64,000 nt of DNA from Physcia stellaris (Eukaryota > Ascomycota > Lecanoromycetes > Caliciales > Physciaceae). This document shows positions 1 through 64,000 of the stretch, piece after piece; the first letter of the stretch is position 1; each line of letters starts with the position of its first letter. Where the stretch lies: the NCBI GenBank assembly GCA_018902385.1, contig JABSSW010000001.1:868001-932000 (forward strand), in the 5' to 3' direction. The notes under the pieces were generated by a model. It did no database searches. It saw only the letters and a list, made by a program, of their open reading frames with translations, and was not told the origin of the DNA. A program made the position numbers and the translations under genes.

Positions 1-641
1 CCATGTTTCCCTCAGGTGGGATTGTTTATTATTAGTGTCGGAAGGCTTGGTCCCCCAGGTACCTTAGTCGCGGTCGTTTTGCCAAATGGGTAAAAGCGTG
101 CCGGTGGTAAGGCTGCACTATTCGGTAGCTGCATGCTCATCCCTACTTGGGACTTGCTGCGCAATTCACGAGATGGGAGGTAAGCGAACGCAGGCTTTCC
201 CTTCCCCAAAAGCCCTCGATTAATATCTAAGAGTCCCCACCATGGCCGCCCCCAATCCCACTTCCACTCCCAATCTTTGCCTACCTACCAACTCCAGTCT
301 CCAGAGGACCTCCATCTCTACCCGTCCAGCCCCTTTGGCATTGCGACAGCTGATCGTCGAGCCTGCCTCGAACTGGTTTCAAATCATCCCTCGACCTTAC
401 CCTCCGCTTCGTCTTACTTTAATGCCTGGATAGCCACTCGACCTACTCTTTGCCCTCCCCTTATAATTTTCCCACCTCCCTCAATCTCCTTCGGATTCCT
501 CGGGTCAATTGGGTAAGTGCCCCCCAAGTGAGAGAGAACCTTCCGCATTGCATCTTCCCCTATCAACGAAAAACGAACAACTTCAGCTACTGAACCAAAT
601 TCCAGGCAGGGCTCTGGTAACCCGACGCCGACTTGTGGGGC
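1..641. other. Upstream region of the C2H2 gene, no gene seen
   Basis: I see no gene here. The segment from about 240 to 600 is rich in pyrimidine tracts (CTTCC, CCCTCC, CTCC), as is common in fungal promoters and 5' leaders, and it contains short upstream ATG frames (for example at 242 and 277) that do not resemble a conserved protein. It most likely holds the promoter and 5' UTR of the gene that starts at 642. Confidence 0.4.
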
Positions 642-2910
642 ATGGCTCTTGTCCACGAAAACGTAGGCGACTTTGTTCTCTTTCCAAGAGACCCTCCCTA
701 CCACCACAATATGGGATCAGAGGACGATATCAACGGCTTGAATTCGAGCTACGAGCAATACCCGTCCATGCCTGCCTACTCCTCAGCAGCATATTATAAT
801 ACGCCCCATTATCTTTTCGAATCAGCAAAATCACAAGACCACCACGGCTTCACGCCAGCGGGGTCCCCGTGTCCGTCTATATCTCAAGCTTTGGATCACC
901 CTCCTTCAACTACGCTATCCTCCGCCTCAGGCGCCTCAGTACAGAGCACAGCCTCCTCAGCCGTTGGGTCGCCGTACTCCCATGCCACACATAACCTCCC
1001 TAGTCAAGACCAGTGGACTGAGTCACATCACGGGCTTGGTATTGCGTCCGGAGTCGTCCATAGTAACGACGGCTTTGGTCAAGATATACCTCAGTGGGGT
1101 GGTATGGAAAATGAAATGATCTTCGATAGCAGCAAGCTCCAAGACAATTTCGTTGGTGAGTCTGAAAAGGTTTCTTCCTCTCCAGTGTCTCCGAGTTGTT
1201 CGGCCCCTCTCTCAATGCCGTCATGTTCCGCTTCTCAAGTTTTCCCATCTGGGTTTTCTTTTCCATCTCAGGCAGTGGCACCTACTTCGTCGGGAAACGG
1301 CCGGAACATTACCATCGACACCATCCTTGAGGAGGTCATCGACACCATCCTTGAGGAGGTCAACTGCACAATTCAATCCTCACCATGTACCACTTCACCA
1401 ACATCGACATGTGCAACGAGTGTGTCACCTGTGTGCGTGCCACTCAACCCAGGATCCATGTCTTCTCCACGGATTGCCAGGTCCTTTAGGTCGCCAACAA
1501 CACCAGCATCAGCAATGTCTCCGTCCTTTCCCAGTCCTGCGTACTCTCCGAGGTCACGACAGCCGGGTCTTCGCAGGCCGTCCCTCACTTCTAGCAATAC
1601 ATCTAGAGCCCAAAGGACTTCAGTCTCGCCCACGGAAACGTATAGCCCTTATGTTCGCTCATTGCCAGTTCCGGAACTCCAGGAGCAATTTTCTTTTGTG
1701 CAATCTTCAAGTCCTTTCTTTGGTCAGAGTAGTGGCAGGTTCATCCCTCCACTACAGTCATCTTGTTGGTTTTCCTTATGCATCCTCTCCCTTCTCTTTG
1801 TTCTTCTTACTTACTCTGGGAGAGACTCCCTTCTCGTGTATTCGCACTCGACGTGAGGGAGCACGTGCTAACGAATTTCTCACCCCAGATCCATCTCTTA
1901 TCCAGCCGTTCGACACTCCGGTTGCACGTAACACGACTGGGCCGCCATACCCTGGGGTTATCCATGCTTTTCCCCATCTACCGTCACAGACTATCCAGCC
2001 TCCGTCCCCCGCCCCTTCAGATTCGTCAAGTCAAGGGTCACATCAGCCCGGGCCAGCCCGGTTCAGAAGCGGCACAGCTTCTCCTTACCTTCACTCCTCA
2101 AACTTTCATCCATACCCAAGTACGTTAGACGCCCGCAGAATGTCCGTAGCATCTAGTCATTCGCGACATTCCCAGGAAAGCTCTAGGTCTGCCAGCGTTG
2201 GTTTCGACGATGATGGAAGGGAAAGAGGTCGATGCCCAAACCCGGATTGCGGCAGGATTTTTAAGGATCTGAAGGCTCACATGCTAACCCATCTGTCTGA
2301 AAGACCTGAAAAGTGTCCTATTGTCACGTGCGAGTACCATCAGAAGGGCTTTGCTCGCAAATACGACAAGAATCGGCACACTTTGACCCATTACAAGGGC
2401 ACGATGGTCTGTGATTTCTGCCCCGGATCTGGATCAGCAGCGGAAAAAAGCTTCAACCGTGCGGATGTATTCAAACGTCATTTGACCTCTGTACACGGTG
2501 TGGAGCAAACACCACCAAACAGTCGCAAGAAGAGTCCTTCAGCCGCTTCCGCTAAGAAATCATCATCCACTCCTCAAGACACGGCCGGTAGATGCTCGAC
2601 ATGCTCTGCCATGTTCCACAATGCGCAGGAGTTTTACGAGCATTTAGACGATTGTGTACTTCGTGTGGTGCAGCAGGAAGAGCCCAGCGAAGCTATCAAC
2701 GAACAGCATCTCTCTGGGGTGACCAACGATAGGGCTGTCCAGAACACATTAGAGCGGCACATGGTTCCTGCCTCAATGGAGTCGAACGCAGAAAACAGTG
2801 ACGAAGATGATGCCGAGGAGAATAAAGCAGAGGGTGCCGAGGACAGCTGGTCCGGCAACGCTCGCTGTGGGAAAGGAAGCATCAAGAGTAACAAGAGCCA
2901 ATCATGCTGA
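642..2910 (+). CDS. C2H2 zinc-finger transcription factor, conserved in Pezizomycotina
   Basis: Predicted nuclear DNA-binding protein. The first ATG in the long frame is at 642; an ATG at 711 (MGSEDD) is an alternative start. Exon 1 runs to about 1728 and exon 2 from 1889. The acceptor at 1887-1888 has a good branch site (GCTAAC at 1867-1872); the donor is less certain (GTAGTG at 1729 or GTCAGA at 1723 both keep frame). The N-terminal half is low-complexity Ser/Pro/Thr. After about residue 470 come C2H2-like fingers: CPNPDCGRIF..HMLTH, CPIVTCEY..GFARKYDKNRH, CDFC..FNRADVFKRHLTSVH and a degenerate CSTC..HLDDC. The protein of about 702 residues ends at a UGA at 2908-2910, but the conserved C-terminal block of the family continues in the same frame (next entry). 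The family is recognised; the exact orthologue name is not. Confidence 0.8.
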
Positions 2911-3324
2911 CAATTAACACATCCCCAGGGTGTCGGTTCGCACGCTGGGGGTGGCAACTCGAATGCTAAATCGGGTCGTGTGGGCAAAAGCCGCGGCATG
3001 ACTTTTTCCAAAGGTGGTGTACCCTTGGTCGGCAAGGGGCGGAAGAGGAGGAAGTTCTATCCAACGTCGTGGGGCTGCTCGGCGGACAAGATGAAGATGA
3101 AGAAACGGGTGTTGTGCGTCTTTGACGGGCCGCGGCGGCTTTGCAAGGACGACATGATGCTCGATAATGAATTTGAGGTCCGGATGCGCCTAGGCGACGG
3201 CAACTCATACGTGACCGACCTGGATGTCAACACGATCAAGCGAGCCAACGCATTCCATGAGGCGACGGAGGAGGAGAAGGGAGTGTATTCAGAGGAGGTT
3301 GATGTACAACAGTTGATGTCCTGA
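2911..3324 (+). other. In-frame C-terminal extension of the C2H2 factor beyond UGA (readthrough candidate)
   Basis: The frame of the zinc-finger exon stays open for 137 codons after the UGA and encodes a block I recognise from fungal homologues, including GVPLVGKGRKRRKFYPTSWG and KKRVLCVFDGPRRL, ending at a UGA at 3322-3324. The bases after the first stop are CAA UUA, which match the CAR-YYA readthrough context known from tobamoviruses and tested in yeast. An ordinary intron is hard to fit. The only AG before the block is at 2927-2928, and the nearby GT donors (2834, 2850, 2867, 2888) all leave the wrong phase. The alternatives are a non-canonical splice, a sequence difference, or loss of this tail in this strain. 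Confidence 0.55.
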
Positions 3325-3739
3325 CCATCGCTGTGTTGATGTATTACTATCTGTAAGTGTGTATGGATGTGCATGGAAGGATTAGCGATTTACTTTCCAC
3401 CTGATTGGAAATGTTGAAGTGCTTGGATCATGAAGGCAGCCTCAATCCAGTACAATGTTATGGCTATCATGACGGTTGGAAGGATGACTACTCCTCCCTC
3501 CAAAAAAAAAGTACAGGATGCAAAAGATGAGGTAATTGCGGAGCAGGACCTTTGCGTTTCTTAATTTCTTTTTTGATAGCAGTGCAGGACACAAGATTAA
3601 GCATCCAAAACTAAAGGGATTTATTGAGTCCATTGACATGAATATAAGTTCAATACTTACATCACTCGATTGAGTGGTATAAGTCAACCCTTGACCAAGG
3701 GTAGGGTAAGAAAAAATTGGTACTCGTACGGAGACCTAG
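3325..3739. other. Intergenic, no gene seen
   Basis: This is the 3' flank of the C2H2 gene. It contains an A9 run near 3503 and nothing with coding character on either strand. Confidence 0.4.
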
Positions 3740-4311
3740 AAGAAATAGCTGCCTGGCATGAGCGTGGGCTTAAAACACCCCGGCTTCAAACTCTTGCGGA
3801 AAAGAGGGATGAGTTTGGCGTCCTTATCACCGCAAGTAACGACTCTGAAGGGCCAGCAGAGAGCAGGTTCAAGAATCGAGCTGCTGTACCGTTAAGAGGA
3901 GGGTGCGTCATGAAAACGAAAGGTTCGTTCCCCTCTTCGACTCCTCACACTTGATGCTTAGCCGGCAGTACTCTGGTAGTAAGTCATTCCTGTTGATACA
4001 AATCCATGCTGATCCCTGTTCCCATGAACAGCTTAAAGCCCATGGCTCCATCTCGAACGGATCAAGGCTCTCAAGAAACCCTGCAAAGAGGTCTTTCCCA
4101 CTGTCGAGCACGCTTACACCACCATTCCCATCTATCCTCCTGGCCAAATCGGGTTCATGGCATGCTGTAAAGATGGGTCGAGAAACGTCAAGGAGCCCCT
4201 GAGGACCTGGGATCTGAAAGAGGAGGAAGAGCTGTCTAGATACTATAGCCAGGAGATCCACCGTACAAGCTTCGTGCCACCCGTTTTTTTGCACACAAAG
4301 CACTGCGATAG
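3740..4311 (+). pseudogene. Spermidine synthase pseudogene, C-terminal part
   Basis: Spermidine synthase transfers aminopropyl from decarboxylated SAM to putrescine. Only the C-terminal third is present. Around 3815-3875 a frame reads EFGVLITASNDSEGPAES, matching the family's aspartate-bearing segment (usually DVIITDSSDP.GPAE), with the normal DSSD changed to ASND. After a probable relic intron, 4043-4283 reads [18 protein letters not shown], then [16 protein letters not shown] and [16 protein letters not shown], very close to fungal spermidine synthases. The segment joining these blocks carries a stop, the last codons are frameshifted at a run of seven T (4284-4290), and no N-terminal half with the SAM-binding motif is seen upstream. 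It is probably a decayed duplicate; the working gene should lie elsewhere in the genome. Confidence 0.8.
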
Positions 4312-4906
4312 CGCGTTGGGGACTGCGGGCTAGGCTGCTTAGTTATGGCGGATGATTTTATAGCGTTTCATGCAAGACATCTCGGCCAAGTCGCCCGATT
4401 GCAATGATGCATGTTAGCGGTGTGCAGATTCAAAAGCTTAGATGCCCATTTTCAAACCCCAGTATTGATGGGTAGGTGTGTAGATGAACCCCATGGAACA
4501 ATTGCAGATGTTGCTAACTTCCCTCTAAGAGCTAGATGGTCAAGTTCCGGGCCGGATACTGTGAAGCGAGAATCCGGGAACAGAGCCAACATGCAACGCT
4601 GCGGAGGCTCTTCTTTGATCAATCTCATTCCATTCCTCCTCCGAATCGCTGGATGCAAGTTTCGTCGTATTGCACGGTAAAGCCTGAAGCGCTACAGGCT
4701 TGTAGATAGGAGAGGGACAAGTGGGGATACCAGAGTGAGTCCGAGTGCTGATCCGTCAGAAGAACAAGAGATCACGATGGCCACCACGCACGATTCGCCA
4801 GGCTACAAGACCACTCCGATCACGCCGTGACCTCCTCGGTCGATGCTGCATAGACAATCCAGATAACGACTATCGGTCCAAGACTCCCGCTCTTGCTTCG
4901 TCAAAA
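4312..4906. other. Intergenic, no gene seen
   Basis: This lies between the spermidine synthase relic and the 3' end of the BZZ1 gene. Short frames on both strands (4411-4680, 4745-5152) look like chance or antisense frames. Nothing is recognised. Confidence 0.35.
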
Positions 4907-7472
4907 TCAAACTTCTTGAATGTAATTTGCCGGTACGCTCTTCCTCACGCCCCCTTTTTCGACACCCGCCCAGCCGTCACCGGCATCTTTCGAAACGAGT
5001 ACAAATCTTTCACCTTCAACCATGCTCCATTCCGCGTCGCTCCTGGCCTCGTAGTCGTACATTGCTTCGACATACTTCAGCTTCTTCGCGCCTCGCTTCG
5101 GCGCTACAGCTGGTCCCTTCTTCTTGCCTGTTCCCAGGGAGCTGCCAGCTAGCGAGGCCGACGACGAGCTGTACGTAGACGTTGGCCGTTCAAGCTCAGG
5201 CGAGGATGCAGGGAGCATCTCAAGATAGCTGGTCGGCACAAGACCCGTTGTTGAGGTTGATGTCCGGACCATAAGCCAGCCTGAGCCGTCTTGATTAGGG
5301 TCAGCAACTGTCTTGCGAAATTCAATAGTTCGGATTCCCTCACCGTCTGGCTCTACGATCGCGACCTCTTGCCCCTCCTCTACAGTAACTTCTCCTTTAC
5401 CTGTGGCTTGATATTGATATATCATTTTGCCTCGCGGTCCTTGTAGATCAGATGTAGAGCTTGCGCCATTCAGCTCAGCCGGTACCTCGCTGATGTAGTG
5501 GGTTGGCGGAGGTGCTATAATACGATTCCTTCGGGTTGTGGTTGGTTTGCTGGCCGCAGGCGGAGAGGCGCCCTTGTCAGTGCTGGGCTCATCTATCGGA
5601 GGCTTCAATGGTAGACCGGAGACGGATCGATTTGCACTGGCAGCGTAGCCAGAACTCAAAGAGGTCATTGTATTACTTCTGCTCAGGGCAGATAACTCTG
5701 GGGTGTTTTCTGGATACGAGGCCCCATTCGTTGAGGGTAGTGCAGCGTTCGAGGCAGCCTGCCTTTCAGCTTTAAGTTTCTTCTTCTCGTCTTTGCTTTG
5801 CTCTCCAGGGCACTCTGCCGGAACCTTCATTTCACATTTGCTGTGGCAAGTGTATCCGCAATCACGACAATCAAACCCTTTAGCCGAGAGGCCCCAAATT
5901 CTTTCACAACACAGATCGCAGTTCGTCGGAATTTTAAATGTCTGCGGTTTGAAATTGTGATTCTGCGCTCCTAGCGAGACATCGCCTACGGCAGCAGTAA
6001 TTGTAGCTACCTCGACATCTGCTGTTAGACGTCTACGCTCGGCTTCGTGGAGGGTCTCTTGAAGTGAGAACATGGCTCGTACGATCTCAACTTCATCCCT
6101 TTTGTCTTTACCTTCTTTAATGTCCCGACGTATTCGTTGGGCAGTCTCGACTTCTTTTCTCTTTTTATCTACATCTTGCTTCAGCTCGCGCAGCTGACCT
6201 TTGCTTCTGCCAAGAACGTTCCTGAGGAATATCTTGGCATTGTCGTTGGTAGCCATGGCGCTATCATCGAGCCAAACCGGACTTGGCTCAAAAACCATAT
6301 CAGACGGCTCGACCCACTGGGTAAGGTTGTGTTGGATGAACATTTGGGAGTCGAGCCGTGGATCGTTACGTGGAACTGCCGAGCCTAAATGCTGTAAATG
6401 GTCTTGACTTCTCGAGAGCGTTGAACTTTCCAAACTGGTCGCGTGTGACCACAAAGAATTGAGTTGACCGACACGAGTTTCTGATAGATCTTGCAAGCTC
6501 TACACTCGCGTTTAGCCTGAGGAACGGATTGCGATAGCCTTGGAGCTCTTACGTCTAACAGATCCGGAACATACTCGTGGTAGTATCTCTCCTTCTGCTT
6601 GTTGGTCACGTTGATACCAATGATGTAGGTATTCTTATGGAGTTAGCAACAGCTGCTCACTTTATACACCAGAGCTCACCTTAACGTTATGCATTTCCAT
6701 AATCTGCTGCTGATAGGCATTATGTGCCTTGCTCTTGCCATGGTCGAACGATGATTCGGTTCTCTTCCGTCTGTTCTCAACCTCCTGACAAGCCCCGTCG
6801 TATCTTCCTTTCTGCTTCCTGAGATCTCCGTAGGACAAATCCCGTTCTCTTTCCAATTTCCCAGCATATTCAGCATGACTTTTTCGCAATTCCTCGTACC
6901 GAGCAGCGATACTCTTCATGGGCTCAACGACCTGTAGCAATAGTTCTGAGGAGAACCGATCATGCTCGGCTGCCCGGGCCTCAACTGTGGATAGTTGAGT
7001 GGTCCAAGTCGTCAATGAAGCACTGGTACCGCATGATCAGTATTTCACAAGCTTTGGGAAGCTATCAACGGCTGTGCACCTCTCCAGTGAACCTGGGGTC
7101 AAACTCGGGGAATCTCCCACGCTGAGGTTGCTAGATCGTTTTGCCTTCTTCTCAAAGTATCTCCTCGCAAGTGCGTAGAGCCTGGAACTGTATTCTTTTT
7201 CAATCGCGCCCCGCTCTCTGTAGAATTGTTGAATCTCGTCAAGCCAGACAACGCCGTTTGAGACCTTGAGGTAGGTAAGTCATATGCCAGAAGTACGCTT
7301 GCAGACAGTCGACGGTACCGGCACAGGCGAGCAGGATGCTTACCCAGGCGTTAACCGGCCTAAATGCATCCTAGATGAGGTGTGTGATCAATGACATGGT
7401 CCCAAGCGAGCGGCAGAGTACTTCTACCTTCAACTCTGTGCCGAAACTAGGCGCACTTCTGACCTCGTCCAT
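4907..7472 (-). CDS. bzz1: Bzz1-like F-BAR/C1/SH3 protein (actin patch and endocytosis)
   Basis: Bzz1 proteins bend membranes and recruit Las17/WASP to endocytic actin patches. Six exons keep phase: 7428-7472, 7344-7370, 7080-7264, 6680-7022, 6553-6633 and 4907-6499, giving 757 residues, the usual length. The start is MDEVRSAPSFGTELK. Residues 1 to about 300 form the F-BAR domain (FYRERGAIEKEYSSRL, ARRYFEKKAKR, YYHEYVPDLLD). A C1 zinc domain lies near 408-457, with the His and Cys ligands intact (HNFKPQTFKIPTNCDLC, GFDCRDCGYTCHSKC). Two SH3 domains follow near 580-655 and 702-757; the last ends in VPANYIQEV. The segment after the F-BAR is consistent with the family's coiled HR1-like helix. 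The promoter is shared with the divergent DBP5 gene. Confidence 0.95.
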
Positions 7473-8109
7473 AGTGCCTCATTACACATGGGTCATGTAG
7501 GATGTCGATTTGTAACCTCCCTCGAAGGTATCGCCGCAAGGCATACGACTCGAGAATACTGCACTTGCGACGATGAGGGGCACTTCGAAGCGACAGGGGA
7601 AAAGTAACAGGGGCAAGGGTCAGAAGATTACAGTAAGTTACGGATAGGTATCCTCGGTATCTTACTTGTACGTATGCTGAGTTGCATTGGTACGACTAAC
7701 CAAGAAAGGGCGGGCTAATGAGTTAACGCCAGCGATATGCATCAGAACTTCAGAAGCATCCGTACGCAGTCCAGTGGATGCTATAAAGGATTCTCACGAT
7801 CTGCTAGAGTAGACATGGACCTCACGCATGGTTCAAGTGCGTAAATTTCAAGAGACGAAACATATCGCCCTTACTTCCTGACTCATCTGACGCTCGCTTG
7901 CCTGACTCTATCATTTAGAGCCATAAACTTCATCCCTCAACTAGCAACACTTCTCTCCAAACACGTGCTGACTACAACAAGTCATCCATCCCGCACTGAT
8001 AGCCCCTTCGAGGGTTAGAACTGCCTAGTCCTCAATCCCTAACGAAACCTCCCTTCCCTCTGTGTTCATCTCACTCAACCTCGAATTTCCTTCCCGGTTC
8101 CCTGCAGAC
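7473..8109. promoter_or_regulatory. Divergent intergenic region between bzz1 and dbp5
   Basis: About 640 bp separate the two start codons, which point away from each other, so this should hold both promoters and 5' leaders. The dbp5-proximal part (about 7,990-8,109) is rich in CT tracts. No specific operator can be assigned by eye. Confidence 0.5.
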
Positions 8110-10015
8110 ATGGCCGACCCTGATGCGAAGAAGCCTTCTTTGGAGGATCGTATTACTATGCCTGAGCATAAAGACATTCCAACCGCGGTCACTAAGGACG
8201 ATCCTGCCAAGTCAACCGATACCAATGGTATGGACGATCCTGCTAAGTCAATCGCTTCCAATGGTATGAACGCAACCGCGACGTCCTTCGTGCCGGGCAA
8301 TATCACTTCGTGGGCTGATGAAGTCAATTCACCGGCTGACGCCAAAAACACCTCTGTAGATGAGCTCGCATCCAAACCCGAGGAAGTAGATCTGGCAAAA
8401 TCCCAGGTCGACGGAGCTACGGAGTCGCAGAACGGCAGCTCACAGATATATGAACCGACCTACGATGTCGATGTTAAACTCAGCGATGTACAGGCAGATC
8501 CCAACAACCCGCTATATTCTATCAAGAGTTTTGATGAGCTAGGCCTGTAAGTATTCTCGACCCTACGTTACTTCGGGTCCCATGGAGCTGAATGATTTCA
8601 GAGACCCTGCGCTGCTTAAAGGCATCTCCCAGATGCGCTTCCACAAACCCTCTAAGATCCAGGAGAAAGCTCTGCCCCTACTGATGAAGAACCCGCCATC
8701 AAATATGATCGGACAGTCTCAATCCGGGACTGGGAAGACAGCAGCATTCGCTCTCAACATCCTGTCTCGAGTTGACTTCAATGGCAAATCTCGCCCGCAG
8801 GCGTTAGTTTTAGCTCCAACTCGTGAACTCGCTCGTCAGATCGTTGGGGTTTTTCAAGTAATGAGCCAATTCGTGGAGAACGTCAATGTTGGGGCATGTA
8901 TTCCAATGGATAAATCCAGCCGGGGCCAGGTCTTCACAGCTCAAATTATTGTCGGTACCCCAGGAACTACGATGGATATGATTCGGCGGCGTCTGTTGGA
9001 CCCTACGGACATTAAGGTCCTCGTCCTCGACGAGGCAGATAACATGTTGGAACAACAGGGGCTTGGGGATCAATGCATTCGGGTCAAAATGTAAGAAGAG
9101 TTCACGGGACATCTAGGGCGGCTAACAAGTTCGCAGGCTCTTGCCAAAGACCATCCAGATTGTCCTATTCTCTGCTACTTTCCCAGATCACGTCGTTACC
9201 TACGCCGAGAAATTTGCGCCGGACGCGAATCAAATCACGCTGAAGCATGAGGAGCTTACTGTAGAAGGTATCCGTCAGCTCTACCTTGATTGCTCGTCGG
9301 AGAATGAAAAGTTTGAGTGCCTCCTGAAGCTTTACGGTGTTATGACAGTCGGATCATCAATTATCTTCGTTAAGGTAGACTCTTCTACAATGGAAGCTTG
9401 TAACTCGACTAACAACTTTCAGACTCGCGCAAGCGCCATCAACATTCAGAAACGTATGGAGCAAGAAGGCCATAAAGTAGCTTGTTTGACCGGCCAGTTC
9501 GAAGGAGCGGACCGCGATGTCCTCATAGATGCATTCCGTGATGGCAGGGCGAAGGTCCTGATTGCTACCAATGTCCTAGCCCGTGGCATTGATGTCCAGA
9601 CTGTATCTTTAGTGATAAACTACGTAAGTCACTGGTTGCGATGTTGGATTGATATCCTATGGCGTGGCCTGGCGTACGGCGTCAGCGACGCACCTAGCCG
9701 TATACGCCACTGGTTTTCCGACTCGGATACAGGAATCGTGCTAATATGGAGCAGGACATACCTGAAGACGTTAGAGGTAGACCGGATCCTGCGACCTACC
9801 TACATCGTATTGGCCGTACCGGTCGCTTCGGACGTGTTGGCGTTTCGATCAGTTTAGTCGACAATCGACGAAGCTTCAGCGCTCTACAGTCTATTGCTGA
9901 GTACTTCAAGATCCCGCTCACCCGTCTGAATACCGGAGACTGGGATAGCATCGAGGAAACCGTCCAAGCAACGCTTAAGAGCTCTCGAGCTGGTGCAAAC
10001 TTCAAGAATGGATAG
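8110..10015 (+). CDS. dbp5: ATP-dependent DEAD-box RNA helicase Dbp5 (mRNA export)
   Basis: Dbp5 remodels mRNPs at the cytoplasmic face of the nuclear pore. Five exons keep phase: 8110-8546, 8602-9090, 9137-9374, 9423-9623 and 9755-10015, giving 541 residues. The introns are 55, 46, 48, 131 nt, with CTAAC or CTAAT branch sites in the last three. Helicase motifs in order: Q motif ([15 protein letters not shown]), I ([11 protein letters not shown]), Ia (PTRELAR), GTPGT, II (LDEADNM), III (FSATFPD), IV (SIIFVKT), V (TNVLARGID) and VI ([11 protein letters not shown]). The N-terminus is a charged low-complexity tail of about 140 residues with a near-repeat ([12 protein letters not shown] then [12 protein letters not shown]), a little longer than in yeast. 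The end, [19 protein letters not shown], is typical of Dbp5. Confidence 0.96.
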
Positions 10016-11442
10016 TGAGTACCTAACAGAACACTGGTCGGGACATGTAAAGATAAACGCTTTGCTATGCACACTACTCCAGCTTTCCCGAATTTGGTAG
10101 ATCCTTCGCCATTCGTCTAGGCTAAAGGTGCTTTATAGCCTCTCTAGGCAATTGCAACATGTTGTTTCCAGACGTTGTCATACCTGGCCTGTGTTGCCAC
10201 GTAGTTCTCCGATATATTCTAATGGTCTACACTTGCTTCAAATTGATCTCAATCCTCTCGACTATCAGTCTCAGGGTCTTTGGACTCTGGTTGGTGCTAA
10301 CGAACTGGCCATCTGTAGTGATGACGGGAGACGTCAAATGACGAACGACTACGAAATGCTGTATTAGGTCATGAACTGGGGCTCTGCCGGATGAAGAGCG
10401 GGTGGGTTGAAGTGGGACAATGCTAAAGGGGCTGGGCTGGAAAGTGAATGAACCCATAAGCAGCTGGATCTGGAGCAGAGGCCTACTTTAGGTATCTTCT
10501 CATCCAGTGCTGAAACTAAATAGCTAAAATAACACCTCGTCAAAATTGGCTCATTGACCGTGCTCTGTTCCACATGCTCCACCCGCACATTGTTTTCCAA
10601 TAGGCGCCTTCGCGGATTGAACTAATGATGAAACACGATTGGGTGCCGTATCTGTCTATTTGTCGAGTCTTACCCGGCCTGCATCAGGGGCATTTGGAAT
10701 CTTCATCAGACGGTACGAGGCTCGGTCGAAGAGCTTCAGTTGTTTATGTTTTCCTCGATCCGGACCTACCAAAGAAGAGACTATTCAACGCGTGTTCACA
10801 GTCAGTTTCCGAGCGCTGTCCCGTGGCTGGCCACCTGGTGGTAGATTTCTGTCACAACAGATAGACGACTCCCGAATCCGGACGTCAACCGGGGATGACT
10901 GCTTATGTCCCAGAGTCTATGTTCATCAGGAACGGTCACAACCTTAAAGTACGCTGTGAACGCTCCCGCAGCAGAACTCCGACTTGTCCTCAAAAGTTAT
11001 ACAACTACACAGTGCCAGGCTAGGGGCAATTTCCTGATAATAAATTCGATGAGTTTGCTGGCTCCTCGAAGTTCCAACATGACCATGACAGAGATGTAGC
11101 TCGCTCTGCCGGCTTCGTGCTGGTCAAAATCAGATTATGTGCACAAAGTGAAAATACATAAGCAGATACCGGACACTGAAAAGCTGCATCCAGCTCGCCC
11201 TGACGCTGCCGAAACATTATTGTGGGCCTGCCCCGTCTACTGATAACGCTTGACTTCCTTGTTCATCCTTAAATCTTGGGAGCTAGAAGTGAGCGGAGAC
11301 CCTACCCAGCTTGTAACTATACATTTAGTGCTTTAGGGGTTTCTCGCTTGGTGAGGCCTTTTGCGTTAACGTCTGGTCGAGGGCTAGAAGGCTTGAAACA
11401 GGTAGTCCGAGTTTTTGAAGCTCGTCATTGGCTGTAAATGCA
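10016..11442. other. Intergenic, no gene recognised
   Basis: A stretch of about 1.4 kb between the 3' ends of dbp5 and the GTPase gene, which converge. Several frames of 60-118 codons occur on both strands (for example 10639-10947 plus). I recognise none, and they lack typical intron signals or family motifs. It may contain decayed coding sequence. Confidence 0.35.
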
Positions 11443-14400
11443 TCACTGCGCCTGGGCTTGTTGATCTCCGAGAAGTGATGTGTTCTTTTGAGCCAGGGGC
11501 CCTTCGGTAAGTGACTCGAAACTCTCAACCTTGGCAGCCTGCTCGACAGCTTCATTGGCTTCACCGTCTTCATCGCCCACACAGTGTCCCGCTGCATAAC
11601 GAAGGGTGAGAGGCTTAGCATCATTGATGACGCGCAGAACATCCTTTCGCAACAATGCCTCAGGCGTCGTTGGATGTGCAAGACTGGTAACTTCTTGATT
11701 GCCCATGAAATATAAGTCTCGCCGAAAAGCCGTCACAACCTCGTTAGTCTTGTCTCTCAGCATCGTTTCGACACCCTTGACCATGTCTACCAGCCGGCTT
11801 CGCACATCGTCTAAACTCTGCCTAAACATACTGTGCCTTGTCGCATCGATATGTGTGGTCAGAGTTTTCTTCATACGAGCAAAGCTGCCAGGGCCTGCAA
11901 TGGACTGTTAGACGAATATCGACCAATTGAATGTTATCAATTTAATACCAGTTTCTGCTTCGCAAGCATCGTAAGCCACCATCATTGCCTTCATGATTGT
12001 GGGAGCTATCTCCCGATTTATCTCCTTTTGATTAATATTGATGAATTCTTTTCCAGTATTTGCAATATCGTCAAATATACCTTGGTAAATCGCTAGCTGT
12101 CGGCCAAGAGCGTCGAGACTTGCTGCCTCCGTGCTCATCTCTCGAGTCCACAAAGTAATGTCATGATGAGCGGCCTGCAAGAGTGACTGCGCGTTGCAAG
12201 CAAACTTAGCCATTATGGCCGGAATTTTACAAGTAAATACCCTGAGCAAGCGTTAGATGTAGAACTAATTGGAGGGGGTGCGGGGTTTTGGTACTTCTCC
12301 CAACCGGAAGCAAGAATCTTAAGCATAGGATGAACACTATGTGAAATGTCAGGATAGACATGTCTAATCATTAGGAAAGCTATTATAGAAATGCGTACAG
12401 CTCGGAATTCCAGTCCTGCAAACAAAACCTCAGTTAGTGAGGAATTGGATGCAACGAGATAAATCCACGTACAAAGGCTCCTTGGGAATTAGTGTAAACC
12501 CTATTGAAAAAACCGGAGTCAGCTCTTTGTTTGTATAAATTGACAAGGAGGGATATCCTGGGAGTACGCCTCTGGCCGGATTCAAGAGTTATAGGGGTAA
12601 TAACATGAGCAACAGAAATATGTAAGGAAACCTACCCATGACGACGGCAAATGGCCTTATAAGTCATAAAGTGAACTCCACCAGTGGCACGATTATCTCT
12701 GTTGACAGGTGCCCCCCACTGACTGGCGATAACGCTTGACGCTTCTATAGAGATTTCGGAATTAGCATTGCCTATGCAGACTTTTTTTTTGGAGGATTGG
12801 GATTTGTCTTAGGATCTAATGATCTCCCTTTCCTTCGGGGATGCAATTGAAAGCTCCTGCAAACAGTGAAATATGAGCAGAAACGAGTCTTGAAATGTAC
12901 GTACCAATTGCGGCTGCCACTGCGGCATCTGTTCATCCAGTCAACATAGGGCCTACAGGTCAAGAATCTCCTACTCAAGTACCATATTTGTCGAAAATGA
13001 GATTCTCCATCTCTTCATTGAGTTCGCGACATGCTAAGTTGGGCACGCCGTTAAGACCCTGCAATGTAATGGTAAGCCTTATGGAATGAAAGCCTGTGAG
13101 CCTATGGGCGTTCGCGAAAGGAACTCATGCGACGATAAGGCGATGTAAAGATATTGATCATGTAGCTTCGTCCTTGCCGCCGCTCGATGAACTTAGAGTG
13201 GCTCTTGAACTTACACCCTCTAGAAATTTCAACTTCTCAGTAATCACATCCGCCTTCTGGATACTATGCTCAGTCGTAGGCATATATCCGGTGCTTTCGC
13301 CCGATGCCCACAGGGCCATCGAGTTGAGTAACTGGTTCAGGTTGTTTAGAAAACGTCGACATCCCGATGATCTTGCGGCCTTGGTGAGATTTATGCAATG
13401 TCTCTGAAGCTGAGGAATCTCAGTCTCTTCAAGTTTTTTGAACCCAGCGACGCTCGTATCTTTTCTTAAACGGCCCTGCAACTTTTGATACCCTCTCGAA
13501 CTGACGCAGAAAACCTTCAGCTGGCGCGCAACTTCCCTGTAGTCCCTAAATTCAACATCCGGATCGAAACTTTGATCATCTTCCTCGGCAGCGAGCTCCT
13601 GATCAATTTCCTTGATACCCTCTGCGAAATCTTGTTGAATAGCCCCCTTTGAGTATTTGTTTCTGCCTGCTATACATTTTGCTGCCACCTCATCTTCAAT
13701 TCGACGTTCAGTGGCTTGAATTGCGGTGATTTCTTTGCGCGTCGCAATGATCTTCTCGTTCATATCAGCCTTCTGCACACGTCCTTCTCTTTTGGCTGAT
13801 TGAAACCCCATGATCATCGACTTGATCTGCTCCTCGGTCATTGGTGGGTTATCAGACCGATTTGTAGGACAGGATGCAGCAGAACCCTGAATACCTGAAC
13901 CTTTGTCATCCTCGGAGTCGCTTTTGGGGGAGTCCTCGTCACTCGATTCGGTGAAACCATGCATCTTGTTTTTCTTCTGGCTTCGGCCAGAATAAGTGGC
14001 CTTGCGCTTTCTCGACCTAGGCTTGCTATAAGGAGTAAAGACAGTCTTGCCTCTTGCTTGATCTTCTTTGAGCCTTTCCCATGTTTCAAGCTTCTCCTCA
14101 GCTTCATCAATAGTTTCAATGCACGTTTCTCTAGATACTTCGAATCTTTGCAGTTTCTTTGTGAGCCGCTCTTGTTGCTTGGCGAGCAAATCTAATTCTG
14201 CCCACGAACCGCCCAAATCCTCATCCATATCAAGTGAGTCGGAAGCTTCAGTCAAGCTTATGTCGTCCGTCTTGCTACAGATAAAGGTGACACTACCAAT
14301 CGATCAGTAATCCTTACTGCGGAACTCATCAAGGCAACAGATTCCTCAAGTGATGTATCAGACCCATTCTATGGTTTCACCTGGCGTATAAATCCGTAGA

Positions 14401-16846
14401 AACGGCAGGCCTTGAAGGCTAACGCTTATCCAAAGGTAAATCTTGGCGTCGTTCATCATGTTCTTCCCCATCACCACGTTATCTACTTTTTCGGGATATC
14501 GTGATCTTCAAAAGAGCATAGCTTCAATCTTCCCAGTTCAAAGAAAATTCACTTACGCGCTGAAGGACCCGTCCAATCTCAATTGCCTTTTGAAGGACTC
14601 TCCGAGTAGAGATTTCGCTGCTTTATCGTCTACCGCTCGATTGATGGGGGTCTATACGTGTTCCCGAAATTAGTATTACGGTCCAAGGCGTTTGTGAATC
14701 TCCGTAGCCCCAGAATCGAGAAGAAGGCCCTGGATGGATGCATTAAGGCGACTGAAGCTGGACGTACCACTATGAACAATCCAGTACACTGCCTGATATA
14801 ACGTTCGGCGACTGCCGCGCGAGCAATGTTCGCATCCTGTACACCGGGCAAATCGACAATGACGGCACCACTGGAAAGGGTTTGAGACTTGACAAACAAT
14901 CTTCGGCTTGATTAGCAGGCAGGTCCGATTCGGTAGAGGACAATCGTACCTGACGACACGTATCATAGGCCAATATTCCATTTGTTTAGGTTCCTTCCTT
15001 TTGCCTTTCAGTCGAGTGCCGATGTTCTTTTCCTTGCTGTCTACATAGTGTTGGAGTCGCTTGTGGAAGATCTGAGGGTCAGATTCTGCGAAATGCTTTG
15101 TCGTACCCAATAGCTGTATGAATGTGTTTGGGTCAGCATTACTCCTTTTGAGCTTTATGGAGCAATGATGGACACGTCCTTAGACTTTGAGTTCCTTCTC
15201 CTTTGGCCCCAAAATCATGGCATCGATCTCGAAACATTGAGCGGAACGAGGAGACACAATACTGAAACACTTACGTCTGATACTTCATCTAGCATTTGCT
15301 CAATGGAGCTGTTCGCCAGGTTCTCTCTCGTCTTACGCGGATAGACAGCCTTGATCTTGGCATACGCGATGCCAGCCTCTGTTAGAACTTTGGAGTCAGC
15401 AATTCCGTTCTCGGCTCATCACTGAGCTTTACGACCTGTCGCTTTGAGCGTCGAGCTCCCGCGATATGTCTTTTAGCTTTGAAAGGACTCTAAAGGGAAT
15501 GGCCCGGAAAGAATTACCAGAGTCTTCTTTGCTTGACTCCTTGGAAACATTCCCTGCACGGTCAACAATGTCACGGAACAGTGTCTCAAGCTCCAGCTTC
15601 CATTCGTCCAATTCAACGAACTCAATCTGAGCACGATATGGTTGCTCGTTGCCCTCGTTATATGATATTTCAGTGACAACGGCCGTGCAAGCACGCATAC
15701 AGTTGGTTGGAACAACTATTGGGAGGTTCGGGATCAGCCTTACTGCCCCTGGATGTAGCTGGGGCATTCCCGCGATTGACAAAGGGGCTTTCGGTAAACT
15801 CGTGCGGTTTACAAAAGAACAATGAGGAGGGAAAGGACACCCAGATGACTTACGACGCTCCTCGTCCAATATTGCATTGATGATAGAAGACTTTCCACAT
15901 CCAGTGTTACCAATAACGCCTACGATCGTCTTTGCCTTGACAGCTTGAGTACTCAATGTTTCTGCAACAATCAGCCAAGGTTTTCCACAACACTTCAAGT
16001 AATGTCGACTTCTAGGAAGCACTTACCGATCCGTTGGATCCACTCTTTCGCATCGAGGTCTTCAGGCAGACTAAGCAAGGGTACCTTGAGATCGCTGAGT
16101 AGCTTTACACCTTGCAGGACGCCTTTCTCCAACGTCTCCAGCACGGTATCATCCAGAGGCGGCTGACCCTTGAAGGCGTGGCTCTTAACGGGTTCGCCAC
16201 TCGTAAAATTGCAAATTTGATCTGGGACACTTAGTCGCTGACTACCCTGCAAAATGGTTGGGCGGTGAGGATGCGGATGTGCCACCGTATCTTTATCCTG
16301 TCGTTCCACAGATTCGAAAAGGGCCGAGAACGATTCAGAAGCCAAGCTTTGGGTGGTTGGAGAGCGCGAGGAGACACGGGGTATTGCAGAACGTGAGGGT
16401 ATATCCGATGTTCCCCTCAAAGTACGTCGTTGAAAAGACTCACCTTTCAAACCCTTCTCGGATAATGGTTGTGTCAAAAGAACGTTGCCAGTTTGGGGAG
16501 GCTGGCTCCTACAAGTCGGATGAGAGTCCACTTGGACTGCTTCAATTGCGATAAGCTGGTCCCCAAAATCGTCAAGATCTTTCATTGAACTCGATAGGTC
16601 CAATACTCGTGCTGCGTATTTGAGCACAACGTCATTCGCTCCAGGATATTTAAGGCGATATTGCTCCCAGATCTTTTGAGCAGAGATCTTCGCGTTTGCC
16701 TTTATCCATAGAAAGTCTTCGGTCGCCAGTACTTCGTCGGATGCCTTGACGCTACGCAGAACGGCGACCCAGTACGTCGAAGGCTTTACATATACTTTAG
16801 GCTTGCAAGCCTTCGTTTTGTCATGCAAAACACGAGGGTCAGCCAT
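11443..16846 (-). CDS. Large P-loop GTPase resembling nuclear GTPase SLIP-GC (dynamin superfamily)
   Basis: Fungal relatives of human NUGGC/SLIP-GC; their role in fungi is unknown. I fit 16 phase-consistent exons: 16027-16846, 15854-15961, 15518-15715, 15275-15378, 14950-15113, 14768-14900, 14557-14651, 13215-14292, 12983-13058, 12905-12928, 12636-12744, 12473-12500, 12399-12415, 12295-12336, 11949-12241 and 11443-11894, giving 1,246 residues. The G1 loop is GVIGNTGCGKSS (residues about 286-297), the switch DLPGVQD lies in the exon at 14768-14900, and family blocks follow: APINRAVDD-like TPINRAVDDKAAKSLLGESF, TFICSKTDDISLTEAS and SQWGAPVNR. A charged coiled-coil (KQQERLTKKLQRFEVSRET) and a basic stretch lie in the middle. 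The start MADPRV at 16846 was chosen on context; an ATG at 16864 is possible. Exons of 17, 24, 28 nt make automated prediction error-prone here. Confidence 0.85.
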
Positions 16847-17926
16847 AATGGCTGTCAAGAACATTCCATTGGAGCGGAGTTTTGTCACCGTTACGAAACA
16901 GTCTGTCTGTTTTCAATCTGTTGCGTGACTGAATGACAAAAGGCCGTGAATACCTAAAGTATTTCAGGTCTTGACTCGCTCCGTGGCTCGTCACGTGCGC
17001 GGTAGTTTTCTAGCGATCATTCGAAACTTCGGGCAGACTAACGGGAGTTGCGAATCATCATAATGCTAGAGTTGACATCTCTAAGTGTATTGAGCGAGTG
17101 ATCGTAGTCCGAATCATAAGGCATCTGAAGTTCGCTGAGGCTGCCAGCATGCAAAAACGTTGCCGGGTGGCAAGCACGCCGTGTTCGGCGGCGGCAGCGG
17201 CTGTTGGAAATAGAGCTTGAGCCCGATAAGACGATTTACATCCGAATGAGTAGCATGAGCATCATACGATCAGACCTTCTTCCATGTAAAAATCCATTGA
17301 TGCGCACTCCGAAGCCTAAATATAGCACGAGCTTTGTAGATCGTACAATCGAATCGTCGCTAGCGACTTTGACAATACGTGAATAATACCAGTCGGTTTG
17401 CACTTCCGGGTCAATACAGATTACTCCGTATCGGGTGTACTTATAGACCATGAAAATGAAGCATCAAAATGGGTAAAACGCTCGTACTTCGGTGCAACAT
17501 CTGGGTAGAGACTTAAACGTATGAAAGGACGACAGTCAGAGGCGTTTTCCGGGAGTGCCTAATGTCAACTTCTCCAACATGCTGTCGGGAATCCAAACTG
17601 TGCTGACGACCACCTAAGGTAAGGTACCCTACAATTGATATTGATATTACGATTGTTACTATTCTAATACGAGTAATATGATATTGGGCGCTCCCGTAAA
17701 ACGCCGCCCCTGAGCAGATGAGGGCAACCGAAGATTTTCAAAGTGCAGTACGATGGTACGGAGTACGGACCAAAAGTCCTGGTGTGCCAAGATTATTGAA
17801 TTTCTAGGGTTAGAAAAGTAGCAGCTGCCCTGGAGTAGCAGCCCGCCTTTGGCAGGTTAGGCATACGGTGACTCGGGTGAATACCCCTAGAAGATTTTTA
17901 GGTGCTTACTTGCACTCGCCCGTGGC
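16847..17926. other. Intergenic, promoter side of the GTPase gene
   Basis: About 1.1 kb with no recognisable gene. The part next to 16,847 should hold the GTPase promoter. The rest lies in front of a decayed GH72 gene and may include that gene's dead promoter. Confidence 0.4.
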
Positions 17927-18741
17927 ATGGTGGCTGGTGCTCTTGCGCCTCGGGACTCTTCGCTCCCTCCAGTAGCAATCAAAAGCAATGGTAAGCAGAT
18001 ATAATCGTTTCGAGGCGTCGATTATCAACCAGGAGGTTCTTCGGATGCTGCCGACCCTATCGCCAATAGAGACACCTGCACTCGCGACATCGAAGAGTAT
18101 GTGCTCCGTCGGGCAAGACGTAGGAAAAGACACTGAACAGCTGTCTCGGTAGATGTACAAAGCTCGGTATCAATACGCTGCGTCTCTACACCATCGACAA
18201 TAGTGCAAATCACGATGCTTGCATGCAAGCGCTCGCTGCTGCTCGTATCTACCTCGCTCTCGACGTTAAGACTCCAAAGTACTCGATCAATCAAATAGAG
18301 CCTGCCGATTCGTACAATCATGTCTATCTCCAGGAAAATTTTGCGACTATTGACGAGTTCTTCAAGCACGACAACTTGCTGTTATTCTTTTTCTGGGAAT
18401 GAAGTTATCAACAGCATTCCAACCACCGAGTCAGCCCCCTACGTAAAAGCGAGGACACGCGACATAAAGCAGTACACTGGGAATCCTCAGTATCGTAAGG
18501 TCCCTGACAGGTATTCGGCTGCCGATATGGGTATAGTTGTTTCTCAAGATGGACGCTCTGGAATTAACAGCATGTCAGATGACAACCGTGTTGAGACAGC
18601 CGAGTATATGAATTGTGGTACAGACGACGAGCGTGTCGACTTCTTTGCGTTCAACGACTATAGCTGGTGTGACCCAAGTACCTTCACCACCTCAACTTGG
18701 TCCCTAGGTTTCCACCGGTTACGCTTCTTGTCTGGCTTATA
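17927..18741 (+). pseudogene. GH72 beta-1,3-glucanosyltransferase (Gas/Gel family) pseudogene, N-terminal part
   Basis: Gas/Gel enzymes elongate wall beta-1,3-glucan and are normally secreted and GPI-anchored. Recognisable pieces in order: MVAGALAPRDSSLPPVAIKS (end of the signal region, 17927), FRGVDYQPGGSSDAADPIAN, RDTCTRDIEE, then KLGINTLRLYTIDNS and HDACMQALAAARIYLALDV, then FSGNEVINSIPTTESAPYVK (carrying the GNE acid/base glutamate), and finally EYMNCGTDDERVDFFAFNDY followed by SWCDP. A relic intron fits at about 18,531-18,578. The frame shifts at a T run near 18,391-18,395. The junction near 18,090-18,150 does not splice in phase, and homology stops after TTSTW at 18,700, before the nucleophile glutamate, X8 domain and GPI signal. 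It is a truncated, decayed copy. Confidence 0.8.
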
Positions 18742-18945
18742 ATCAATGCACACAATGAGAAATCTTTCTTTCGAACCTTTAATCTGTGAAAACTGTTTAC
18801 TAGGTTCATATAGAAGTATCACAAGAGCCCAGTTGGCGGTACTGTGCAAGAGGCCCACAAGTCTACACTGGTTGTGGAATGGTATCTACGCACGTGAGGT
18901 GTTTGGGACGACCTGGAAAACGATCCTTGATAACGCCATTGATCT

Positions 18946-20597
18946 CTACTCCGGTAAAGCTCGCATGACAGCCTCGAAAGCCACTAGAGCCATTGCATTC
19001 GCAGGGAATGCTCTCATGAAGCAGGGTAGGAAGCCTCTCCAGAACCCTTTTACACCATCTTTCCGCCACACCTTTTGGGCTGCATCTCTCCATCGTGGAA
19101 ACTTCGTTACACCGTCACCAAGACCTTTTCCCATCGGATCCGTCATGATGCGCTGTTTAACGACATCAGACGGATAGGATGTGATCCAGAAAACCTGTGC
19201 GGATAGCCCTCCAGCCCAGAAATTGATAAGAGGAGTTGAGAGAGAAGTCGACTGGGCGAGTATTTGAGTAAACAAGTCATACGAGCCCCACCAAAAGAAG
19301 AAAAAAGAGCGGAATAGAAGTGTAGCTGCAAGCCCTTTGTACAGGCCTGGCAGCCCATGAAAACGATACTACAAGGTGCCTCGGTCAGCGCTTAGGCATT
19401 TGAAAATGTTTGCGAGTTACACACTATCCTACGGCAACAGTCAACCGGGCCTTTGTAGAATCGGCTATGCTTGTCCATAGCATACTGGATCTGGAGACGC
19501 GCTTTGATGCTATTCAAGTTACAGAGATTAGCATGTCCAACCACAGGTAAATGTTACATTCTCAATGATTTTCGTTCATTTGCTAGCCAGTCCATGGATG
19601 TGACATGTCTTACTACCTTGATACGGGTTTAAACTGAAGAGGCAATGCTTGGGAAACCTACTGCTCCACAGGCGCGGCGATGACTAGAGCCAACGTAATT
19701 AGTTCTTGATATATTTTTCAAAACCACAGATGCGAGGGATCACTCAATCAAAGCACGTGCGTACTTTGGCATGCTCTAAAACATGGCAAGCAATAATTTG
19801 CAATGATGAACGTGAAATTACTGTGGGGGTTCTTACAGCTAACAGTCCAACCAGCCATAATACCGGCCAATGCATGACCCTGGTGGTGGTTTGGGAGTCA
19901 GCATTGCTATCATCGTTGGATTTCTAGACACGGCCTTTGAGCAGGTTGCTCACACGACCTGTCTAGTACCCTATATAAAGCCAAAGGGAAAGACGCTTCG
20001 ATTAAAACGTACGAGTGTGGGAAGTCTTTGGTCCGAGTGAGTGCCGGAGCAGTATAGGGACAGCGGGGGCGGATGAGAAAAGAAGTTCTCGCGTAGGAGT
20101 CGCCGATAAAATGTAAGAGAGCCAAGCATTACTGAGTCCATGAACATCCATCCTATCAGCGGGGGCGTAGCTCCTTTATAGAGGCCACTGACGCCTTCTT
20201 TCTTAATAGTCTGCAGGAGGCAATCCAGTGGACCAGCGAATTGTGATGTTCGAGTGGTCTACGATGTCTCAGCTCTATACCTTTCCGTACATGGAAATGC
20301 TACAGACCTGCAGGCGTACTTTGATCGTGTCAAATCTAGGAGTCTTAGCAATTAACCCTCAACAATACTCCCAACTTACGGGTGGCCAACTACGTTAAGG
20401 ATTAAAGGTGTCATGAATCGGTTGAACATCAAACACTAACCACTCAATTTGGCAATGCCTGAGAATACGCCCGCCACAAAGCCTTTGTATGTCTTCTGTA
20501 CGTTGGCCTGCGAAGAAGCTGGCTTGCTGCTGGATGCATCATCATGGGCGCGTCTCTTTCCCGAGTGTGCGATCGACGGATGGAGTGCAGACGACAT
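18946..20597 (-). CDS. Mitochondrial carrier protein (SLC25 family, YMC/CRC-like)
   Basis: Six-helix inner-membrane transporter. Eight exons keep phase: 20441-20597, 20380-20389, 20308-20335, 20013-20258, 19837-19879, 19662-19683, 19425-19509 and 18946-19368, giving 337 residues. All three carrier signatures are intact: HPFDTIKVRLQ, APVEHIKARLQ and YPSDVVKQRIM. Each lies in a tripartite repeat (KGFVAGVFSGIAKLSVG; GHALAGIMAGWTVSFIA; INFWAGGLSAQVFWI). The start MSSALHPS at 20597 gives a hydrophilic leader of about 44 residues. The second exon is only 10 nt and completes the first signature (V-G-H-P), so skipping it would destroy the motif. The substrate cannot be read from sequence; amino-acid or organic-acid transport is the usual guess for this branch. 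It is divergent from mnn9, only 256 bp apart. Confidence 0.92.
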
Positions 20598-20853
20598 TTA
20601 AGTTCGCAACCAAAGTGAGGGTTGTCAACAGAATGTCATCAGTCAACCGGCCTTTGAACTTCAACGTCGTGCAATACTATCGGTATGGATCGGCCCGCCA
20701 AGACGGGATCAAGCTACTCTAACCTCAATTAGGAAAGCGTCAATCTCCAACAATCAGTCAGGAAAATTCACAATATTAATAATTTATCAGATGGGTTCAG
20801 CTCAATCATCAGCAACAACGAAGATGGTCATTTCTCTTTCATCGCTCTAAACA
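20598..20853. promoter_or_regulatory. Compact divergent promoter, carrier and mnn9
   Basis: The 256 bp between two divergent start codons must contain both promoters and leaders. The mnn9 side has an AT-rich patch (AATATTAATAATTTATC near 20,773) and a CT-rich leader (TTTCTCTTTC near 20,831). Confidence 0.5.
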
Positions 20854-22046
20854 ATGGCTCTTCCAAGATCCCTCCGAAGGACAAATCCCATCAGTATCGC
20901 CTTAGCCATAGTACTCTCTTTCGGCTTCCTCATATTCCTCTTATCCCCATCATCCAACGCCGCCGCGATATCGACGGCTAAAAGGAAATTCAACAGCGCT
21001 GCTGCTCACCCCTTATCGCCCCCAACCGCGCCTTTCAGGAAGCCCTTGGCCCCCTCAAGCGGGGAGAGAATCCCACCGCCAGTGGTTCATTACCACATGA
21101 ACAATCTAACCACGACAACAGACCCTGTCGGAAATCAAGAAATCGTTCTAATTCTCACCCCACTTGCTCGTTTCTATCAAGGATATTGGGATAATTTACT
21201 CGGTCTTTCCTACCCGCATTCATTGATAGCGCTCGGTTTTATCATTCCAAAGACCCGGGAAGGGAATGCTGCGACTGCTGCACTCCAGGCCGCCGTCGCC
21301 ATCACCCAGTCTGGCGCAGAGGAAAAACGCTTTGCCAGCATCACTATTCTCCGTCAGGATTTCGACCCGCCAATTGTCTCCCAGGATGAATCTGAGCGGC
21401 ACAAAAAGGAGAACCAGCGGGCACGACGTTCTGCCATGTCAAGGGCCCGAAATTCACTGCTATTCACCACGATCGGGCCGTCGACATCCTGGGTTCTTTG
21501 GCTAGATTCGGACATCGTTGAAAGTCCACCCACTCTGATTCAAGATCTCGCGTCACACGATAAGCCAATACTTGTTCCCAACTGTTTCCAGCGGTACAAA
21601 GACGACAAAGGGCGTTTGGAGACTCGTCCTTACGATTATAATTCGTGGCAAGACAGTCAGCAGGCTGCTGAACTAGCCTCTAACATGGGCCCCGATGAGA
21701 TATTGTTGGAGGGGTATTCAGACATGGCGACTTACAGAACTTTGATGGCCATGGTCGCCGATAAATCCGAGAACCGCGATCAGCGAGCAATTATCCAATT
21801 GGACGGGGTCGGAGGTACAGCACTGTTGGTAAAGGCTGACGTGCACCGAGACGGAGCCATGTTTCCGCCCTTTGCATTCTACCACTTGATGGAAACAGAA
21901 GGCTTTGCGAAGATGGCTAGGAGGTTAGGTTGGGGATGTTGGGGGCTTCCAAATTACTTCGTAAGAACCCGATTCCCTTGTTTGACACGAGAAACGGTCA
22001 ACGAAGCTGACACGAAAGCGTCTAGGTATATCACTATAATGAGTGA
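20854..22046 (+). CDS. mnn9: Mnn9-type alpha-1,6-mannosyltransferase subunit (mannan polymerase complex)
   Basis: Golgi type II membrane protein that extends the N-glycan mannan backbone with Van1/Anp1 relatives. Two exons: 20854-21960 and 22026-22046, with a 65-nt intron. The tiny last exon encodes VYHYNE and stop, matching the VYH end of Mnn9 proteins. The 375 residues have a basic N-terminus, a signal anchor at about 14-31 (SIALAIVLSFGFLIFLL) and a proline-rich stem. The catalytic Anp1/Mnn9 domain follows, with ILTPLARFYQGYWDNLLGLS, SRARNSLLFTTIGPSTSWVL, the metal-binding DxD in WLDSDIVESPP, and LDGVGGTALLVKADVHRDGA. Retention of the intron would replace the last 6 codons with a longer tail, so the splice matters for the C-terminus. 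Confidence 0.95.
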
Positions 22047-22662
22047 TAGCATGATTGGAGGTCTGCGTATGTGTCATGTACATCATATCTACAGTTCGAA
22101 GATCACTCAATTCTAGGGTTAGTGAACATGCAGGCATGGCGAAGCACGGCGAAGGTGGTTGTGATACAGGGTTGTACGGGGCAACTTTTCGGCTGCAAGG
22201 CGTCATTGGGACCTAGCCCAGGTCTAAGTGCAAAGGTACCTTGTTGTCTGGTAGAATTTGATTTTCATGTTTGATGGACCATGGATGAGTGTTGTCCAAC
22301 TTCGATTAAATCACATGATTGATTTCACCATGGTGAAGCTTCTTTCGCACCGTTTTTCGAAAAGCCAATGACTCGAACTCCTACGGAGTGCAGGTAATAT
22401 GAAATTATGAATGTACTTATCTAGCGTAGTACTGTACGTAGTACGCATCTGCGAGTCATGCTATGATGATTGATGATGCTTGGCATGATTCACCGCGGAC
22501 GATCACCCGCGTTAAGCGAATGGACCGGAAATTTAAGATCGAAGCACCCTCGGCACCTCAATAATAATTACACTACTGCGTCGGTGACGTAGTACCCTGA
22601 CAAGACAGTACATACGCTTATGGAATGACCACGCGAGGCATCAGAACCCTGCAGTACAGAAT
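22047..22662. other. Intergenic between mnn9 and the PP2A activator
   Basis: No gene seen. The part from about 22,380 has many TAC/GTA-rich words and probably carries the promoter of the downstream gene. Confidence 0.4.
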
Positions 22663-23868
22663 ATGCCTAACCTCGTACCACGCACAAAAACAGCCCCTCT
22701 ACCCGTCCCAGAGGCGCCGCCACTTCCAGCACCACAAGATCTGTCAGATGCTACCTTTGCAACACCGCGGCGCCGCATTTTGACGCCTAGCGACCACGAT
22801 GCATTTCAAGTCTCACCCTCCTACTCTCTAATCATTGCTTTTATTTTCAAGCTTTCGGAGTCAGTCGCCGACAAGAAGATCTCCTCCATCAGTGATGACT
22901 CAATATCGTCAGCAGTACGCCAGATACAATTGATCCTGAATTGTATCAGTCAAACTGTCGAGTCCGTGGCGCCAACAGATCAAGCCGGCTCTCGATTTGG
23001 TAATCCTGCCTTTCGTATCTTCCTGGATTCTATTGCTACGCAAAGCGATGCTTGGCATTCCTCGCTCGGTATTGCGTCTCCTGCTGCTGTGTCCGAAGTC
23101 TCGACGTACTTGCTTCAGTCTTTCGGCAATCGGGCCCGTATTGATTACGGGTCGGGTCATGAGTTGAATTTCATAATTTGGCTGTTGTGCCTCAATCGTC
23201 TTGCCTTGTTGCCAGAGAACATGTTTGCTGCGCTGGCATTGCTTGTATTTCCCCAATATGTGCAGCTGATGCGCAAATTGCAAAGTACTTATTACCTTGA
23301 ACCAGCAGGTTCACACGGCGTCTGGGGGCTTGATGATTACCACTTTTTGCCGTTCCTTTTCGGTGCGTCGCAACTCCTGCATCACTCATATATTCGACCG
23401 TTAAGTATTCACAACGAACTTGTGCTTGAGGAAGAAGGCGACGAATACCTGTATCTGGACATGATCAGATTTACTATAGCTTCGAAAAGTGTCAAAGGCC
23501 TTAAGTGGACACAGCCGATGCTGGATGACATATCAGCAGCTAAAAATTGGGTAAAAGTTGAACAGGGTATGCGGAGAATGTTAGTGAAAGAAATACTGGG
23601 GAAACTGCCTGTCATGCAACATTTCCTTTTCGGAAGTCTAGTACCAGCGACTCCGAGTATGAGCAACGAAACCGAGGCGGGTTTGTCATCCGAGGAGACC
23701 GAAGCAGAAGGTGGTGAAATCGCTGTTGACGGAGGCCAGATTAAGCACGTACACAGAGACGATGCCTGGGGCGATTGTTGCGGGATCAAGGTACCCAGCA
23801 CTGTGGCCGCTTCGGAAGAGGCGAAGAAGCACAGCGACGGAGGATTAAGGAGGATACCTTTCGACTAA
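22663..23868 (+). CDS. Serine/threonine phosphatase 2A activator (PTPA, Rrd1/Rrd2 type), peptidyl-prolyl isomerase
   Basis: PTPA helps form active PP2A-like phosphatases by loading metal and stabilising the catalytic subunit. Single exon, 401 residues, start MPNLVPRTKTAP with a proline-rich leader of about 35 residues before RRRILTPSDHDAF. Family blocks are intact: SRFGNPAFRIFLDSI, RIDYGSGHELNFIIWLL, TYYLEPAGSHGVWGLDDYHF, PMLDDISAAKNW and LGKLPVMQHFLFGSL. The C-terminus HRDDAWGDCCGIKVPS and LRRIPFD has the tail type I associate with Rrd2 of yeast, but Rrd1 and Rrd2 cannot be separated safely by eye, so no symbol is given. It converges on PEX4, with 108 bp between stop codons. Confidence 0.94.
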   Translation: MPNLVPRTKTAPLPVPEAPPLPAPQDLSDATFATPRRRILTPSDHDAFQVSPSYSLIIAFIFKLSESVADKKISSISDDSISSAVRQIQLILNCISQTVESVAPTDQAGSRFGNPAFRIFLDSIATQSDAWHSSLGIASPAAVSEVSTYLLQSFGNRARIDYGSGHELNFIIWLLCLNRLALLPENMFAALALLVFPQYVQLMRKLQSTYYLEPAGSHGVWGLDDYHFLPFLFGASQLLHHSYIRPLSIHNELVLEEEGDEYLYLDMIRFTIASKSVKGLKWTQPMLDDISAAKNWVKVEQGMRRMLVKEILGKLPVMQHFLFGSLVPATPSMSNETEAGLSSEETEAEGGEIAVDGGQIKHVHRDDAWGDCCGIKVPSTVAASEEAKKHSDGGLRRIPFD

Positions 23869-23976
23869 GTAACGAATGCGTTCAATGTGTGCAAAGACAC
23901 CGATGTGCTCGTTCTCGACTCCTCATACTCCAGAGCCCTCGCTATTCAGCACGTGAAGCATGCAAAGAAGCTTGTA

Positions 23977-24525
23977 TCATCCCACGCTCCATCGCCTTTC
24001 TTCACAGTAGAACCTTATCAGCGCTTCAGCGCCTATGACATCACCCTTCCTCAAGAGTGATGCGATATCGACGTTCAATGGACTGTCGGGGGCAGGGTAT
24101 GCTAACAGCTGGTGAATTGCATCGAGGGTCTTTGCGATGGTGTAGGCCGGCGACCATGAACTCTTCAGCAGATCCAAGCATATTTCGCCTGTCTAGATGT
24201 ATGCCAATCAGAAAGATATTTGATGGCCCAAGCATGACCCACTTACCTTGAATTGAACATTCGGGTGGCATATTGGGGTATCAAATCGTATATTTGGCGG
24301 CGTCAAAGGGTAAGATTCTGGGATCTGAATGGACAGCTTCCACAGGCCGGCTTCGTATGCAGAACCGGGAACACCTTTCAAGACTGCTTCCCACAATAGA
24401 ATTTGATCATCATCAATTGGCCCTAGAGACAAAAGGAATTGAACAGGGTCTCCAGATTGCGAGCGGAGTTCGTGTAGCAGCCGCTTTGTTGCCGGCGTTG
24501 TTGGGGAGCGCGTACTGGACGTCAT
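23977..24525 (-). CDS. pex4: Ubiquitin-conjugating enzyme E2, Pex4 (peroxisome biogenesis)
   Basis: Pex4 is the E2 that mono-ubiquitinates the import receptor Pex5 on the peroxisome membrane, anchored by Pex22. Two exons, 24247-24525 and 23977-24192, with a 54-nt intron; 164 residues starting MTSSTRSPTTPATKRLL. The UBC fold is complete: WEAVLKGVPGSAYEAGLWKL, IPESYPLTPPNIRF, the HPN motif in PICHPNVQFK, and the active-site Cys in TGEICLDLLKSSWSP right after the splice. The CHPNVxFKTGEICLDLL spacing and SWSPAYT are characteristic of Pex4. Divergent from rrp46. Confidence 0.92.
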
Positions 24526-24900
24526 GTATTTCCTGGTGGTAAACAGTGAAGACAACGACTTCACGTGTAAGAGTTAAGGTACGGCTTGTCATGGAACCCC
24601 GGGTTTCCGGACAATTCCAACAAATTTGCTCCTTTTCGTTCAATCTAGAATCTTGCGTCGCGCGTGTCCTTTAATACTTCATATCTATGCTGTACAGTAT
24701 GTATGACGATAATATCGAGCGTCAGTGTATGGAACATCAGAAGAATGCCTTGTCTCGGGCCGTGTAGCCGAAGCGTCGTCAGGGCTCGGGCATCTTACAT
24801 TACTCCGTACTAAGTACACAGGCAAAGTACAGTACGCCGTTCCTAGGGGTTCCTCAATGGGTAGATCGGAACAACTGTGTCACATAATCAACTCTAGATC
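24526..24900. promoter_or_regulatory. Divergent intergenic region between pex4 and rrp46
   Basis: The 375 bp between two divergent start codons must hold both promoters. No specific site is assigned. Confidence 0.45.
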
Positions 24901-25728
24901 ATGGACAAAACTCTCTTGTCGTCACTCAACCGGGCAGATGGGTCTGCAAGCTGTTCTCGCAATGGCTACTCTGTCGTTTGCGCCATTAATGGTCCTGTAG
25001 AAGTACAACGGAGAGAGGAAATGCCAGAGGAAGCGGTAGTCGATGTGGTAGTAAGACCTGCGTACGGGATTGGAAGTTTGTCCATCACCAAAGCAAAAGC
25101 GAGTTTGGGTGTTAATGAAGATCGACAGGCGTAAGAGAAAGACACCTTGAGTCAATCGTGCAGAACGCTCTACAGCACATTGTCCTACTGACAGCTCATG
25201 CTCGTACACTGGTCCAGGTTACTCTTCAGATTATTAGTGTACCACGAAGCGGCCATGAAGAAGCTATGATCTACCAATCACCACCCGTAATCAATTCCTG
25301 TTCGTTTCATACTGTTCGCTAATCATGCCGGCCAGACTATTGCCATACTGCCAGCTTTGCTGCACGCCTCCGTGCTTGCATTTTTAGCAACTTCAATACC
25401 GCTCTCCATGTTCATGACTTCAACCTCTGTTGCCGTTGGTTGGAACGGTAACCTAGCTTTGGATCCGTCGCCGGAAGAGATAGAGGCAGCAGCGTCGCTC
25501 CACATCCTTGGCTTTTCCTCTCATGGTGATCTGATCATCTCTGAAAGTGAGGGTTCTTTCGGTATCGAAGTCTGGGAACAGGTACTAGAAATTGCAGGTA
25601 GTGCATGTTGTGTTGGTAAGACCAGCGAGAACGTGCCTGAGAGCGATAATTTGAGAGCTTCCAAATACCAACTGAGCCTCGAGGGTGGTCTGCGAGCCAC
25701 TATATTAAAAAGAATACAGGAAAAGTAA
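24901..25728 (+). CDS. rrp46: Exosome core subunit Rrp46 (RNase PH fold)
   Basis: Rrp46 is one of the six RNase PH-like ring subunits of the RNA exosome and is not catalytic in eukaryotic exosomes. Three exons keep phase: 24901-25075, 25129-25286 and 25336-25728, giving 241 residues. Family blocks: LNRADGSASCSRNGYSVVCA, INGPVEVQRREEMPEEAVVD, RERHLESIVQNAL, ARTLVQVTLQII, ILPALLHASVLAFLATSIPL and LHILGFSSHGDLIISESEGS. The first donor (GTTTGT) is weak, but its splice restores the AYGIGS-VRERH join expected in the family. The second intron has a good CTAAT branch site. The C-terminal tail after GKTSEN is variable. Confidence 0.92.
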
Positions 25729-26739
25729 AGATGGCGGTAGAGCTTTTGAAGAATCACTTCCACCATCGACTTGCGAAACGAAATTTGTGCCATTGACAGA
25801 GCTTGCAATCTGTTGAAGTCCAGATCCTACATTATTTCAGATGGGATGGACGAAGGTACTCTCATCCAACTATAGAAGAGGCTACATTTCTCAAGCATAT
25901 ATGAGCGCAAAGGTCAGGAAGGCATGCGCTTGTCGGAACTAATGCCCATAATCAAGTCTCCTGGTCTTATTATTACTCCAGTCTTCAGATCATCACCCAG
26001 TACGACGACAACCATGTCACTAGCTCCTCGGCCTGCCATTGGTGCAAGATATGGCGAGTTAGCGCCTGGACATGTTGCTCCAGGAAGAAGATTATATGAG
26101 TTATCAACACAAATCTACAATATTAGACTACTACTAGACCCCCGTTGGCCATGTAACCTCCTCGCAAACTCGACAACAGCCCCAAAAGAACGGAGTCACG
26201 GAACTGCATGGCGTCTCAAGAGAATCTTGACGCTTCATTGCAATGATTATTAAGGACTTGCCGACTACTGTCTGTCTAAGTGGACAAGCAGACTGTATCG
26301 TAAGACCAATATATTAGGTAGTGTTGCTAGTGCAGATGTCTTTCTCTGCGTGCTTCGTCCCAGTCTCGGAAGTATGCCCAAAAGCAAAATTTTAGGGGAC
26401 GTTGTAGGTTCAGAGGCGTTTCGGTCGAGTTTTCAAAAGGATTCTCATGCGTTTCATATCTGGTCGGGGTGCATGATTCTTACTCGTAATGTCTCCAGGC
26501 CAGCCTCGGCAATCATTCATGCTGACCCAAATAGGGACAACATTGCTTTTGGTTCGTCATTTACCTTATCATTGAAGCCTTATTAAGTGCTCTTCATCTC
26601 AAGACTCTGCCAGTTCGAATCACGTTCATCAACTCCGCACTTCATTACCAAGTACAGCAAGTTGTTACTATTTGTTATCTCCGCTGGTGAAGCCGCTTAA
26701 AGCCGACCTCCCACTACCATCAAACCACGAATATACTTA
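25729..26739. other. Intergenic about 1 kb, possible small unrecognised gene
   Basis: No recognised family. It contains the minus-strand candidate described in the next entry and a 78-codon plus frame (26350-26586) with no motif. The last 150 bp probably hold the NAD kinase promoter. Confidence 0.35.
25914..26209 (-). other. Candidate small two-exon gene, function unknown
   Basis: On the minus strand an ATG at 26209 opens MQFRDSVLLGLLSSLRGGYM and runs into a stop. About 60 bp further on another open segment reads SPYLAPMAGRGASDMVVVVL and continues to PGDLIMGISSDKRMPS and a TGA at 25914. A GT-AG intron with a plausible acceptor (TCCTGGAG or CACATGTTGC-side sites) could join them, but I could not fix the junction and know no homologue. 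This may be a real small gene, a relic, or chance. Confidence 0.2.
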
Positions 26740-28722
26740 ATGCAGCACATCGTGCTCCCCGTTCCTGCAGACGAACCCACTCAGACTCGGACTGCACGCA
26801 CAAATTCATGTGATCCCTACGCATCGATGGCCTCGCATCAGTTCCAACGGGACTGTTCATCCATTGGCAATGCTCTCCTCCGTGATTACGCAGTCCATCT
26901 TGATCCCTTGGACACCGATAGCAATGCCGGCTTCCACCGGGATGAAGCCTTAGATGGCATCGACACGCTATCGACTGCTTCAACCCTGAATGATTCACCG
27001 CAAGATTTGCCGCTTTCCTCCTCTTCAAAGCTATCTTTCCCCCTGCGCGCCCCCAAGTCTTTTCGCTCCCACCGCACCGGTACAGCGACACCCGACTCCT
27101 CCGCCAAGCAGACAATTGCCCAGTCTGTGATATCTCGTTCTCCGACCAGCGGTCACCAGGTAGTATCGATCGCAGCAACCCTCTCTAATCGTCTAAGCCA
27201 CCTGACAGACGCCGGCAGAGACAGCAACGACGGTCTGTCGCCGCAGCATTTTCCTGCCAACTTGTCAGCGAGGACGCCCGCAACGGCCAAATTTGCATCT
27301 CTGAAGTCTCCATGTCTCTTTCATCAGGGTTTCGAAGAAGTTATCAACGCGGATCGAGTGATGGAGGAAATTGCTGCAGAAGATGATGGTATGTCTCATA
27401 GCCGCCTTTTACAAACCGCCACCAGTGTGCGAGAAATCAGCAAGCAATTACAGAGGCGTCCGATTAAAAGGCCGGTGCGAAACGTCATGATCATCACCAA
27501 AGCTCGGGACAACAGCCTTGTGGTCCTGACTCGGGAGCTTGCGGAATGGCTGATGAAGACGTCGAGATACGGATCAGACTTAGGTGTGACCGTCTACGTC
27601 GATGCCAAGCTCAAAAGCTCGAGGCGATTCGACGCTAGTTCCCTGCTGGCTTCGAACCCACGTTATGGACAAAAGCTCAAATACTGGACGCCAGATCTCT
27701 GCTACTCCAACCCCGAGCAATTTGATCTCGTTCTAACGCTGGGTGGTGATGGTACTGTCCTCTTCACTTCCTATCTTTTCCAAAGGGTCGTGCCCCCAGT
27801 TCTGTCCTTCTCTCTTGGGTCTCTGGGCTTCCTTACTAATTTCGAATTTACCTCATACAAAAAGCATCTGAACAATATTATGGGAGAGACTGGTATGCGG
27901 GTTAATTTGCGCATGCGGTTTTCTTGCACAGTTTTCCGAGCCACTCACAATAAGCATGTCAAAGGCGAGCTAGTGGAGGGAGAAAGGTTTGAGGTGCTGA
28001 ACGAGCTAGTGATAGACCGAGGACCATCTTCCTACATCAGTCAGCTTATTCTTCTGGCTGATGATGAACATCTTACCACAATACAAGCAGATGGCTGTAT
28101 TTTTTCAACACCGACGGGCTCGACGGCATATTCGCTTTCCGCAGGCGGTCCACTTACGCATCCTTCCATTCCAGGTATCCTTCTAACGCCTATTTGCCCT
28201 CATACTCTCAGCTTTCGGCCTATGGTGCTAAGCGATACCTTGATGCTCAAGGTTTGCATTCCACGCAGCAGCCGCAGTACCGCCTACGCCTCCTTTGACG
28301 GAAAGGGTCGTGTTGAACTTCGCAGAGGTGATTGCGTCCAAGTCGAAGCTGGCCGCTACCCCTTTCCTACTGTAGTAGGCGAAGGTGGAATAGGCGGCGA
28401 GTGGTTCGAAGGTGTGCGTCGAGCCCTAAGATGGAACACCAGGGGCGCAGTTCAAAAATCATTTGGTGGGAGCACGACTTCCACGGCCAGAACAGGCTGT
28501 GGCGAGGACACCGAAGTGATGAGGAAAGACAGTGCGGTGGATGGAGGTGCTGAGGAAGACGAACAGGAGGCCGAGGATGAAGTTCACGAAGAGGAATGGG
28601 ATATCGACGCCGACCCTATCGATGTCGGATCCGTGGATAAAGACAGTGGGCTCGGTACTAGCGACGTTAGCGGCAGTGTTTGTGCCAGCCCAGCACGCAA
28701 GGACAGCGTCATCGTGGATTAG
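26740..28722 (+). CDS. NAD(+) kinase (ATP-NAD kinase, Utr1-like)
   Basis: Phosphorylates NAD to NADP, the source of cellular NADPH. A single exon of 660 residues starting MQHIVLPVPADEP. The first 200 residues are Ser/Thr-rich and probably regulatory. The kinase domain begins near residue 245 (PVRNVMIITKARDNSLVVL), with the GGDGT loop in LVLTLGGDGTVLFTSY (about residue 334), then LGSLGFLTNFEF, the NE motif in FEVLNELVIDRGPSS, and STPTGSTAYSLSAGGP. The C-terminal 100 residues are acidic (EEDEQEAEDEVHEEEWDID). Length and domain order match Utr1-type cytosolic kinases rather than the mitochondrial Pos5, but localisation is inferred only. Confidence 0.95.
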   Translation: MQHIVLPVPADEPTQTRTARTNSCDPYASMASHQFQRDCSSIGNALLRDYAVHLDPLDTDSNAGFHRDEALDGIDTLSTASTLNDSPQDLPLSSSSKLSFPLRAPKSFRSHRTGTATPDSSAKQTIAQSVISRSPTSGHQVVSIAATLSNRLSHLTDAGRDSNDGLSPQHFPANLSARTPATAKFASLKSPCLFHQGFEEVINADRVMEEIAAEDDGMSHSRLLQTATSVREISKQLQRRPIKRPVRNVMIITKARDNSLVVLTRELAEWLMKTSRYGSDLGVTVYVDAKLKSSRRFDASSLLASNPRYGQKLKYWTPDLCYSNPEQFDLVLTLGGDGTVLFTSYLFQRVVPPVLSFSLGSLGFLTNFEFTSYKKHLNNIMGETGMRVNLRMRFSCTVFRATHNKHVKGELVEGERFEVLNELVIDRGPSSYISQLILLADDEHLTTIQADGCIFSTPTGSTAYSLSAGGPLTHPSIPGILLTPICPHTLSFRPMVLSDTLMLKVCIPRSSRSTAYASFDGKGRVELRRGDCVQVEAGRYPFPTVVGEGGIGGEWFEGVRRALRWNTRGAVQKSFGGSTTSTARTGCGEDTEVMRKDSAVDGGAEEDEQEAEDEVHEEEWDIDADPIDVGSVDKDSGLGTSDVSGSVCASPARKDSVIVD

Positions 28723-29530
28723 AATAGGACCATTGGTGTACTCAAAGGACTCTTTCAATTTGACCGCCTGGCGATTTGGAAGCGGCGGTTTCGACGCGGT
28801 TATATTTGGCGATAGCACCGCTGGCGGCATCGTACTAGGCATATGATATCTGTATGATATGTAAACTTTACGATGAATGACTACTTTACATAGATCTAGA
28901 TTTACACTTGACATTGGGATCGGGAAACCTGCGAAACACAAGCTCGAGGTGTCACCGACGGTGTAAGACGATCCGACTGCTCCCCTCATTTTATTTGGGC
29001 AACGTGAATGAAGTAAAGGACAAAGTCAAGCCATTGATTTGAGCTACATGACTTTGTAGCAATTTCGAATGTGATATAGCCCGAGGCTGAAGAAAATGGG
29101 CTACTAAATGGCAGTGATCGATTGATCAACTTGTGAAGACAGCTAAGCTTGATAAGATGGAGCAAAGCTTGCTCCATAAGTAACGCTCGGGTTACCATAG
29201 CGTGGTTCCAGTAGTCCGGTAACCGCGCTCTACCTCTCGCCACTGCCCTCGGCATGTGCTTGATGACTGGCCACTAGGTGAAACGATCTTCCGTGCCCAT
29301 GCTTTCTCTGAATATCAACAAGTTGGCCGTACACTGTTTGCTTTGCACACATAAAGCGACGTCATGGACGGGCTGGATTTGCAAATGAGCCATTGTCATT
29401 TGTCAAGCTGCGAATCCCGGTATGCACCATATCCTGCGGTTCGCTAAGAGATGCAATACGGCGGATTTTAAGTACAAGCGCTCTGATCCGTTCTAGAGTC
29501 GTCCACTGGGTGTGGCGGGCTGATGCATTT
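28723..29530. other. Intergenic between convergent genes, no gene seen
   Basis: This holds the 3' flanks of the NAD kinase and of the Ser/Pro-rich gene. A 90-codon minus frame (28986-29255) has no recognisable features. Confidence 0.4.
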
Positions 29531-32299
29531 TCAGTCTTTCCTTGCTGGCTTCTCTCTCGGCTTCCAAAAACGGATCAAACGACTGATTATGTGACCCTTC
29601 CTCTTGTTCGCTCTCTCAAGATTGTCGAATTGTACACGCTCTTCAATATGCAATTTGCTCCTCTCGGCGTGGGAATTACCGACAAGGCGGGACAAGTTCG
29701 CCAGACTTGATCTCTTGCTGGAAGTGGGCGATCGGGCTTTTGAGCGAACAGCAGCTGAGAGTGAAGGGGATCTTTCCGCGGACGATCGAGTATAAGCACT
29801 GCTAGAGAACCTCGGGGGCTGGGCACTGATGGCAGTTGAAGCGCTACTCGTAAGCGAAGGAACATCGTCCACCGAGGCTCGCAGGTTGACGCTCTGCTCT
29901 GCGGCGCGGCAAGAATTGAGCGTCAGCCGGTCGGTGATGGAAGAGTTGGCGGTATGAAGCCTCGGAATGTCAAAGGAAGCTTGGCTAAAATCGGGTAACG
30001 ACATAGTTGAGGACAATGTTTCAGGCGTCGACGAAGGCAGATCGGCTTTGGGCATCGCGAAGTCGATGGGCGCTGACAGAGGCCGACTAGGTACAGGCTT
30101 TGCTGAAACCGTCGGTGCGGCAACGCAGTCCTCGGACGGCTTGCTCGAGTCTGACGCCCGTGGCTCCTCGTCCGCTACTACGATTTCGATTGGGGTATCT
30201 GTCATTCTCAGGTTATATAGCTTTCGACGGGCGAAAGATAATTCGTTCTCCGTTCTTGTGCTTGGAGACCTTGAACCCAATCCCACGGAACTACCGACAT
30301 TGGGACGGCTACTTCGTTGCGGTAGATGCTCGCCATAGGGTGTACTGAGATCAACAATGTTGACGCCCAGCCCAGATATGTCCTCTTCGCTCTGGTTCTT
30401 GGATGGACAGAACCAATGCACCATCCTGGGTCGGATGTTGTCCTGGCTGTCGCTTTTTTTATCATCTTCCGCCTCCTCTTCTTCCTCGAAGACATCCGCC
30501 ATTTTTGGGTTGCTGCCGAAACGTGGGAAGCCTAGGGTCTGGCAATCAAAATGAGTCATCTCAGGCGCGCTCTCGGTACGCCGGTGGTAGTGCATGCCTG
30601 GGCCTGAGAACCCTCCTGTTGCCCCACTGCTATGCATGCGACGTCGAGCGGCAGAGAATCCGCCTTCGGAAAAGTCTTCGAGTTCGGATCCAGAGCTTGA
30701 GGCATTGATGGAATTGAATTGAGCATCAAGGTCTAATACTGCGCTGGGGATATGGTCTTCGTCAGATCCATCAGTAATGTCTTGGCCAGGCTGAGCTCCA
30801 GGCAAAGGATGGATCTGGGACAGATCACGAATGACACAGGTAGTATCATTATCAAAGCTGATATGCTCCAGAGTGAGCTCGTCAACCAACGCGAAAGTCG
30901 CGCTGGGCGAGGTGGCTCTTACTGGTCCTGTAATGGTTTGAGGAGCTTCGTCCATTCTTGACTTCCTTGGCAAAAATGTATCTGCCCATGACTTGACCCT
31001 TTTCTGTCTTTTCCCAACCTTCGGTTCCGGAGATGACCTCGGTCTTATCAACGCTGATCCCATCGAAGTTGGCCGTAGCTGCGGTAGCTGTGTTTTAGTG
31101 TGCCATGGCGAAGGCGGGATCTGCTCATTGTCCGGACAGACCTCGTCGGTCGTAAAATCGGTATAGTCAGCCCCAGAATCTTGCATACCCTTACTTGAGT
31201 TGGTCAAGGCTTCGGTCTGTGATAGCTGCGAGCTTGCTAAAGAGGTATTTGAGATTTGCTGCACATATAAATCATCCTCCGGCACCTCCCTATGTTCCAG
31301 CCGTTCGGGCGTATAAGTCCCAGCTGTGGGTAAGTCTCCCGTCGCAGATTGCTCAAATGTTGACTCATTCGATGGTCGAGTAGACTTGACTAAGGGAGGA
31401 GTAGAGTTTCCCCCACTGATTACAGAAGAGATACTGCCGGTAAGGGAATGGCTTCCTCGCACTGTTGAAAGGCTGCTTGATGTCTCCGAAGAAATGGTGG
31501 ACAAAGGGCGAGGGATAAATTCAAGAGTATCCGAAAATCCAACACGAGCGCGTGGGCAAGTACTTGGACGATTATTTTCATCCAAAGCGGCTATTGGAGG
31601 ATTTCCCTGTGAAGAAGAAGAAGATGCACCAGGTTGCATGAATGACCTCTCAATATGAGATGGAAACCTATGGCGATGATTGAGATCTGAGGGTGTTGTT
31701 GGCAGACTATTACCTCTGGGCTCTTGAGTAGGTTTTAGTACATGAGAAAGATCATTGCTTGAAACCGCCCCAGAGCGGCGATGAGCATGGCCACGTCTAG
31801 ACGCGGGAGGTATATTGTAGACGGTTGAGGGAAGCTCCAGGGGAAATTCCCCTTGTGTCCGACTTGTGCTAGACGACCCAGAGAGTTCAAGTTTGCTGTC
31901 ACCTCCGATGAACTCACTGCCGTTTCTTCTGTGGCCAGCCGATACATTCGAACAAGGCGGCGTTCTTCTCGTGGGCGTACAGCTGGAGCTACGGCTTGGT
32001 GGATCTTTTGGACTGGAAGGGTTGAAGTCGAAAGCAGGCAGAGCATGAAGGCAGAGTCTCTGAGGCCTGAGATGGTCAGCGGAACGCCTTGCCTCTTGTT
32101 CGTTTACAGAAAGGAGAGAGGTCTCTGAAGCTGCAGCTGCCTCAATGGATCCCGGTTGTAATGGAAATATGAAAGGAGAGTTGGGCTTCGTTGAGGTCCT
32201 CTCTGTTGCCCTAGGCACGGACGGCTGGGTGCTACAAGCCAATTGATGGTCGATTGGAAATGGCATAAATGGCTGACTGGACGTAAATACTCCCGCCAT
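29531..32299 (-). CDS. Large Ser/Pro-rich protein of unknown function, conserved in filamentous ascomycetes
   Basis: The open frame extends upstream to 32533, but the first ATG is at 32299 (MAGVFTSSQPFMPFP), giving 922 residues without introns. The protein is mostly low-complexity Ser/Pro/Thr, so largely disordered. It has an acidic island (VFEEEEEAEDDKKSDS), several HRR/RRR basic patches near 220-260, and a conserved-looking basic end, IISRLIRFWKPREKP. There is no signal peptide or membrane segment. Homologues in Aspergillus are annotated loosely as cell wall proline-rich proteins, a label the sequence does not support since no secretion signal is visible. It is the last recognisable gene before the AT-rich block. 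Confidence 0.75.
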   Translation of the reverse strand: MAGVFTSSQPFMPFPIDHQLACSTQPSVPRATERTSTKPNSPFIFPLQPGSIEAAAASETSLLSVNEQEARRSADHLRPQRLCLHALPAFDFNPSSPKDPPSRSSSCTPTRRTPPCSNVSAGHRRNGSEFIGGDSKLELSGSSSTSRTQGEFPLELPSTVYNIPPASRRGHAHRRSGAVSSNDLSHVLKPTQEPRGNSLPTTPSDLNHRHRFPSHIERSFMQPGASSSSSQGNPPIAALDENNRPSTCPRARVGFSDTLEFIPRPLSTISSETSSSLSTVRGSHSLTGSISSVISGGNSTPPLVKSTRPSNESTFEQSATGDLPTAGTYTPERLEHREVPEDDLYVQQISNTSLASSQLSQTEALTNSSKGMQDSGADYTDFTTDEVCPDNEQIPPSPWHTKTQLPQLRPTSMGSALIRPRSSPEPKVGKRQKRVKSWADTFLPRKSRMDEAPQTITGPVRATSPSATFALVDELTLEHISFDNDTTCVIRDLSQIHPLPGAQPGQDITDGSDEDHIPSAVLDLDAQFNSINASSSGSELEDFSEGGFSAARRRMHSSGATGGFSGPGMHYHRRTESAPEMTHFDCQTLGFPRFGSNPKMADVFEEEEEAEDDKKSDSQDNIRPRMVHWFCPSKNQSEEDISGLGVNIVDLSTPYGEHLPQRSSRPNVGSSVGLGSRSPSTRTENELSFARRKLYNLRMTDTPIEIVVADEEPRASDSSKPSEDCVAAPTVSAKPVPSRPLSAPIDFAMPKADLPSSTPETLSSTMSLPDFSQASFDIPRLHTANSSITDRLTLNSCRAAEQSVNLRASVDDVPSLTSSASTAISAQPPRFSSSAYTRSSAERSPSLSAAVRSKARSPTSSKRSSLANLSRLVGNSHAERSKLHIEERVQFDNLERANKRKGHIISRLIRFWKPREKPARKD

Positions 32300-33399
32300 G
32301 TCTGCTAAGTGACCAGAGTCCGTGGCTTCATGCCTTGTCCACCCTGCATCTGGCACAGTACGAGCTATGGTAGCGGCCTCGGGCTGAGAGACGAGTACTC
32401 GTACGAGGTGCAGAAGTGAGGGTGAGAGGATGTAACTCGTCGCGAGTGAGAATAGTGTTCGAAGTAAATCCTGTGCATAGACTGAAGTGCTAGAAACACT
32501 GTAGAAAGTAGAATCGAGATTAGTTTGGAACAACGGTTGTATGTCGCATGAAATCTCAGCGGCATCTATCGAGATTACTCACGGCTAAAAGTAAAAGACA
32601 CGCTGAAAAAGGCAAGATCAAAGGAATGGACGGCACCAAAGATACCTTGAATCTCGGGCAACCAGTGGGAGTGGTATTGAGAGAGATGGAAAGCGATGAC
32701 TTGAGGAGGGAAGGAATATGGGCTTGGCGCGGCTTAGGTAATTTTAAGGTACTAGTACCGTATCGTCGTCACTTAGAAACCCTTAAGGTAGTTCTAACGC
32801 AGGGCGCAAGAATCAATGGGATTATTCTTATTTTATGCACTCGGAGGAACATGAAAGGCGAGGTACATGACGTTTGGTTCGTGGACCAAGGCGAGCGAGT
32901 GGCCTGGTGTTTATCCCATGATCTGGTAGTAAATGGTGCCTAATTTTTATGATACACCGACAGATCTGTTAATACCCGACTTGGGACGAAATGAAAGAAT
33001 GGTGTCATCTTCATGTCGGCTTCATATGCTTTGTGCCAAAGACGGGTAAATACGCGTTTTGTCACGATGGGTATGTTAGCGATGATGCATTAGAGGCACG
33101 AGAGCACCACACCAGACCATGGGATATGTCCGAGGGCCGGTAGAGACGGCCATGTGCTTTCTACCCACTACTGCTGGCTGCCTATCACAAGGTGTAGATC
33201 GATCGAGCGCTGTGAAAGAGTTATGGAGTAGTCGTAGCCATCATGCAGCTGAACGGATCGCGCATATGCCAGACCAACCACAAGCAGCAGCTGTATCGAT
33301 CCCCGCACGATAACGTGGGACAAAAATGTCCTAGAAGCATGAAGGTTCAACGGCAGGATGCTTGCATTACGCATGGCTGCTGCAGGTAAGATTCTAGAC
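32300..33399. other. Upstream region of the Ser/Pro-rich gene, edge of gene space
   Basis: No gene seen. The plus frame 32548-32943 is antisense to the promoter and shows no motif. Composition is still balanced here and changes within about 100 bp after 33,400. Confidence 0.4.
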
Positions 33400-33765
33400 A
33401 GTCCTATTCCTGAAATAATAATTGTTGATCATGAACTTGACGCTACTCTGGTAATAGAAATAAGTACTTTATCTTATTCTGATTAGTTTTTCGTGAAGAA
33501 AATTATCATAAAATTGTGACTAATTTCATGCATTAATACGATTTATGTCACGATTTGATTTCGATTAAATAAAAACCAAATCGAATAAAATTAATATTAA
33601 AAAATATTAATTATGAGAAAAAAATTTAACAATACAAAATGTAAAATGTGTAAAAAAATATACGATTGAATAATTAAATGATTACAAACAAACGCAATAT
33701 TTATAAAACAATAAAAAATTGTCGTAATGTTACGATATGTGATTTGATTGATATTTGAAAATTTC

Positions 33766-33813
33766 TGTCATTTGTTTGTTTGTTGTTGACATTTGTTTGT
33801 TTGTTGATTGATT
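33766..33813. repeat. (TTTG)n simple repeat
   Basis: Two short runs of the TTTG unit separated by TTGTTGACA. Confidence 0.75.
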
Positions 33814-35212
33814 AATTTTTTTGTATTTAATTAACGTGACTTTTTATATATCGTGTTTTTTACACAAAATAAATGATATTTTTTATCATTTCAATCATTT
33901 GTTACAAATGATAATATCATTTATCAACGTCAATACGACATCATTGATTGTCATTTGACGTATCAAATTTATTTTTCGAATCATCAATCAATGTTGTGAA
34001 TAATCGACAAAATTTCATTGTTTCGTTGTCGTTTTGTTTCGTTGTCGTAATTTTTCGATCAAGAATATTTCGACTATTCATTCAACAATTTCATTCACGT
34101 TAATTTTAATCAAAACATCGTTAAATTGATTTAGATAATTAACATTATTCGTGATATTGTTATTTTAATTTATCAAATACAAAATTTCGTTGTTATCGAT
34201 CACAAATATCAAACATTCGTATTCATTATTATCAAAGAAATTTTGTACGAAAATTGTCGTCAACATTTTCGATTTTTATCGACTCAATTATTTGAACGTT
34301 CTCGAGTCGATTCAATTGACACACAAAAAAATCACGTATTTGATTCAACGATTAAGTTTTTGACAAATCAATTTTCAAAAAAATCGTCAAACGATTCGAA
34401 ATATCAATTCAAACAATTTATTCAAAAAAAATTTTTTAATAAACATTTTTACGTCGATCATCATATTTAAATCAAACAATATTTTTGACGATTTATCATT
34501 CATCGATGTTATTTTTTTCGATGATTTTTTTATTGACAATTTACAACAAATTAAAAACACGTCAATGACGAAAAAAATAAAACGAAACGACATGTCAAAC
34601 AACGTTGACAATGTTGACAATGTCGATGTCAATTTCAATAACAACAATTATTAAAAATTCGAATTTATTTGTCAACAATGAAATTTTTACAAACATTTAT
34701 AAATCGATCACACGATAACGACAACGATGTCGATAATTTTTTTAACAACGATAATAACGTCAACATTGACAACAATAATTTGAAAATCGAAAACGTTGAT
34801 TATTTCGATTTAAATTGCGAAATCAATGAATTGAATATTTTTGTAATTAACGTTGAACGTCACGTTTTTTATATCAATACAAGTAGACTCGGAAGTTTTT
34901 TTAAAAAAAACTTTGTCGAGAACTCTTAGAATTAAAGTCAAATTTGATAAGATTACGAAATCTCTGCATCGAAATCAGAATTCCTTGCGATCTCATCGAT
35001 TTCGCATCTTAATAGCTTTTTAACTCAATGAATGAATCATACATTCGAAGATTTGTTTTGAAATACGAAATGAGCACTATTCAAATAATCAAAAATATCG
35101 AAAATCGAGCGAGTGCGCATTGAGTTATGACGAATATCGCATTGTTGTTTCGCAGACGTTGTTGCGAAATTGTTCTACAAACACATTTTTAGCATGATTT
35201 TTCAAATTTCAA

Positions 35213-35338
35213 AATTATTGCGATAATGAATCGATTTTTGTTATTTTTGCAACGTTGAAATGCGTTTATTCTGTTCTACAATTTTGACTAAATAAGTGAA
35301 AATCATATTTGATTGCTGATTGATGTACAGATTGCAAA
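35213..35338 (+). repeat. Dispersed direct repeat, left copy
   Basis: About 125 bp, beginning near ATTGCGATAATGAATCGATT, matches 36,664-36,787 in the same orientation with mostly transition differences. The pair is about 1.45 kb apart and brackets a less eroded segment. It could be a terminal repeat pair of an unknown element. Confidence 0.6.
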
Positions 35339-35544
35339 TCAATTGCAACAACAAATTACATTTTTGATGATTGATCGTCAAGTAAACTCTGAACTAATCA
35401 AATCGGAAAAGAATGCCGCAAATCTGAATTAACTTGAGAAATTTCATGTCAAACATGAAGTCTGAATTGCAGAAATTGCAGTCATTTGATCATATTTTCG
35501 AAACATATCATGATTTTTGATCGAGTCTAATGCGAAAAGACGAT

Positions 35545-35598
35545 AAGACGATAAGACACGTGATATCGAATAAGACAATAAAGCACGTGATATCGAAT
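35545..35598 (+). repeat. 27-bp tandem duplication
   Basis: Two adjacent 27-bp units that each contain CACGTGATATCGAAT. They differ at a few positions. Confidence 0.75.
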
Positions 35599-36663
35599 TC
35601 AATAATTTGAATCGATTGATTTCGAATCAAATGAAAATCGATCATTTGATTGCTTTTTCATCACGTTAACATCGATAAATCAATTGCTCGAATTTCAATA
35701 ATAAAAAAAAAAACGCTTTTGAATTTCGTCGTACAAATAATGTTCAAAAAATTGTTTCAAGAATTCTTTTTCGCACAGAAATATATTATTTTTTTCTTAT
35801 ATGTATACGCATTTTTTCGATATCGTTGTTGCGAATAATCGTACAAAGCGAAAAATAGAATCGTTTTATTACGATTCGATCAATCACGTAATCGTTCTTT
35901 CATTTATTTCGAGAAATTCAGATATTTTCATAAACATTATATAATTCAGATAATGCGAATATTTCTTTAAAATAAGTAGCTTTGTATTTTTGTGACGAAT
36001 AATTCAATTTATTTTTCAGAATTTTCGAAAATTTTTCTTTTATTTTCGTTACAGTTTGTTGTTCAATGCGCCATCAATAGCAAAAAAATTCGAATTTTCA
36101 TTCAATTTGCTTTTTTTGCAATTGTTGTTGAGCGATTTTGATTTGAAATATCGTATTTTTGTTCATCGCAAAAGCATCGAAAGCTACATCGAATAATGAG
36201 CGACAAAAAATGACAGAATCTTGACAGCATGTTCTCGATATTGAGTCATAAAATTCGTCGTAAATTCACTTCATTTCGTTATGATCGTTGACGATGTATT
36301 GAAATTTTCGAAACACAACGATCGATTGTTCGTTGATTTGAAATGAGTGACAATAAATAAACGAAACGTCGATATCGTCATCGTCGATATCAAGAAAAGA
36401 AAATGCTGATTGTTGAGCAAGTTGCTTTTGAGCGAGCAATTGCTCAAACTGTCGTTGTTTTTTTTGTTTTTTTCGCTTTTTTTGTTTTCGTAATGTCGCT
36501 TGACGTGCTTTTGCAATGATAAACAGATCGAAATTCAAAATAAATTGCATGATGAATGTGAGATGCTTGAAATAATGTTTCGAAAATGAATATGTGAACG
36601 TGTTTTGAATAGTGAAAAATTTTTCGCAACAATTTCGCGTGTAATGTTATTTGTTCAACTCAT

Positions 36664-36787
36664 AACTATTGCGATAATGAGTCGATTTTTGTTATTATTG
36701 CAGTTTTGAATTGCGCTCATTTTGCTTTACAATTTGAGTTAAATAACTGAAAATCATACGTGATTGTTGATTGATGTGCAAATTGCA
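36664..36787 (+). repeat. Dispersed direct repeat, right copy
   Basis: Partner of the copy at 35,213-35,338. The shared words include GCGATAATGAGTCGATTTTT and CTGAAAATCATACGTGATTG, allowing for C/T and G/A changes. Confidence 0.6.
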
Positions 36788-39365
36788 AAATACTGCATGA
36801 ACGCAATAATCGAATTTTGATGTTCGTGATTTGAATTTTGATAATTTTGTGATTTCTTATTCGATTAGCGTAGAATTTCAAAAGAAAACGCAGAATATTT
36901 TTTTATAAATTGTGTTCTATTTAAATTTTTGTTGATAAATTCAAAAAATTGATTGCACGACGCGACAATAACAAAATGCAAAAAATTATTATTCTTTGTT
37001 TAAAAAACACAATTTTGTCGAAAAAATGTTTTATTGTTTATCGATTCGAAATCGAATCTATTTTGATCAAAGCGTTTGAAACGTTTCAAATCAATTTTTA
37101 ATTTTTTTGATTATTTTACATAATATTCGAATCAATTTCAAATTTATAAAACATAACATAAAAAAATGAAATCGATTTCAAACATTTAATCTTCGAATAA
37201 AATTTTGAAATATCGAAAAACATTGATTGTTATGACGACATAATTTTTCATCAAAACGTATGCAAACAAAATTTGTTTATTTTCGTTTTTTGAATTGACA
37301 TTTAATTTTGAATATCGCATTGATTGTCGTTCATATTTGTTCGTTTTCATGTTGTTTTTAAAAAATACGTTCATTTTAATTGATGTCGATAATTAATTTT
37401 AATTTTAATCGTAATAAAAAAATAAATAAAAAAACATTTAATGTTTGATCATGCAAACAATTTTTGAATGTCAAATAATTTATGTTAAATAAATAACATT
37501 ATTGATGAAAATGAATCAATAATGAACAAAATTTTTCGAAAAACAACAACAAATTTTTATTTTTTCGTTTATTATCAAATTTGTAACAAATAATTAATCG
37601 ATATTTAAATAAATCATATGTCAAATTCGTTATGATTTGAATTTTCACGAAATTTCAAAAATGATTTAATTTCAATCACAAATTTGTTTTTGTTTTTGTT
37701 TTTGAAATCATTGAAAAAATTTAATTTAACTTTTCAAACATTTGTTTATTTTAATTTTTTTTTCGTGACAACGAACACAATTAAAAATCAAATAAACATA
37801 ATACACGACAAAATTTAAATACGTTAATAAAATTAATTTCATGTGTTATGAAAAATTTACGAATGATATCGATGTAATTGCACGCACGTATTGATAAACG
37901 TATTCGTAAATTATTGTTTGAAATACATTTGATTTTATGTACATTTGATTTTAATTGAATTATTGTTTTCAATACGATTTTTTTTTCGAATATTTTCATT
38001 TCGACGATTTTGATATCAATATAACAATTTTTTATTCGAATCAAAATTAAAAATTTTCAAATTTGAATATAATAATCGAAAACAAACATATTTTTATTGA
38101 ATAATTTTCGTAATTTAAATATCGTTTTCGTATTGTTTCAATTCATACGTTCGAACAAAATTTATTTAATAACGTTGTCATTATTCAACGACATTGCAAC
38201 AAAATTTTTTCGTAAATTGATAAATATATTTTGCGCATATTTGCAAAAAAATTGATTGATTTTTTTAACGACATGTAACAATAAACAGTTTTTATAACAT
38301 TGTTGCAATTCGAAATTTCGAATTCGTTTTTGTCATTTTTTGTTATTAACATAAAATACATTATTATCAATTCGATATTTGTACGATTTTTTGATTTTCA
38401 TGAAATTTGAAATAAAAAAATCGAATGAAATTTGTTTTTGCAAAACAAAAAAATTCACGTTGTTTCGAAATTTTTCGTATTTTTATCAATGAAATGATTG
38501 AAATTATAAAAATTAATACAATTTTTTCAAACAATTTTCGATTTTTTAATCGATTACATCATTCGATAAAATCATTTTGAATTTTTGTTAACAAAAAAAA
38601 ATTATTGTTTTCGTTTTTTTGTGAATGTTATTGATATCGAATAACAAAACAAAATTTTTTCATTGAATAACAATTGTTCATTTCGATTTAAATTTCGAAA
38701 TTTCGTTGCATGATTGAACAACGCGAAACGCATATTCATTGAATACGACATTAAACGATAATTATAATTCAATCGTAAACATATTATTATTTTGTACAAC
38801 AAAAAATTCGTGCGTACAATTTGTTGTAATGTTGAATGTATATAATTTTCAAATCATTCGCGTTCGAATTTTTTTTTGATAATAAACGTATAATATCGAT
38901 ACATTGTTAATTTATTCAAAAACATGTTTCAAACGTCGAAAATGTTTATGAATCAATTGTATGCGTTATTTATGTTCACAAAACTTTTTTTTATGTTTTT
39001 ATTAAATTCGTTTTCGCGTATATTTTAATAATTTCGAAATTTATATCAAATTTCAATGAAATCATAATCGAAAATTTGAAATATGACGACGAATTCATAA
39101 TTGAAATTTTGAACATTACAATCAATGTGAACAATGTAAAAAAAATTGATAATTGATTTGATTTTTTCATGTTGATTTTGTTAAATTTGTAAAACGTTTT
39201 ATACGTGAAATTTCGTTTAAATTTTTTAAATTTCGATTGCAATTTTTTTTCATCGATGTTTATTGAATTTTTCATTGTTGATGTTTGTGCGAAAACATTA
39301 AAAATTACGAAAAACACAAAAACGCGAAAATTCGCGAAAAACAAAAAAACACGAAAAGTCGTAAA

Positions 39366-39395
39366 TGTGACAAACGTATATCGAATTCAATATTT
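39366..39395 (+). mobile_element. Old solo LTR, left fragment (split by a later insertion)
   Basis: The first 30 bp of an LTR (TGTGACAAACGTATATCGAA). It continues at 51,207 after the inserted element. The 5-bp target duplication GTAAA lies just before it (39361-39365) and again after the right fragment (51400-51404), which shows that one LTR alone remains. Confidence 0.85.
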
Positions 39396-39590
39396 TGTGA
39401 CGAGCGTGCATCGGATTCAACATTTGGCAAAGCTAACATTCTTATCTTATCACATCGGATGACAGAGTCGAAACTCGTTTATGATCAAATTTTTTACATA
39501 TGTTTTCGCAGATTTTCATGTATTTGCTTTTCACTTCGATATTCTCGTGTAATTATGTAATTAGTTCATATTTTTGCATAGCATTTCACA
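39396..39590 (+). repeat. Left LTR of zinc-finger element, copy 1
   Basis: 195 bp, TGTGA...TCACA termini, same length as its partner at 51012-51206. Confidence 0.88.
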
Positions 39591-40746
39591 TTATATCGAA
39601 ATCATTCACGTCATGCTCGTTTAAGATACGCGAGCATTAAATAAACAAGACATTCTGTTTTCATAAAGTTCAATGATAGTGGAGCATAATAGGTTCGTAT
39701 CGCTCGATCATTCGAAAAAAGCATCGAAGCAAACAACAGTGAACTCGTTGTGAATGTAAGCAGAAACGAAGCATAATAGACTCGTTCGTCTGCGTCAATT
39801 GGCATTCAGAACAGACGAATTTACGCGATAGTTTAGGTTCACAAACAAATTTTCTTCAAGCGTTGATTCAGATTCGCTATATCACTTGTTGATCACGGAG
39901 GTGACTCGGTCAAGTCATCAAATCAGGTTTAGGTCATCAAGAAAACACAAGTCACCAAATCAGGTCTAGGTCATCAAGAAAACACCATACAAGAAACTCC
40001 GTTATTCGGCCAGAAACCTTGTCATTACATCAGAAATTCTCGGCGGGACTTGAATCATCTACTTGCTTCGAGAATTTTTCAAAATACTACTTACTTTCTT
40101 TGCAAACGGATTGTTTTCTCTAGTCTCTGCGATGAATTCAATATCAGATCTTCAAAGCAGTGACTGTTTCAGAGTCTCGATCATTGCATCAGAAATTTTC
40201 GATCGAATTCGAATCATCTATTTGCTTCGAGAATCTTTCAGAATTCTTATCAAATTCTTAGCGAATTGATCGTTCTTTCTTATTCATTCGGTCAACTCGA
40301 TATCTGATTTAGAAATCTTCGAATCCTTTCACAATATCTCTTCAAACAATCAGCATTGAAGTCATTCTTCTTATTTGAGAATCGATCATAAAACATACCT
40401 ATTGGTCATAGCAAATCGACATCTCTCTCTTGCTACAAAGATAGTCTCAGTAATCGAGTCTGGAAATCAGTCAATTCTTCGACAGGATTTTCTATTGACA
40501 ATTCAATATCAATATCTGAGTCATTCTTGATTCTTGAGAGTCTTCAAGAATTACATCTGTCTGTCTAGCAAATTGACTTTAATCTTCGTCATCTATGATG
40601 AAGTTGATAGTAACTCGAGTCTGGTTTCAAATTATCTTCGAACAATTCAGCATTCGAATAATATTGAGATCATTTACTTTTTTCGAAAACATTGCAAAAT
40701 TACGTTCAATTAATTAATTCGTCAACGTGCTTTTTCGATTTTCGCG

Positions 40747-43645
40747 ATGTTTTCAATATTTTCATTGTTTTCGAATTTCGATTTTTTCAATTTTTTTCGA
40801 GATATCGGTTTTTTCAACTCGAGTCTGACATGTTCTGATTCAGAAATCAGACGATTCAATGAAGCCGCGAGCTTTTTACGAAATCTTGAGCACTGTCAGA
40901 GATTGTATCGATATCGAAGAACGAAATTGCTTGAATACATGATGTGAGTTCTCAATGATCTCGTCTGGGAATGATTCAAGAAACGATCGCATTTCAACTT
41001 TTTGCTTCGTTTTGATATGATTTTAATCGAAGCATTTTTTTCGTTGAAACAACGAGAGTTAGAATCAATAATTCAAAAGCGAGCAAAGCGTAAAGCTCGA
41101 AAGATCGCGAAACGAGTTGAGTTAAATGTCATAGAAACGGCAAAGCAAACATCAACGCTTCAAGATTTCGATATTTTCGACTCATCATTGGCATCTGACA
41201 GGTTTGAGTTCGGTTTGTATAGCAACGTCGCGATTTTTTTGCAACATTTTGAGCAATGTCAACGTTTGTATCGCAAGTCAGACTTGCTGAATTTGTTGTC
41301 GACGTGCTTATGTGGTCATGCGTTTGATTGATTCAAAACTCAGTTTGAATTTATCTCGTTGAAACGCTTCGGTAGGATTTTAGCGAAAGCGTTTTCAGAA
41401 ACGTCTGTACGGCGTGCTTCATCAAGCAGTTCGAATTTTCAGCTTTGTACACTCGTCGCGATATCGAAATTCAGGGAGAATGCATCAGGTCAACAAGCCG
41501 CTAAAGCGGTCTGCAAGCTTTGCAAACAGAATTTCAATTTCAACAACGAGTTATACGAGCATATTCGCAATCATGAAGTTTCGAAGCTCGTCAAGAATTC
41601 TCATCTCTCGATCAATGCAGTCAATTTAGTATGCGAAATCAAGGAGACGTCATTCGCTTCGCATAAATCATCTGCTTCATTTGCAATTCAAAAGTCGGCA
41701 AACGAATTTGCATCAGCATTCAGAACAGTCACTTTATTGAAACGTTCGTCTCTTTCGCCTTCTACATTCGGAGCTAGATCAGAATCAACAAAGAATAGAT
41801 CAACTCAGTGTTTTGCTACTTCGCTGAAGTCATCATCTCCTCAAACGTTCGAATCAAGACATCAAGAAATCTCGATTCAGAAGTTTTCAATCATCAGCGC
41901 ACCTCTCTCGACCGATACAGCCAATTTAATATACGAAACGATGAAGAAATCAGTCATCGAATTATCTTTGTCTGCGTCTTTTGGTATTTTTAATTCAGCT
42001 CGACCTCATCAGAACTCAGAAAAGAGACGATTCAATCAAGTCGTCATTTTCATTCAACATCTTCAGCGATGTCAGCACCTGTATGATGAGTCAGAATTGC
42101 TCGAATGGATGAAAGTAATTCTTTGTGGTTTTGTCGACATCTGGTTCAAAAATCAACCGGATTTCATTTTTTTGCACGATTTCGGTATAGCTTTAACGAA
42201 GGCGTTTTCTGAACGCTCGGATTTCTCACTTCCTACACTGAAGACTGAGTCAGAATCAGCGGAGAGATCAGCAACGTGTCGGCACTGCAAACAGACGTTC
42301 AAATTCAAAGAACTTCTTCGCAAGCACAAACGCGAGCAGCATGCAAAGAAATCTGTCATCAGCTCGTCTTTTCGGTTCTATACATTCAAATCAGTATGCA
42401 AAGCAGAGGAGAGGTCAGCAATCACTCCAACTGAAAATGCCTCAGAGGTCACTTCAGAAACGAGAGTCGAGTGGCGATCGCGCACTGCTTATTTATCTAC
42501 GAGATTGAAAGTATCACGTTTGGAATTTTTCGTTAAATACGTTCGTAATTATACCAGAAGGAGTGGAGAACGCATCGATTCAAGAAGTCACATGTGTTCG
42601 AGCAATGTGCAGATCTTGCGAACAGAACTTCAACTTCAATGAGAAGCTCTTCGAGCACATTCGCGAACATGAAGTTTTGAAACGCGTCAAATCAACATGC
42701 GAAACAGCGACTTTTCAAATATCAGCACTCGAATTTGCATCAAAATCGATGAAGAAATTTTCAATTCAACAAATCGCTTGCGCTCGAATTTGCAAACGTT
42801 GCAAACAGAATTTCAATTTCAATAACAAACTTCACGAACATATTCGCGAACATCATGCTCGAAAGTCTGTCAAGAGTTTGAATTTTCGAGTCTTCACGCC
42901 AAAATCTACATGTAAAATCAAGGAGAAGTCAGCAGTCATTTGTTCACTTGCTTTTTCGTCGACCCTCTCTGCAACATCTACATCGATATCTGAATCAGTA
43001 TCATCAGAGTATTCGCATCTTTTTATTGCGACACTCAATATCACATCAAAATCGATGGAGAAACTATCAGTCAGTTGTTCACTTACATTTTCGGCTTCAC
43101 TTTCTCGAACATCTGTATCAAAACATCAGAAATTTTATTTCACTATCGATGATCTGGTTCGCATGTTTCGTGAGAAGTCTAGGTCATTTGATTTACATTC
43201 GCATCAAAAAGACTCTGCTTCTCCGCAGCGTTTCGGCGGTATTTCATCTCGTCGATCACGCTTCTCCATGCATCAGTCACGAATAATCTCTTACTTCATG
43301 CCTGCAGCCAATCAGAAGGCACCGATTAGTCAGGGCTTGAAGAGCTCAAAATCGAAGACTTCGAAGCAGCACATGCTTGCGGAATCAATTCGCCCTGTCC
43401 TGTCGGAGAGATCGGTCAATTTATCATACAAAATGTCTGATATTTTTTGCATCATCTTCAAGTCTTTTGTCGAGGCTTTTTTTTTCATTTCTATACTTCT
43501 TCGTCTTTTTCTGGTCTTTCTCCTTGTTTTCGCATTCGTTTCGGCCATTTTCGCTGCAAGGATGGGTTGTATTAGCGTCTGTCAACAAGCAATTTTCGTC
43601 ATTGGTCGTGTCAATATTGGATTTGTCGCTTCGGGACGAAGCTGA
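40747..43645 (+). other. Coding relic of the zinc-finger element, copy 1 (fossil, several breaks)
   Basis: The region holds at least three copies of a unit of about 65 residues with the pattern F(L/I)xxLExCQxLYxxSxLL, then WFKxQxxF and LxxAF. The pattern recalls the helical capsid part of Ty3-type Gag, but that is an inference. Between and after these units lie four classical C2H2 fingers (C-x2-C-x12-H-x3/4-H), for example CKLCKQNFNFNNELYEHIRN and CRHCKQTFKFKELLRKHKRE. Long linkers are Ser-rich. The same order is seen in copy 2. The function of the protein is unknown; nucleic-acid binding by the fingers is the simplest guess. The reading frame is interrupted, so I treat it as a fossil. Confidence 0.7.
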
Positions 43646-43976
43646 GACGAGACGAGGGATAAATTGCTCGAATATCCAATCACGAAACATCTTCATAAAA
43701 GGTTTATTGCATACACGTTTTACTGGATAAATCGTACACAACGACTATCGCATGCGCCCAAGTATCGATGCGTTAATCGTTGTTACGCCGGTTCTGCTAA
43801 TACCGTGAAACTGCTCGTCTCATCGTATAATCGGCCTGGTGTTGCAAGGATTCAAGGTCTACATTAATGCCCTCATTACATTCAAAAGCTCGAGTCTCCG
43901 ATCCTTTACACTCTAAACTACGTACTAGACTCTGGAGAAGCAAGCTCTCGATCGTCTGCTTATTTCATCATCTACG

Positions 43977-44150
43977 TCACCGCCTGCACACTTCGCGGAT
44001 TGACTGCAAATCAGTCCCTTTATCAGTTGCAATGATCTCGGCCTCAGGTACCTCGCATAGGTCTGCATCCGTCATCAAAGCACAGGTATCTCGACTCACA
44101 TCGAAAGCCTGATAGAAGCGAATTCCTGCTTCAAGGTTTTCGGGTTTCAT
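43977..44150 (-). other. Antisense open frame conserved between both zinc-finger elements
   Basis: A 57-codon minus-strand frame near the 3' end of the internal region (start MKPENLEAG, containing CALMTDADLCEVPEAE and DLQSIREVCRR). The more mutated second element keeps a matching frame at 60257-60445 with the same ending. It could be a small antisense gene of the element or an accident of shared ancestry. Confidence 0.4.
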
Positions 44151-44598
44151 GTACTTCCAAATGGTCTACCATATCACTTACTTGCAGGTATCATGGCTCA
44201 TGCCTCGCAGTCAGACTTCGGACAGGAATTTGGAAATTCTTTTTCATGTCTTTTCGTGTATTTGTATTAACTATCAATCAACCTCGCATGCATGCTCAAG
44301 GATCTGCTGGAGAAAACGCCTTTTCATCATACGAAATGACGCGATATCTCTGCACATTTCATGCCTTAATAATTCTTTCGTTACGATTCAAAAAAATGGA
44401 TCTCCAAGGTCGCATCGTTTGCAGAAGCCATCTTCGCCGTCTTCGTCGTTACATTCCAGATTCCTGTACGTCTCCATGGTTGTCGCATCCGCTATGGACT
44501 GTACACATCTAGGAACGAGTCATCAAGACCACGTACTCTGCCGACCGATGGGAGAAAAAGAATCAATGGGGTAATCGCTTCGGAAAGAAGCTGAGATG

Positions 44599-44822
44599 TG
44601 TTACGAGCATGCCTGGCAGGTAGGTCTGGCAGGTAGGTAGTTGGTATGGTATGTGGTCGGGCAGCGGGCTATGCCCTAATTCTACGTTGGAACTAGCGTG
44701 GTTTGAGGCTTGGCGTCGCACACTGCTTGCAATTTCAACATTTTGTACCTACTTGTTTCTGCAGACTTATTGTTTTCGTCTAGCTAGTCAATAATACGTC
44801 TATTCAAGCACGACTCATGATA
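44599..44822 (+). repeat. 5' LTR of the chromovirus
   Basis: 224 bp starting TGTTACGAGCATGCC. It keeps balanced composition, unlike its partner. Confidence 0.9.
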
Positions 44823-47039
44823 TTACAATAAGTTTTCAATTCTATCGCTCGTCGTGATACGCGAGCGTTCAAAAATAAAATCTCAAACCGATCAAGTTCT
44901 TTTGACGAGACAAACGACGAAAAGTTTTGTTGATCAAACAAACGATCAAAAACTTTTCTGACGAAACACTTGACGAAAGTCGTGAAATAACAAGTCGAAT
45001 TTTCACGCAAACGACGATATCTTCGACGATAAAAAAAAATTGACTCGATTAATTTTTTTTTTTTTATCACTCTTCAATTTTTCATTTTCAGTTATGATTC
45101 GAAGTCATCACGAAACAACTTTTTTCGAATCTTTTATTTCGATGAAACAACGCCTCAGAACGTTACGTTTCAATGTGAATCGTATGCTACAAGAAATCAA
45201 TGACAACTTTCTCGACGAGAATTTCGTCGAGCAATTCAAGCGTCGTCGATTTGTTTCAACGATCGAGTTCATAGAAATGAAAAATAACGAAATCATTCAT
45301 TTTCTGAACATCGTCATCATCGATCAGTTGAAATGATGAGTCAACCAGAAAATCATCGACTTTTTGAAAAAATTTGATCGATTACGCATTGATCGTGACA
45401 ACTATCTGAACGTTTTGATTCAATATCAAAATTTGTACAATATCGTCAACGTCGATCGTGACGAGCTAATCAATACAAACGTTGAATTCGATGAGATTCG
45501 CAAAAAAATGAATACATTGAAAATTAATTACGAGCAAACGCGTGATCGACTTTTAATCAAACAACACGATTACATTTTTTTCAAGAAAGATCATGACGTT
45601 CTGCTAACCACGACTCGCGACCGTACACGAGATTCTGATGACGACGACGAAAACAGCGACGACGAAATCAGCGTAATTAATTTTTTCAATAAAAGCAAAC
45701 GACGCTCAAAAGTTCATTCAGATTTTTTTAAGTTCATCGACGAAGTGAAATCTATTTGACGTGTCTGAAAAACAAAAATGCATGATAAAATGACGATCAA
45801 CGTCGATCATTACGACACGAACATGATCGCAATCATTATTGTGATTGACTGAACTGAAAATGATGCCGATGATCACATACAATCGATACGTGATATCGAC
45901 ATGAATCATTTCAAAAACTGACATATGATGTTGAAATTTCTGAATTTCATTTTCGAAAACTTTGATTTCAAACGCAATATGCGTACTCAATTCCGAGCAT
46001 TGATCATGAGTATTCAAAATTTTCAATTTTTTTATTTCATTTTTTTTCGCTTTAGCAATTCAATCGGCTATAGCGAAGTCATCAAGATCGAAAAGTTGAT
46101 GAACAAGATTTCCTGAAATTTGAAAAAAGCGATGAATGTATATTCACGTGAATTCATCACGCTCGATGAAATTCGAATCATTTTGCAGCAAATTTACAAT
46201 CGACAATCGAATTTTCGAAAAGAAAAGATCGCGACACGTCAGCAACGTTCTGAACTGTTTCAATTCAAATCAATTTTTGTCGTTTCGATCTCGATGCCTT
46301 TTACGAAATTTGCTATTTCGATTTTCTTCGTGAAACTTGTCGCTCACTTTCATTTCAACGTTGAAATCAAGACTCATGATTCGATGACAAACAAACTGAT
46401 CGTCACGAACAAATGTTTCACATGCGATGAAATCGATCACGTATGAAAAATGTGCCCGAACGCTCACAAACATCAAGAACGTCATTGACACAAAATGCAG
46501 ATGTTTTACATGAACATGATCAACGAATCGAGCGAATTTGACTCGAAAAACTGATAATTCACATCAAAAACGCGATTGATGAGTGTTTAAGAATTTTTTC
46601 TATTCATCATGACGAATTGTTTGATCTTTTTGCCAGACGATCTTTAGTCATCAATTGTACGTTGTCATTCAACGATAATAAACATAAACTAGAAACTTTA
46701 ATAAACACTGATGCAACTGATTATGCTTTCATTGATAAAGAAATTGCGCAACTTGTATGCAACATGCTGAGCATGAACTTCGTATTCCTATTAAAATCGA
46801 AGCTCATTATCGAATTCGACGATCGTCAAACTTTTTCAATAACTCATGCCATTTATTTCAAGCTGACAATTGATCTGTATTTCGAGTTGATAGCTTTTTT
46901 GTTCATCATCGACCTGAACAATCATTCGATAATTCTAGAAAAATCGTGAATGAACAAGCATGAAATTATTCTGAATATGATTTACGATAAACTGATTTTC
47001 AAATCGTTCAGATGTAGTCATCATGACAGTATATTCATC

Positions 47040-47620
47040 AAAGCAGTGCAAACTCGACGTCTGAAAACTTCTGATCAAGTCAAATGATCAATTACGTTTG
47101 TGTGTGAATTATCGACGACTTAATCACATCACGAAACGCAATCGATATTTCATTTTCCTGATTGAAAAAATTCTAGCTAAAATGCAAAATTGCAAGTATT
47201 TGATCAAGCTGAATATCATATCGATTTTCAACAAGCTTCGAATGAATGAAAAAAATGAAAAATTCATTACATTCGTTACCTTCATGAGATCGTACAAATA
47301 TCGAGTATTATTTTTCGAATTGATCAACGAATTCGCGAGTTGACAACATTACATGAACGATTTGCTGTTCAGTTTTCTGAACGATTTCTGTCAAGTCTAT
47401 CTAAATGATATTTTCATTTACAACAAATCTAAAAGAGAGCACATCGTTCACGTTCGTAAAATGCTGAAAAGACTCAAGAAAGTCGAATTACAGATGAATA
47501 TTGAGAAGTGCGAGTTCTTCAAGAAAAAAATGACATTTTTGAACGTCATACTATCGATGAATGATTTTCGCATGAATTCGAAAAAAATAAAAGTCATTGT
47601 CAATTGAAAACGTTTTACAA
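47040..47620 (+). other. Reverse transcriptase relic of the chromovirus
   Basis: Recognisable blocks are CVNYRRLNHITKRNRYF (fingers/palm), YLIKLNIISIFNKLRM and the active-site strand QVYLNDIFIYNKS, in the order expected for Ty3/Gypsy. Fossil. Confidence 0.85.
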
Positions 47621-48689
47621 ATTTGAAAAAAATGCAAATTTTCGTGAATTTCGTCAACTTTTACAAACGATTCATTCGTGATTTTTCGAAAAAAATTCGA
47701 ATTTTCATTCGAATGATCAAGAAGCTCGTGAGTTTCGAATGAACTGCTGAAATCGAAGAGATTTTCAATTTTTTCAAAAAAACGATGATCGAAATTTTCA
47801 TATTACGACATTACGATCGAATCAAACAAATCATTTTGAAAATTGATTTTTTTGATTACGTCAATGCGAAAGTATTATCTCAATACGACGACGAAAAAGT
47901 TTTGCATCTCGTTGTCTTTTATAATCGCAATATGATTTCAGTCGAGTGCAATTACGAAATCTATGACAAAAAGTTGTTGATCATTATTCGTTGTTTAAAA
48001 CATTGACGTTCTGAATTTGAAAACATTGAAAAATCGATCAAGATTTTCATCGATCACAAAAATTTGAAAATCTTCATGACGTCAAAGAAATTAATTTCTC
48101 GTCAAATTCGTTGAGTAGAAATTCTTTCGAAATTCAATATTGTCATTCAGTTTCAGTTCGAAACTCAGAACGTTAAAGCAAATATTTTGATTCGTATGCT
48201 TGATTCACGATCAAAAAACGATATTGACGAACGACATCAATATCGAGAGCAAATATTGTTTATTTCGAAACGACTCGAGATTCACGCGATGAAAATTGAC
48301 GAATTTATTTATGAACGAATTTTTGCTGTCAATCGAACTGACGATGACTGCACGATTTATCGTGAAATCATCGAACAAAGTTTCATTTCAGTGAATGAAA
48401 TTGATTTACGAAATTGCATTGAAAAAAACGACGTTTTGTATCGAGAAAATCGATTTTGAATGCTCGTCGATGCTCTTTTACTCGTTGATTTTTTCAAAAA
48501 AATTCATAAATTTTTTGTCTCGAAACATTCAGATTTTAATCGCATGGAAAATCTTATACGTCGCGATTATTATTGATTCAACATGCGCAAAACGATTCGC
48601 CGATACGTACGTAATTGTTATGAATGTTAACGTACGAAAACTTTCAGAAATCGCAAAAACGATTTATTTACTTTTTTGATCATATTTTT

Positions 48690-49130
48690 GCAACGTTGAA
48701 TCGACATATCAATGAATTTCATCATCGAGTTGCTCGACGTTCACGATCATAATGTCATATGCACGATAATTGATCGATTTAGCAAAAAACGTCATTACGT
48801 GTTTTGTATCGTCGACGACGAGAATATCAATGCTGAAATCACGATCAAAATATTCATCAATTACGTATTTCGTACACATGAATTATTTTTTTCGATAACG
48901 TCTGATCGAAATTCTCAATTCATATCGTTCGTTTGACAGACATTTTGCCGAATTCTCGACATCAAATGTAAGTTTTTCATCGCTTTTCATTCAGAAATCG
49001 ATGAACAAATCGAGAGAGTCAATCAAAATATCGAAAAACAATTGCGACAATATTGCAATTACATGCAAAACGATTGAAACGTTTGATTGTTCATGATCGA
49101 GTTTGCAAACAACAACGCAATATTTGCAAC
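48690..49130 (+). other. Integrase core relic of the chromovirus
   Basis: Block MNFIIELLDVHDHNVICTII and the following TSDRNSQFIS correspond to the D and second D regions of a Ty3-type integrase core. Fossil. Confidence 0.75.
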
Positions 49131-49599
49131 AACAAAATTATTTTCATTTTTCATCAATAAAAATTTTCACTTTCGTATGAGCTTTTCATCAAATTTTATC
49201 TCGTATGTTATAACGAGAAAGCGACTTCTAGTCGTCAAAACAGAAAATATTATCGACACGATGCAAAATATTCTCAATTACGTACGAAATCATGCAAAAA
49301 TGATTCAAAAACGTATGACAACTCAAGTCAACAAACATCGAAAAATCGTAAAATACGTCGAAAGAAATTTCGTTTTTTTCGATTGACGAAACATCAAAAC
49401 GATCAAATCGTCTGACAAACTCGATGACAAAAAACTAAATTTTTACAAAATATTACAACGTATGAGCAACTCATATCGATTCGAATTGTCTGAAATCATG
49501 CATATTTACGATGTGTTTCACTGTTGATTTTTGCGCAAAGATTTTCGTGACTCGTTCGAAAATCAAATCAATGAATTTTCTGATTCTGTCATAGTCAAC

Positions 49600-49780
49600 G
49601 AAAATTTCGAGTGAAAAATAAACGATATTTTGAAATCTCGATATCATTACAATCGTTTTCAGTATCGTGTCAATTGATCGAACTGATCGCATGATCGAAC
49701 ATGATATTATGTCGACAACGAAAAGTTCGATAATGTTCGCGACATGATGAACGATTTTCATCGCATTCATTTCACGATTG
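49600..49780 (+). other. Chromodomain-like relic at the end of pol
   Basis: The region after the integrase resembles the chromodomain pattern (E-W-x-I-x-D-I-L-x-S-R, then Y-x-V, then a terminal F-H). Chromoviruses use such domains to target heterochromatin. Fossil. Confidence 0.6.
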
Positions 49781-49987
49781 CAAATTCAAAATCGTTCAAA
49801 ACGTTGATTTCAATATTTCAAAACGTCGTCAACGCATCAGATTTTTCAACGAGTCGTCGTCGTTTTCGAAAAAAAATCGTCATGCTGACACTAATCGAGA
49901 TTACATTCGATTAAAATTTGAAAATTTCGAATTCAATACATTCATCTCGATTTCACTCTCGCAATATTTTCGCAATTTTTAGTTTTC

Positions 49988-50105
49988 GTTATCGTCTCGA
50001 TGTTACTTACAGTCAAGACTTACGTCGCATGAAAAGTTGAATCGTGTCAAAAACATTTTCAAAAATTGTTGTCAAATTTTATCGAGCTTTGAAACAATAA
50101 CGAAG
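49988..50105 (+). repeat. Block shared between chromovirus 3' end and zinc-finger element
   Basis: About 115 bp containing GTTGAATCGTGTCAAAAACA. It matches 50,578-50,695, which lies outside the chromovirus, in the same orientation; the differences are mainly C/T and G/A. Confidence 0.75.
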
Positions 50106-50247
50106 CATCTGAAAATGAAAAATGATGATCATGAAACTTTTGAATTTTGCAAATATTCAAATCAGTCAACAAGATTTTCAACAAGATTTTTCAATTTCGA
50201 AACGACAACGGATCGTCGAAACGACGTTCGCGAAAAAAAAAGAATAG

Positions 50248-50471
50248 TGTTACGAGCATGTCTGGCAGATAGATTTGACAAATAAATAATTGATATGATA
50301 TGTGATCGAGCAACGAGTTATGTTCTAATTCTACGTTGAAATTAGCGTGATTTGAAATTTGACGTCGCACATTGTTTGCAATTTCAATATTTTGTATCTA
50401 TTTGTTTTTGCAGACTTATTGTCTTCGTCTAACTAGTCAATAATACGTCTATTCAAGCACGACTCATGATA
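50248..50471 (+). repeat. 3' LTR of the chromovirus
   Basis: 224 bp, same length as the 5' LTR but strongly AT-shifted. Confidence 0.9.
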
Positions 50472-50577
50472 AGATGATTCTGATGTCTGTAACTAGTCAG
50501 AAGACATCACGTCAATCTCAAATTCGTCTAACACTCATCTTTGTACGAGTTTTCAATGATCTTTTCATCAATTTTCT

Positions 50578-50695
50578 GTTATCACTTCTGCGTTATTTAC
50601 AGTCAGGACTTACGGCGCATGAAGAGTTGAATCGTGTCAAAAACATCTCCAGAGACTGTTGCCCGATCTTACTGAACTGCGAAGAGATAACAAGA
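50578..50695 (+). repeat. Second copy of the shared block, in the zinc-finger element
   Basis: Partner of 49,988-50,105, with less mutated sequence (GCGCATGAAGAGTTGAATCG). It lies in about 480 bp that zinc-finger element copy 2 appears to lack. Confidence 0.7.
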
Positions 50696-51011
50696 TGCAA
50701 AGCAACAAAGTGCTTGAGACTCGAATGCATACAGATTGATTAACAAAATTTCATCAAGGTTCTCATTTCTGCAATCAAGATTCTCATTCACATGATTTCG
50801 ATTTACGTCTTCGTTTACGTTTTCGTCGTTCTTTCGATTTCTAATTCCAGATCACGTTTGTTGCATTTACTTCGATCATTTCAGCTTTCGCAATGATCTG
50901 TTCAACTACTCACGCTTTAGTCAACGATATTCCTCGAATCGTCAACCGATAAAAAAAGTGAAAAAGATGATTAGTCGCTTCGAGACGAAGCTGAAAGAAA
51001 ACGAAAAGTAA

Positions 51012-51206
51012 TGTGACGAGCGTGCATCGGATTCAACATCTGACAGAACTAACATTCTTATCTTATCACATCGGATGACAAAGTCGAGACTCGTTTATGA
51101 TCAAATCTTCTACATATGTTTTTGCAAATTTTCATGTATTTGCTTTTCACTTCGATATTCTCGTGTAATTATGTAGTTAGTTCATATCTCTGCATAGCAT
51201 CTCACA
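51012..51206 (+). repeat. Right LTR of zinc-finger element, copy 1
   Basis: 195 bp, TGTGA...TCACA, preceded by a purine-rich tract. Confidence 0.88.
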
Positions 51207-51399
51207 CATTTGACAAAATTAATATCGAATTAACATCGTTATTTTATCACATCGAATATTAAAATCGAAATTCGTTTTGACGCATTCAAAAAATCAAATT
51301 TTCTACATATGTTTTTACAAATTTTCATGTATTTGTTTTTCATTTCGATATTTTCGTGTAATTATATAGTAATATTATATCTTTGCATAACATTTCACA
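51207..51399 (+). mobile_element. Old solo LTR, right fragment
   Basis: Continues the LTR broken at 39,395. It starts with the duplicated target CATTT and ends TTTCACA, followed by the solo LTR's own target duplication GTAAA. Total length without the duplicated 5 bp is about 218, close to the 216-bp LTRs of copy 2. Confidence 0.82.
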
Positions 51400-51530
51400 G
51401 TAAAAAACACGAAAACACGAAAAGTCGTGAAAAATACGAAAATACGAAAAGTCGTGAAAAGTACGAAAACACGAAAAATCGTAAAAAACACGAAAACACG
51501 AAAAATCGTGAAAAACACGAAAATTGAAAA
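51400..51530 (+). repeat. Minisatellite-like ACACGAAAA / GTCGTGAAAA array
   Basis: Irregular alternating units (CACGAAAAGTCGTGAAAA). The same sequence type lies at about 39,300-39,365 on the other side of the nest, so the oldest insertion went into this array. Confidence 0.75.
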
Positions 51531-52436
51531 AAAAATTATGAATGACGAAAAAATGTTTAAATTGTTTGTTTTTCGATTGATGAAATCGAAATATTCGAAA
51601 AAACGTCGAAAAATGAAATTTGTGAACGAAAAAAAATGTTAAAATTGTTGATTCGTTTGTCAATCGATTCGAAACGTTCGATAAAACGTAAAAAAATTTC
51701 AAAAAAACGTTAAAAATATTGAACAATGTTTTTGTACGATTTGTCGTGAAAAAATCGTTAAATTCATATTTTAATTTGTGATTTATTTGTATCAAATTCA
51801 AACGTAACAAAAATTCGATCGTAAAAAATGTTGTATCGTCGTATTTTTCATTTAAAATTTGAAATGAATTTTGAATTGATATATTTGAATTTTTTCGTTT
51901 TTTTGAAATTTCAACGACATTCATTTTGATTATTATTGCATTTTTCATTATCGTTCGTATTCAATCGAAATTCGAATACGATTTTGCGATGTTATTCATG
52001 ACGTTTAATGTTCGTGCAAATGTTTACGAATGTATCATTTTTTTCATGTTGTCGAAATTTTATATTTGTTTTAATTTTTTTTGTTCGAAATTTTCGTTGT
52101 TTTTCGATACGAAAAAATTTTGTTTTCGTTTTTTTATTCGTTTAACGATCGTTTTTTAATTTCAAATAATTTATTGATAATTTTTGTTCAATCAATTGAT
52201 AAAAATTCGTTATGAAACAATTTACGTCATGAAACAATTGCAAAATAAAATTTCGAACGTTTTTTAATAAATTTTCAAAATAAATGTCGAATATTTTGTG
52301 TTTTACAAAATTTTTCAATTCGTCAATGTTATTGAAAATATTTGATCGAATCATTAAACGTTGATTTATTTATTTCAACAAAATATACGTTCGTCGTTCG
52401 ATTATTTTTGTAAATGTCATTGTTATTTTAAAATGT

Positions 52437-52700
52437 GATTTGAAATTCATTAATAAAACGTGAACAAATCAAAATTTTGCAAATTTACGCATTTTTTGAA
52501 AATTGATGTTTGAATTATCGAATGAAAAAACAAAATTTTGCAAATTTACGTATTTTGTGAAATTTGTTTTAAAATATGATTTGAAATTCATTAATGAAAC
52601 GTGAACAAATCAAATTTTTGCAAATTTACGCATTTTTTGAAAATTAATATATAAATTATCGAATAAAAAAATTAAAATTTTGCAAATTTACGCATTGTGT
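52437..52700 (+). repeat. Two tandem copies of a ~134-bp unit
   Basis: Each copy has TGATTTGAAATTCATTAAT followed by AAACGTGAACAAATCAAA and TTTGCAAATTTACGCATTTT. Confidence 0.75.
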
Positions 52701-53360
52701 AAAATTTGAATTGTGAAATATCAATTGAAAAAAAAATTCATTTACGATTCAAAAAAATAAATTCGAAAAAACGAAACAAATAATGAATTTATTGCAAAAA
52801 AATAAATTTGCACGTCGTTTATTAATTCAATTCAAATAAATTTTCACGATCGTTTTTTTTCGTTTTTTCGCACGCAATCGTTAATGTTTATTGTTTTTAT
52901 TTCATTTAATATTTCACACACATTTTGTTGAAAAAAATGTTTGTTTTGATTTTAAACAAAAACAAATATTCGAAAATTACGAATTCGAATATTTTTTTTA
53001 AACAATTTAATTTAAATGTAATTATTTTTTGCAAATCACATATTTATTTGTTGAATTTTGATCGTATTTTGAAAAATTCAATTAACGTAATGATATTTTC
53101 AAATTTTGACGATTTTTAAAATCAAATCGATGTATCAACGCAATATTTTTTTGCAATAAAATTTTTTTGATTGATGCGTATTACGAAACAAATTTTTTTG
53201 ACGTTTCAAACGTGACGAAATCATTGCGTAAAATTCATAATTTTAATTTGAATACATTTTTTTTGATTCGAACGATAACATCGATATCGTTTGTAAATTT
53301 CGACAATTTTTTTTTGCGCAACAAAACGATGTTATTAATATTTATTTGCGACATTTCGAC

Positions 53361-53730
53361 AAAATGATTGTATTGAACGATTAAAATTAACAATATTTAT
53401 TCGTCGATTTTTGAATAACGCGATTGAATTAAACGTTCAAAATTAACGATATTTATTTGTCGATTTTTAAATAACGCGATTGTATTGAACGATCAAAATC
53501 GACGATATTTATTCGTCGATTTTTGAAAAACACAATTGAATTGAACGATCAAAATCAACGATATTTATTCGTCGATTTTTGAAAAACGCAATTGAATTGA
53601 ACGATCAAAATCAACGATATTTATTCGTCGATTTTTGAATAACGCGATTGAATTGAACGATCAAAATCAACGATATTTATTCGTCGATTTTTGAATAACG
53701 CGATTGAATTGAACAATTAAAATCATTATG
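53361..53730 (+). repeat. 56-bp minisatellite, about 6.5 copies
   Basis: The unit contains GAACGATCAAAATCAACGAT and ATTTATTCGTCGATTTTTGA; spacing of matching words is 56 bp (for example 53,585 and 53,641). Variants between units are mostly C/T or G/A. Confidence 0.88.
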
Positions 53731-55339
53731 TAAAAGTTAAAACGTTGACGAAATAATGTCTAAACGCAAACTATGTGATTAAATTTTATATACACAAATC
53801 ATGCTTTTACACAATAAAAAACTAATTCATCGTTTTTCAAATCACAGAGTTTCAACAAAGTTTTTACGTCGAATTAAATTTTGATTGAATCATACATCGC
53901 AATGACTCGATTTTCGACGAATATTCATGACTCATTTATAACGATTTTTTTTGCTTTTTTTTTTCTATCACAATTTCAAATTTCGAGATTTCGATTATCG
54001 TTTGACAAAACATTTTCAAAATCACAACGTGAATAATATTATTGATTTTTGTGACATCGTTAACATTCTTTGATCAAAAATTGATTCGCAACAATAAACA
54101 TGACGTTTCAACAAACGATCGATGCGTTGTTGTTTTCAATTCAAATTTTCAATTTCAAAGCAATGTATGATCAAAATCGCGAAATTTACGATCAAATCAT
54201 TGCTCATTGCGAAATGAAACAGTTCGTTCAATCAAATTTCAAACAACAATGCAAAATTTTGATTATGATAATCATTATTTTGTTTGAATGTTCGAAATTA
54301 AAACAATCGAAATTGCAACGAAATCAAATCATACGTTATGAACTGAACAAAACATGAGCAGTTTTCAAAATCTTCGAGAAAACGAATTCGATGAAAAGTG
54401 AAAACAAAAAAGTTTTGAATCATGTTTTGAAACTGCGCACGACGCAAATAAAAACAACGTTTCGAATTGTTTTGTAATCATGTTGTCGAAAGAAAAATCT
54501 TGACGAAAAAAATGAATTGAAAATACACGAACGTTGATATAAAATAGAAATTGCAAACTGTAATAAAAAAAAAATAACAAATATAAAAATTGATCGTCGT
54601 TGTTTTGATTTATGAAAGTTTTGAATTCGAAAATTGTTTTGTTATGAAATGTATTCGCAATAACTGTTATATACAATATGATTGTCATTTTTTTTTCAAA
54701 TTCGAATCATTAAAATTATTAATATTTATTTTGAATATGATTCGATATAAATAAAAACGTATTTTTTTGAAAATTTTCGTGAATTCGCGATATTTTTTTT
54801 TCGTCGTATTGTTTTTTGTTTTTTATTTTTTTCGTTAATCGTTTTTATAATATGATGAATGTTTTTTTAATTGTTTTCATTTATTTGTTGTATCGTTTCA
54901 TTTTATTTTCGAATATCGATATCGACGATTAAAATTTTTTTTGTTTTTTATTCATTCATCAATCGATTTTCGAACGTGAAAAACGTCGAATTTCAAAAAT
55001 TTCATTTATTTATTGTATCGTTTGATTTTATTTTCAAAAAACAACATCGATAACAATAATTGTTTTTTTTGTTTTCGATAAATAATGATTTTTAAAATCG
55101 AATATTCAATTATAAATGCGTATATCAATGAAAACGCGAATTTTGAACATTTTCACGCACGCGAATTATTTTACATTATTTTACAATTTTTTGTTTTCGA
55201 ATGTTTGTTTATTTTCGCGCAATTCAAATCGACAAAATAACAATAAATTTGATTAAATTTTGTGTTGTTCGATTCGATTCGAAAAACGTACGCGAAAAAA
55301 AAAATTTCAATATCAAAATTTCAATATTTTATTGTTCAA

Positions 55340-55615
55340 ACGTTTTAATTTTTTATTGATTAAAACAATTTTTGTATCAACGTTTATTTAATGCAAAAAT
55401 TTCTCATTAATAAAACAATCGCGATTTTTAACACAATTCGAATTTTTGATGAAATTTTCAATTTTTGTGTTGATTTTTTCAATATTAAAATTTAATTTTT
55501 AATTTTTTATTGATTAAACGATTTTTGCATTAACGTTTATTTAATGCAAAAATTTTTTATTGATAAAACAATCGCGATTTTTGACACAATTCGATTTTTT
55601 AATAAAAAAACAACA
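55340..55615 (+). repeat. Two tandem copies of a ~150-bp unit
   Basis: Both contain TTTTTTATTGATTAAA, ACGTTTATTTAATGCAAAAA and ACAATCGCGATTTTT. Confidence 0.7.
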
Positions 55616-55885
55616 TTGATTGCGAAATTACGAATTTTTAACAAAATTTCGACAACGTCACAATTTCGAAAATGACAAAATGACGTTTTTTTTTGAAACA
55701 AAAAAACAAATTTGCAATTTTTTTTATTCGATTGAATTTGTAAAAAATTGAAAATTTCAACGAAAAAAACAAAACGAATGAATTTTTGACAACAATTCGT
55801 GAATTATCGAAATTGTCGATTACGACGAATAATTGACGTTTGCAATTTAATAATAACAATATAAATTTATTCGTAACGACGACAA

Positions 55886-56101
55886 TGTGACGAACGTGTA
55901 TCGATTTCAACATTTGAAATCAACATTTGATCAATCATTAAAATTAACATTTTTATTTTATCACATCGAGTGTTAAAATCGAAATTCGTTTATGATCAAA
56001 TTTTTTACATATGTTTTGTCAAATTTTTTGTATTTGTTTTTTCATTTCGATATTCTCGTGTAATTATGTAATAATACTATATTTTTGCATAGCATTTCAC
56101 A
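55886..56101 (+). repeat. Left LTR of zinc-finger element, copy 2
   Basis: 216 bp, TGTGA...TCACA termini. Confidence 0.88.
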
Positions 56102-57416
56102 TTATATCGAAATTATTCACGTCATGTTCGTTTAAAATACGCGAACATTAAATAAACAAAACATTTTGTTTTCATAAAGTTCAATGATAATGAAACATAA
56201 TAAATTCGTATCGTTCGATCATTCGAAAAAAACATCGAAACAAACAACAATGAACTCGTTGTGAATGTAAACAAAAACGAAACATAATAGATTCGTTCGT
56301 TTGCGTCAATTGACATTCAAAACAAACGAATTTACGCGATAATTTAAATTCACAAACAATTTCTTTTTTTCAACGTTGATTCAAATTCGTTATATCATTT
56401 GTTGATCACGTTTTTTGATTCGATTAAATCATCAAATCAAATCTAAATCATCAAGAAAACATCATATCAAATATTAAAACACGAATCGAATTAGAAATTT
56501 CGTTATTCGATCAAAAATCAAATCTTTGATCATCAATACTCGAGACATTTTTTTCGTTCGAAAATCAATTCGATAACATATTTATTGTTTTTTATCAAAT
56601 CATTTTACTTTTCAATATTTTGAGTGAACTCAATATCAAATATCAGAACAATGACTGAATCAACAATTTCGTCATTGAATCAAAAATCAAATTTTCGATT
56701 TCAATATTCGAATCATCATTCTTGTTCGAAAATTTTTCGAAAACGTGTTTGTTGATTTTCGTAAAACGATTTTTCTTTTCAATCTTTGCGATGAATTCAA
56801 TATCAATTCTTCGAAATCTCATATCGAAAATTATTACATCGAAAATTTTCGATTGATTTTCATTTTTTCGATCGAATTCGAATCATTTATTTGTTTCGAG
56901 AATTTTTCAAAATTTTTATCAAATTTTTAACGAATTGATCATTTTTTTTTTATTCATTTGATCAATTCAATATTTCGTTTAAAAATTTTCGAATTTTTTC
57001 ACAATATTTTTTCAAACAATCAACATTGAAATCATTTTTCTTATTCGAAAATCGATCATAAAACATATTTATTGATCATAACAAATCGACATTTTTTTTT
57101 GTTACAAAAATAATTTCAATAATCGAATTTGAAAATCAATCAATTTTTCGACAAAATTTTCAATATTGACAATTTCATATCAATATTTGAATCATTTTTG
57201 ATTCATGAAAATTTTCAAGAATTACATTTGTTTGTTTTGCAAATCAATTTCGACTTTTCAACATCGATGATGAAATTGATAACATTTCGAATTCAAATTT
57301 CAAATTCGTTTTTCAAAATTTCGTCGAGCGCGTTAACATTCGAATCATTTTTTTTTTTCGAAACAATTGCAAAATCACATTCAATTATTTAGTCAATCAA
57401 CGTTGATTTCAAATTT

Positions 57417-59430
57417 TTGCGATGTTTTCGATATTTTCATTATTTTCGAATTTCGATTCTTTCAATTTTTCTCGAGATATCGATTTTTTCAATTCGAATT
57501 TATCATGTTCTGATTTCGAAATCAAACAATTCAATGATGTCACGAGTTTTTTACGAAATCTTGAACATTGTCAAGAATTGTATCGATATCGAAAAACAAA
57601 ATTGCTCGAATACATGCTTTGAATTTCAATGATTTTGTTTGAAAATGATACAAAAAACAAACGCATTTCAACTTTTTGTTTCGTTTTGATATGATTTTAA
57701 CGAAAACATTTTCTTCGCAAAAACAACGAAAATTAAAAACAATAATTCAAAAAAAAAAAACGTAAAGTTCGAAAAATCGCAAAGCGAATCGAATTAAATG
57801 TTATAAAAACAACAAAACAAACATCAACGTTTCAAAATTTCGATATTTTCGATTCATCATTAACATTTGACAAATTCGAATTCGATTTGTATAACAACGT
57901 CGCGATTTTTTTGCAACATTTTCAACAATGTCAACATTTGTATCGTAAATCAAATTTGTTAAATTTGTTGTCGAAATGTTTGTGTGCGTTCGCATTTGAA
58001 TGATTCAAAACTCAATTTGAATTTATTTCGTTGAAACGATTCAATAAAACTTTATTGAAAACATTTTCAAAAAAATTTTACGACGTGTCTCATCAAAAAT
58101 TCGAATTTTCAATTAAATACACTCGATGTTATATCAAAATTTATCGAAAACTCATCAAATTTTGAAATTACATTCGATCGAATGATTTGCAAAATTTGCA
58201 AACAAAATTTCAATTTCAACAAGAAATTATACAAACATATTCGCAATCATGAAACTTTGAAACTCGTCAAAAATTCTCATTTCTCGATCAATGTGATCAA
58301 TTTAATATGCGAAATCGAGAAAAAATCATTCGTCACGCATGTATCATCTGTTTTATTCGCGAAATCTCAAAAATTTCTAAATTTTAATTCATTTTTTTCA
58401 ATCGAAACAGTCGATTTAACGTGCGAAATCGCAAAGAAATCAACAACTGTCTTATTTGCAAAAAATGCAAAATTCAATTCAAAACGATTCGCAAAAATTC
58501 GAGTTTTCGTTGTTCGCATTCGCGTAAAACTAAAAATTGAACGAACAATTTTTCAAATATCAATATTTGAATTTGCATCAAAATCGATGAAAAAATTTTC
58601 GATTCAACAAATCGTTTGCGTTCGAACTTGCAAACATTGCAAACAAAATTTCAATTTCAACAACAAATTTCACGAACATATTCGCGAACATCATGTTCGA
58701 AAATTTGTTATATCGAAAAATTCTGATTTTCGAATTTTCGCACTCGAATTTGCATACAAAATCAAAAAAATCAACAATTATTTGTTCGTTTGTTTCGTTT
58801 GCATCATTTATTCTTTTTGCAACATCAAGAAATCAAAAATTTTGATTTTCAATAACGTTCGAATCAATGATCGCATCAACGCGTTCGAATTATTCGATTT
58901 TTACATACAAAATTAATTCAAAATCGATGAAAAGCGCAATTGTCGTTTGTTCGTTCATTTCTTTATTTATTTCATCGCTTGATTCAATTCGAAAACATCA
59001 AGAATTTTACATTCAAAAGTTTTATCTGATTGTGAATAATTTGAATCGTATGTTTGTCGAAAAATTTAAATCATTTGAAAACAAACAACATCAAAATCGT
59101 TGTCGTTTTTCGCAAAATTTTGCTTTTCGTCAACTCGATCGTTCATGCTTAACTTTTTCGAAAAAATCTTATTTCATTATCGAAAAACTGTTCGAAATGT
59201 TCGATGAGAAATTCAACAAAATGAATTTGTTTCAAAATCAAAACAACGTTTTTTTTCGAAAATTTTTCTCAAAACAATCGCAAATTACGATTTATTTCAA
59301 ATTTGCAATCAATCAAAAGTCGTTAATTAGTCAAAATTTGAAAAGTTCAAAATCGAAAAATTTGAATCAACACATGATTGCGAAATCAATTCGCACTGTT
59401 TTCAGCGAAAATTTATTTGAAAAATGAATC
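57417..59430 (+). other. Coding relic of the zinc-finger element, copy 2 (fossil, many breaks)
   Basis: Shows the helical unit (FLRNLEHCQELYRYRKTKLL) and at least two C2H2 fingers (CKICKQNFNFNKKLYKHIRN, CKHCKQNFNFNNKFHEHIRE) at positions that correspond to copy 1. Confidence 0.7.
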
Positions 59431-60256
59431 AAATTATTATACAAAGTGCTTGATATTTTCAACGAAATTTTTTTTCATTTTCATATTTTTTCGTCTTTTT
59501 TCGATTTTTTTTCTTGTTATTGCAATCGTTTCGATCATGTCAATTGCAACAATGAATTGCATTAACGTTTACGAACAAATTATTTCGATCATTGATCGTG
59601 TCATTCAATAAAAATCACATTTGTCACTTCGAAACGAAATTGAAAAAAGACGAAAAATAAACGTTTATATTAATGTTTTACAAAATTTTCAATTGTTTAC
59701 TAATGATCGACGAAACTATTTATAAAATTCGCAAAAACTATTTACTTTTCAGAAAAGATTTATTACATACACGTTTTATTAAATGAATTGTACATATTGA
59801 TTATCGCATGCGTTCAAATATCGATGCGTTAATCGTTGTTACGTTAATTTTACTAATGTGATTAAATTGTTTGTCTCATGATATAATCGATTTGAAATTT
59901 TCGAAAATTCTCAATTGTTTGTTTATTGATTGTCGTCGAAGTTATTCGCGAAAAATTGTATGAATTGATCATTTTTCAAAAAATTCATTACGTTGATATT
60001 CTATTGAATGCAATGTACACATTAATTTTCGCATATGCAAAAATATCAATACGTTAATCGTTGTTGCGATGATTTTATTAACATGACGAAATTGTTCGTC
60101 TCATCGTATAATCGATTTGATGTCACAAAAATTCAAAATTAACATTAATGTTTTCATTACATTCAAAAATTCGAATTTTCGATTCTTTACATTCTAAATT
60201 ACGTATTAAACTTTGAAAAACAAATTTTCGATCGTTTGTTTATTTTATCATTTACG

Positions 60257-60445
60257 TCATCGTTTGCACATTTCGCGAATTGATTGCAAATCAATTTCTT
60301 TATCAATTGCAATGATTTCGATTTCAAATATTTCGCATAAATTTGCATTCGTCATCAAAACACAAATATTTTTATTCACATCGAAAGTTTGATAAAACGA
60401 ATCGTTATTTTGATCAATTTTTTCATTTCGATCAGTTTGTTTCAA
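60257..60445 (-). other. Antisense open frame, copy 2 counterpart
   Basis: 62 codons ending DLQSIREMCKR, collinear with the frame at 43977-44150 of copy 1. Confidence 0.35.
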
Positions 60446-61001
60446 AATTTTCGAATTTCAAATATTTTCAAATGATTTATCATATTTTTATTCGCAAATA
60501 TCATGATTCATGTTTCGCAATCAGATTTCGAATTGAAATTCGAAAACGTTTTCATTTTTTTTTATTTTGTATTTGTATTAATCATTAATGAACATCGCAT
60601 GCATGCTTTGAAATTTACAAAAAAAAACGTTTTTATCATACAAAAAGAACGCGATATTTTTGCATATTTCAATTGTTTTAATAATTTTTTCACATTTCGA
60701 TTAAGACGCAAACTATTTGATGAATTTACATGTTTCGAAAAAACGATCGTTTCATCATATTAAATGTCAAATATTTTCGACATTTAAAAATCTTCGCAAA
60801 CATCAAAATTTTTCGATTTGCAAAAATCTTTTTCGACGTTTTCAATTCAAATTTTTGTACATTTTCATGATTGTCGCGTTCGTTATGAATTAAAAACATT
60901 TACGAACAAATCATCGAAATCACGTACATTGTCGATCGATGAAAAAAAAAAAACAATAAATTGATCGTTTCGAAACGAAACTGAAAAAAAACGAAAAATA
61001 A

Positions 61002-61217
61002 TATGACGAACGTGCATCGATTTCAACATCTGAAATTAACATTTGATCAATCATTAAAATTAACATTTTTATTTTATCACATCGAATGTTAAAATCGAAA
61101 TTCGTTTATGATCAAATTTTTTACATATGTTTTGTCAAATTTTTTGTATTTGTTTTTTCATTTCGATATTTTCGTGTAATTATGTAATAATATTATATTT
61201 CTGCATAGCATTTCACA
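61002..61217 (+). repeat. Right LTR of zinc-finger element, copy 2
   Basis: 216 bp, preceded by a purine-rich tract; ends TTTCACA before the GACAA target duplication. Confidence 0.88.
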
Positions 61218-64000
61218 GACAACAAACAAATAATGTAAAAATAAAATGAAAAATATGAAACGATTTGTTTATTAATTAAATTAATGCGAAATTTAATCAC
61301 ATTAATTTCAACACACGTTAAAATTACGAATTATTTTTGATTATATGCGCAATTTGCATATATTGCGACATTGTATCGAAATAACAATCGATAAATTTTT
61401 TGATACGTAAATACATTTCAAAATTTTTGTTTAACAAAATGAATACAAACGTATTTAAAAACGAAATTTGAAATTAATTTTTAACAATTTGAAACAAAAT
61501 ATGAATCGTTGTATCGAAATTGAAATTTCAATTATCGTCATTTGAATTTTGTTCAAAAAAATCGAACAATTGATTTTAATTGAATATCAAATTTTCGTTT
61601 TTCAAAGTTTTTATTTTTTTCGTTTTCGTTTTCATTGAAATTTTTACAATCAAAAATATCATAAATTTTCGATTTTTTTTTTTAATTATTTCATTTTAAA
61701 ATCAACAAATGAAAATATGATATTATCGAAATTGTTTTTATATTGATAAAAACAATTTGAAAATATTTTCGATTTATTAAAAAATGAAATTTTCAAACAT
61801 TATCAATTTTAATCGTAAATGACAAAACGATAAAAAAAAAAATATATTTGCAAAATATTTGAATATAATTAAAAATGTTCGTTTTCGATTTTTATAAATC
61901 GAAAAAAAAACGAAACAAATCGTGAAAAAAAATCAAAAAAACAAAAAAATGAATTGAAAAATAATTTGAATACGAAAAATGAATTGAAAATGAAAAATAA
62001 ATTGTTGACGAAAAATAAATTGACAACGAATAATAAAAAATAAAAAAATTGAATCGAAAAAAAAAAAAATGAATTGAAAACGAAAAAAATTGAACAAATA
62101 AAAAATCGTCGTTATTTCGAAATTCGCACAACGATATTAACGTTAATATAATTGATATTTTGAATCGTTTTCGCAAAATATCGATTTTTCGAAAAATTTG
62201 AAAATGCGTTGATCGTTTTTATAATTCGTTATGTTAATTTTTAATACAAATCGTTAAATTAAAATTTTTTTTATTTATTTGATGATAATTTATTTTGATT
62301 TAATTTAATAAAAAATTGCAAAAATAAAATTTAAAAATATATTTCGAAAATCGAATTATTTTTCAAAAACGAAAAATCGTTCGTTGATTTTTGACATTTT
62401 TTAATTTATATAATTCGATTAATTTATCGAATTTCAATTCAAATTCAAATATTTTTTTTTAATATTTGTACAAATTTATTAAATTTCAAATGTTTTATCG
62501 TGATTTTCAAAAAAAATTTGAAAAAATTTGATTTTTTGATCGATTCATTTCGTTATAACAATTTTTTTTCGAAAAAAATGTAATTGCATCGAAAACGACA
62601 AATGAATCGAAATTTTATGATAAAATTATTTTTTCATGATTTTTTGAAATTATTAAATTTGAATAACGTTTTTTTTTTACAATTGTTGTTGAAAATTCAA
62701 TAAAACAAATATGTTTTTTTTTATGCGAAATCAACGTTTTCGAATATTGTAAAATATTTTTTTTGATTGTAACAAAAATCGATTGCAATTTTTTTTTTTG
62801 ATATTGACATGATTAAATTTGTTTTTTAATATTATTTTTTTTTTTTTCAAAAAAACGTATATTATTTTGTAAATTTTTTCGTTTATTTTTAAATCAATAC
62901 GAATTTGATTATTTGTTCAATAATTCACGTTCAGTTTTTTTCAAATTTTTTCACGAAAAACATTGAAAATAATCATTGTGATCGATATTTTCGACATGTA
63001 ATTCGTATTCGCACGAACGCGTTAAACAAATAATTAAACAAATAATTGATGTATGAATTTGCGAATGATATCGAATTTGATCGTCGAATTGCGTGTTGTG
63101 TAACAATGCAATAAATTTTTTTTCGAATTCGAAATATTGATATATTTGTATAACGATTAAATGAAAATCGACGAATATAAAAATGAAATGCAACGATATT
63201 CATGCAATCGTCAAAAAAAATTAAATGAAATCGATTAAACGCGATTAATCGCGTTCGATTGAATTAATTTCAATCAAATTGTTTCAATTTTTAATTCGAT
63301 CGTTAAATCGTGTTAAAATGAAAAAAATTATTTTAATCGTTAACGTGTTTTATGCGATTAAATTCATTTCGTTTAACGTTTGTATCGTTTAACGTTAAAA
63401 ACAATTTGTTGTTTTTTTTGAAACATTTGTATCATTAATATGTTTTGACGTATCGTGATAATTCGCGAATTCGTTATTTTGTTATAAAAACGATTACATG
63501 TTTCAAATGTTTTAATTTTTAAAAAATATCAATCAAATCACAAATTTTATTTACAAATTCAATTTACATATTCATTAATATTTTCAATTTTCAATTTTCG
63601 AATTATGAATATTTTTTTGATTTATCACAATGTTTTTTTTTTAATTTTTAACAATGAAATTTTTTGATGTTATTCAACAAAATTCATTCGAAATTTGACA
63701 TGAAATTTATAAACATATCAATTATCAACGTTCATATCAACATTTCGAATTTATCGATTATTGAACGATATTCAATGTCAATTCGAAATAATTGATTCGT
63801 CGTCAATGATTTTTGTTTCAATCATTTTTTTTTTCAATTTTTGTGTAAACGTTTCGTCGAAATCGATCGAATTGCGAATTCGAATATCAATTTTGATTGA
63901 TCGATACAAATATCAAACGATTTTATTTTTTTTCAATATCATTCGAATCAAATGTTCAATGACAACGAAAAAAAAAAAATTGTATTTCGATATTTTTATC
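61218..64000. repeat. AT-rich tail of the window, no gene
   Basis: Same composition as the rest of the block. An A-rich low-complexity stretch at about 61,905-62,105 repeats GAATTGAAAACGAAAAATAA-like words. I see no coding or structural feature up to the window edge. Confidence 0.6.

Follow-up and report, generated by a model that had tools for sequence, protein, structure and literature searches.

RIP-like mutation of repeats in Physcia stellaris strikes CpC and CpT far more than CpA

Classical RIP in Neurospora prefers cytosines that are followed by adenine. Does the mutation of repeats in Physcia stellaris follow the same rule? The question arises from a chromovirus in the window, by which we mean the whole stretch of 64,000 nucleotides analysed here. 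An initial annotation of this DNA, relying on hand alignment of the LTRs, proposed a RIP-like process that targets CpT and CpC rather than CpA.

The chromovirus is flanked on both sides by a 5-bp target-site duplication, AGATG (44594 to 44598 and 50472 to 50476), and its two LTRs are therefore parts of one insertion. The 5' LTR (44599 to 44822) and the 3' LTR (50248 to 50471) are 224 bp each, lie on the forward strand with a mutated internal part between them (44823 to 50247), and align without gaps. Our recount gave 34 differing sites, as in the hand alignment, all of them C/T or G/A transitions, and at 33 of the 34 the T or A was carried by the 3' LTR. By their context in the pair, 14 were at CpC, 15 at CpT, four at C before a variable C/T, one at CpA and none at CpG. 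When the context was read in the little mutated 5' LTR, changes were found at 18/21 CpC, 14/30 CpT, 1/34 CpA and 0/20 CpG sites, i.e. the dozens of spared CpA and CpG sites were indeed there, and CpY differed strongly from CpR (32/51 vs 1/54; Fisher p = 1.6e-12). The 5' LTR holds 21 CC+GG and 30 CT+AG dinucleotides; 1 and 19 remain in the 3' LTR, which is mutated at CpC and CpT on both strands. The whole element has a GC content of 0.33, with observed/expected ratios (o/e) of 0.13 for CC and 0.14 for GG. The process has bypassed the 5' LTR together with some 1.5 kb on its left, though this LTR is repeated elsewhere, and simple homology targeting gives no explanation for such an escape.

Two further LTR pairs had been credited with about 14 and 8 transitions and no transversions, and these counts were exact. 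The LTR-like segments of the older element that the chromovirus entered (39396 to 39590 and 51012 to 51206) differ by 14 transitions in 195 bp (12 CpT, 1 CpC, 1 CpG), and those of a related but more heavily mutated element (55884 to 56101 and 61000 to 61217) by eight in 218 bp (5 CpT, 3 CpA), with no transversion in either pair. The three CpA changes among these eight fit a situation where CpA varies once CpC and CpT are exhausted.

All these elements lie in an AT-rich repeat block (33501 to 64000). At about 33500, where the genic side ends, the number of CC+GG dinucleotides per 250 bp falls from 18 to 1. Between 51001 and 64000 the o/e values are 0.00 for CC, 0.01 for GG, 0.17 for CT, 0.14 for AG, 3.80 for CG and 1.36 for CA, and TpA/ApT, an index that the initial annotation wished to see compared, is 0.46. 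The segment at 37001 to 38400 belongs to another repeat family, which is saturated: the seven copies examined (the one in the window and six others) contain neither CpC nor GpG across 9.7 kb, and the variable fraction of C comparisons is 0.22 at CpA vs 0.06 at CpG. Nineteen 2-kb stretches of the genome were positioned beforehand without regard to content; four were AT-rich, and all four had a CpC+GpG o/e of 0.00. Tiles with a GC content of 0.45 to 0.55 kept CC/GG o/e at 0.93 to 0.98. AT-rich DNA is abundant in CpA (o/e 1.1 to 1.4) and scarce in TpA (o/e 0.40 to 0.53), and none of the 179 AT-rich tiles reached a TpA/ApT of at least 0.89, the usual RIP index. The comparison of tiles thus has repeats hit and genic DNA spared, with repeat status established for the chromovirus and the segment at 37001 to 38400. 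An order of CpC > CpT >> CpA, CpG would lead to saturated DNA without CC/GG, with little CT/AG, much CA/TG/CG and scarce TpA, all of which was seen.

The same order was found in chromovirus copies across the genome. Three reference loci out of 17 were each compared with 16 partners, and CpC and CpT stood above CpA and CpG in 48/48 comparisons, which is neither a CpA-dominant pattern nor one of equal rates. Pooled, the changed sites were CpC 3082/3339, CpT 14328/19075, CpA 2214/33715 and CpG 1182/34923, counts that are non-independent because the comparisons share sequences. In the closest pair (L020 to L021), where 88/138 CpC, 89/606 CpT, 12/1064 CpA and 5/1062 CpG sites had changed, CpC is the foremost context, with CpA slower by a factor of about 90. 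CpA exceeded CpG in 46/48 comparisons, and in the most mutated copies up to 15% of CpA sites were changed. Slow as it is, CpA ranks third among the targets and is not immune. An old pair with many transversions had CpG (68/293) above CpA (49/308).

The same signature is borne by a ribosomal RNA pseudogene that lies on a different contig and gave the sole 5.8S match among 39 scored of 2644 candidates. It was scored against the Rfam consensus from the cmscan alignment rows, covering the SSU match and part of the LSU match, and the letters changed to T were CpC 29/35, CpT 20/39, CpA 2/34 and CpG 0/36, while A/U letters were kept in 249/260 cases. Among the 34 conserved CpA letters 29 were kept; both changes to T come from a set of five SSU rows that includes a badly aligned one. 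Without these five rows the counts are CpC 26/28, CpT 16/32, CpA 0/24 and CpG 0/34. Repeats in this genome gain C-to-T changes on both strands, fastest at CpC, next at CpT, with CpA and CpG far behind.

Each copy may be hit mainly on one strand. In L021 the bottom strand exceeds the top (CpC 83/121 vs 5/17; CpT 63/317 vs 26/289), and in L020 the bias is reversed, with the top above the bottom (CpC 11/23 vs 1/39; CpT 45/312 vs 8/263); within one dinucleotide all four biases have p < 0.003, in this one pair of less-mutated copies. Strand runs were fewer than the shuffle mean in 10/10 comparisons, although not below every shuffle in all of them. One-stranded clusters are reported to make up 91.9% of the RIP clusters of Neurospora (PMC7296669), and the bias of L020/L021 resembles this, as far as one tested pair of copies goes.

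We consider it probable that these changes come from a RIP system whose preference has moved from CpA to CpC > CpT >> CpA, CpG. Chromovirus copies, the rDNA pseudogene, other repeats and the AT-rich stretches chosen blind to content all favour a RIP-like process with a non-CpA preference. The repeats would be detected through their homology during the sexual phase. At CpY, C would be turned into T by a putative enzyme of the C5-methyltransferase fold, perhaps the product of one of two RID-like genes, or DIM-2 acting with them, and the base that this enzyme recognises 3' of the target C may have shifted from A to C/T. Candidates exist. The search for RID/DIM-2-like genes found three PF00145 genes, one predicted DIM-2 orthologue (E 4.6e-188 to PDB 9bap, which we take to be Neurospora DIM-2) and two that are RID-like by their motifs, with PPCQ present and EQT or EET in place of ENV; the EQT replacement is presumably a mark of RID. 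More tentatively, and perhaps slightly against the odds, either the RID/DIM-2 set as a whole or a single RID-like paralogue, e.g. the one with EET on contig C6, may have gained a specificity for CpY. Such a natural inversion of the target would leave saturated repeats without CpC/GpG, few stops except those from Trp codons, and a mutator invisible to CpA indices. What counts against the proposed system is that the RID protein reportedly lacks methyltransferase activity in vitro (review PMC13297926).

The pattern could also arise with no RIP mutator at all, if DIM-2-type methylation marked CpY and the 5-methylcytosine then slowly deaminated. The orthologue is present, a preference for CpT within all CpN contexts is ascribed to DIM-2 of Neurospora (review PMC13297926), and the structure paper, in the part concerned, used a (CTA)12 duplex in its assay and reported no extensive base-specific contacts (PMC11315935). 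A preference for C before a pyrimidine is common to DIM-2 in Neurospora and to the process described here, the former being methylation and the latter mutation. However, CpC first is not what these parts of the literature report for DIM-2, the strand-biased changes in the one pair L020/L021 are unlike slow decay, and the edge at 33500 is sharp, with no spread into the genic side. We regard this route as unlikely, though it is the strongest of the rivals. A cytosine deaminase of another fold that edits repeats or cDNA, as APOBEC3 does, appears more improbable still. Three genes in the genome have an OTT_1508-type deaminase domain above the Pfam cut-off, but APOBEC_N had no match at E <= 1 in a search that lacked a positive control, the 14 control genomes also being without a match over the cut-off. 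Contexts of APOBEC/AID lie 5' of the target, whereas the 5' neighbour of the target C has little effect here and the 3' neighbour is the context. Editing of cDNA does not fit a signature that is also on the rDNA pseudogene and on both element strands, and we rejected APOBEC-like editing, with its fixed strand, 5' context and restriction to retroelements, as both strands and rDNA were hit.

Two other readings have almost no probability left. Damage at dipyrimidines, by UV or otherwise, would agree with C-to-T changes that adjoin a pyrimidine, and so would simple AT-biased drift. However, UV strongly hits TpC, which is still enriched in the AT-rich parts (o/e 1.2 to 1.5), genic DNA is spared, and drift would not remove every CpC yet leave CpA and CpG; with TpC retained, both were rejected. 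The preference might instead be an artefact of saturation, in which CpA was exhausted long ago and CpT alone still varies. This may underlie some published CpT-dominant families, such as the CpT-biased ones of Colletotrichum truncatum, with TpA/ApT of about 1.6 and a CpA index of about 0.1 in the part of the report concerned (PMC6180176). Here it is as good as dismissed, because AT-rich DNA is rich in CpA and poor in TpA, and the rDNA pseudogene kept 29/34 conserved CpA letters with 2 changed to T, the counts on which we rejected it.

In many ways the proposed RIP system with a moved preference resembles the RID-dependent CpA type known from Neurospora crassa and most Pezizomycotina. Both turn C into T on the two strands and hit several kinds of repeats including displaced rDNA, and they have in common a one-strand bias per copy, AT-rich blocks beside normal genes, and RID-like and DIM-2 genes. 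Unlike the N. crassa system, it takes CpC and CpT first, nearly spares CpA and depletes TpA instead of enriching it; where classical RIP has CpA preferred, CpA changed at 2214/33715 vs 3082/3339 for CpC. CpT is a leading context elsewhere too, judging from parts of the literature: mixed CpA/CpT RIP in Magnaporthe oryzae, Botrytis cinerea and Sclerotinia sclerotiorum, of which the latter two carry one or two copies of Masc1/RID genes (PMC4352252), and in Anisogramma anomala (PMC10998396), CpT > CpA in Tad1 of N. crassa (PMC2621366), and a reported dominance of CpT to TpT in alignments from the RIP-capable fungi of PMC7882544. These mixed systems are reported, in those parts, with CpA or by CpA indices and without CpC, whereas CpC leads here. 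The CpG-type mutation of transposable elements in Microbotryum and Tuber (PMC4352252, in part) is similar in being C-to-T in a context other than CpA alone, but CpG is least or nearly least hit here, and the PF00145 genes are two RID-like ones and one DIM-2. We found no published CpC-led RIP preference in the parts of the literature concerned, and an earlier report may exist, e.g. in the 2011 survey of filamentous ascomycetes by Clutterbuck.

The initial annotation also held that Gln and Arg codons are largely spared and that long frames survive for this reason. The sparing is evident against two open frames of one chromovirus copy, in which CAA became a stop in 12/279 comparisons, CAG in 8/190 and CGA in 2/379; TGG did so in 74/75. 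Frames are still broken by the mutator, through Trp codons (TGG to TGA). Survival of long frames holds for the AT-rich block, which retains frames of 436, 378 and 285 aa, but not for the chromovirus of the window, where no open frame of at least 150 aa was found. In copy L020, an open frame has an integrase zinc-binding domain above the Pfam cut-off.

A natural relative whose neighbour preference is the opposite one would give a direct handle, through domain swaps and residue mapping, on two unsolved problems, the choice of targets by RID and the conversion of C to T in RIP. Because standard indices are built on CpA/TpA, the DNA described here would be scored as RIP-free, and surveys may under-count; if the CpY reading is true, other genomes now scored RIP-free could carry such a mutator. 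By avoiding CpA it would produce far fewer stop codons and so alter the decay of mutated elements and duplicated genes.

The two LTRs of the chromovirus (44599-50471; LTRs at 44599-44822 and 50248-50471, AGATG duplicated at both flanks) show 34 differences over their 224 positions, each of them a transition; in 33 of the 34 the 5' LTR has C or G and the 3' LTR T or A. With the 5' LTR as the reference and both strands counted, changes were found at 18/21 CpC, 14/30 CpT, 1/34 CpA and 0/20 CpG sites (C before a pyrimidine versus C before a purine, p = 1.6e-12), which agrees with the initial annotation that the differences are all transitions and lie almost entirely at CpC and CpT. It had also reported 14 and 8 transitions and no transversions in the other two LTR pairs, and we obtained the same counts: 12 CpT, 1 CpC and 1 CpG in the second pair, and 5 CpT with a CpA minority of 3 in the third.

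The same preference was seen in chromovirus copies across the genome (44 Mb, 147 contigs). A 502-base query gave 42 matches; 17 loci were taken, including that of the window and some carrying just part of the element, and three of them served as references, each against the 16 others. CpC and CpT both exceeded CpA and CpG in all 48 comparisons, with pooled changed fractions of 0.92 (CpC), 0.75 (CpT), 0.066 (CpA) and 0.034 (CpG), which are descriptive and carry no test because sequences are common to several comparisons. In the closest pair, with context read in copy L020 and change scored in copy L021, CpC changed at 88/138, CpT at 89/606, CpA at 12/1064 and CpG at 5/1062 sites; expressed as -ln(1-p), these are about 1.02, 0.16, 0.011 and 0.005, so that the rate at CpC is about 6 times that at CpT and about 90 times that at CpA. 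CpA exceeded CpG in 46 of the 48 comparisons. The exceptions were L021 to L020 (CpG 29/1107, CpA 7/1033), where a separate CpG-type decay is perhaps responsible, and, more weakly, L021 to a third copy, L016 (CpG 31/758, CpA 27/719). The 5' neighbour of the target had a small effect (ACT 0.78, TCT 0.77, CCT 0.71, GCT 0.70) and the base 3' of CpT a mild one (CTT 0.80, CTA 0.63 in five middle-stage copies).

Other repeats extend this order. Among non-chromovirus pairs (16 alignments of at least 200 bp and 80-99.5% identity, 9245 bp), differing sites were CpC 19/20, CpT 206/446, CpA 100/1141 and CpG 60/875. The older element in which the chromovirus is nested (LTR-like segments at 39396-39590 and 51012-51206) was compared with its relative at 55.9-61.2 kb in two alignments, of 77.6% and 59.8% identity; transversions were many, and the counts were CpC 49/55, CpT 187/243, CpA 49/308 and CpG 68/293. 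In the seven copies examined of the family at 37001-38400 (9668 bp), no CC or GG is left, and the variable fraction of comparisons was 0.92 at the few remaining CpT sites, 0.22 at CpA and 0.06 at CpG. The repeat counts and the variable CpA of this family give the order CpC > CpT >> CpA, CpG coming last in most cases; the mutator thus reaches CpA late.

A mutated rDNA pseudogene (C41:45899-46052 plus flanks) provided a test free of transposons and of any assumption about direction. It was the only 5.8S match among the 39 of 2644 candidates that were scored; 5.8S searches found no intact rDNA in the assembly, and the rDNA array may therefore be absent from it. At the strongly conserved, upper-case positions of the Rfam LSU, 5.8S and SSU consensus, changes to T were found, over the rows listed, at CpC 29/35, CpT 20/39, CpA 2/34 and CpG 0/36, while A/U letters were kept at 249/260. 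Six scored C sites had neither C nor T (1 CpC, 2 CpT, 3 CpA); with these set aside, C before a pyrimidine had changed at 49/71 and C before a purine at 2/67 sites (p = 2e-17). Without the five SSU rows, one of which is badly aligned, the counts were CpC 26/28, CpT 16/32, CpA 0/24 and CpG 0/34.

The window divides into a genic part, from 1 to about 33500 (GC 0.49), and an AT-rich repeat block from about 33500 onward (GC 0.29 over 33001-64000). The border is very abrupt, CC+GG falling from 18 to 1 per 250 bp, and no mutation spreading in from the block is visible on the genic side. Inside the block, CC/GG is retained in the 5' LTR and in roughly 1.5 kb of adjoining older-element DNA (43250-44822). 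As many as 31 occur per 250 bp there, falling to 1 per 250 bp where this LTR ends on its inner side, an abrupt edge within repeated DNA. Local direct repeats lie at 53338-53725, 52423-52730 and 55343-55607 (self-alignments 83-90%). Of 19 stretches of 2 kb on 12 contigs, at positions fixed before inspection (a 20th was deliberately placed on the rDNA contig), four were AT-rich, all with a CC+GG observed/expected ratio of 0.00, and the other 15 had ratios of 0.90-1.23. Among 270 tiles of 1 kb, in which chromovirus copies are over-represented by design, 179 had GC below 0.40; only 5 of these exceeded a CC+GG ratio of 0.3, and none reached the usual RIP threshold of 0.89 for TpA/ApT.

Copies L020 and L021 each carry their changes mostly on a single strand, with the strand reversed between the two, and this bias persists within CpC alone and within CpT alone. 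Clusters of RIP in Neurospora are 91.9% one-stranded, according to the part of PMC7296669 consulted. Editing of cDNA by an APOBEC-like enzyme would instead give a single fixed strand and would leave rDNA untouched. No match to the APOBEC_N profile was found in the genome; an OTT_1508-type deaminase domain scored above the Pfam cut-off in three genes (C38:375945, C34:399643, C17:41218).

The initial annotation had proposed that Gln and Arg codons are largely spared and that long frames therefore survive in mutated DNA. With two open frames of L020 as the reference (26 copy-by-frame comparisons), stops were created at 74/75 TGG, 12/279 CAA, 8/190 CAG and 2/379 CGA codons, and 8 more at other codons; the mutator mostly spares Gln and Arg codons and kills at Trp. 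TpA is scarce in the chromovirus (observed/expected 0.41) because CpA is spared, and TAA and TAG should consequently be rare in every frame. Survival of frames holds for the AT-rich block, with open frames of 436, 378 and 285 aa, and fails for the window's chromovirus, in which no open frame of 150 aa was found. The 436-aa frame, at 41332-42639 in the older element, has a weak C2H2 zinc-finger match under the Pfam cut-off.

RID/DIM-2-like methyltransferases, which the annotation had suggested looking for, were recovered: a PF00145 profile search gave four matches in three genes. Two of them (L015, L013) appear RID-like from their C-terminal methylase domains, which carry PPCQ and, in place of DIM-2's ENV, EQT (L015) or EET (L013); EQT we take to be the mark of RID. 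In our hand-made gene models, in-frame stops fall within introns. The third gene, L014, is by sequence an orthologue of DIM-2, matching PDB 9bap at E 4.6e-188. The PDB names 9bap just DNA (cytosine-5-)-methyltransferase, and we infer from its length and from excerpts of PMC11315935 that it is Neurospora DIM-2. According to the consulted part of Amselem 2015 (PMC4352252), species that show a CpA signature have one or two RID/Masc1 genes.

In the excerpts consulted, CpA is the general rule for RIP, and a survey of 1,239 fungi describes CpA preference as common to RIP-like defences (PMC12543289). CpT alongside or above CpA is on record in the passages seen of PMC4352252, PMC10998396, PMC2621366 and PMC7882544, which gives the CpT part of the signature described here its precedents; judging from part of PMC6180176, we suggest that some CpT-dominant families may have already exhausted their CpA. 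CpC to TpT double changes accompany classical CpA in the portion seen of PMC8959702, and CpC first with CpA spared was not found in the excerpts of the RIP literature examined. Sequence comparisons alone give good support to a RIP-like mutator in P. stellaris that prefers its targets in the order CpC > CpT >> CpA, CpG.
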